The translations under genes and the position numbers were made by a program. Shown one piece after another: positions 1-37,921 of a stretch of DNA of 37,921 nt (its first letter is position 1; each line of letters begins with the position of its first letter). The notes beneath the pieces are model-generated. The model saw only the letters and a program-made list of their open reading frames with translations. It did no database searches and was not told where the DNA came from. Origin of the DNA: Acidobacteriota bacterium (GTDB lineage Bacteria; Acidobacteriota; Vicinamibacteria; Vicinamibacterales; SCN-69-37); NCBI GenBank assembly GCA_013203475.1, contig JABMNV010000229.1, forward strand, positions 1 to 37,921, read 5' to 3'.

Positions 1-32
1 CCGCGTTGCGGACGATCGGGATTCGGTAACAC
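1..32 (-). CDS. Possible 5' end of the next pilus-operon gene (partial)
   Basis: A GTG at 32-30 opens a reading frame that runs out of the window after ten codons (MLPNPDRPQR). A perfect AGGAGG lies at 45-40, seven nucleotides upstream, which is ideal Shine-Dalgarno spacing. An alternative GTG at 40-38 opens another frame (MGRCYRIPI). The position directly after minor pilin genes is where pilY1-type adhesin genes are often found, but ten residues cannot identify a product. The call rests on the ribosome binding site and the context only. Confidence 0.35.
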   Translation of the reverse strand, partial: MLPNPDRPQR

Positions 33-75
33 CTCCCCACCTCCTCACTTCCTCACTTCCTCACTTCCTCACTTC
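30..75 (-). repeat. 8-bp tandem repeat (GAAGTGAG) spanning a stop codon and Shine-Dalgarno
   Basis: Read on the minus strand, four perfect copies of GAAGTGAG (75-44) are followed by degenerate purine-rich copies GAGGTGGG and GAGGTG down to position 30. The TGA stop of the coiled-coil gene lies inside the first copy. The strong AGGAGG for the following gene comes from the junction of the fourth and fifth copies. The array is therefore part of the translational junction and not a random microsatellite. Confidence 0.85.
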
Positions 76-620
76 TCCCTAAGCCATCCTGGCGGCACCC
101 CGCCCTTGCGCGCCTCTTCCATGATGTCGTCGATGGTCTGCACGTCGGCGGCGAGTTGGTCTCGCATCCGATCGCGTTCGGCGACTGCGCGTCGATGGTC
201 TTCGACGAGCCGCGCCCGTTGCGCTGGGTCATCACGGTTGACCACATCGGTAGTGAGAGCGGCCACCCGACTGTCCAGGGCGGCCACAAGCACCTCACCT
301 CGTGCCACCGCCTCGCGTGCCAGCGTCATACGGGCACGCCACCATTCTTCGTCTTTCGGCGCTTCGTCTTTCGTCTCGGATTCTTCGTTCGTCTCAGGTT
401 CGATTGGCGGACTGATCGCCGCCGGGGTGTCAGCCACGGCGACAGGCGGATCGCGCTCGGGCGGCACCATCAGATCCGCGTTCGTCACGCGGCGAATGGA
501 CGCAGCCGTGTTCGCTCGTCTGAACGCCTCTCGCCTGGCGGCCTCCGCCAGCCCAGACGGTGGCGTATTCCAGAGACCAAGTAACACCTGCATGAGCACG
601 ACCAGGGCTGTCACCGACAC
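69..620 (-). CDS. Membrane-anchored coiled-coil protein of the pilus operon, unknown function
   Basis: The product is 183 aa from a GTG at 620-618, chosen because GAGAGG lies a few bases upstream; the frame stays open upstream to 740 through the repeat. The N-terminus is a hydrophobic segment (VTALVVLMQVLLGLW) compatible with a signal anchor. It is followed by a linker with RRVTNADL, a Pro/Glu/Asp-rich stretch (about residues 55-90) and a charged helical region likely to form a coiled coil (about 95-165). The end is GVPPGWLREK. TNADL-like and PGWLR-like motifs occur, as I recall, in secreted acidobacterial proteins of unknown role. It follows the PilX-like gene, so a role in pilus assembly or anchoring is plausible but inferred. 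Confidence 0.7.
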   Translation of the reverse strand: MSVTALVVLMQVLLGLWNTPPSGLAEAARREAFRRANTAASIRRVTNADLMVPPERDPPVAVADTPAAISPPIEPETNEESETKDEAPKDEEWWRARMTLAREAVARGEVLVAALDSRVAALTTDVVNRDDPAQRARLVEDHRRAVAERDRMRDQLAADVQTIDDIMEEARKGGVPPGWLREK

Positions 621-623
621 ATC

Positions 624-650
624 ATTCCTCTCATTCCTCTCATTCCTCTC
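624..650 (-). repeat. 9-bp tandem repeat (GAGAGGAAT x3) carrying repeated Shine-Dalgarno sites
   Basis: Three perfect copies of GAGAGGAAT occupy 650-624 on the minus strand and are followed by GATGTG, which contains the GTG start of the next gene. Each unit supplies a GAGAGG ribosome-binding core, and each unit boundary creates an in-frame TGA for the upstream PilX-like gene, whose stop is 642-640. The unit is a multiple of three and is open in the frame of the downstream gene. Confidence 0.85.
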
Positions 651-1230
651 TCCACGAGACAATTCTGACGCCATCCTCCACGCGGCGCACATGGGCCACC
701 ACCGCGCGGGCGGCGCCGCCCAGGCCAAACGCCTCGGCACGAATCATCACGAGACCGTTGTCATCTTCGGCTGCAATCCCATCGGCGTCCATCACATCGT
801 CGGCCACCCAGACGGCCACACGAAACACAAACGAGTCGTCCGGCAGTGCGCCGGCCGCGGGTCCCGGAAGGCGCCCCCATCCCATGAGGCGCCAACGGGG
901 GGTCCCCGCTCCGAGAGGCCAGCGGCGCAACGCCTCACGGTTGAGGTCCTCGGTCCGCGCGTCAAGGTCGACTGTTTCCCCTGGCCCCACCGCCATCATG
1001 TGCGCGCTCGAGGCCAGGGCCGCAATGTTTCCTTCAGAAGGCCACCGCCGCGACGAAGGCAGACGGGCAATCGTCTCAACGGCCAAATGGAGCGCGGCCT
1101 CTGCCGCGTATGCCGTTTGCACCGCTCGCACGTGAGTGCTCGCAATCGCACGCTCGGTGTGCCCGAGCAAGGCGAGGCCGCCACTGAGCGAGGCGACGCC
1201 CAACGTGAGCAGCAACACCAGCATCACCAT
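640..1230 (-). CDS. PilX-like minor pilin / pilus assembly protein
   Basis: The product is 196 aa. The N-terminus is a hydrophobic helix (MVMLVLLLTLGVASL) followed by an amphipathic helix with QTAYAAEAALHLA, which resembles the AAEAAL segment of PilX-type proteins. The rest is a Trp-rich soluble domain without recognised catalytic motifs. The ATG overlaps the stop of the PilW-like gene (ATGGTGA), with GAGGG just upstream, so translation is probably coupled. With this start there is no charged leader or Gly-Phe cleavage site. The codons before the ATG read LGRSRGR, but no usual start codon is available there. Synteny V-W-X supports the PilX assignment, which sequence alone would not secure. 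Confidence 0.65.
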   Translation of the reverse strand: MVMLVLLLTLGVASLSGGLALLGHTERAIASTHVRAVQTAYAAEAALHLAVETIARLPSSRRWPSEGNIAALASSAHMMAVGPGETVDLDARTEDLNREALRRWPLGAGTPRWRLMGWGRLPGPAAGALPDDSFVFRVAVWVADDVMDADGIAAEDDNGLVMIRAEAFGLGGAARAVVAHVRRVEDGVRIVSWREE

Positions 1231-2270
1231 GCGCCCTCGCGATCGCCCAAGGCGAGGTTCGGCGGCGCGACATCGAAGACCACCTGGTAACTCGACACGG
1301 TCACGGACACGCGGACGCGCCGCACACGTAGCAGGTCGGCATCAAACGCTGTGTCCCCCGCACCACACCATGGACCATCGGTGAACATCGCGAGCGGGAG
1401 TACGGCGAGGCCGTCCGCGGCCGTCGGCAAGAGGGCTCCGCCGAGCCAGTCGCCAAATTGGTTGTACAAACAGTTGGCCACGGCTGGGTCTGGCCGTGGC
1501 CAGCGTGGCGGCGCCGGGTCTCCAAAATATTCGAAGACCAGGCCAGTCACGTCATCGACAACCGGGTAGTCGGTACCATCGGAATCGTAGTAGCGCAGCT
1601 GCGCAGCGACCTCATCGAGGTAATACCCACGCAGGATGACCTCGGTCACCGTCGAACCAGCGCGGTAGACCCCGCCCGCCGACGCCAGGACACGAACATC
1701 AATCTCCTGGCCCACACTGCCCAGAACACCAACCAGGTCTAGACGACCGGTTGAGTCAAAGACCGCGAGCGAGAGCCCCTGTGCGACACGACACGGTTGC
1801 GAGGACCGGAGCAAGGACCGGGGCGACGACACGGGCTCGGACGCACGGCCCGGACATGACGACAACGCAAGGTTCATCCCCGACGACGGGAAGTCTGTCG
1901 CCAGGGTCGTCTGGATCAGCGTATCTGGCACGTGGATAAGCGTGACAACGTCGGAGCGCGCTGAGTTTGTGCCGTCAGGTCTGAGACGTCCCATCCGACG
2001 GGGCCAAATCGCCGCGAACGTGCGGTGCAGGGGACCAGACATCGTCCCGCGATCGAGCCCGGCGCCCGCCTGACGTACGTCGCGTCCAAGTGTTTCGGCA
2101 ATGACTCGGGCCCGTTGCTGCGCGTCCATCAGTCGCGGCTGTGATTCTGCCAGTCGGTATGTGCCCACCGCCAGCGCCCCGATCGCCGACATCACCAGCG
2201 CCGTCAGCGCCAACGCGACGAGCAGTTCAGCCAGCGTGAAGCCGTCCGCATCATCCAAATGTCGATTCAT
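1224..2270 (-). CDS. PilW-like minor pilin (class III signal peptide)
   Basis: The product is 348 aa, long like other PilW-type prepilins. The leader MNRHLDDADG is followed by FTLAELLVALALTALVMS, giving a Gly10/Phe11 cleavage site for prepilin peptidase and Glu at position +5 of the mature chain. Behind the N-terminal helix is a large C-terminal domain with four cysteines (SCPG, PCRV, NCLY, WCGA) that could form two disulfides. PilV, PilW and PilX homologues form the priming complex at the pilus tip. The start ATG overlaps the PilV-like stop as ATGA, and the stop overlaps the PilX-like start. Confidence 0.85.
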   Translation of the reverse strand: MNRHLDDADGFTLAELLVALALTALVMSAIGALAVGTYRLAESQPRLMDAQQRARVIAETLGRDVRQAGAGLDRGTMSGPLHRTFAAIWPRRMGRLRPDGTNSARSDVVTLIHVPDTLIQTTLATDFPSSGMNLALSSCPGRASEPVSSPRSLLRSSQPCRVAQGLSLAVFDSTGRLDLVGVLGSVGQEIDVRVLASAGGVYRAGSTVTEVILRGYYLDEVAAQLRYYDSDGTDYPVVDDVTGLVFEYFGDPAPPRWPRPDPAVANCLYNQFGDWLGGALLPTAADGLAVLPLAMFTDGPWCGAGDTAFDADLLRVRRVRVSVTVSSYQVVFDVAPPNLALGDREGAW

Positions 2271-2674
2271 GACCCACCCAGACGCTCGAGCGGCAGCACC
2301 CCAAAGAGTTCGGCCACGCGCCGATTCCGCCCGACCACAAACACCTCAACGCGGACGGACGACAGTGAGGTCGTCGCCCAGGACGGCGCCACCGTCCATC
2401 GCCGAATAAACCTCGCGCGCGCACGCTCGGTCTGAACACCATCCAAGCCAAGGTGGTCTTCTCGTGTGCCGACGGTCACGACTGTTGCCGATCGCACCTC
2501 TTCGATCTTCTGAGCGGCAAGCAGCGTGGCGGTTGTTTGAGTCCTGGAGCTCTCAATCGCCTGACTGGCGCTGGTCAGCAGGCCGACGGCACCGGCCACC
2601 AACATCGACACAAGCGTGATGGCGACCATCACCTCGGCCAATGTGAACCCTGACGCGGATGTCACCCGGGGCAT
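2267..2674 (-). CDS. PilV-like minor pilin (class III signal peptide)
   Basis: The product is 135 aa from the ATG at 2674-2672. The short leader MPRVTSASG precedes FTLAEVMVAITLVSMLVAG, with Gly9/Phe10 cleavage and Glu at mature position +5. The length and the sequence after the helix (LLAAQKIEEVRSA) resemble PilV/GspI-type proteins. The frame is open up to 2830, but that would give an unusual 60-residue leader, so the internal ATG is preferred even though its ribosome binding site (GGGAG, about 18 nt away) is weak. With this start, 171 nt separate it from pilD; I see no clear promoter or hairpin there. It overlaps the PilW-like gene by ATGA. Confidence 0.8.
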   Translation of the reverse strand: MPRVTSASGFTLAEVMVAITLVSMLVAGAVGLLTSASQAIESSRTQTTATLLAAQKIEEVRSATVVTVGTREDHLGLDGVQTERARARFIRRWTVAPSWATTSLSSVRVEVFVVGRNRRVAELFGVLPLERLGGS

Positions 2675-2845
2675 GTCTACATCTGGTGCAACTCCCGGTC
2701 CATCTTCACGTGTGGTCCGAGTGGCACGATCCCCAGTGTTTTCATGGCGTTCGCTGGCCGAGATCGCACAATCTGCCATCACAGAGTCGGTAGGGACTTG
2801 CGAAAATTGCAATCGCCAGGGTCCCGACAAGTGGTGAGATGGCTT

Positions 2846-3640
2846 CTAAGTCAAGACCGTCCCAAGGTACCAGTCGATGAGGACCTGCCCCCACAGTGAA
2901 GCGACAAGCGCGGCCAGAGAGAGGAAGATGCCGAACGGTAACTTGGTCTGCATCGTCCCTCGTCCCATCACTGTCAGTCCGATGCCGATCGAAGCCCCCA
3001 GGACACTTGACAGCAGCAACACCACCCACACATGCGGCCAGCCAAGGAAAGCTCCGATCATGGCGAGCATCTTGACGTCGCCCAGTCCCATCGCCTCCAC
3101 GCCCCTGGCGCGTTTCCAGATCTCTCGAATGGCGAACAGCGCGGCCGCTCCGATGCTGGCTCCCAGGAGGCCGCCCCACAGCCCAAGTGGACCGATGGCA
3201 CTCAGGCACAGGCCCGCCGCGATGCCGAAGAACGTCAGCGGATTGGGCAACCGAAACGTTTCAAGATCCGTCACCAGTAAGGCCACCAGCAGGGCCGAGA
3301 GCACCAACCGTGACGCGAGGGGGACAGCCAACGTGGGGTCGCTGAGGGGTGACCCACCGAGCACCACTCCCTGCGAGATGAACACGGCTGCCGTGGCCAG
3401 TTCGACCAACGGATAACGTCGACTGATCGTTCCCCGACAGTTGCGACACTGCCCGCCGAGCCACAGCCAACTGAGGACGGGCACGTTGTCGCGCCACGCA
3501 ATCGGCGTTGCGCATGACGGACAGCGAGAGGACGGCGCCAGGACTGACTGCCCCGCCGGCAACCTGGAGATACAGACATTCAGGAAACTGCCCACCATCA
3601 GACCGAACACGCCGAGCACGGCGCCGTCCTGCGGAGTCAT
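2846..3640 (-). CDS. pilD: Prepilin peptidase / N-methyltransferase PilD
   Basis: The product is a 264-aa polytopic inner-membrane aspartyl protease that cleaves class III leaders after Gly and N-methylates the new N-terminus. The N-terminal zinc domain has Cys40-x2-Cys43 and Cys65-x2-Cys68 (CPSC, CRNC). The two catalytic aspartates are Asp125 in VTDLETFRLPN and Asp188 in GLGDVK. About seven hydrophobic segments follow the first one at residues 8-25. The start ATG has GGAGGAAC just upstream and overlaps the preceding stop as ATGA. The substrates are encoded on both sides: PilA upstream, PilV/W downstream. Confidence 0.95.
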   Translation of the reverse strand: MTPQDGAVLGVFGLMVGSFLNVCISRLPAGQSVLAPSSRCPSCATPIAWRDNVPVLSWLWLGGQCRNCRGTISRRYPLVELATAAVFISQGVVLGGSPLSDPTLAVPLASRLVLSALLVALLVTDLETFRLPNPLTFFGIAAGLCLSAIGPLGLWGGLLGASIGAAALFAIREIWKRARGVEAMGLGDVKMLAMIGAFLGWPHVWVVLLLSSVLGASIGIGLTVMGRGTMQTKLPFGIFLSLAALVASLWGQVLIDWYLGTVLT

Positions 3641-4347
3641 CGTTCCTCCTGCTGCGGCACATCCCGAGTGGGGTCGCGAGACAAGTCTGCGAGCTTGCGT
3701 TTCGCCAAGTCGCGAATCCACGGTTCTTCGGACTGCTCGAGTGCCTCGAGCATGGTCTGTGCCGCGGCGCGATCGCCACCCTCGACCAACATGTCGGCGG
3801 CCACAGGCCTGAGCCAGATCGGCGCGTCCGGCATGTCTGCGGCGCGCGTGAACTGGCGGGCGGCCGCGAGTCGATCTTTGCCATAGAGGTAGTGCAGGTA
3901 GCCGAGGTACTGCGCATACTGCCAGCGCGTCGGCTCGGTTCGCAAGCCTTTCTCAAGCAGCGCGATGCCCAGGTCAAGCCGACCGGGACCATTGGGCTCC
4001 GGCTCGGCCAGAAACAGGGCCCCGAACTGATACGCCACCGTGAAATACGGGTCAAGACTCGTCGTGAGGTCGACGAGTGGGTGCAGCAAGTTGAACCGAC
4101 CGCTGAAACTGCGTGCCTTCTTCTGGCTCCCGTAGTGTTGAATCGTTCTGATCCAGTACACATCAGCCATCACCGCATCAAACGAGAGCGAGAGTCGGTC
4201 GGCCACACGACCATTGGTCAGATACAAGAGATGCTCTTGTGACGGTGCACGCTGATACCACCGGTCCCGCGCCTCCAACGTCGCCGCCGCCAGACCAATG
4301 GCCACCGCGACGCCGACCCACGCCATCCACCGCGCGGCCAGTCTCAC
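3637..4347 (-). CDS. TPR-like membrane-anchored protein of the pilus operon
   Basis: The product is 236 aa from a GTG (4347-4345) that overlaps the stop of the ABC permease as GTGA. An N-terminal transmembrane helix (about residues 8-24, AWVGVAVAIGLAAATLEA) is followed by a soluble alpha-helical region. Segments such as WQYAQYLGYLHYLYGKDRLAAARQ and AADMLVEGGDRAAAQTMLEA look like degenerate tetratricopeptide repeats. It contains YLTNGRVADRLSLSFDAV and VYWIRTIQHYG, which I associate with TPR proteins next to ABC-2 transporters. It lies between the ABC transporter and pilD, so it may be the accessory subunit of that transporter. The exact function is unknown. Confidence 0.8.
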   Translation of the reverse strand: MRLAARWMAWVGVAVAIGLAAATLEARDRWYQRAPSQEHLLYLTNGRVADRLSLSFDAVMADVYWIRTIQHYGSQKKARSFSGRFNLLHPLVDLTTSLDPYFTVAYQFGALFLAEPEPNGPGRLDLGIALLEKGLRTEPTRWQYAQYLGYLHYLYGKDRLAAARQFTRAADMPDAPIWLRPVAADMLVEGGDRAAAQTMLEALEQSEEPWIRDLAKRKLADLSRDPTRDVPQQEER

Positions 4348-5156
4348 GTAAATTCCCGCCGCGAGAAAATAGCCGCCGCGCCGCCAACCAACGCGCTGGC
4401 ATAACAGGTCGCGTACACGATCGTCAGTCCAACGTACGCCCACGGAACGGGTGGACGTCCGTTGACGACATCAGCCTTGATATCAAAAGCAGAAAAGGCC
4501 GGAACAACCACGCCCACGGCGCGCACAACAAAGGCCAACACCTGCGAACTGTCGACGGCTGTGAATCCACGGAGATCCTCACTGAGCAGCCCGACAACGA
4601 ACACGCCCAATGTGAGCCCGGCGGACAACAGTCCACTTGACGAAAATGTGGAAAAGAACAACGCCACCGCCGTCAACAACGCAAGTTCAGCGCCGATGAG
4701 AATCACCGCTTTGAGCAGGCCCGGATCAACGACCGGCGTGAGCCAGGCCCGTTCCACCTCGTCCGGCGTCTTCCATTGCAGGTATGCCAGCATCAGAAAC
4801 AACGCCACGGTCATCAACGTGACGTTAAAGGCGATGGTGCCGACCAAACCGATATATTTGCCGACCACGAACTCCCAACGCGCAACGGGCTTGGCCAGGA
4901 GGCTGTAAATACTCCGCCGCTCAATCTCCCGCGCCACCAGCCCGACGCCGATGAACACGGCCATCAAGACGCCGGACAACTCCAACGTCGCCAGGCCAAT
5001 GTCCTTGATGATCTTGACGTCCTGCCCTGCGGTGATCTGGCCAATCAGGACGGAGGCGACCACCAGCACCACCGCGAATGCCGCGATGGCCAGCAACACG
5101 CGATCCCGGACGCTTTCCTTGAAGACGTGCCACGCCACAAGTCTGATCCGTCTCAT
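4344..5156 (-). CDS. ABC-2 type transporter permease (PilI-like position)
   Basis: The product is 270 aa and contains about six hydrophobic helices, for example RVLLAIAAFAVVLVVASVLIG near the N-terminus and GLLSAGLTLGVFVVGLL later. The motif VAREIERRSIYSLLAKPVARWEFVVGKY is typical of ABC-2 permeases. It pairs with the ATPase encoded immediately upstream (ATGA overlap). By position before pilD it corresponds to PilI of the Myxococcus pilGHI transporter, which is needed for pilus export or assembly. That correspondence is by synteny and recall, not by alignment. Confidence 0.85.
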   Translation of the reverse strand: MRRIRLVAWHVFKESVRDRVLLAIAAFAVVLVVASVLIGQITAGQDVKIIKDIGLATLELSGVLMAVFIGVGLVAREIERRSIYSLLAKPVARWEFVVGKYIGLVGTIAFNVTLMTVALFLMLAYLQWKTPDEVERAWLTPVVDPGLLKAVILIGAELALLTAVALFFSTFSSSGLLSAGLTLGVFVVGLLSEDLRGFTAVDSSQVLAFVVRAVGVVVPAFSAFDIKADVVNGRPPVPWAYVGLTIVYATCYASALVGGAAAIFSRREFT

Positions 5157-6079
5157 GACACGCGCTCCACAAACACATCTTCGAGCGTCGCACGCACCGG
5201 CACGGCCGACACCAGCGTCCCACCGGCCGACGCCACCGCGGCAATGAACGGTTCAGGCCGCTCGCCAGCAGGCAACTCAAAGCTGTAGCGACCGTGCGCG
5301 ATGCGAGTGACACGCGTCGCCGTCTGCTGCAGCGAGGTCGCCGCGGCGGGCGACAGGTCTGCGGCGACCACCTCCCAGCCACCCGCGTGTTTCGATGTGA
5401 GGTCTCCAATCGCCCCGCGGGCCACCACCCGGCCTCGCGACAGGATGGCCACGCGTGAGCACAGGGCCTCAGCGTCAGACAGGATGTGCGAGCTGAACAG
5501 CACCGTCCGTCCGGCGTCACGAAGACGCAGAATCAATTCGCGCACATCGCGACGTCCGATGGGATCGAGTCCGGACATGGGTTCGTCGAGAATGATCAGC
5601 GCAGGGTCGTGCACCAGCGCCTGTGCCAGGCCGACGCGCTGCAGCATGCCCTTGGAGTACTGCCGCAACGGGCGGCGCCTCGCCTCATCCAGCCTCACAT
5701 CGTCAAGGGCTGCCGAGACGCGCCTGGTCCGCTCGGGGCCGGTCATGCCACACAGACCGGCGAAATAGGCGAGCAACTCCTCGGCCGTCAGATGGTCGTA
5801 GAAGACCGGATGTTCGGGCAAAAATCCGATGGCCTCCCGCGCCGGACGAGCGCCCGCAGCATGGCCAAGCACGGTGACATGCCCAGCGGTCGGACGCAAC
5901 AATCCGACGATGAGTTTGAGTGTGGTGGTCTTACCCGCGCCGTTCGGTCCGAGCAGGCCAAACACCTCTCCACTCGACAGCGCCAGCGTGACGTCATCGA
6001 GCGCACGGTGCCGACCACGACCAAGCCGACCGGTCGGGAAGTCTTTCGTCAGGCGTTCGATCTGTAGGACGAGAGACAC
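5153..6079 (-). CDS. ABC transporter ATP-binding protein (PilH-like position)
   Basis: The product is 308 aa from the GTG at 6079-6077. Visible motifs are Walker [10 protein letters not shown] (about 44-52), FLPEHP at the Q-loop position (Gln replaced by Glu, as in several exporter ATPases of this type), signature YSKGM (about 141), Walker B LIILDEP (about 161), D-loop SGLD and switch His198. A C-terminal extension of about 85 residues follows the nucleotide-binding domain. The frame is open upstream to 6196, but that would overlap the VKOR-DsbA gene. The GGAG near the GTG is closer than usual, so the start is not certain. It couples to the permease by ATGA. Confidence 0.88.
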
Positions 6080-6113
6080 ATCTCCAACCGGTGGACCAGA
6101 CGGTCCGGTGAAA

Positions 6114-7346
6114 CTACTGTCCGCCAGCCTTCTGCAGCTCGTGTTCGATGGCGAGCTTGAAGAACTGAGGCTGAAGGTTGCCCTTGAGCCGAACACCGTT
6201 AACGAAATACGTGGGCGTGGAATCGATCTTCAGCGCCACGGCATCAGAGACGTCCTGGCGAATGGGCTCAAGCGCTCGCGCGTAGTCGGCCGTGAAGTTG
6301 TCGAGCCCCGTCACCGTCTTGTACCCCTCCTGAGGCACGCCAGACGTGGCCAGACGCGTTTGGTTATTAAAGAGCCACGCTTCCATTTCGTCAGCCTTGC
6401 CAACCTCGCCGGCCAACCCGTGCGCAGCGGCCGATTCACAGGCCGAGTAATGATTCATGTTGGGCGTGGCAAAGTTGCACTCGCCCTCGAGCGGAAACGC
6501 CTTGATGACGAATTTGACGGCGCCAGGCTGCGTCTCTTCGAACTCGCGGATGATCGACGTGAACCAGACGAAACCTTCACGGCACGCGGGGCACTGGAAG
6601 TCATTGAATTTCACGATGACCACTTTGGCGCCATCGGCCGGCACGCCGGTCTCTTCCCGCGGCGCCTTGTCCCACTCAGCCAGCCATGCCGTCTGCTGGT
6701 CGACAGGCGGCGCCGCCTCGTTGGCCTGCGCCAGGGCCTCCTCGGCCGTACGTGCCCGGGTATCCTTGGGAAAAAACGCCAGAGAACTGCCGACCGCCAC
6801 AAGAAACAGAACGGCCGTCGCGAGTCTTGAAGGGTTGCCAACCAAATCAGTCATGTCTTCCACCAACCGCCCAGGCACCTCACTCATCGAAATTGACGGA
6901 ACGCTTCCCGACAGCAGGAAGATCGCGATCACACACACATAGGTGCCCATGCACAACAAACACGCGGTGCCGAGCACGAAGAACGAGGCGTACCCCAAAT
7001 AAAGAATGACGGCCAACCCGATCGTGGACCACGCGAACAGGTACGCCCCGACTGGACTGACGGGCGCTTTGCCCTTGCCGCCGACGGGCGCGGGTTGGCG
7101 ACCAAACGCCGCCAGCAGGACCGCAAGGCCGAACCAGATTAGTCCACCCAGTGCCGTCGAAATGCCCAGGAAAGAACCGTACTGGCTCAAGTACACCTGA
7201 CTGCAGTTAAACGTCGCGTTGACGTCGCAAAAGCTCGTGTAGGTCGGGTCGGTGAGTAATTGGTGATGCACCCACGCAGACGCTCCGGAAAATCCCAGAC
7301 CCACCACGCAAAACAACAGCACCAAAGATCGAGTTCGTGAAGTCAT
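6114..7346 (-). CDS. VKOR-DsbA fusion, disulfide bond-forming enzyme
   Basis: The product is 410 aa. Residues 1-150 are a vitamin K epoxide reductase-like membrane domain with the loop cysteines Cys40 and Cys48 (FCDVNATFNC), a GIS turn and the membrane CxxC at 129-132 (CLLC). After another helix (about 176-192) a periplasmic thioredoxin/DsbA domain has CPAC at 252-255, a second cysteine pair (Cys290, Cys303) and the cis-proline loop STPTYF. VKOR reoxidises the DsbA part using quinone. The gene follows the pilin gene, whose product has two cysteines, so pilin oxidation is a likely job. The start ATG at 7346 has no clear Shine-Dalgarno; a GTG seven codons upstream is an alternative. Confidence 0.92.
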   Translation of the reverse strand: MTSRTRSLVLLFCVVGLGFSGASAWVHHQLLTDPTYTSFCDVNATFNCSQVYLSQYGSFLGISTALGGLIWFGLAVLLAAFGRQPAPVGGKGKAPVSPVGAYLFAWSTIGLAVILYLGYASFFVLGTACLLCMGTYVCVIAIFLLSGSVPSISMSEVPGRLVEDMTDLVGNPSRLATAVLFLVAVGSSLAFFPKDTRARTAEEALAQANEAAPPVDQQTAWLAEWDKAPREETGVPADGAKVVIVKFNDFQCPACREGFVWFTSIIREFEETQPGAVKFVIKAFPLEGECNFATPNMNHYSACESAAAHGLAGEVGKADEMEAWLFNNQTRLATSGVPQEGYKTVTGLDNFTADYARALEPIRQDVSDAVALKIDSTPTYFVNGVRLKGNLQPQFFKLAIEHELQKAGGQ

Positions 7347-7405
7347 ACATGGATTTTGTACCACAAGAGGGAGCTTCAGTGGGGGCCGCTCTGGCGTCGT
7401 CGCCT

Positions 7406-7437
7406 TGGCGCAGGGTTCCGTGGGGAACCCTGCGCCA
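7406..7437 (-). other. Perfect 14-bp hairpin between pilin and VKOR-DsbA genes
   Basis: TGGCGCAGGGTTCC at 7406-7419 and its exact complement at 7424-7437 enclose a 4-nt loop. It begins 14 nt past the pilin stop in the transcript. No T-run follows on the minus strand, so it does not look like a classical Rho-independent terminator. A stable 3' stem after an abundant pilin message could protect it from exonucleases or partly attenuate read-through into the downstream genes. Confidence 0.75.
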
Positions 7438-7450
7438 GTGGTGTCCTGTC

Positions 7451-7969
7451 TTACTGAATCGGAGTCGCGGGGGCGCCGAAGGGCTCGGTGGGCGCGGCGG
7501 CCGCCGACACCTGCCACACGGTGTTGCCCGCGTTGGTCGCATACGCCTTGCTCCCAGTCGTCCCAAACGTCATCGGCGCCGCTGTGGCGTAGTAGGCCGA
7601 CTGCGTCGCCGTGCCATTGCAGTCGAGGGGGCCCACCCCCGCGCCGGCACCGGCCGCCATGGTGTAGTTGTACCCGCTCTTTTGCGGCGCCGCCACGCCC
7701 AGGTCGGGCGAAATAAACGGCACGGTGGTGCCAGGAGGCGGTGTGCCCAACACCGTGAAGGCAATCGCGAACCCGTTGTTTCCGCACGACGCGGAGTACG
7801 CCACCTCGGACGAATTCACGACTTTCAGCGACGCCAGTGCCGACACTTCGTTCCCTGTCATCCGCGCACGCAACAGGCCCGGCACAGAAATCGCCGCGAT
7901 GATGCTGATGATGGCCACTACGATCAGTAGCTCAATCAGAGTAAACCCCTCGTCTCGTTTGACTGTCAT
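7451..7969 (-). CDS. pilA: Type IV major pilin, PilA-like
   Basis: The product is a 172-aa prepilin. The leader MTVKRDEG is cut after Gly8, giving mature FTLIELLIVVAIISIIAAIS with Glu at +5. The globular domain has exactly two cysteines (Cys62 in ASCGNN, Cys117 in LDCNGT), about 55 residues apart, which could form a disulfide loop. The ATG at 7969 has GAGGGA eight nucleotides upstream. The frame continues to 8071, but the short leader fits class III prepilins better. The gene sits right after pilC, below a sigma54-type promoter, and ahead of a strong hairpin, all consistent with the major subunit. A minor pilin or pseudopilin cannot be excluded. Confidence 0.88.
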   Translation of the reverse strand: MTVKRDEGFTLIELLIVVAIISIIAAISVPGLLRARMTGNEVSALASLKVVNSSEVAYSASCGNNGFAIAFTVLGTPPPGTTVPFISPDLGVAAPQKSGYNYTMAAGAGAGVGPLDCNGTATQSAYYATAAPMTFGTTGSKAYATNAGNTVWQVSAAAAPTEPFGAPATPIQ

Positions 7970-8097
7970 GACATGTTCCCTCGGGTCATCGCCTCGTCCC
8001 AGGTCCCGTTCCCGGTACCTGGCCAGCGCCCAACTGTTCACGACGTCCGTCCCGGCATGGGACAAGCTCATCGTGACACCATTCGTCGTGTTACTAA

Positions 8098-8113
8098 GGC
8101 AACGTTGGTACCA
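8098..8113 (-). promoter_or_regulatory. Sigma54-type (-24/-12) promoter of the pilin gene
   Basis: The minus strand reads TGGTACCAACGTTGCC. This matches the sigma54 pattern TGGCACG-N4-TTGCW with GG and GC exactly at the required spacing. It would start transcription near 8087, leaving a leader of about 118 nt before the pilin ATG. Pilin genes in Pseudomonas, Myxococcus and Geobacter use sigma54 with PilR, which supports the reading. No pilS or pilR gene is present in the window. Confidence 0.6.
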
Positions 8114-8205
8114 CGTCTGAACTCGAGATGTTCGACGCTCTCTAACTCACTATAACGCTTGGACTTATCCAGCGCGCAGCGCCGCCGTGTTTCAAAACGC
8201 TCTTT

Positions 8206-8219
8206 GCAAACGGCAAACG
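8206..8219. repeat. Tandem 7-bp direct repeat upstream of the pilin promoter
   Basis: GCAAACG occurs twice in tandem (8206-8212 and 8213-8219), around 120-130 nt upstream of the predicted pilin start of transcription. This is a typical distance for the binding site of a sigma54 activator such as PilR. The regulatory role is inferred from position only. Confidence 0.3.
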
Positions 8220-8275
8220 CGAGGAACGACATTTGTTAGTGGCGTCTTGGTATTTGTCATTGATGACGACCACGT

Positions 8276-9415
8276 TCATGACAATTGAGTGATGAGTTCG
8301 AACAGCGGCAGATACATCGAGATCACGATGCCGCCGACGATCACGCCGAGGAACGCAATCATGACTGGCTCCAGGACGGTCAGCAGACCGGCGACCGCCA
8401 CATCGACCTCATCTTCATAAACTTCCGCGATCTTTGCGAGCATCACGTCAAGTGACCCCGTCTGCTCTCCGGCGCCAATCATTTGCGCCACCATTGGCGG
8501 AAAGACCCCGGTCGCGCGCAGCGGAGTGGCGATCGTCTCACCCCGCTCGATACGCACTCTGGCCTGCCTGACGGCCGCTTCGACGACCGCGTTCCCTGAG
8601 GTGCGTGCCGTGATGTCCAGACCTGACAGAATGGGCACACCAGAACTGATCAGCGTGCCAAGCGTGCGACAGAAACGTGCGACCGCGACCTTGCGAAGAA
8701 TCGTTCCTAACATCGGCACTCGGAGCAGCCAACCATCCAGTCGGAGTCGACCGGCAGGCGTGCCGTAATAACGACGTCCCAGCGCAGACAGGCCCACGCC
8801 GCCGATCACCAGGGCGGGGAGCGCGATCACGAACATGTCGCTGGCGCGAATGACAATTCTGGTGGCCAGAGGCAAGGTCGCGTTCAATCCGGCGAACAGC
8901 GAGGCGAACGTGGGAATAACTTTCCACAAAATCACGGCGACAACGATGACCGCAATGCTCAGTACGGCGATCGGATAAATCATTGCCGACTTCACCTGCG
9001 CTTCGAGCTTGACCTGCTTCTCGATGTAGGTGGAGAGACGCTTGAGAATGGTATCGAGAATGCCACCCGCCTCCCCGGCGGCCACCATGTGGGTGAACAG
9101 GGGGTTGAACGCGTGAGGTTGGCGCTGCATCGCCTCAGCCAACGACGCCCCGGCCTCCACGTCCGACTGCACGCGCTTGACGGCCTCGGCCAGCCCCGCG
9201 TTTGGCTCTTCGCTCGACAGGAGTTCGAGGCATTGCACGAGCGGTAACCCCGCATCGATCATGACGGACAACTGCCGCGTAAAGATGGCCAGATTCTTGG
9301 ACGGCACTTTGCGCAGTCGGCCCGCCTTCTTGGCCACTGCCGTCGCCCGTCGCGCGCCGGCCCCGGCGGCCCCCGTGCCGGTGGAGAACGTCGCAACCTG
9401 CCGCGTCGGCGTCAT
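8276..9415 (-). CDS. pilC: Type IV pilus inner-membrane platform protein PilC
   Basis: The product is 379 aa with two T2SSF/GspF domains (about 45-165 and 248-370). Each has the conserved pattern around a Gly-rich motif: FTHMVAAGEAGGILDTIL and VAQMIGAGEQTGSLDVML. Hydrophobic helices lie near 145-172, 195-215 and 345-370. PilC couples the PilB and PilT motors to pilin insertion and extraction in the inner membrane. The start ATG overlaps the pilT stop (ATGA). The 204-nt spacer to the next start holds the pilin promoter; no T-rich terminator is visible after pilC, so read-through is possible. Confidence 0.96.
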   Translation of the reverse strand: MTPTRQVATFSTGTGAAGAGARRATAVAKKAGRLRKVPSKNLAIFTRQLSVMIDAGLPLVQCLELLSSEEPNAGLAEAVKRVQSDVEAGASLAEAMQRQPHAFNPLFTHMVAAGEAGGILDTILKRLSTYIEKQVKLEAQVKSAMIYPIAVLSIAVIVVAVILWKVIPTFASLFAGLNATLPLATRIVIRASDMFVIALPALVIGGVGLSALGRRYYGTPAGRLRLDGWLLRVPMLGTILRKVAVARFCRTLGTLISSGVPILSGLDITARTSGNAVVEAAVRQARVRIERGETIATPLRATGVFPPMVAQMIGAGEQTGSLDVMLAKIAEVYEDEVDVAVAGLLTVLEPVMIAFLGVIVGGIVISMYLPLFELITQLS

Positions 9416-10482
9416 GCCGTCACCCGGGTGCGATCGAGCATCTGTCTCAGTTCGTCAGAATTGGACGTGGCCGCCATGGCCGTCTCACGGGAGATCACAC
9501 GGCTCTGAGCCAACTTCGCCAACGACTGGTTCATCGTCTGCATGCCAAATTTCTCCTGTCCCGACTGCATGGCCGAGTAGATTTGATGCACTTTGTCGTC
9601 TCGAATGAGATTGCGAATCCCCGGAGTGGCGACAAGAATCTCCAGCGCCACTGCGCGCCCATGCCCGCTGGCTTTCGGTAGCAACGCCTGGCAGACGATG
9701 CCCTCAAGCACCAGTGAGAGCTGGGTTCGAATCTGCGCCTGCTGATGGGAGGGAAACGCGTCAACGATGCGCGTCACCGTTTGGGCGGCAGAGTTGGTGT
9801 GCAACGTGGCCAGCGTGAGATGCCCCGTTTCGGCGAGCTTCATCGCGGCCTCCATCGTCTCTAAATCCCGCATTTCACCGATCAGCACCACATCAGGATC
9901 TTCGCGAAGAGCCGCGCGCAGCGCGTGCCCGAATGTCCTCGTGTCGGCGTGCAACTCGCGCTGATTCACCAATGACTGTTTGTGAGGATGGAGGTACTCG
10001 ATCGGATCTTCGATCGTCAGAATATGCGCCGGGCGCGTGGCGTTAACCCGGTCGATCATGGCGGCCAGCGTGGTGGACTTGCCGCTGCCGGTCGGCCCAG
10101 TCACCAACACGAGACCACGGGGCCGGTCGGCGAGTCGTCCCAGGATTGGCGGAAGCCCAAGCTCTTCGAGCGGGCGAATCGCCTCTGGAATCAGTCGAAA
10201 CACGGCCCCCACCGCGCCCTTCTGCAGGAACACATTGCAGCGGAATCGGCCGACACCGGCGAGGCCGAACGCCAGATCCAGTTCCCAATGTTCCTCAAAC
10301 GTCCTCTTCTGGCCGTCCGTCAGAACGGCGTAGACCAGCGCCTTCACCGTCTCCGGGGTCAACACGGGGTCAGGCAAACGCTGGAGCTGGCCGTCCACAC
10401 GCACCTGCGGGGGACTCCCCACAGAGAGGTGCAAGTCAGAAGCGCCCAGCGCATGGGTGGTCGTCAACACGTCTGTGAGCAT
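9412..10482 (-). CDS. pilT: Pilus retraction ATPase PilT
   Basis: The product is 356 aa, a hexameric cytoplasmic ATPase that powers depolymerisation of the pilus. Visible motifs are Walker A GPTGSGKST (about 129-137), Asp box LTIEDPIEYLH, Walker B DPDVVLIGEMRD, His box GHLTLATLHT and the retraction motif GIRNLIRDDK, which separates PilT from PilB. The length is normal. The ATG at 10482 overlaps the pilB stop by one base (TGATG); a GTG directly before it could also start translation. Its presence implies twitching or surface retraction. Confidence 0.96.
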   Translation of the reverse strand: MLTDVLTTTHALGASDLHLSVGSPPQVRVDGQLQRLPDPVLTPETVKALVYAVLTDGQKRTFEEHWELDLAFGLAGVGRFRCNVFLQKGAVGAVFRLIPEAIRPLEELGLPPILGRLADRPRGLVLVTGPTGSGKSTTLAAMIDRVNATRPAHILTIEDPIEYLHPHKQSLVNQRELHADTRTFGHALRAALREDPDVVLIGEMRDLETMEAAMKLAETGHLTLATLHTNSAAQTVTRIVDAFPSHQQAQIRTQLSLVLEGIVCQALLPKASGHGRAVALEILVATPGIRNLIRDDKVHQIYSAMQSGQEKFGMQTMNQSLAKLAQSRVISRETAMAATSNSDELRQMLDRTRVTA

Positions 10483-12239
10483 CACATCACCGTCTCTCGA
10501 ATTACGTCGTCCACCGAGGTCAGGCCCTCGCGGATTTTTTGAAGGCCACTCTGCCTGAGCGTCACCATGCCCTCGGCCATCGCCTGACTGCGAAGTTCAC
10601 TGACCGGCGCACCGTCAAGGATGAGGCGACGGATCGCTTCTGACGAGGCCATGACCTCAAACAGTCCGACCCGCCCCTTGTATCCGGTACCGCCGCACCG
10701 GCGGCAGCCGCGCCCGTGAAACGGAGCCAGCCCGTGCAGGTCATCGGCACTGAAACCCGCCTCGAGCAACACTTCAGGCGTCAGTTGGTCGGGCTCGCGG
10801 CAGTGCTCACACAGGCGGCGTACTAATCGCTGGGCGCACACGAGATTCACTGAACTGGCCACCAGAAACGACTCCACGCCCATATTCACCAGCCTGCTGA
10901 CGGTGCCCGGCGCGTCATTGGTGTGCAGCGTGGACAGCACCAGGTGACCGGTGAGCGCGGCTTTGACCGCAATGGCGGCGGTCTCGGCGTCGCGGATTTC
11001 TCCGACCAGAATCACGTTCGGGTCTTGCCGCAAGAAGGCTCGGAGTGCGGTGGCAAACGTCAAGCCGATCGAGTCCTTGACCTGAACCTGGTTGATGCCA
11101 GCCAGATTGAATTCCACGGGGTCCTCGGCGGTCAGAATATTCACGCCCGGTTGATTCAATCGGGAGATGGCCGAGTAGAGCGTGTTGGTCTTGCCGCTTC
11201 CTGTGGGACCGGTCACCAGCACCATGCCCCACGGACGCCGAATGGCAGTCTCAAACCGGGCGAGCGCGGCCGTCTCAAAACCCAGCCGTGTCATGTCAAG
11301 ACGAAGTTGGTCGCGATCGAGGAGCCGCAACACGATCTTCTCGCCAAACAGCGTCGGCAGGCACGAGACCCGAAAGTCGATCTCGCGAGTGGTCACCGGA
11401 GCGCCCGCGACGCCAGGATCGTTAAACCTCGCCTTGATTCGGCCATCCTGGGGCAGTCGCTTTTCGGCAATGTCGAGTTGCGCCATGATCTTGATGCGCG
11501 AGGTGATGGGATCGCGATACTTGAGAGGAGGTGCCATCACCGGATGCAGCACGCCATCAATGCGAAATCGGATACGCATCTCACGTTCGTAGGGCTCAAG
11601 GTGGATATCGCTGGCCCCGCGCTGAATCGCCGACAACATCAGCGCACTCACCAGGCGGATGACCGGCGCTTCCCCGCCCTGACGCTCCAGCGTGGCCGCG
11701 TCGATGGCCTCGCTCTCGGCCACCACCTCCAAGCCGTCATCACCGCTCTGCCCCAGGTCTTCGAGCGCGCGCGAGACCAAGTCTGCCGCCGACACCGTCG
11801 CTGCGGACGACAAGGGAGTCTCGTAGTAACGAGCCAGGGCCTCCCGCATCCCGGACTCGGACGCCACCACCGGAGTGATCTGAAGCCCGGTCATGAACTT
11901 GATGTCGTCCATCGCAAAAACATTGGTGGGGTCGGTCATCGCCAACGTCAGCGACGTGGCGGATCGGCCGACGGAAATCACCTGATACTTGAGCGCGGTC
12001 TCGGCCGGGACAAGCCTCACGACGCTGGGGTCGAGGTCAAACTGGCCGAGCACGATTGAGGCGACCCCGTACTGTCGACTCAGGACGGCCGTCATGTCTT
12101 CGTCTCTGACGAAGCCCAACTTGACAAGATTTGATCCCAGCCGGCCGCCGTGGGCGCGCTGATGGGTCAGGGCTTCCTGCAATTGGATCGACGAGATGCG
12201 CTTGTCGCGCAGTAGCAATTCTCCGAGACGTACGGCCAA
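10482..12239 (-). CDS. pilB: Pilus extension ATPase PilB
   Basis: The product is 585 aa from a TTG at 12239-12237, preferred because AGGAGG lies four bases upstream and the codons further up consist of a 17-bp repeat. The N-terminal part is an MshEN/GspE_N-type domain. The ATPase core has Walker A GPTGSGKTN (about 344-352), Asp box LTAEDPVEF, Walker B DPNVILVGEIRD and His box GHLVLSTLHT. A zinc-binding four-cysteine motif (CEHC and CRRC, about residues 477-515) follows, as in PilB/GspE. It drives pilus polymerisation together with PilC. Confidence 0.96.
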   Translation of the reverse strand: MAVRLGELLLRDKRISSIQLQEALTHQRAHGGRLGSNLVKLGFVRDEDMTAVLSRQYGVASIVLGQFDLDPSVVRLVPAETALKYQVISVGRSATSLTLAMTDPTNVFAMDDIKFMTGLQITPVVASESGMREALARYYETPLSSAATVSAADLVSRALEDLGQSGDDGLEVVAESEAIDAATLERQGGEAPVIRLVSALMLSAIQRGASDIHLEPYEREMRIRFRIDGVLHPVMAPPLKYRDPITSRIKIMAQLDIAEKRLPQDGRIKARFNDPGVAGAPVTTREIDFRVSCLPTLFGEKIVLRLLDRDQLRLDMTRLGFETAALARFETAIRRPWGMVLVTGPTGSGKTNTLYSAISRLNQPGVNILTAEDPVEFNLAGINQVQVKDSIGLTFATALRAFLRQDPNVILVGEIRDAETAAIAVKAALTGHLVLSTLHTNDAPGTVSRLVNMGVESFLVASSVNLVCAQRLVRRLCEHCREPDQLTPEVLLEAGFSADDLHGLAPFHGRGCRRCGGTGYKGRVGLFEVMASSEAIRRLILDGAPVSELRSQAMAEGMVTLRQSGLQKIREGLTSVDDVIRETVM

Positions 12240-12256
12240 TGCCCCTCCTCGATCTC

Positions 12257-12304
12257 GAACCCCTGACGGGCCCGAACCCCTGACGGGCCCGAACCCCTGA
12301 CGGG
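12257..12304. repeat. 17-bp tandem repeat in the pilB leader
   Basis: GAACCCCTGACGGGCCC is repeated at 12257-12273 and 12274-12290, followed by a third copy matching over its first 14 bases to 12304. The period is not a multiple of three, which argues that it is untranslated. In the pilB transcript each copy contains CCC-GTCA-GGG, a potential small hairpin, so up to three stacked mini-hairpins would sit just upstream of the AGGAGG and the TTG start. Confidence 0.85.
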
Positions 12305-12339
12305 GCTTTCGCTCGGAGGCCACGGCGCCTACGTCGGTA

Positions 12340-13356
12340 CTACCACCCCGCGCGCAAGGCGAGCCCCAATCCCCGTTCCCCGTGTGCCCCGCCCTGGGTC
12401 ACGTGGCCATCGAGCCACGCGCCAGGCCGCAGCCCCCAGCTGGCGCCGACCGAGCCCACGGCCGCCCGCTCGCCCTCGAGGTTCCACCGCAGGCCACCAC
12501 GGACAACCACCCGCGGCGTGAGTCGGTGTTCGCCTCCCGCGGCCAACATTCGACTCGGACCACCCGGGAGGTCCACCGTGTCCAGGTCGAGGTCTATAGC
12601 AAGGGTCAGGCCATCTGCGGGCAACACGGCCAGGCCGACCCGCGAACGCCGCTTGAGGGTGATGGCAGTTCCTGCCGATCCGGCGAACTCGGGCGATCGC
12701 AGATTTCGCACAGTCCAGCCCACACGAAAAACGCGGGCGTCGAACATGAGAGACGCGTCCAGATCGAAGACGCCGCTCGACCTCCCCTCGAGGCCGGCCC
12801 CGGTCTCCAATGCCTCGCCCGTCGTAGGGGCCGTTACCGCACCGGTGGCGACCGTGCCGCGCACATATTTCAGCGTGGTGCCGACCACCAGGCCCGGCGT
12901 CAGGGTTTGAAGGACCGTGGCGCTGTAGTGCCTGGTCGAGAACCGCCTGGTGACCGTGCTCCCAGCACCATCTCCTACTAATTCGGTTTCGTCAAAATCG
13001 GAATAACTGAGACCAATTGGCCATGTGCCCAAACTCATGAACTTCGCCGATCGCTGCCAGGAACCGGTAGAGGGCAACCCCTGGCGATCACCACTTCGAA
13101 AGCGGACCCACTCTATTGTCACGCCGCCAGGCGGTCCGCTGGCCAGCCCGGCTGGGTTCCAGAACACGGCCGTCGGGTCATCGGCGACGGCCACGAACGC
13201 CCCCCCCATACCCAAAGCGCGGCTGCCGATGACCTCAAACGTCTGCTGGGCAGCGACGGGTGCCGGGACCAGAGCAACAACCGTGGCCAGGACCCAGGCC
13301 GGAGCCGAGACGAGGGACGAGCGTCCAGAGGGCAGAGACAAGATTCTACGGAGCAT
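12340..13356 (-). CDS. Outer-membrane beta-barrel protein (PorV/FadL-like)
   Basis: The product is 338 aa with a long signal peptide (cleavage near Ala-Gln-Gln at about 36). The mature N-terminus SRALGMGGAFVAVADDPTAVFWNPAGLA is the signature of the FadL/PorV/UPF0164 group of outer-membrane barrels. The rest alternates hydrophobic and polar residues as expected for beta strands. It lies upstream of pilB in the same orientation, about 100 nt away, and may share its transcript. Whether it serves the pilus or is a transport protein that is only adjacent cannot be told from sequence. It is not a secretin. Confidence 0.8.
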   Translation of the reverse strand: MLRRILSLPSGRSSLVSAPAWVLATVVALVPAPVAAQQTFEVIGSRALGMGGAFVAVADDPTAVFWNPAGLASGPPGGVTIEWVRFRSGDRQGLPSTGSWQRSAKFMSLGTWPIGLSYSDFDETELVGDGAGSTVTRRFSTRHYSATVLQTLTPGLVVGTTLKYVRGTVATGAVTAPTTGEALETGAGLEGRSSGVFDLDASLMFDARVFRVGWTVRNLRSPEFAGSAGTAITLKRRSRVGLAVLPADGLTLAIDLDLDTVDLPGGPSRMLAAGGEHRLTPRVVVRGGLRWNLEGERAAVGSVGASWGLRPGAWLDGHVTQGGAHGERGLGLALRAGW

Positions 13357-13388
13357 GCCTCGAGGGTATCAGGAACTCTGGGACGGAT

Positions 13389-13417
13389 CTGTCCGTATCT
13401 GTTCAGGGCGGTACAAT
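13389..13417 (+). promoter_or_regulatory. Possible sigma70 promoter for the YIP1-adaptor-permease operon
   Basis: TACAAT at 13412-13417 is a good -10 hexamer in the 110-nt divergent spacer. The -35 region at 17-bp spacing (CTGTCC) matches only weakly. It would start transcription near 13424, about 43 nt before the YIP1-family start codon. Confidence 0.35.
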
Positions 13418-13466
13418 AACGGGCTATCGCGTGCGGCGGAGCACCGCCAAGGAGAATGTGACCGCT

Positions 13467-14210
13467 ATGTCTGACGCCACCGTGACCTCCCCCAAAGTTC
13501 CGGACGATCAGCCGATTCCGAACCTGTTCGCCAGGGCCATTGGCATTGTCACCTCGCCTGGTGAGACGTTCGTGCACGTAGTGCGGTCACCGAAAGTGGC
13601 CGGCATGTTGTTCTTGGTCGGACTGCTGGCCGGTCTGGCGCAGGGGCTACCCCAGTTCACCGAGAGCGGGAAAGCGGCAGCGCTTGAGATGCAGGTACAA
13701 GGGATGGAGCGCTTCGGCGTGACCGTCACCGATGAGATGTACCAAACGATGGAGCAGCGCTCCCACTCAAACTTCGGAGCCTACTCTGCCGTCGTCGGAG
13801 GGTTGGTCGGTATGCCGTTTGTGGCGGTCATCATGACGGCACTCTTGTGGGCGGTGTTTAACACCATCATGGGAGGGACGGCGACGTTCAAGCAGGTGAT
13901 GGCCGTCCTGGTCCATTCACAGGTTGTGTCGACCCTGGGGGTCCTTTTCGCCGCGCCGATCATGTACATGCGTGGCACGATGAGCGCCGGAGGTGTGGCC
14001 AACCTTGCCGCGCTGCTGCCGATGCTGGATGAAACCAGCTTCCTTTCCAAGTTCCTGGGTATGGTCGATCTGTTCGCGATCTGGTGGATCGTTGTCCTGT
14101 CGATTGGGTTGGCCACGCTCTACAAGAAACAGACCAGCAGCATTGCCACGGGTCTCTTCATTTTCTACACGCTCGTCGCACTTGGAATTGCGTATTTCAC
14201 CGCAGGGTAA
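13467..14210 (+). CDS. YIP1-family integral membrane protein
   Basis: The product is 247 aa. A short cytoplasmic N-terminus with FARAIGIVTSPGETFVHV is followed by about five transmembrane helices (MLFLVGLLAGLAQG, FVAVIMTALLWAVF, VVSTLGVLFAAPIMY, WWIVVLSIGLATLY, ATGLFIFYTLVALGIAYF). This pattern fits the bacterial YIP1 (PF04893) family, whose role in bacteria is unclear. The ATG at 13467 is preferred; AAGGAG lies 12 nt upstream, and a GTG at 13458 is nearer but too close. Only two bases separate its stop from the adaptor gene, so it probably belongs to that efflux operon. Confidence 0.8.
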   Translation: MSDATVTSPKVPDDQPIPNLFARAIGIVTSPGETFVHVVRSPKVAGMLFLVGLLAGLAQGLPQFTESGKAAALEMQVQGMERFGVTVTDEMYQTMEQRSHSNFGAYSAVVGGLVGMPFVAVIMTALLWAVFNTIMGGTATFKQVMAVLVHSQVVSTLGVLFAAPIMYMRGTMSAGGVANLAALLPMLDETSFLSKFLGMVDLFAIWWIVVLSIGLATLYKKQTSSIATGLFIFYTLVALGIAYFTAG

Positions 14211-14212
14211 CC

Positions 14213-15550
14213 ATGAATCGGAAAAAACTCATCATCGGTCTCGTTCTCGTCGTCGTTCTCGCAGCAGTTGTGTACGCCAATCTGAACTTCACTCGCACCA
14301 CAGGCGTGGACGTCAACACCGAGAAAATAGAATTGCGGGATCTGGAGGCCATCGTCTCGGCCAGCGGCAAGATTCGTCCCAAGAAGTCAGTCGACATCAG
14401 TGCTGACACGATGGGCAAGGTCGTTGGCCTGGCCGTCAATGAAGGCGATGTTGTGACGGCGGGCCAGTTCCTGCTGCAGATTGACCCTCGCAACCTGCAG
14501 ACCCAGGTGAACCGATCGGCCGCCAGCCTGGCCGCGGCTCAGTCGCAGCTCGCCGAAACTCGCACAAGTGTGACGAACGCCCAAACCAACCTCAAACAGG
14601 CCGAGGAGAATCTTGAGCGCCAGCGTGAGCTCCTCAAGGCGGGCCTGACCCCCCGCGAGACCTTCGACCGGGCCGAGAACGACGTCAGGCTTCGCCAATC
14701 AGATTTGGCGCAACGCGTCCAGTCGATCAAAACACAGGAGACTCGAATTCTGCAGGAAGAAGCCAACCTTGAGAATGCGAATTTTGACCTGGGCAAAGTA
14801 CGCATCGACTCTCCGATTTCCGGCATTGTCACACGACGCAACATCGAAGAGGGAGAAACCGTCGTGGTCGGCACGATGAACAACGCAGGCACTGTCTTGC
14901 TGACGGTGGCGGACTTGTCGGTGCTCGAGACTGAAGTGGAAGTGGACGAAACCGACATTCCATTCATCGCACTGGGCCAACTTGCGAAGGTGACAATCGA
15001 CGCGTTCCCGGACAAAACGTTCCCTGGCCGAGTGACCGAAGTCGGCAGCAGCGCGATCGTGACCGCCGGAGCGGCCACCTCACGCGCCACCAACTTCAAG
15101 GTGGTGGTCACACTTGAGGGTGAGGTCCCTGACGTACGCCCCGGCTTTACGTGCACGGCGGTGATCACCACAGCCACTCGCGAGAAGACAGTGGCTGTGC
15201 CGATTCAGGCCATGACCGTGCGCGAGATGCTCGTCAATGCGGATGGCAGCCTGGTGCGGGCCACACCGACAGAAGGACGGACGCCCCCAGCGCGTCGTCT
15301 GACGACGGCGGTGGAACTGGAGCCTGGCCAGAGCCGCAAGGAAATCGAGGGCGTGTTCATGGTCACCGACGGCAAAGCGGTCTTCACGCCAGTGACCATC
15401 GGCATCGCCGGCGACAAGTACTACGAAGTCATCGACTTTCTCAAGGGTGGCGACGAAGTGATTATTGGTCCCTTCACGTCGGTCCGCTCCATGAAGGACG
15501 GCGACGCTGTGAAGGTCACGACTAATTTCGCAAACGCCACCGGCAAGTAA
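14213..15550 (+). CDS. MacA/HlyD-like periplasmic adaptor protein of an ABC exporter
   Basis: The product is 445 aa. An N-terminal membrane anchor (about 5-22, LIIGLVLVVVLAAVVYA) is followed by a lipoyl/barrel-sandwich half (VVGLAVNEGDVVTAGQFLLQID) and a long coiled-coil hairpin (about 95-185) rich in Gln/Glu. The second lipoyl half is IDSPISGIVTRRNIEEGETVV, followed by beta-barrel and membrane-proximal domains. Such adaptors link an inner-membrane transporter to an outer-membrane channel. Two MacB-type permeases follow directly (5-nt spacing), which favours a MacAB-like exporter over an RND pump. Confidence 0.9.
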   Translation: MNRKKLIIGLVLVVVLAAVVYANLNFTRTTGVDVNTEKIELRDLEAIVSASGKIRPKKSVDISADTMGKVVGLAVNEGDVVTAGQFLLQIDPRNLQTQVNRSAASLAAAQSQLAETRTSVTNAQTNLKQAEENLERQRELLKAGLTPRETFDRAENDVRLRQSDLAQRVQSIKTQETRILQEEANLENANFDLGKVRIDSPISGIVTRRNIEEGETVVVGTMNNAGTVLLTVADLSVLETEVEVDETDIPFIALGQLAKVTIDAFPDKTFPGRVTEVGSSAIVTAGAATSRATNFKVVVTLEGEVPDVRPGFTCTAVITTATREKTVAVPIQAMTVREMLVNADGSLVRATPTEGRTPPARRLTTAVELEPGQSRKEIEGVFMVTDGKAVFTPVTIGIAGDKYYEVIDFLKGGDEVIIGPFTSVRSMKDGDAVKVTTNFANATGK

Positions 15551-15555
15551 CTGCG

Positions 15556-16779
15556 ATGAACCAGTTTCTTGAAGCGGTCGGCATCGCCCTCTCGGCGATT
15601 TGGGCGAACAAACTTCGATCGTTTCTCACCGTGTTGGGAAACATCGTGGCGGTCTCGTCCATCATCGCGGTGGTGTCGCTCGTGCAAGGCCTGAACTCGT
15701 CAGTCTCTGGAGCCATCACGTCACAGGTCGGGGCCGACTCCTTCATGGTCGGCCGCAGCGGCCCCACCAGGACCGAAGAGGAGCAACTGCGGGCACAGAG
15801 CCATCCGCGGGTCACTCTTGACGATGCGAACGCGTTGCGGGGCGCGAGTGAGCGCATTCGGTTTGTCATGGCTGAGTCTGGTGGCAGTGCCGAAGCCAAG
15901 ACCCGGCGAGAGACCCTTGAGAGTCTGTCCATCCAGGGCGTCACCAAAGAGTATGTGTTGCTCGCCAGCACCGTGATCGAGACGGGCCGGGCGATGACGC
16001 CTGGCGAGTTTGATGGCAAGCGCAATCTCGTGGTGCTGGGGTTTGATGCCGCCGACCGGTTGTTTGGTGGGCTGGACCCTATCGAAAAGTATCTGACGAT
16101 CGCCGGCATCCGCTTCCGGGTGGTGGGCGTGCACAAGGCCAAGGGCGCCATCTTTGGACAGTCGCAAGACGAGTTCGCCGTGATGCCCCTGGGCGCGTTC
16201 CAGCGACTGTTCGGCAATCGGCAGTCGCTGCGTTTGACGGTGATGCCGTCCGATCAGACCGTCATCAAAGCGGCAATGGATGACGCGACCATCGCCATGC
16301 GCATTCAGCGGCGCCTCCGGCCGGCTGAGCCGGACAATTTTGGCATCGTCACATCAGACACGTTCCTGGCACTCTACGAGCAGATCACGTCGGGCGTCTT
16401 CGCGATTCTCATCGGCGTCGTGTCACTCTCGCTTGTCGTCAGCGGCATCGTCATCATGAACATCATGTTGATGGTGGTGAGCGAGCGCACGCGAGAAATT
16501 GGCCTGCGAAAGTCGCTCGGCGCGAGACGACGAGACATTCTCTGGCAGATTCTGACAGAGTCGATCACACTCTCGACCCTTGGTGGAATGATCGGCACAA
16601 GCTTGGGTTTCCTGATCGCCTTTGTCATCAGTCAGATGACGCCACTGCCAGCCATAGTCGAGCCGTGGTCGGTCGTGCTCGGCATTTCCACCACGGCCGT
16701 CGTGGGACTCTTTTTTGGTATGTATCCGGCGATGCAAGCGGCCGCACTCGATCCCATCGAAGCGTTGAGGCGGGAATAA
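15556..16779 (+). CDS. MacB/FtsX-type ABC transporter permease (first of two)
   Basis: The product is 407 aa. An N-terminal transmembrane helix (WANKLRSFLTVLGNIVAVSSIIAVVSLV) is followed by a large periplasmic MacB_PCD domain and the C-terminal FtsX domain with three helices. The coupling segment SERTREIGLRKSLGARRRDILWQIL that contacts the ATPase is clearly present, and the end DPIEALRRE is typical. No nucleotide-binding domain is fused or encoded next to it. It is a paralogue of the next gene. Confidence 0.92.
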   Translation: MNQFLEAVGIALSAIWANKLRSFLTVLGNIVAVSSIIAVVSLVQGLNSSVSGAITSQVGADSFMVGRSGPTRTEEEQLRAQSHPRVTLDDANALRGASERIRFVMAESGGSAEAKTRRETLESLSIQGVTKEYVLLASTVIETGRAMTPGEFDGKRNLVVLGFDAADRLFGGLDPIEKYLTIAGIRFRVVGVHKAKGAIFGQSQDEFAVMPLGAFQRLFGNRQSLRLTVMPSDQTVIKAAMDDATIAMRIQRRLRPAEPDNFGIVTSDTFLALYEQITSGVFAILIGVVSLSLVVSGIVIMNIMLMVVSERTREIGLRKSLGARRRDILWQILTESITLSTLGGMIGTSLGFLIAFVISQMTPLPAIVEPWSVVLGISTTAVVGLFFGMYPAMQAAALDPIEALRRE

Positions 16780-16780
16780 C

Positions 16781-18061
16781 ATGCGCTGGAGCCTTTTTGA
16801 CGAAATCTTCCGGATGTCGTGGGGCACCATCCGCAGCAACAAGATGCGGTCCAGTCTGACGGTGCTGGGCATTGTCATCGGCATCATGTCGATCGTCGGC
16901 ATGACGTCACTGATCCGAGGCTTCGACCAGTCCCTGCGCGACACCCTCAGTTCGCTTGGGCCCGATACCATCACGGTCGCGAAATTTTCTGGCGTGAGTA
17001 TGGCCGCCGGAGCAGACTTCGAAGAACTGTTGATGCGTCCCAACATGACCCCGGAGGACGCCAAGGCCATCGAACGCGATGCTCCGTCCATCGCCCTGGT
17101 GGACATCACGCTGGGTAAGGGCGGGCCTCCCACGCAGGAACGCGCGTTCTACGGAAGCTCGCGCACCAAGGTGCTTCAGGTCTTCGGCACCACAGCCTTC
17201 TACGCCGACGTCACCCAGCTCCCAATTGAGGCGGGACGCTTCTTCACGAGCGGTGAAGTCGAACGCCGACGGGACGTGGTGGTGCTTGGGCAGACCGCCG
17301 TGCTGGCACTCTTCCCGTCGACAGACCCGGTTGGCAAGATGGTACGCGTCGGGCTTCAGAAGTATGAAGTCGTGGGCGTCGCAGGCCCCCTGCCGAGCCC
17401 TGGAGGATTCAGTCTCGGCATTGATGACTTCGTGATCATCCCGATGACGACCTTCCAGAAGCGGTTTGGGATACAGGCACAACGGATCGGACGAGGCGAA
17501 ATGCGCGCCATCATCATTTCAGCCGTGCCGCGGGAGGGCGTGGCACGCGAGGTGGCACTCCAGGAAGTGGAAGCGGTCATGCGCACCAGGCACGGCCTAC
17601 GCCTGGATCAGCCCAATGACTTCGATTTGGTGACCCAGGATGCCATACTTGAACTCTGGGATCAGATCAGCCAGGCCACCTTCCTGGCCCTGGTGGTCAT
17701 CTCGTCGATCGCACTGATGGTGGGTGGCATCGGGGTCATGAGCATCATGACGATCACGGTCACTGAACGCACGCGAGAGATTGGCGTGCGAAAAGCTCTG
17801 GGCGCGCGCCGCGTTGAAATCCTCTGGCAGTTCCTGCTCGAGGCGGTCTTCCTCACAGTAGCCGGAGGCATCCTGGGGATCGTCTGCGGCAGCAGTATCG
17901 GCATCGGCGTGCATTTCGCCACCGGCTTCCCTGTGTCGCTGCCCTGGTGGTCATTTGCCATCGGCATCGGATTCTCAGCCAGCATCGGTGTCTTCTTCGG
18001 CATGGTGCCAGCCATCCGCGCCTCACGCCTGGATCCGATCGAAGCGCTCAGATACGAGTAG
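16781..18061 (+). CDS. MacB/FtsX-type ABC transporter permease (second of two)
   Basis: The product is 426 aa with the same layout as its upstream paralogue: an N-terminal helix (SSLTVLGIVIGIMSIVGMTSLI), a periplasmic MacB_PCD domain and three C-terminal FtsX helices. The coupling segment is TERTREIGVRKALGARRVEILWQFL. The start is two bases after the previous stop. The two genes may form a heterodimeric permease. The required ATPase must come from elsewhere in the genome. Confidence 0.92.
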   Translation: MRWSLFDEIFRMSWGTIRSNKMRSSLTVLGIVIGIMSIVGMTSLIRGFDQSLRDTLSSLGPDTITVAKFSGVSMAAGADFEELLMRPNMTPEDAKAIERDAPSIALVDITLGKGGPPTQERAFYGSSRTKVLQVFGTTAFYADVTQLPIEAGRFFTSGEVERRRDVVVLGQTAVLALFPSTDPVGKMVRVGLQKYEVVGVAGPLPSPGGFSLGIDDFVIIPMTTFQKRFGIQAQRIGRGEMRAIIISAVPREGVAREVALQEVEAVMRTRHGLRLDQPNDFDLVTQDAILELWDQISQATFLALVVISSIALMVGGIGVMSIMTITVTERTREIGVRKALGARRVEILWQFLLEAVFLTVAGGILGIVCGSSIGIGVHFATGFPVSLPWWSFAIGIGFSASIGVFFGMVPAIRASRLDPIEALRYE

Positions 18062-18089
18062 TCCTGGGGCGCGAAGGGCCCATTGCCCC

Positions 18090-18117
18090 TTGCCCCATCG
18101 CGTCATTGGCGTATGCT
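18090..18117 (+). promoter_or_regulatory. Possible sigma70 promoter of the EF-G-like gene
   Basis: TTGCCC (18090-18095) and TATGCT (18112-18117), separated by 16 bp, each match four of six consensus bases in the 83-nt spacer before the EF-G-like gene. The stretch just before it (GGGGC at 18066 region and GCCCC at 18085 region) could pair weakly as the end of the efflux operon, but no T-run follows. Confidence 0.35.
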
Positions 18118-18144
18118 ATTCCTTCATCGCTGGAGGGATCGCCT

Positions 18145-20244
18145 ATGAAGGTCTTTGATGCAGCGGACGTTCGCAACGTCGCACTGGTAGGACACAGCGG
18201 AGCAGGCAAGACGCAACTCGCCGCAGCCTTGCTCTACGACACGGGGGCCACCCCGAGACTCGGCAAAGTGGACGAGGGCACCACGGTCACCGACTACGAC
18301 GAAGAAGCCATCGCCCGCAAACACACCCTGTCTTCTTCTCTCGCCTACTTCGAATACAAGAAGTGCAAAGTCAATTTGGTTGACACACCAGGCATGGGCA
18401 ACTTCCTCAGTGATGCCCGCGCTGCCCTGCGAGTTGTGGAGGCCGCCGTGTTCGTCGTGGATGGCGTGTCCGGCGTGCAGGTGTCAACCGAACAAATCTG
18501 GGAGACGGCAGAGTCGCTGAACCTCCCAAGACTGTTCGTGGTCAATCGACTTGACCGTGAACGCGCGAGCCTGCCACGCACCCTCGAGTCGTTGCACGAG
18601 ACGCTCTCACGGTCTGCGGTGGCCGTGCAGTGGCCGATCGGCGAAGAGGATGACTTCTCTGGCCTCGTCGATCTCGTGACGATGAAGGCGTGGACCTTTG
18701 CGGAAGACGGCAGCGGCCGCGCGACCGAGATCCCTGTTCCCGATGCGGTGCGGGCCGAGGTCGACGCCGCCCGCACCACGCTCATCGAAGCCGTAGCGGA
18801 GGCGGACGAAGTCTTGATGGAACGGTTCTTCGCCAATGGCACGCTGTCCGAGGATGACTTGGCGACAGGCTTGGCCACCGGCGTCAAGAACAGTCACGTG
18901 TTCCCGGTGTACTGCGCATCCGGACTGAGAAACATCGGCGGCCCCCTGCTGGCAGAGGCCATCACGACGCTCGTCCCGTCACCAGCCGACCGGCCGTTTC
19001 CAGGCCTCGCGGCGGACGGTTCTGACACCACCCGTGCGGCCGACAAGTCAGCGCCGCTGGTGGTCTGGGTCTTCAAGACCATCGCGGATCAGTTCGCCGG
19101 TCGAATTTCCCTGTTCCGCGTGATCTCCGGGACGTTCGCTTCCGACACAACCGTCCAGAACGTCACCCGTGAGGCACCGGAACGCGCCGGGCACCTGGTC
19201 GTTCTGGAGGGCAAGACCCAGGAGCAGGTCGCCGAGGTCCATGCCGGCGATCTGGGCGCGGTGGCCAAACTGAAAGACACCCATTCCGGAGACATCCTGG
19301 GTGACCCGAAGGCCGGCTTCACCGTGCACCCTCTGTCCTTCCCGGAAGCGGTGTTGTCGTATTCGATCGTGCCGAAGACGCGGGGCGACGAAGACAAAAT
19401 CAGTACGTCGATGCACCGCCTGCAGGATGAGGATCCGTCGATTTCCTACACCCGGGATGAACAGACCCACGACTTGCTTCTCTCAGGCCAGGGCCAGATG
19501 CACATTGAGGTGACCGTCGCCAAGTTGCGCCGTCGCTTTGGCGTCGAAGTCGAGCTTAAGCCACCGCACATTCCCTACAAGGAAACGATTTCGTTGCCGA
19601 CCGAAGCCCATGGACGGCACAAGAAACAGACCGGCGGGCACGGACAGTTCGGCGACTGCAAGATCCGCGTGGCCCCGCTGCCACCAGGGTCTGGAGTGCA
19701 GTTTGAGGACGATATCTTTGGCGGTTCGATTCCTCGGCACTACGTGTCCGCCGTAGAAAAGGGCGTGCGCGAAGCGTGCGCGCGGGGGCACCTTGCCGGG
19801 TTTCCTCTGGTCGATCTCAAGGTGACCGTGTTTGATGGCTCGTACCACGCCGTGGACTCCAACGAAATGTCGTTCAGGATGGCGGGCCGACTCGCGATCA
19901 GGGACGCGATGCTGCGCGCCAAGCCCACACTCCTTGAGCCGGTCATGGCCGTCGAGATCTACGCACCGTCTGACTTCGCCGGGGATCTGATGGGAGATCT
20001 CAACGCCAGACGAGGCCAGATCGCAGGCATGGACACGCGGGGCACCAACACGGTGATTCGTGCGCAGGTCCCCATGGCCGAGATGCTCACCTACGAACAG
20101 ACGCTCACCGCATCCACCGGAGGGCGTGGCGGCTATCACATGGAATTTCACCACTACGCCGACGTGCCGGCCCACTTGCACGCCAAGATCATTGCGGCCT
20201 CCCACGATGAACAAGGTACCGGCCACCACGACGACGACGGGTAG
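18145..20244 (+). CDS. EF-G-like translational GTPase (FusA2 type)
   Basis: The product is 699 aa with the full EF-G domain order. The G domain has GHSGAGKT (16-23), DTPG for G3 and NRLD for G4. Domain II, domain III (LSGQGQMHIEV), domain IV (FDGSYHAVDSNEMSFRMAG) and domain V follow, and the C-terminus is a His/Asp-rich tail. Switch I reads ARKHTLSSS where canonical EF-G has ERGITI, which places it in the EF-G-2/FusA2-like group, not the main translocase. The role of that group is not settled. The ATG at 18145 has GGAGGG eight bases upstream. It abuts mltB with no spacer. Confidence 0.9.
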   Translation: MKVFDAADVRNVALVGHSGAGKTQLAAALLYDTGATPRLGKVDEGTTVTDYDEEAIARKHTLSSSLAYFEYKKCKVNLVDTPGMGNFLSDARAALRVVEAAVFVVDGVSGVQVSTEQIWETAESLNLPRLFVVNRLDRERASLPRTLESLHETLSRSAVAVQWPIGEEDDFSGLVDLVTMKAWTFAEDGSGRATEIPVPDAVRAEVDAARTTLIEAVAEADEVLMERFFANGTLSEDDLATGLATGVKNSHVFPVYCASGLRNIGGPLLAEAITTLVPSPADRPFPGLAADGSDTTRAADKSAPLVVWVFKTIADQFAGRISLFRVISGTFASDTTVQNVTREAPERAGHLVVLEGKTQEQVAEVHAGDLGAVAKLKDTHSGDILGDPKAGFTVHPLSFPEAVLSYSIVPKTRGDEDKISTSMHRLQDEDPSISYTRDEQTHDLLLSGQGQMHIEVTVAKLRRRFGVEVELKPPHIPYKETISLPTEAHGRHKKQTGGHGQFGDCKIRVAPLPPGSGVQFEDDIFGGSIPRHYVSAVEKGVREACARGHLAGFPLVDLKVTVFDGSYHAVDSNEMSFRMAGRLAIRDAMLRAKPTLLEPVMAVEIYAPSDFAGDLMGDLNARRGQIAGMDTRGTNTVIRAQVPMAEMLTYEQTLTASTGGRGGYHMEFHHYADVPAHLHAKIIAASHDEQGTGHHDDDG

Positions 20245-21267
20245 ATGACGTTCAGACCTGCTCTCTCTCCCCTCGTTCTGGCGCTGGCCATGGCGGCGCT
20301 GGCCACGGGCGCAGCCCAGGAACCGACGCCGACGCCCGTACGTGATTTCGGCGTCTGGCTCGAAGGCGTTCGGGTAGAGGCGCTCGAACGAGGCGTCAGT
20401 CAGGCCACCATCAATCTGGCACTCAGCGATATCGAGCCCGAGCCGGTCGTGGTCGTCCAGGACCGCGCCCAACCCGAGCAGGTCCAGACCCTCGACGACT
20501 ATCTTCGTCGGCGGTTGTCGACGCGGACCGTCGCGTCAGCACGGACCATGTACACCAGGCACCGGAGCCTGTTGACGCGCATCGATGCAGCCTACGGATT
20601 TTCCCCAGCCATGATGGTGGCTGTGTGGGGCCTGGAGTCCAACTTCGGTCGGTTCACTGGGACACGGCCGATCATCACCGCCTTGGCCACGCTGGCCTTT
20701 GACCCACGTCGGTCGACACTTTTCCGCACGGAGCTCTTCCACGCACTCACGATTCTTGACCAGGGACACATTCCCCTCGAAGAACTCAAGGGCTCGTGGG
20801 CGGGAGCGATGGGACAGCCTCAGTTCATGCCGTCGAGTTATCTCAAGCACGCGGTGGACTTCGATGGGGACGGGCGTGCCGACATCTGGAAGACCGAGGC
20901 CGACGTTTTCGCGTCCATCGCCAACTACCTCAAGGCAGCGGGGTGGGTTGACGGCGAGCGCTGGGGCCGCGCGGTCCGCATCAGCCGCACCGTCATGGAC
21001 CGCATCGAGCGCGAGGTGCCCGTGCGGACGTCAGGCTGCCGGGCGGTGCGCGAGATGACTGAAAGTCGGCCCTTGGCCCAGTGGGCGCAATGGGGCGTCG
21101 TTCTGGCCACGGGCAACCCGCTGCCAACCGCCGACATGGACGCGTCCCTGGTTCGCGGCGCACAGCAGCACTACCTCGTCTACCGAAACTACCACGCGCT
21201 CATCGACTACAACTGCTCCAACTCGTACGCGATCTCAGCGGGGATGCTGGCGGACAAGATCTGGTAG
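20245..21267 (+). CDS. MltB-family lytic murein transglycosylase
   Basis: The product is 340 aa. It has a signal peptide (cleavage around Ala-Ala-Gln at 23-25; no lipobox Cys is visible). The SLT domain carries the catalytic Glu131 in VWGLESNFGRFTG and the MltB signature WAGAMGQPQFMPSSY followed by DFDGDGRADIW. It cleaves glycan strands of peptidoglycan in the periplasm, forming 1,6-anhydromuramyl ends. No C-terminal peptidoglycan-binding domain is present. The ATG immediately follows the FusA2 stop, so the two are almost certainly cotranscribed. Confidence 0.93.
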   Translation: MTFRPALSPLVLALAMAALATGAAQEPTPTPVRDFGVWLEGVRVEALERGVSQATINLALSDIEPEPVVVVQDRAQPEQVQTLDDYLRRRLSTRTVASARTMYTRHRSLLTRIDAAYGFSPAMMVAVWGLESNFGRFTGTRPIITALATLAFDPRRSTLFRTELFHALTILDQGHIPLEELKGSWAGAMGQPQFMPSSYLKHAVDFDGDGRADIWKTEADVFASIANYLKAAGWVDGERWGRAVRISRTVMDRIEREVPVRTSGCRAVREMTESRPLAQWAQWGVVLATGNPLPTADMDASLVRGAQQHYLVYRNYHALIDYNCSNSYAISAGMLADKIW

Positions 21268-21269
21268 GG

Positions 21270-22232
21270 TCAGTTCCAGCGCAGCCCCTTGAGCTGCTCC
21301 AGGTTGACGTTCCCGCCGCTGAGGACGCACACCACACGTGAGCCGGCCGGCACGTCAATCAGTCCGTTCAGCAGCGCGGCCACCGGCGCTGCGGCCGCGC
21401 CCTCTGGCACAAGCTTCGCGTAATGCATCAGCCACACCACGGCCTCAAACATGCGCTCGTCGGGCAGCGCGACGACTGCGTGGACATGCTGTCGTACGAT
21501 TTCGAAGTTTCGTGTGCCCACTCTCTTCACGCACAAGCCGTCAATGATGCAGTCCACCTGATCGAGGGTCGTCAAGCGCCCCTCGGACACACTGCGTTGC
21601 ATCGCGGGCGCACCCGATGACTCAACACCGATAATCCGAATCTTCGGATTGTGCGCCTTCAAGGCCAATGACACGCCGGAGATGAGGCCACCACCGCCAA
21701 TGGGAACAATGGCGACGTCGACCTCGGGCCAGTCCTGGACGATCTCAAGGCCCACGGTCCCCTGCCCCATGATGAGTTGGTCGTCATCAAACGGGTGGAT
21801 ATACGTCAGACCGTCCCGCTCGACCAGTTCCAGCGCCTTCTCATTCGCCTCGTCCCAGATGCGGCCATGCAAGACGACCTCGGCCCCGTACGCCTTCGTG
21901 GCCTCAATCTTCGACGGCGTGGCATTCTCCGCCATCGCCACAACGGCCCGGATGCCATGGATTCGTGCCGCCAGCGCGACTCCCTGCGCGTGATTGCCTG
22001 CCGACGAACAGATCACACCACGACGCTTCTGCTCGTCACTGAGAAACGTGAACTTGTTGAGTGGACCGCGGATTTTGTACGAGCCCGTACGCTGAAACAG
22101 CTCGGCCTTCAGGCGCACGTCACAACCGGTGGCGTCAGATAACGCCCGCGACGTCAGTAACGGGGTGTGTGTGACGTGCGGTTCCATCCGCGCGCGCGCG
22201 GCGACGAAGTCAGCCAAGACCGGGTTCATCAT
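21270..22232 (-). CDS. PLP-dependent threonine/serine dehydratase
   Basis: The product is 320 aa of fold type II. The PLP lysine is Lys53 in GSYKIRG, the substrate loop is SAGNHAQG (77-84), and the phosphate-binding loop is IGGGGLISG. It deaminates threonine to 2-oxobutyrate, and possibly serine. There is no C-terminal ACT regulatory domain, so it resembles the catabolic TdcB or serine racemase type and not biosynthetic IlvA. The ATG at 22232 (or 22229) has no Shine-Dalgarno. The gene is convergent with mltB, with two bases between the stop codons. Confidence 0.9.
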   Translation of the reverse strand: MMNPVLADFVAARARMEPHVTHTPLLTSRALSDATGCDVRLKAELFQRTGSYKIRGPLNKFTFLSDEQKRRGVICSSAGNHAQGVALAARIHGIRAVVAMAENATPSKIEATKAYGAEVVLHGRIWDEANEKALELVERDGLTYIHPFDDDQLIMGQGTVGLEIVQDWPEVDVAIVPIGGGGLISGVSLALKAHNPKIRIIGVESSGAPAMQRSVSEGRLTTLDQVDCIIDGLCVKRVGTRNFEIVRQHVHAVVALPDERMFEAVVWLMHYAKLVPEGAAAAPVAALLNGLIDVPAGSRVVCVLSGGNVNLEQLKGLRWN

Positions 22233-22238
22233 CGGAGC

Positions 22239-22244
22239 ATTATC
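22239..22244 (-). promoter_or_regulatory. Possible -10 element giving a leaderless dehydratase mRNA
   Basis: GATAAT lies six bases upstream of the dehydratase ATG on the minus strand. A start of transcription at the usual distance would fall on the ATG itself, which would fit the lack of a ribosome binding site. The -35 region is poor (GGCCCC at 17-bp spacing). Confidence 0.25.
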
Positions 22245-22299
22245 TATTGAATCTGTGTCGTGGGGCCCTGGGAGCCTCGGGGCCTGCCGCGTTGCGGTT

Positions 22300-22368
22300 G
22301 CACACGAGCCGTGGAGTCGTGAAGGAATAGAGGGCAAAGCCCAGGTCACGTCTTCATGCCTCGTGTGC
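22300..22368 (-). other. Nested-stem structured element upstream of the dehydratase gene
   Basis: Three inverted repeats nest inside each other: a perfect 9-bp outer stem (22300-22308 with 22360-22368, CTCGTGTGC/GCACACGAG), a 5-bp stem (22320-22324 with 22352-22356) and an inner hairpin GGGC-AAA-GCCC (22332-22342). It lies between the rplQ terminator and the dehydratase start. It could be a small RNA or a leader element, or a remnant mobile repeat. No known riboswitch class was recognised. Confidence 0.45.
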
Positions 22369-22370
22369 CC

Positions 22371-22407
22371 CAAAACGAAGGGCCCGGCAACTGCTGCTGC
22401 CGAGCCC
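22371..22407 (-). terminator. Rho-independent terminator of the ribosomal operon
   Basis: On the minus strand GGGCTCGGCA (22407-22398) pairs with TGCCGGGCCC (22389-22380) with one mismatch and an 8-nt loop, followed by TTCGTTTT. It begins 26 nt after the rplQ stop and closes the S10-spc-alpha superoperon. Confidence 0.85.
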
Positions 22408-22432
22408 CTGAGTCTTGAGTTTCGAACGCGTT

Positions 22433-23014
22433 CTACCCGCCGCCGCCTGCCTTGCGCGGAGTGTTGACACGTTTGCCGCCCTTGGCCGTCTTCTCGACCT
22501 TGCCGCCGGTTTCTGACTTGCCTCGACCACCGCCGCCAAGCGCCTTGCGAATACGCCCGCCCACGGTCGCCTTCTTCGGCTTCTCGGCCTCGTCGGTTTT
22601 GGCGGCCTCGCCCGCCGCGTCAGGGTCGTACTCGCTACCGAGCAACTCGACCTCGGCGATCTCGGCACTATCGCCCCGCCGATAACCGATACGGAGGAGC
22701 CGCGTGTATCCGCCCGGGCGCTCGGCGTACCGGGGCGCGATCTCGTTAAAGAGCACCCGCACCACGCTCTTGTCGACGATATCGACATTCACCGCTCGGC
22801 GGGCAGTCACACCGGCCGCCGAATTCGGCGCATCGCCCAGACTTCGCTTGGCGAGTGTAATCAGCCGTTCGACAAACGGACGGAGTTCCTTGCCCCGGGC
22901 AACCGTCGTCTTGATGCGGCCGTATTTGATCAAGTCGGAGGCCTGATTCCGGAGCATGGCAATCCGGTGTTCAGTGACCCGACCGAGTTTTCGATGTGCT
23001 ACTCGATGACGCAT
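22433..23014 (-). CDS. rplQ: 50S ribosomal protein L17 with long C-terminal extension
   Basis: The product is 193 aa. Residues 1-120 match the L17 core (MRHRVAHRKLGR, LRNQASDLIKYGRI, YTRLLRIGYRRGDSAEIAEVEL). The remaining 70 or so residues are a low-complexity Lys/Gly/Ala tail absent from the roughly 127-aa E. coli protein. L17 sits near the exit tunnel on the large subunit. It is the last gene of the operon, following rpoA as is usual. Confidence 0.97.
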   Translation of the reverse strand: MRHRVAHRKLGRVTEHRIAMLRNQASDLIKYGRIKTTVARGKELRPFVERLITLAKRSLGDAPNSAAGVTARRAVNVDIVDKSVVRVLFNEIAPRYAERPGGYTRLLRIGYRRGDSAEIAEVELLGSEYDPDAAGEAAKTDEAEKPKKATVGGRIRKALGGGGRGKSETGGKVEKTAKGGKRVNTPRKAGGGG

Positions 23015-23039
23015 AGGTTCCGTTCCTGACTAGTCGTAA

Positions 23040-24017
23040 CTATTCACCAGCGGCGGGCTGATCCAGGCGCATGCCCAGGCTGAGGCCCATTGTGGTGAGA
23101 ATTTCCTTGATCTCGTTGAGCGACTTTCGCCCGAAGTTCTTCGTCTTGAGCATCTCGCCCTCGCTCCTGCCCACCAACTCGCGAAGTGTCTGAATGTTCG
23201 CGTTCTTGAGACAGTTGTATGAACGAACGGACAGCTCCAGTTCCTCAACACTCTTGTCCAGGTGATCGTTGCCCGACGAAGACGGCTGGTCGCCACTGGC
23301 GTCGAAGGAAGACTCACCCACGTCCTCCACGCCGACAAAGATCGTGAAGTGGTCGCGGATCAGCTTGGCCGACAGCGACACCGCGTCACGGGGGGTGACC
23401 GCGCCATTGGACCAGACCTCAAGCGTGAGTTTGTCGTAGTCGGTGGTCTGACCAATACGCGCCGCCTCGACGACGTAGTTGACCTTCTTGATGGGCGAAT
23501 GGACGGAGTCGATGGGAATCCATCCGATGCCGAGGTCCTCATCAAAGTTCTTGTCGGCTGACACGTAGCCGCGCCCACGCTTGATGCGCAGTTCCATCTC
23601 GAGCTTGCCGCCCTCGCTAATCGTGGCGATGTGCGCCTCTGGTTCGAGGACCTCGACGTCGGCGTCCACCTCGATGTCCTTCGCACGCACCTCGCCAGGC
23701 TTGGTCACACGCAACACCAGCGTCTTTGGCTGATCCGTGTGCACCTTGAGCGGAATCTGCTTGAGGTTCAGGATGAGATCCGTTGCATCCTCCACCACTC
23801 CCTGAATGGGTGAGAATTCGTGCATCACGCCTTCGATCTTGACGGCGGTGACCGCCGCGCCTTCGATCGACGACAGCAAGACGCGACGCATGGCGTTACC
23901 CACGGTCGTACCGAAGCCCCGCTCGAATGGCTGCGCCGTGAACCGACCAAACCGGTCCGTCAGGGTCTCGCGTTCAAAATCAAGCCGCTTGGGCCGTTGA
24001 AAACCTTTCCACAACAT
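23040..24017 (-). CDS. rpoA: RNA polymerase alpha subunit
   Basis: The product is 325 aa. The N-terminal dimerisation domain includes [19 protein letters not shown], the beta/beta' contact region. A flexible Ser-rich linker (about 232-245) leads to the C-terminal DNA/activator-binding domain with [17 protein letters not shown] and [14 protein letters not shown]. The length is normal. It lies between rpsD and rplQ as in most alpha operons. Confidence 0.98.
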
Positions 24018-24059
24018 CGTTCTTGTCCTTTCGCCTCACGACCCGTTCACCGGCTCGTC

Positions 24060-24100
24060 CAGACCTGCCGTTTTGCCACCGACCTCCCGCCGCAGGTCTG
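24060..24100 (-). promoter_or_regulatory. Foldable leader in the rpsD-rpoA spacer
   Basis: A perfect 9-bp inverted repeat (CAGACCTGC at 24060-24068, GCAGGTCTG at 24092-24100) encloses a 23-nt loop. Within the loop CCGACC (24079-24084) can instead pair with GGTCGG at 24111-24116, so two structures exclude each other. The 134-nt spacer is the longest in the alpha operon and codes for nothing visible. An attenuation or autoregulation site (for example for S4) is possible but not shown. Confidence 0.4.
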
Positions 24101-24151
24101 AAGGGCTGCGGGTCGGCGACTGGCGCATCGTGCGCTTGACCTACGTACTCA

Positions 24152-24781
24152 CTACTTCGAATAGAGCTCGACAATCAGCTGTTCCTGCACTGGCAGGTTA
24201 ATCTGTTCCCGTGTCGGCAACGAAGATACGCGGGCCGACTGCCCGGACGCTTCAATCGTCAACCACTCAGGAACACCGCGACCCTTCACTTCTTCCATGG
24301 CGTGCTTGATGGTCGCGTTTTCCACGCTGCTGGTGCGCACGCCAATCGCATCACCCTGGCGCACGCGGAACGACGGGATGTCCACCTTCTTGCCATTGAT
24401 CGTGAAGTGGCCGTGGCGCACGAGCTGACGCGCCTGAGCGCGTGAGGTCGAAAACCCCACTCGGTAAATCACGTTATCCAATCGACACTCAAGCGACTGG
24501 AGAAGCAATTCGCCGGTAATGCCCTTCTGCCGATCCGCGGCCTCGAAGTACCGCCGAAACTGGCTCTCGAGCACGCCATACGTACGCTTGACCTTCTGCT
24601 TCTCGCGCAACTGGATGCCGTAGCCGGCCACCTTCTGCCGTCGCGAGCGCGCATGCTGCCCAGGGGGCACGTTGCGCTTCTCAATGCCGCACTTTTCGGT
24701 GTAGCAACGTTCACCCTTGAGAAAGAGCTTCATGCCCTCACGCCGGCACAACCGGCAAACTGGACCGATATATCTCGCCAT
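24152..24781 (-). CDS. rpsD: 30S ribosomal protein S4 (zinc-binding form)
   Basis: The product is 209 aa. The N-terminal zinc knuckle has Cys9, Cys12, Cys26 and Cys31, so this is the C+ form. The S4 RNA-binding domain follows ([32 protein letters not shown]). S4 initiates assembly of the 16S 5' domain and in many bacteria represses its own operon. Confidence 0.98.
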
Positions 24782-24808
24782 CTGTCTATATCCTTCGTGT
24801 ACTAAGTG

Positions 24809-25267
24809 TCAGACGCGCCGACGTTTGGATGGCCGACAGCCGTTATGCGGAATCGGCGTGACGTCACGAATCGACTTGACGTCAATGCCCACCGTCTGAA
24901 GCGCGCGAATCGCCGACTCGCGACCGGCACCCGGTCCCTTGATCCGCACTTCGAGCGACCGTAGACCATACGTCTTGGCCACATTCCCCGCGGACATCGC
25001 GGCCTGTGTGGCGGCGAAGGGCGTGCCCTTACGCGACCCCTTGAAGCCAATACCACCGGCACTCGACCAGGCAATCACATTGCCCTCGGTGTCCGTGATG
25101 GTAATGACCGTGTTGTTGAACGACGCCTGAATATGAGCGAAGCCATGGTGCACGACGCGTTTCTCGCCGCGCTTCTTGAACGCCTTCTTGGGCCGACCGG
25201 CCTTGCCCTTGGCTTTGGGTTTGCCCGTCTCGGGCATGCTGGTGGCGTCTGCTAACGTCTTGGCCAT
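24809..25267 (-). CDS. rpsK: 30S ribosomal protein S11
   Basis: The product is 152 aa. The S11 core ([22 protein letters not shown] to [11 protein letters not shown]) is preceded by a basic N-terminal extension of about 38 residues. The start ATG lies in the junction GGAGTAGCACATG, where the Shine-Dalgarno overlaps the end of rpsM. A shorter start is not evident. Confidence 0.97.
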
Positions 25268-25270
25268 GTG

Positions 25271-25645
25271 CTACTCCGTCTTCTTCCTGGCAACCGCGCC
25301 CTTGCGCGGGCCCTTGCGCGTGCGTGAATTGGTGCGGGTGCGCTGCCCCCGAGCCGGCAGATTCCGACGGTGCCTGGCGCCGCGGTAGCTCCCAATTTCC
25401 ACAAGCCGCTTAATGTTCATCGAGATCTCTTTCCGCAAGTCGCCTTCCACGCGACCCGCTTCCTCGATGACCCGGGTGATCTTCCGGACATCGTCTTCCG
25501 ACAAGTCCTTCACTCGGATGTCGCCGCTCACCTCGGCCTGGGTCAAAAGGTCGATTGCCCGCCTCCGCCCGATGCCATAGATGTACGTGAGTCCAATCTC
25601 GATCCGCTTTGTGCGCGGAAGATCGACGCCTGCAATACGTGCCAT
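25271..25645 (-). CDS. rpsM: 30S ribosomal protein S13
   Basis: The product is 124 aa, full length, from [26 protein letters not shown] to the basic tail [19 protein letters not shown]13 contacts the P-site tRNA and the large subunit at the head of the 30S subunit. Its start lies three bases beyond the rpmJ stop. Confidence 0.98.
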
Positions 25646-25648
25646 TTG

Positions 25649-25762
25649 TTATCCCTGACGCTGCTTGTGCTTCTGATTCGAACAAATAATACGCACGACA
25701 CCTTGCCGGCGTACCACCTTGCACTTGACACAAATTCGTTTGACCGATGCTCTAACCTTCAT
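25649..25762 (-). CDS. rpmJ: 50S ribosomal protein L36 (zinc-binding form)
   Basis: The product is 37 aa: [10 protein letters not shown], then the zinc ligands Cys11, Cys14, Cys27 and His32, ending KQRQG. This is the standard C+ L36, found here by direct translation. AGAGGC lies just upstream of the ATG. It sits in its usual place between infA and rpsM. Confidence 0.97.
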
Positions 25763-25808
25763 CGTCTCTGCCTCTTTCTCGACCAACCAGCCACCGGCGA
25801 ACCCGTCT

Positions 25809-26081
25809 TCACGCTCGCGGCAACCGCCTTAACACCCGACCTCGTCCGCGATCCCGTGGGGCTAATTCCACCAACACACGATCTCCGACGAGCAAGCGAA
25901 TGAAGTTGACTCGCGGACCCGAGGCTGCATGCGCCTGCACCTCACGTCCCCCGCTATTTCGTCCGCCATCAATCGCCACTCGATACAATGCCTGCGGCAA
26001 CACCGCCAGCACAGTACCCTCAATCTCCACCCCCGCGCCCCCAACCCGACCTGGCTCACCCTCAGGGTCGCCGTCGTTCAC
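25809..26081 (-). CDS. infA: Divergent translation initiation factor IF-1
   Basis: The product is 90 aa from a GTG that overlaps the map stop as GTGA. The OB-fold pattern of IF-1 is recognisable: [21 protein letters not shown], then [27 protein letters not shown] and RGRVLRR. Compared with the usual 72-residue protein it has a Gly/Glu-rich N-terminal extension of about 17 residues, an insertion of about 6-7 residues (GRNSGG) in the loop before the VQAH strand, and substitutions in the usual SGKMR stretch. The position between map and rpmJ is the canonical infA site. Confidence 0.85.
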
Positions 26082-26860
26082 AGGCTCGCGGTCGTCGCCC
26101 CGGTCGACGTCGTTCTCGCCGTTAGAATCAACGGCCCATCCGCACCCACGGCTACCGTATGCTCGAAGTGCGCCGCCAGACTGCCGTCCTTCGTCACGGC
26201 CGTCCAGCCATCACCAAGCACACGCACTTCAGGACGCCCCATCGCCACCATCGGCTCAATGGCCAACACCATGCCCTCAGCCAGCTTCGCTCCGCGTCCG
26301 GGCTTGCCGTAGTTCGGAATCTGCGGCTCTTCGTGCAACTGCTCGCCAATTCCGTGTCCGACAAACTCCCGAACGACCGAAAACCCGTGAGCCTCGACCC
26401 ACTGCTGCACCGCATGTCCAATGTCAGACACCCGGCCGCCCACCTTCACCTGGCTGATACCGCGCGCCAACGATTCGCGTGTGACCGCCAGCAATTCCTG
26501 CGTCCGCGCCGGCACATCCCCGACAGCGACGGTGACCGCTGAATCACCGTAAAACCCGTCGAGCTTCACGCCGATGTCGATCGACACGATGTCGCCATCC
26601 ACCAACGGTCGCTTCCTCGACGGAATCCCATGCACGACCTCCGAATTCACCGACGTGCACAACGTGGCCGGAAAACCCCTGTATCCCTTGAACGCCGGCA
26701 CCGCGCCCCCGTCCCGCACAAGGCCCTCAGCCATCGTGTCGAGTTCGGCGGTCGTCATCCCCGGGACCACAGCCCCCTCGAGCGCCACCAATATCTGCGC
26801 GACCAACCGATTCGCAGCTCGCATGCGCTCGATTTCCGGAGCCGATCGGCAGACGATCAC
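26078..26860 (-). CDS. map: Methionine aminopeptidase type I
   Basis: The product is 260 aa from the GTG at 26860-26858 with GGAG upstream. The five metal ligands are visible: Asp95 and Asp106 (SIDIG, GDSA), His169 (VGHGIG), Glu202 (AIEPM) and Glu233 (FEHT). His78 in VHGIP is also conserved. It removes the initiator methionine from nascent proteins. The frame is open to 27049, but this would overlap adk without adding homology. Confidence 0.96.
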   Translation of the reverse strand: MIVCRSAPEIERMRAANRLVAQILVALEGAVVPGMTTAELDTMAEGLVRDGGAVPAFKGYRGFPATLCTSVNSEVVHGIPSRKRPLVDGDIVSIDIGVKLDGFYGDSAVTVAVGDVPARTQELLAVTRESLARGISQVKVGGRVSDIGHAVQQWVEAHGFSVVREFVGHGIGEQLHEEPQIPNYGKPGRGAKLAEGMVLAIEPMVAMGRPEVRVLGDGWTAVTKDGSLAAHFEHTVAVGADGPLILTARTTSTGATTASL

Positions 26861-26876
26861 GAGCGCGCTCCGAGTC

Positions 26877-27515
26877 TCACCGAGTGCCCCCAAGCACTGA
26901 CGCCACGGCCGCCGATAAATCGGCGGCGACACTGCCCTCAGTCTGGTCGCCGTCCACCGACCGGAACGTGTTCCGGCTCTCGTAGTAGTCGACAATGGGC
27001 TGCGTCGTCCTGCCGTATAGGGCGAGGCGCTGACGTACGACCACTTCATGGTCGTCGGTACGCGTAATCAGAGATCCGCCGCACTTGGCGCACACCGTGG
27101 TCCCCGGCGGAGCCGTCCACCCACACGTGCCACAAATCTTGCGAATCTGCAGCCGCTTGACGAGCACATCCTCGGGGACTTCAATATCCACCACCACCAG
27201 AGGTGCGGTGCGATCAATCAGCCCATCGAGCGCCATTGCCTGTGGCACTGTCCGCGGAAACCCCTCGAGCACGAATCCGGCTCCAACGTCCGGCCGACTC
27301 AGGCGCTCGGTCACGATCCCGGTCATGATGTCGTCGCCCACCAGGCCGCCGGCGTCCATGACCTCACGAGCGGCCCGCCCCATCTCCGAGCCGGCCAGTA
27401 CGGTCTCACGGAGGATATCACCGGTCGATATTCGCGGAATTCCGTGCGCCCGCGCGAACCGCTCCGCCTGGGTGCCCTTGCCGGCTCCCGGCGGCCCCAG
27501 CATCACGAGCCGCAC
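26877..27515 (-). CDS. adk: Adenylate kinase with zinc-type LID
   Basis: The product is 212 aa from the GTG at 27515-27513. The P-loop is GPPGAGKGT (7-15), and the NMP-binding region is RISTGDILRE. The LID contains four cysteines at 128, 131, 142 and 145 (CGTC, CAKC), typical of zinc-stabilised adenylate kinases. The usual DGFPRT motif reads EGFPRT here, a conservative change. It interconverts ATP, ADP and AMP. It lies between secY and map as usual. Confidence 0.97.
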   Translation of the reverse strand: MRLVMLGPPGAGKGTQAERFARAHGIPRISTGDILRETVLAGSEMGRAAREVMDAGGLVGDDIMTGIVTERLSRPDVGAGFVLEGFPRTVPQAMALDGLIDRTAPLVVVDIEVPEDVLVKRLQIRKICGTCGWTAPPGTTVCAKCGGSLITRTDDHEVVVRQRLALYGRTTQPIVDYYESRNTFRSVDGDQTEGSVAADLSAAVASVLGGTR

Positions 27516-27538
27516 CGCGCTGTTACTTCCGAGAAGGC

Positions 27539-28924
27539 TCACCCTCGTCGACCTCGGATCCGCGACTTCTTCATGAAGCCGTCGTAGTGCCTCATGATCA
27601 GCTGAGATTCCACTTGCTGCACGGTGTCCATCGCCACGCCGACGATGATCAGCAGCGATGTGCCCCCGAAATAGAACTGCACATTCATGCCGTTCGTGAT
27701 CCATCCAGGAACGATCGCGTCCAGCTGTTCACCGATAAACGGAATAGGCTCAACCTTGAACCCTGTCAACAAGAACTCCGGCAACAGGGCGACGAGGGCG
27801 AGATACACCGCGCCAGCCAGCGTGATCCGAGCCAGGATGGCGTCGATGTATTCTGCCGTGCGTTTGCCCGGACGAATACCGGGCACAAACCCGCCGTACT
27901 TCCGCATGTTCTCGGCGACGTCATCAGGATTGAAGATGATCGCGGTGTAGAAGTACGCGAAGAAAATAATCATCGTCACGTACATCAGGTTGTAGAGGGG
28001 ATACCCCATCGACAACTGCGTGACAACTGACTGCGCCCACCCATTCTGCGCAAACATCGGCGCAATCGTTGCCGGAAACGCCAGAATCGACGACGCAAAG
28101 ATGACCGGCATGACGCCGCCCGTGTTCACCTTCAGCGGAATATGGGTGCTCGCGCCGCCATACATGCGTCGGCCCACCATGCGACGCGCGTACTGAACGG
28201 TCACCTTTCGATGCGCCCGTTCCACGAACACGATCACGGCCACCACCGACACCATCATGATCACAAGCGCGATGAGCCGGAACAGCCCCATTTCACCGGT
28301 ATTCAACTGCAGCAACGTTCCAGCCACGGCGCTGGGAAGTCCGACGACAATCCCGGCGAAGATCAGCAGCGACATCCCGTTCCCGATGCCTCGCTCGGTG
28401 ATCTGTTCACCGAGCCACATCACAAATACCGACCCGGTGGTCAGCGTCATGATGGTCATCAGACGGAACGCCCACCCAGGATTAAACACCAGCGGGAGAC
28501 CGCCGGTCATGTTCGTGTTGCTCTCGAGGAAGAAGGCGATGCCCAGCGCCTGCACGATACTGAGACCGATCGTGCCATAGCGGGTGTACTGGGTAATCTT
28601 CTTGCGGCCCAGGTCGCCCTCCTTCGAGAGGCGCTCGAGGTACGGCCAGACCACCGTCAATAGCTGCAAGATAATCGACGCACTGATGTACGGCATGATG
28701 CCAAGCGCGAAGATCGTCATCTGCGACAGGTTGTTCCCCGAGAACATGTCGTAGAGGCCGAACATCGTGCCCTGCGCGCGCGCGGCCAGTTCCGCCAGCG
28801 CGGCCGTATTCACCCCAGGGGTCGGAATCTTGCTGCCGAGCCGGTAGACGGCCAGCAAGCCAAAGGTGAACATCACCCGCTTGCGCAGCTCCGGAATGGC
28901 AAAAAGGTTCTTAAGGCTATCCAT
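27539..28924 (-). CDS. secY: Preprotein translocase subunit SecY
   Basis: The product is 461 aa with ten predicted transmembrane segments. Recognisable stretches are the N-terminus NLFAIPELRKRVMFTFGLLAVYRLG, GLSIVQALGI, the plug/pore region and the cytoplasmic loop with VRPGKRT-like text (IRPGKRTAEYID). It forms the Sec channel that exports pilins, the DsbA domain and the outer-membrane proteins seen in this window. It starts four bases after the rplO stop. Confidence 0.98.
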   Translation of the reverse strand: MDSLKNLFAIPELRKRVMFTFGLLAVYRLGSKIPTPGVNTAALAELAARAQGTMFGLYDMFSGNNLSQMTIFALGIMPYISASIILQLLTVVWPYLERLSKEGDLGRKKITQYTRYGTIGLSIVQALGIAFFLESNTNMTGGLPLVFNPGWAFRLMTIMTLTTGSVFVMWLGEQITERGIGNGMSLLIFAGIVVGLPSAVAGTLLQLNTGEMGLFRLIALVIMMVSVVAVIVFVERAHRKVTVQYARRMVGRRMYGGASTHIPLKVNTGGVMPVIFASSILAFPATIAPMFAQNGWAQSVVTQLSMGYPLYNLMYVTMIIFFAYFYTAIIFNPDDVAENMRKYGGFVPGIRPGKRTAEYIDAILARITLAGAVYLALVALLPEFLLTGFKVEPIPFIGEQLDAIVPGWITNGMNVQFYFGGTSLLIIVGVAMDTVQQVESQLIMRHYDGFMKKSRIRGRRG

Positions 28925-28927
28925 AAT

Positions 28928-29377
28928 TTATTTTGCGATCACTTCAGCCACGCCACCGGCAGCAGCAATTTTCTGCGCCGCCGTGCCGCTAAACTTGTGC
29001 GCCCGCACTGTCAATTTCTTCGTGACGTCACCGCGGCCAAGCACCTTAATTCGAGCCCGCTTCTCGCGCACCAAACCACGCTCCCGCAACACTTCCGGCG
29101 TCACGTCCGACCCGTCGTCAAAGACTTCGGCCAACGTGTCCAGATTCACAATGGCGTATTCCACGCGGAAGGGGTTGGTGAACCCACGCTTGGGCACCCG
29201 CCGATGCAGCGGCATCTGGCCACCTTCAAACCCACGTTTGAAGCTAAAACCCGACCGGGACTGCGCGCCCTTGTGGCCGCGGCCAGCCGTCTTGCCTGTG
29301 CCAGAACCATGACCGCGTCCGAGGCGCGTCTTGCTGTGTTTGGCGCCCTTGGGAGGACGCAGATTATTCAGAGACAT
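28928..29377 (-). CDS. rplO: 50S ribosomal protein L15
   Basis: The product is 149 aa. The Gly-rich N-terminus ([21 protein letters not shown]) and [17 protein letters not shown] are diagnostic. It is a late-assembly protein in the centre of the large subunit. Normal length. Confidence 0.98.
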
Positions 29378-29380
29378 TCG

Positions 29381-29569
29381 TTACTCCTTGACGCTTTCTT
29401 CGACCTGTATCAAATGCCGAACCTTGAGCAGCATGCCGCGCATCGACGGGGTATCTTCCACCTCGACCGTGTGCCGAATCCGCCGCAGCCCCAGCGAACG
29501 CAGGACCGTAGCCTGGGCCCTGTCAAAGCCAATCGCACTCTTTAACTGCGTCACTTTCAACCGCGTCAT
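29381..29569 (-). CDS. rpmD: 50S ribosomal protein L30
   Basis: The product is 62 aa from the ATG at 29569-29567; a GTG immediately before it could add one residue. The core [46 protein letters not shown] is a complete L30. It lies between rpsE and rplO. Confidence 0.96.
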
Positions 29570-29572
29570 CAC

Positions 29573-30085
29573 TTACGCTCCCACCAAATCTTCGAGCTCT
29601 TTACCGCGCAGCCGCGCCACCGTCGCTGGATCCCTCAGTGCACCCAGGGCGGCAAACGTCGCCCGTACCACATTGTGTGCATTGGGCGAGCCCAGCGATT
29701 TGGTCACCACGTTGTGAATGCCCGCCGCTTCCACCACGGCGCGCACCGCGCCTCCGGCAATGATGCCCGTGCCATCCTGCGCGGGTTTGAGCATCACGGA
29801 ACCGGCACCAAAATTCCCAATGATGGGATGCGGAATCGATGACGCCGTCATTGGCACACGAATCAACGCCTTCTTGGCGGCCTCAATGGCCTTCTTGATC
29901 GCGGACGGCACTTCCTTGGCCTTCCCAATCCCGAACCCCACCACGCCAGCGCCGTCACCGACGACCACCAACGCGCTAAAGCTCATGTTCTTGCCGCCTT
30001 TGACGACCTTCGTCACACGGCTGATGCTGATGACGTTGTCCTTCAGGTCCATCTGGGACCCGTCAATTTTTTCGCGAAATTCCAT
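29573..30085 (-). CDS. rpsE: 30S ribosomal protein S5
   Basis: The product is 170 aa. The double-stranded RNA-binding domain ([33 protein letters not shown]) and the C-terminal domain ([22 protein letters not shown]) are both complete. S5 is involved in decoding accuracy. The gene begins with [11 protein letters not shown]. Confidence 0.98.
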
Positions 30086-30105
30086 ATGTGCTCTCAGTCC
30101 CCGGC

Positions 30106-30480
30106 CTAAAACTCGATGCCCGCTGCCCGGGCGGCATCAGCGACCGCACGCACGCGCCCGTGATACAGATATCCACCTCGGTCAAACACCACTCGGGTGA
30201 TGCCTTTTTCTTTCAGGCGCTCCGCGATAATCCGCCCAATCGCTTCAGCACCAGCCCTGTTCCCACCGCGCACGTCGCCCGTGAACGTCGCCGTCAGGCC
30301 AGGTTCGGTCGTTGCCGCGGCAGCCAACGTCTGGCTGGCCTGGTCGTCAAACACCTGCGCATAGATGTGGGACACCGATCGGAACACCGCCAGACGCGGA
30401 CGTTCAGCCGTGCCGGTAATCCGCTTACGCTGGCGCAGTCGAATGCGCTCGCGACGATCTTTCTTGGTTCGAATCTTCAT
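30106..30480 (-). CDS. rplR: 50S ribosomal protein L18
   Basis: The product is 124 aa. [20 protein letters not shown] and the end [26 protein letters not shown] are characteristic. L18 helps bind 5S rRNA with L5. Confidence 0.98.
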
Positions 30481-30514
30481 AATTACGCCCCGGTTTCTTC
30501 AGGCCAACAGTGCG

Positions 30515-31051
30515 CTACGCGCCTGTTTTGCCAACCTTCTTCTTCAGCACTTCGCCCATGTACCGAACGCCCTTCTGCTTGTACGGGTCGGGCTTACGCA
30601 GTCGGCGAATATTCGCCGCCGCCTGCCCCACCAACTGGCAGTCCACGCCCGTCACCGTGATGTGTGTCTGTTTGTCGACCGCCACATCAATGCCCTTCGG
30701 CACGTCGAAAATCACCGGATGCGAATACCCGAGCGCAAAGATGACCTGGGTGCCCTTGAGTTCCGCGCGATACCCGACCCCCACGATGTCCAGTTCACGC
30801 TTGAATCCTTCAGACACCCCCGTCACCGCGTTCGCCATCAAGCTGCGGGCCAAACCATGGAACTTGCCGAGCGCCTTATCGTCGCTTTCTGGCACGGCCA
30901 CGAGCTCGGTGCCCTGTTGCTCAAAACGAATCCCAGGCGGCACCAACTGCGAGAGTGTCCCCTTCGGTCCTTTGACCTCGACGAGGTCGGTCCCCACCTT
31001 GATGGTGACGCCCGCGGGCAGTGGTATCGGTTTCTTCCCAATTCGAGACAT
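30515..31051 (-). CDS. rplF: 50S ribosomal protein L6
   Basis: The product is 178 aa from the ATG at 31051 ([15 protein letters not shown]), with GGTGAG upstream. An in-frame start five codons earlier is less likely because it lies inside that ribosome binding site and rpsH. The C-terminal motif [16 protein letters not shown] is complete. Confidence 0.97.
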
Positions 31052-31059
31052 ATGCATTC

Positions 31060-31458
31060 TCACCAAATATTGCAGAGTACTTCGCCGCCGACGCCCGCCT
31101 TCACAGCGTCGCGGCCCGTCATGACGCCATGCGAGGTGGTGAGAATGCTGGTCCCAAGACCCGCCATCACCTTCGGCACATCATTGCGGCCGAAATACAC
31201 ACGGCGACCCGGGCGACTCACCCGGCTGATTCCCGTGATGACCGTCTCGCCGCGAGGGCCATACTTGAGAAAGATGCGGATAAACCCGCCGATTTCCTCG
31301 GCAGGCTCCATCATCTTGAAACCATGGATATACCCTTCGCGCTCAAGAATGCGCGCAATCTCGGCCTTCAAGGTGGAGGTCGGCACGTCCACGCGCGCAT
31401 GGCGCGAGCGTACGGCGTTCCTGAGCCTGGTCAGCATGTCTGCGATCGGATCGGTCAT
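31060..31458 (-). CDS. rpsH: 30S ribosomal protein S8
   Basis: The product is 132 aa, from [15 protein letters not shown] to the signature [27 protein letters not shown]8 binds the central domain of 16S rRNA and in many bacteria regulates the spc operon. Normal length. Confidence 0.98.
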
Positions 31459-31493
31459 GTCAGTCGTCCTTCAGTCTGTCGAATACTTCGAGC

Positions 31494-31679
31494 CTACCAA
31501 CTGCTCTTGATCACGCCGGCGACTTCGCCGCGCAGCGCGAGTTCACGGAAGCAGAGGCGACATAGTGCGAACTTGCGCATATACGCGCGCGGTCGGCCGC
31601 ACTTCCGGCAACGGTTCCGGCGCCGTACCTCAAACTTCAGCCCCTGGGCATCCTTGACGCATTTTGCAGTGGTGGCCAT
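31494..31679 (-). CDS. rpsN: 30S ribosomal protein S14, zinc-binding (type Z)
   Basis: The product is 61 aa, the short C+ form with zinc ligands Cys24, Cys27, Cys40 and Cys43 (CRKC, CRLC) and the C-terminus [11 protein letters not shown]-like ([11 protein letters not shown]). It lies between rplE and rpsH. Confidence 0.97.
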
Positions 31680-31711
31680 CGATATCGTCCTGTCCTAAGT
31701 CTCGTGTCGAA

Positions 31712-32260
31712 CTAATTCTGGTTCTGGCGAAACGGCATCCCGATGAGTTGCAGCAAGCGCCGCCCCTCTTCGTTCGTTGATGCTGTTGTCACCACGGAAA
31801 TATTCATTCCACGCGATTTATCGACCTTCATGTAGTCGATTTCCGGGAAAATCAGCTGGTCTCGAAGGCCCAGCGTGTAGTTGCCGCGTCCATCAAACCC
31901 ACGCGGTGAAATACCACGGAAGTCTCGAACTCGAGGCAACGCCACGGCAATCAGCCGGTCGAGAAAGTCGTACATCCGCTGCCCACGCAGCGTCACCATC
32001 GCACCGATGGGCATGTTCTGCCGCACCTTGAACTGTGCGATCGACTTCTTGGCTTTGGTCACGGCAGCCTTCTGCCCTGTGATCTTGCCCAACTCTTCGG
32101 CACCAGTATCGACAATCTTGCCGTTTGTTGTGCCTTCGCCGAGTCCCATGTTGACCACAATCTTGCTGATCTTTGGCACGGCCATCACGTTGGTGTAGCC
32201 GAATTCCTTGGTCAACGCCGGTACGACGTCCTTGATGTAACGCTCTTTTAGGCGGCTCAT
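31712..32260 (-). CDS. rplE: 50S ribosomal protein L5
   Basis: The product is 182 aa from the ATG at 32260, which overlaps the rplX stop as [36 protein letters not shown] and [19 protein letters not shown] are diagnostic. L5 binds 5S rRNA and contacts P-site tRNA. Confidence 0.98.
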
Positions 32261-32577
32261 TTGTCCACCACTCCCTTGCACTTGCGGCAAATCCGCACCT
32301 TCCGACCATCTTCGAGCAACTGATGTCCAATCCGCGCCGGCTCGCCGCACTGGGGGCAGAGCACTTGCACCTTGGACGCATCCATCGTCGTCTCACGCTC
32401 GACGATGCCGCCCTTCACGTTCTTCTGAGGATTGGGCTTGGTGTGGCGCTTCATGATGTTCACGCCTTCCACCACCACGCCGTTCGTGGCGGGCACCACT
32501 CGCAGGACCCGACCGCGCTTGCCCCTATCACGCCCGGCAATCACCAGGACGTTGTCGTTCTTCTTAAGCACCCCCAT
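32257..32577 (-). CDS. rplX: 50S ribosomal protein L24
   Basis: The product is 106 aa. The KOW motif ([20 protein letters not shown]) is followed by [14 protein letters not shown] and a C-terminal zinc-ribbon-like pair of CxxC motifs (Cys74/77 and Cys97/100). The start overlaps the rplN stop by one base (TGATG). Confidence 0.98.
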
Positions 32578-32948
32578 CAGAGCACCTCCGGTGCCAGCGA
32601 GATGATCTTCATGAACCGGCGCTGACGTAGTTCACGCGCCACGGGGCCGAATACACGGGTGCCGACGGGCTCGCCTTCAGCGTTCACAATGACTGCCGCA
32701 TTCCGGTCGAACCGGATGTAGGACCCGTCACTGCGCCGCGTCTCTTTCTTGGTGCGGACGATGACGGCCTTCACCACCTGGCCCTTTTTCACATTCTTGG
32801 AGTCCGGCGTCGCTTCCTTGACGGACGCGGTCACGATGTCCCCGAGGCCCGCGTAGCGGCCCGTCGATCCACCGATAGGGTTGATCACGGAAATCTTGCG
32901 TGCGCCCGAATTGTCGGCCACATCGAGAATCGATTGCATTTGAATCAT
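32577..32948 (-). CDS. rplN: 50S ribosomal protein L14
   Basis: The product is 123 aa, from [19 protein letters not shown] to the end [22 protein letters not shown] is typical. The 56-nt spacer upstream to rpsQ contains nothing recognisable. Confidence 0.98.
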
Positions 32949-33004
32949 GGGTCGTGCCTCTTGGTCTTTTCCTGATACCTACAAACGGTCTGGTCTACGC
33001 CGGC

Positions 33005-33253
33005 TTACAGCCGGGCGCGTTCCACAATCCGCGTTACAACCCAGCGCTTGCTCCGACTCAGTGGCCGCGCCGCCACAATCGCCACGAGATCGCCAACCTT
33101 GGCCTCTCCCTTTTCGTCGTGCGCCATGTATCGGGTCGTGCGCTTGAGCTGTTTGCCATACCGCTCGTCGCGGACCTGACGGATGGTGGTCACCACCACC
33201 GTCTTCTGCATCTTGTCGCTGACAACCTTGCCCGTAATCTCTGCCTTCGCCAT
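33005..33253 (-). CDS. rpsQ: 30S ribosomal protein S17
   Basis: The product is 82 aa with an OB fold (GKVVSDKMQKTVVVTT, RYMAHDEKGEAKVGDLVAI, RPLSRSKRW). Its start is three bases after the rpmC stop. Confidence 0.98.
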   Translation of the reverse strand: MAKAEITGKVVSDKMQKTVVVTTIRQVRDERYGKQLKRTTRYMAHDEKGEAKVGDLVAIVAARPLSRSKRWVVTRIVERARL

Positions 33254-33255
33254 AG

Positions 33256-33462
33256 TCAGTACCTGACACCCTTCTCACGAAGCAGCGTCTGAATTCTCGC
33301 CAACTCCCGACGAATCGGCCGCATCTTGTTTGCCGACTCCGTCTGGCCCATGGACGCTTGAATTCGCGTCCGAAATGCCTGCTCTTCGAGGTCGGCTGCG
33401 CGCAGCTGCAGATCCTCAACCGACAGGACGCGAAGTTCTGCGACTTGTTCTGTCACCTTCAT
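33256..33462 (-). CDS. rpmC: 50S ribosomal protein L29
   Basis: The product is 68 aa and forms two helices ([31 protein letters not shown], then the conserved [13 protein letters not shown]). The ATG overlaps the rplP stop as ATGA. L29 lies at the tunnel exit. Confidence 0.97.
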
Positions 33463-33884
33463 GACACCTTCTCCTCGAGGAAGCGCATAGCAAACTTGGT
33501 CTTGATCGGAAGCTTTGCCTGCGCCAAGCGCATCGCGGCGCGCGCGTCGATCTCCGACACGCCCTCCATCTCAAACAGGATCCGCCCCGGCTTGACGACC
33601 GCCACCCAACCTTCAGGAGACCCCTTGCCCTTGCCCATTCGGACTTCCTGAGGCTTCTTCGTAATCGGCTTATCGGGGAACACCCGAATCCAAATCTTGC
33701 CGCCACGCTTGACGCCGCGCGTCATCGCCACACGGGCCGCTTCAATCTGACGGTCCGTCATCCAGCAGGGCTCCAGGGCCATGAGCCCAAAGTCGCCAAA
33801 CGCCACCGTGCCTCCACGGTACGCCTTGCCGCGCATCCGACCGCGCTGCTGTTTCCGATACTTGACCTTCTTTGGCATCAACAT
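33459..33884 (-). CDS. rplP: 50S ribosomal protein L16
   Basis: The product is 141 aa beginning [19 protein letters not shown], the usual L16 start. [26 protein letters not shown] is diagnostic. L16 organises the A-site region of 23S rRNA. Confidence 0.98.
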
Positions 33885-33905
33885 AACGATGTCCTCGGTC
33901 TCTCT

Positions 33906-34586
33906 CTATGCCCGGGCCGCGCGACGCGGCTGGCGATACTCTTCTTCACGCCCGACGCGCGGCGTGAGCCGCTCGCCCTTATACAGCCACACCTTCACGC
34001 CAATCGTGCCGTAGGTGGTGAAGGACTGCGCAAATCCATAGTCAATATCCGCCCGCAATGTCTGCAGTGGCAGTTGCCCGTGCAGATACCACTCCGACCG
34101 GGCAATTTCAGCACCGTTGAGCCGTCCCGACACTCGCACCTTGATACCCTTGGCGCCAAAGCGCAGCGCCGATTCCACAGCCTTTCGCATCGCGCGGCGG
34201 AACGCCACGCGCTTTTCGAGCTGCATCGCCACCGACTCGCCAATCAACTGAGCGTCAAGCTCTGGCTTCTGGATTTCGAGGATATTGATGAACACCTCAC
34301 ATCCGGTCGCCTTCGTCAACTCCGACCGCAGCTTGTCGACCTCGGTGCCCTTGCGACCAATGATGATGCCCGGCCGCGACGTGTGAATGTCGACCTTGAG
34401 CTTGTTGGCCGCACGTTCAATATCGATGCGCGACACACCTGCGTGCGCGAACCGCTTCTTGAGATCGCCGCGCAACTTCAGATCTTCATGCAGCAACTTG
34501 GCGTAATCGCGATCAGCAAACCAACGTGACTGCCAGGTCTTGTTGAACCCGAGCCGGAATCCGTACGGATGAACTTTCTGACCCAT
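33906..34586 (-). CDS. rpsC: 30S ribosomal protein S3
   Basis: The product is 226 aa. The N-terminal [13 protein letters not shown] is followed by a KH type II domain with [15 protein letters not shown] and the S3 C-terminal domain ([27 protein letters not shown]). A short basic tail ends the chain. Its start lies in the same 18-nt junction sequence as that of rpsK. Confidence 0.98.
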
Positions 34587-34589
34587 GTG

Positions 34590-35084
34590 CTACTCCGTCT
34601 CCGTTCCAGCGTTCGCTTCTGGCGTCGCCGTGGTCGTGACCGCGCTCGTCGCGCTGGCCCCCTTCTTACTGCCGGCCACGCGCGAGGCGCGTGCCTTGGA
34701 AGTCGCCGAACCGGTGCCGCCACTGGCGCCCACCCTCTTCGCTGCGCGCTCGGCCACCGCCACCGTCAAGTGCGCAGTGCGTTTCACGACACGGAACGCC
34801 CGGCCCATCGGCGCAGGGCGCACCCGCTTCATGCTCGGGCCCTGATCCGCAAAACAGGCCGCCACGAACAATCGCTCAATATCGCCGCCAAACCCCTCAG
34901 CCCGTTCCGCATTCGCCATGGCGGACCGCAACACCTTTTCGATGTCCCTCGCCACCCGCTTGCGCGAAAAGGTCAGCGTCGCCAAGGCCCCGTTCACATC
35001 ACAGCCGCGGATCAAGTCCAGCACCAGTCCGGCCTTTTGCGCCGATGTCCGCACGTACTTGGCAGTTGCCTGTGCCTGCACCAT
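34590..35084 (-). CDS. rplV: 50S ribosomal protein L22 with C-terminal extension
   Basis: The product is 164 aa. The L22 core runs to about residue 110 (YVRTSAQKAGLVLDLIRG, FVAACFADQGPSMKRVRPAPMGRAFRVVKRTAHLTV). A low-complexity Ala/Thr/Lys tail of about 50 residues follows, absent from the E. coli protein. The ATG overlaps the rpsS stop (TAATG). Confidence 0.97.
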   Translation of the reverse strand: MVQAQATAKYVRTSAQKAGLVLDLIRGCDVNGALATLTFSRKRVARDIEKVLRSAMANAERAEGFGGDIERLFVAACFADQGPSMKRVRPAPMGRAFRVVKRTAHLTVAVAERAAKRVGASGGTGSATSKARASRVAGSKKGASATSAVTTTATPEANAGTETE

Positions 35085-35377
35085 TACCGGACTCCCTTGC
35101 CAGACGCGGCCTTGTCTGCCTTGGTCGTGTGGCCTTTGAACGTCCGGCTCGGCGAAAACTCACCCAACTTGTGCCCAACCATGTTCTCGGTCAGATACAC
35201 GGGAATGAACTTCCTGCCGTTGTGCACCGCCACGGTGTGTCCAATCATCTCTGGCACCACCGTTGACCGGCGCGACCAGGTCTTGATGACCTTCTTCTCG
35301 TTCTGCCGGTTCATCCCTTCCACCTTTTCGAGCAGGTGCAGGTCGATAAACGGCCCCTTCTTGAGTGATCTGCCCAT
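35084..35377 (-). CDS. rpsS: 30S ribosomal protein S19
   Basis: The product is 97 aa. [60 protein letters not shown] is a complete S19. It starts three bases after the rplB stop. Confidence 0.98.
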
Positions 35378-35379
35378 AA

Positions 35380-36204
35380 CTACTTCTTCCGCCGTTCCAC
35401 GATGAACGAATCCGTGCGCTTGTTACGGCGCGTCTTGTAGCCCTTGGTCGGAACGCCCCACGGCGTGACCGGATGCCGACCTCCCGACGATTTTCCTTCA
35501 CCGCCGCCATGCGGGTGATCGACCGGGTTCATGACCACACCCCGCACGTGCGGCCGTCGCCCCAGCCACCGATTCCGACCAGCCTTGCCGAGCGAGACGT
35601 TCTCGTGGTCGAGATTGCCCACCTGACCGATGGTGGCCAAGCAGTCGCTGTTGATGCGTCGAATCTCTCCGGACGGCATCTTCACCGAGGCGTAGTCGCC
35701 ATCTTTTGCCACCACCTGCACCCCGGAGCCGGCCGACCGGGCAATCTGCCCGCCCTTGCCGACCTTGAGCTCGACGTTGTGCACCATCGTGCCCAAGGGA
35801 ATCAACTTCAGCTTCAGGCAATTGCCCGGCAGAATATCGACACCGTCGCCAGACATGATGGGGTCCCCCACCTTGAGTCCAAGCGGATGCAGGATGTAGC
35901 GCTTCTCACCATCAGCGTAGTTAATGAGCGCGATCCGGGCACTGCGGTTCGGGTCGTACTCGACCGTCGCGACCTTGCCGGGAATATCGAACTTGTTGCG
36001 CTTGAAGTCGATGACGCGATAGTTGCGTTTGTGTCCGCCGCCACGCCACCAAATCGTGATTTCACCCTTGTTATTACGGCCCCCCGATCGGTGCAGCGGT
36101 TCCAACAGCGGCTTATGCGGCGTCGTCGAGGTAATCTCGTCGAACGTCTGCACACTGTAAAACCGGCGCGCCGGCGAGGTGGGCTTGTAGTTACGAATCG
36201 CCAT
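35380..36204 (-). CDS. rplB: 50S ribosomal protein L2
   Basis: The product is 274 aa. The conserved peptidyl-transferase-region loop [16 protein letters not shown] is present, with [22 protein letters not shown] near the N-terminus. L2 is required for subunit association and tRNA binding. Normal length. Confidence 0.98.
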
Positions 36205-36209
36205 GATCC

Positions 36210-36500
36210 TTAGGCCCCTTCCAGGAACTCAGGCATCTTCTCGCCGGCTTTGAGCCGGACCCATGCCTTTTTCCAATCCGGTCGCTGTCCCGAAAAACGG
36301 CCTTGGCGCTTGATCTTGCCGTGCATGATCTCCGTGCGCACCGCGGCCACCTTCGAGCCGAACAACGTTTCAACTGCCCGACGAATATCCACCTTGGTCG
36401 CCTCGCGGGCCACCTCGAACACCATCACTCCACCGGCTTCCCGGGCCAGCGTGGTCTTCTCCGTGACGACAGGACGACGAATAATGCGTGTCGTCTTCAT
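36210..36500 (-). CDS. rplW: 50S ribosomal protein L23
   Basis: The product is 96 aa. [39 protein letters not shown] and [17 protein letters not shown] mark L23, the docking site for trigger factor and SRP at the tunnel exit. Its ATG overlaps the rplD stop as ATGA. Confidence 0.98.
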
Positions 36501-37117
36501 CCCAGCACCTCCTGCAGGCGCTCCACTGCGGCGCGCGTGGCCACAATGCGCCTGGTATCCATGACATCCCGTGCGGTCAGCCGGCCACTCGGCACCATCC
36601 GAACGCCCGGAAGATTGCGCGACGCCAGCACCAAGTTGTCGTCAAGTTTGACGTCAATCATCAGCGTCTTTCCCGTGACGCCAAGCGAGGCCAACAACTC
36701 GGCCGCCGCCCTCGTCTTGATCTCGCCGAGCTTGAGCTCATCAACCACGATAATCACGCCATCCTTGAGCTTGGTCTGCAACGCCGCCCGCAGCGCGCCC
36801 CGCTCGACCTTTTTCGACAGATGGAAGTCATAGCTGCGCGGCTGAGGGCCAAACACGGTGCCACCCTTTCGCCACAGCGGCGACCGCGTGGAACCAGCCT
36901 GCGGACGCCCGGTCCCCTTCTGCTTGTACGGCTTCCGGCCGCCGCCACTCACCAACGCGCGGTTCTTGGTCGCGTGGGTGCCGGCGCGGTCAGAGGCATT
37001 CTGCCGAACGACAGAGGCCCAGACGAGATCCTTCTTGATGGTCCCGCCAAAGACCGCATCGTTCAGGTCGACGTCGCCGACCTTCTGATTCTGCGAGTTC
37101 ACTACGTCTAAAGTCAT
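36497..37117 (-). CDS. rplD: 50S ribosomal protein L4
   Basis: The product is 206 aa. The tunnel loop region KPYKQKGTGRPQAGSTRSPLWRKGGTVFGP is diagnostic. L4 lines the exit tunnel and in some bacteria autoregulates the S10 operon. Normal length. Confidence 0.98.
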   Translation of the reverse strand: MTLDVVNSQNQKVGDVDLNDAVFGGTIKKDLVWASVVRQNASDRAGTHATKNRALVSGGGRKPYKQKGTGRPQAGSTRSPLWRKGGTVFGPQPRSYDFHLSKKVERGALRAALQTKLKDGVIIVVDELKLGEIKTRAAAELLASLGVTGKTLMIDVKLDDNLVLASRNLPGVRMVPSGRLTARDVMDTRRIVATRAAVERLQEVLG

Positions 37118-37132
37118 GACAGTTCCCCGAAC

Positions 37133-37813
37133 CTACTTCTTGCCCTTCTTGGCCTTGACAGGCTGCGGCTGCGGATCTTTCTTCTTGGCCGCGGGCTGAC
37201 GCACCAGCACCACACTGTTGGGCGCTCCTGGAACGGCCCCCCGAAGCACAATCAAATGCTGCTCGGCATCGACACTCACCACTTTCAGGTTCTGCGTGGT
37301 GATGCGCTTGCCACCCATCCGGCCGGCCGCGCGCATGCCTTTGACGACACGTGACGGATACGACGAAGCGCCAATCGAGCCCGGCGCACGATGGAACATC
37401 GAGCCGTGCGTGGCCACACCACCGGCAAACCCATGGCGCTTGACCACGCCCTGGAAGCCTTTGCCTCGACCGTTCGCTGTCACGTCCACGCGGTCGCCCA
37501 CGTTGAACATGTTGACGAGCACGGCATCGCCGGCCTTCACCGCGGCACCGCCCGCAACCACCTTCATCTCACGCACGATGCGAGTCGGCGGCACGCCAGC
37601 CTTCTTGAAATGCCCTTCCATGGGCTTGTTCGAGGCCGCTGGCGAGTCATCGACCAGTCCCAGCTGCACGGCCTCGTAGCCGTCGGTCGCCGGCGTCTTG
37701 GCCTGGACCACTACGCATGGACCGGCCTTGATCACCGTGGCCGGGACGGCCGTGCCGTCCGGCAGGAAGATCTGGGTCATGCCCAGCTTTCGCCCAATGA
37801 TTCCGTTGACCAT
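37133..37813 (-). CDS. rplC: 50S ribosomal protein L3
   Basis: The product is 226 aa beginning [44 protein letters not shown] is the L3 core loop near the peptidyl transferase centre. The C-terminus has a Lys/Pro-rich tail ([19 protein letters not shown]). The ATG overlaps the rpsJ stop (TAATG). Confidence 0.98.
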
Positions 37814-37921
37814 TATTTATGTTCCTTCCCGAACGCCTTGATTTCGACGTCAACACCTGCCGGGAGGTCGAGCTTCATCAGCGCGTCCACCGTCTGCGGC
37901 GTCGGTTCGAAGATATCGATC
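37813..37921 (-). CDS. rpsJ: 30S ribosomal protein S10, C-terminal part (cut by window edge)
   Basis: The last 35 codons are visible: [20 protein letters not shown], then [15 protein letters not shown] and a TAA stop at 37815-37813. This matches the conserved end of S10, with a few extra residues after VEIK. The 5' part and the operon promoter lie outside the window. Confidence 0.95.

Follow-up and report, generated by a model that had tools for sequence, protein, structure and literature searches.

Two tandem arrays beside minor-pilin genes of an acidobacterium: probably a dispersed gene-end repeat and a local triplication

Two neighboring gene ends beside the minor-pilin genes on a contig from an uncultured member of the Acidobacteriota carry different short tandem repeats, raising the question of whether these serve as ribosome-binding sites whose copy number tunes the genes that follow. 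The window analyzed here is the whole contig (37,921 nucleotides; contig C210 of genome G000). TRF bore out the two arrays reported by the first-pass annotation: an octamer array at 30-75 (period 8, 5.8 copies, 94% matches, score 71) and a 9-bp array at 622-650 (period 9, 3.2 copies, 100% matches, score 58). When the window was dinucleotide-shuffled 100 times, the highest score for an array of period at most 10 was 50, short of the 58 of the 9-bp array. Read on the minus strand, the octamer array consists of the units AGAAGTGA (GGAAGTGA)x3, then GGAGGTGG GGAGGTGT. The 9-bp array, also on the minus strand, consists of GAGAGGAAT x3 (650-642, 641-633, 632-624) plus GA; GAT and a GTG start codon come after the last unit. 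As had been annotated, both units hold a Shine-Dalgarno (SD)-like core, GAGG in the 9-mer, and each array includes the upstream gene's stop codon. A further perfect tandem repeat, the 17-bp unit CGAACCCCTGACGGGCC x2.9, was detected by TRF at 12256-12304.

The genes around the arrays lie on the minus strand. The coiled-coil gene (69-620) begins with GTG at 620-618 and ends in WLREK*, with its last codons and its TGA stop (71-69) supplied by the octamer array; its product matches no family above cut-off. Upstream of it is the gene named PilX-like by the first-pass annotation (640-1230), the stop codon of which lies in the first 9-mer unit. This gene has no Pfam or NCBIfam match and has homologues in 41 of the 60 genomes searched, its own included. 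It is preceded by genes for a PilW-like minor pilin with an N-terminal methylation motif (1224-2270; PF07963), a PilV-like minor pilin (2267-2674; PF07963, with TIGR02523 below cut-off), and a prepilin peptidase (2846-3640; PF06750 and PF01478).

The octamer array had been described as preceding the next gene of the operon, a placement that does not hold, as the contig stops 29 bp past the array and the neighbor is the stop codon of a convergent gene. Translated on the plus strand, positions 3-29 give ALRTIGIR*, identical to the AroB C-terminus in relative G005; we assign them by translation and synteny to the last eight codons and stop of aroB, the remainder of which would lie past the contig end. 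In G001, G003 and G005, the gene downstream of the coiled-coil homologue is aroB, encoding 3-dehydroquinate synthase, above curated cut-offs (TIGR01357; also Pfam), and in G004 and G008 it was identified by similar translation only. It is convergent with the coiled-coil gene in all five relatives. G001 and G005 lack an array there, the two stop codons overlapping by 4 bp; G003 has a GGGGAGAT array at the coiled-coil gene end of the same junction, and G008 has a 135-bp gap in which no repeat was seen by eye. A full-length aroB was not found in the window's own assembly (C156 gave only a weak match, 41% over 105 residues), so the convergent neighbor rests on eight residues, an in-frame stop and synteny in relatives; the full gene is taken to lie in sequence missing from the assembly. 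The octamer array fills the 39 bp between the two convergent stop codons, with no start codon after it, and so no following gene could use it as a ribosome-binding site. If the neighbor is aroB, as its translation indicates, this role would be excluded, and slippage control of a ribosome-binding site at both junctions was dropped for 30-75 on this ground. The array was also rejected as a G-quadruplex or intrinsic terminator: it has a single G run of at least three where four are needed, and no terminator-like site was found in positions 1-800.

The octamer array instead belongs to a family dispersed through the genome. The family pattern, GGRRRTGRGGRRRTGRGGRR (GGGGARRT), has 47 matches in the genome (22 forward and 25 reverse), compared to none for the reversed-pattern control. 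These matches form 28 arrays, 27 of them distinct, since one array appears at two contig ends. The strict patterns used to find arrays miss degenerate ones; C146 and C5:30814 (loci L015 and L020) fall short of the pattern and are outside the 28. The family has the properties of dispersed gene-end arrays, namely many copies, mostly intergenic, on both strands. Adjacent units are identical in a proportion of 0.305 compared to 0.117 after shuffling, a value that none of 2000 shuffles reached, which fits local duplication. Thirteen of the 28 arrays fit a G-quadruplex pattern. The flanks of the GGGGARRT arrays have nothing in common except in two cases: an array divided between two contig ends, and an inverted pair whose two arms share flanking sequence. 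The idea of the array as cargo of a larger mobile element was rejected on this basis. The divided array is the one whose flank is shared by the start of C180 and the end of C245.

Further families, including GGCAATGA, AGCACCC and AATCTGA, are present in a 260-kb sample of the genome. Three families were mapped, GGGGARRT, GGCAATKR and GGGTGCT (the sense form of which at gene ends is AGCACCC), giving 70 arrays, 69 of them distinct. With gene starts and ends taken from a simple codon-usage caller written for this analysis, only one of the 70 lies inside a called gene, while 32 contain a called gene 3' end when array boundaries are extended. For the arrays containing a gene 3' end, the ratio of sense to antisense is 11:2 for GGGGARRT, 17:0 for GGCAATKR, and 0:3 for GGGTGCT as written; for a gene 3' end within 30 nt, the counts are 12 and 3, 19 and 0, and 2 and 6 as written, respectively. 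Gene starts within 30 nt are split (sense/antisense) 4/4 for GGGGARRT, 9/1 for GGCAATKR and 3/2 for GGGTGCT. The even split argues against a ribosome-binding role for the window's family; the GGCAATKR split provides no such argument. A called gene start is contained in 10 of the 70 arrays, all on the sense strand as written, and some arrays may therefore act in translation. A ribosome-binding role for the GGAAGTGA unit is most plausible at G000:C163:5126-5165 (L010:2995-3034), where a GGAAGTGA array resembling that of the window lies directly between a gene that we take to be tsaD and the ATG of the next gene.

Several arrays were observed in other settings. Inverted pairs lie between convergent genes at C1:5699-5814 (L088) and C13:18570-18639 (L013), each arm sense to the nearer gene, as in Xanthomonas. 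In a compound array at G000:C131:3199-3300 (L011), ATTCCCG and ATTTCAG heptamers come after GGGGARRT units. Arrays also seem to break the assembly, given that 21 of the 70 are within 100 bp of a contig end; examples of array-bearing ends are those of C98, C154, C180, C189, C210, C237, C245, C83, C97, C168, C182, C115, C118, C222 and C262.

The families vary strongly between lineages. In comparison with the 47 matches in the window's genome, six congeners have 0-8 matches to GGGGARRT; the corresponding counts are 57 and 0-88 for GGCAATKR, and 22 and 0-71 for GGGTGCT. Beyond the genus, two of the 53 listed genomes match GGGGARRT: G034 has a single match, and G047 has seven compared to 15 for its reversed control, so that these are not counted as family members. 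GGCAATKR is matched in two of the 53, with 66 matches in G011 (same family, other genus) and one in G046, and GGGTGCT in three, with one match each (G022, G033 and G052).

Equivalent gene ends can also carry unrelated arrays. The genes concerned are presumably tsaD, clpA and metH, judged by their translations. At the tsaD end, the window's genome has GGAAGTGA units and its sister species G005 has ATTGCAG-type units, both before the same next gene; inspection by eye showed no array of this sort in G001, G003 or G004. The G005 heptamer array lacks an SD core, which is a further point against a general ribosome-binding role. At the clpA end, the window's genome has GGCAATKR units, G005 has a GATTCCCCGATTGCCCGATA array, and G006 has two CAGTTCCC units. 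The metH homologue ends in ERWLGTLLQ plus the array's TGA in the window's genome, compared to ERWL(G/S/A)PNL* in six relatives (G001, G003-G006 and G008), indicating that the array replaces the native end by a codon or two. A general role as a frame-proof stop cassette, an 8-bp array offering TGA in every frame, was considered and rejected, since AGCACCC and ATTGCAG arrays sit alike without such stops.

The abundance of arrays bears on the argument that two at adjacent junctions are unlikely to be chance. This argument is weak: in the 260-kb sample, 12 of the 219 called junctions have a 7-9 bp array, and approximately 0.6 adjacent array-bearing pairs are expected among 201, with none seen (the window's pair is left out, since the contig end truncates aroB). 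At this expectation, two neighboring arrays are not remarkable.

The array at 622-650 is of a different nature. Searching the genome with GAGAGGAATGAGAGGAATGA, with up to two mismatches allowed, revealed no second occurrence, and no 9-mer repeat was found at the matching site in the five relatives with the coiled-coil gene, each of which has a single stop/SD segment where the window has three. The array is a lineage-specific triplication of one SD/stop segment. It lies between the promoter/SD region and the start codon, whereas 30-75 does not, a convergent stop coming next. The ribosome-binding interpretation is supported in part: the SD core is repeated just before the coiled-coil GTG at 622-650, but 30-75 is placed between two stops. 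A translational effect of 622-650 on the coiled-coil gene is possible from its position, and the spacing of the final copy to the GTG is constant whatever the copy number. The repeat also creates a possible out-of-frame mini-ORF on the minus strand (611-643; MRGMRGMMCR), read from the sequence only, the ATG of which overlaps the PilX-like stop.

On balance, the two arrays probably differ in kind: 30-75 would be a copy of a dispersed gene-end family, and 622-650 a local triplication of a stop/SD segment in which the extra copies are probably near neutral. Most likely, the arrays have spread and been resized by slippage or copying and are tolerated just after stop codons, with no rheostat for the pilus. 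Array length would change by local duplication of units, for which we infer slippage, and family members would reach many sites through some copying process. Arrays would survive mainly in spacers and at or just after stop codons. Where an array in sense orientation reaches the end of a gene, its own TGA would serve as the stop codon. On this basis, 30-75 would separate the coiled-coil and aroB stops and probably has no gene-specific function, while the last copy at 622-650 would remain the working SD.

Three other explanations were weighed against tolerance. A translational rheostat, in which slippage would alter SD copy number or spacing and thereby tune the downstream gene, is tenable only for 622-650, given the absence of a start codon downstream of 30-75. 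It is in keeping with the SD core of each unit, the perfect copies, the position of the last copy just before a conserved GTG start, and the contrast of three 9-mer copies with no repeat in five relatives; however, the fixed spacing of the last copy means that any effect may be small, and the explanation seems decidedly unlikely. Coupling of operon genes by termination and reinitiation, with each unit providing an SD core, a start and an overlapping stop (GAGG..RTGA), would make sense of the make-up common to GGAAGTGA, GGCAATGA and GAGAGGAATGA and of the 10 sense-oriented arrays that contain a called gene start. We regard this as very improbable, as AGCACCC and ATTGCAG units occupy the same kind of place without this make-up and some arrays are found between convergent genes.

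Strict stop-codon placement and sense bias could also mean a function at the mRNA 3' end. Arrays would then affect the pausing, termination or stability of transcripts by means of G-rich structure, or of inverted pairs such as those on C1 and C13 described above. In Xanthomonas, G4-forming repeats are more frequent sites of transcript starts or stops than controls are (PMC4692102). Nonetheless, the window's array has one G run of at least three and no terminator-like site, fewer than half of its family (13/28) could form a quadruplex, and equivalent places are held by unrelated families; we consider this explanation unlikely.

A broader proposal is more tentative, and we hold it to be possible but doubtful: some process in the genus may seed short arrays at stop codons, such that the same gene ends acquire unrelated 7-8 bp families in different species, with the array supplying the stop. 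If true, gene ends would be turning over fast and with a bias in site, through sequences too short to encode their own spread. Short tandem repeats at gene junctions invite interpretation as phase-variable switches; in this case, the neighboring gene and the relatives indicate a gene-end array, of a kind known from Xanthomonas and Nostoc, for one of the pair. Junctions that carry different arrays or none in related genomes also provide a natural comparison for studying the spread of such arrays and their possible action on transcript ends.

No paper was found on tandem repeats in Vicinamibacter, nor on octamer repeats with a stop codon, in our literature search. The STRR heptamers of filamentous cyanobacteria were reportedly described by Mazel in 1990. 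These are likewise short tandem repeats dispersed in spacers, with no function assigned, but have 7-bp units of another sequence (PMC2670836). Geobacter metallireducens has a heptamer element at 49 places and octamer repeats in pairs; unlike here, these elements are interpreted as regulator-binding sites, occur also within genes, and have other sequences (PMC2700814). The TAACTGA direct repeats of marine Beggiatoaceae resemble the present arrays in being short and dispersed, in having stops in all three frames, and in some cases in overlapping upstream stop codons, but are mostly just upstream of start codons, with little SD character and another sequence (MacGregor, PMC4679880).

The closest likeness is to the repeats of Xanthomonas and Nostoc, described by Rehm et al. 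(PMC4692102) as dispersed quadruplex-forming arrays of GGGNATC or GGGGA(C/T)T biased to stop codons. Both systems comprise short G-rich tandem arrays that are mostly intergenic, tend in sense orientation to be at stop codons or to overlap them, and include inverted pairs; prominent repeats in that account are also not common to the same genes in two species. The 30-75 unit differs from the 7-bp GGGNATC and GGGGAYT in being 8 bp (GGGGARRT), and the present arrays differ in their acidobacterial host genus, in the coexistence of at least three families, and in a window copy without G runs of the quadruplex-forming kind. The arrays of this genome are of the same kind as the gene-end repeats of Xanthomonas and Nostoc, found in another phylum and with 8-bp units.
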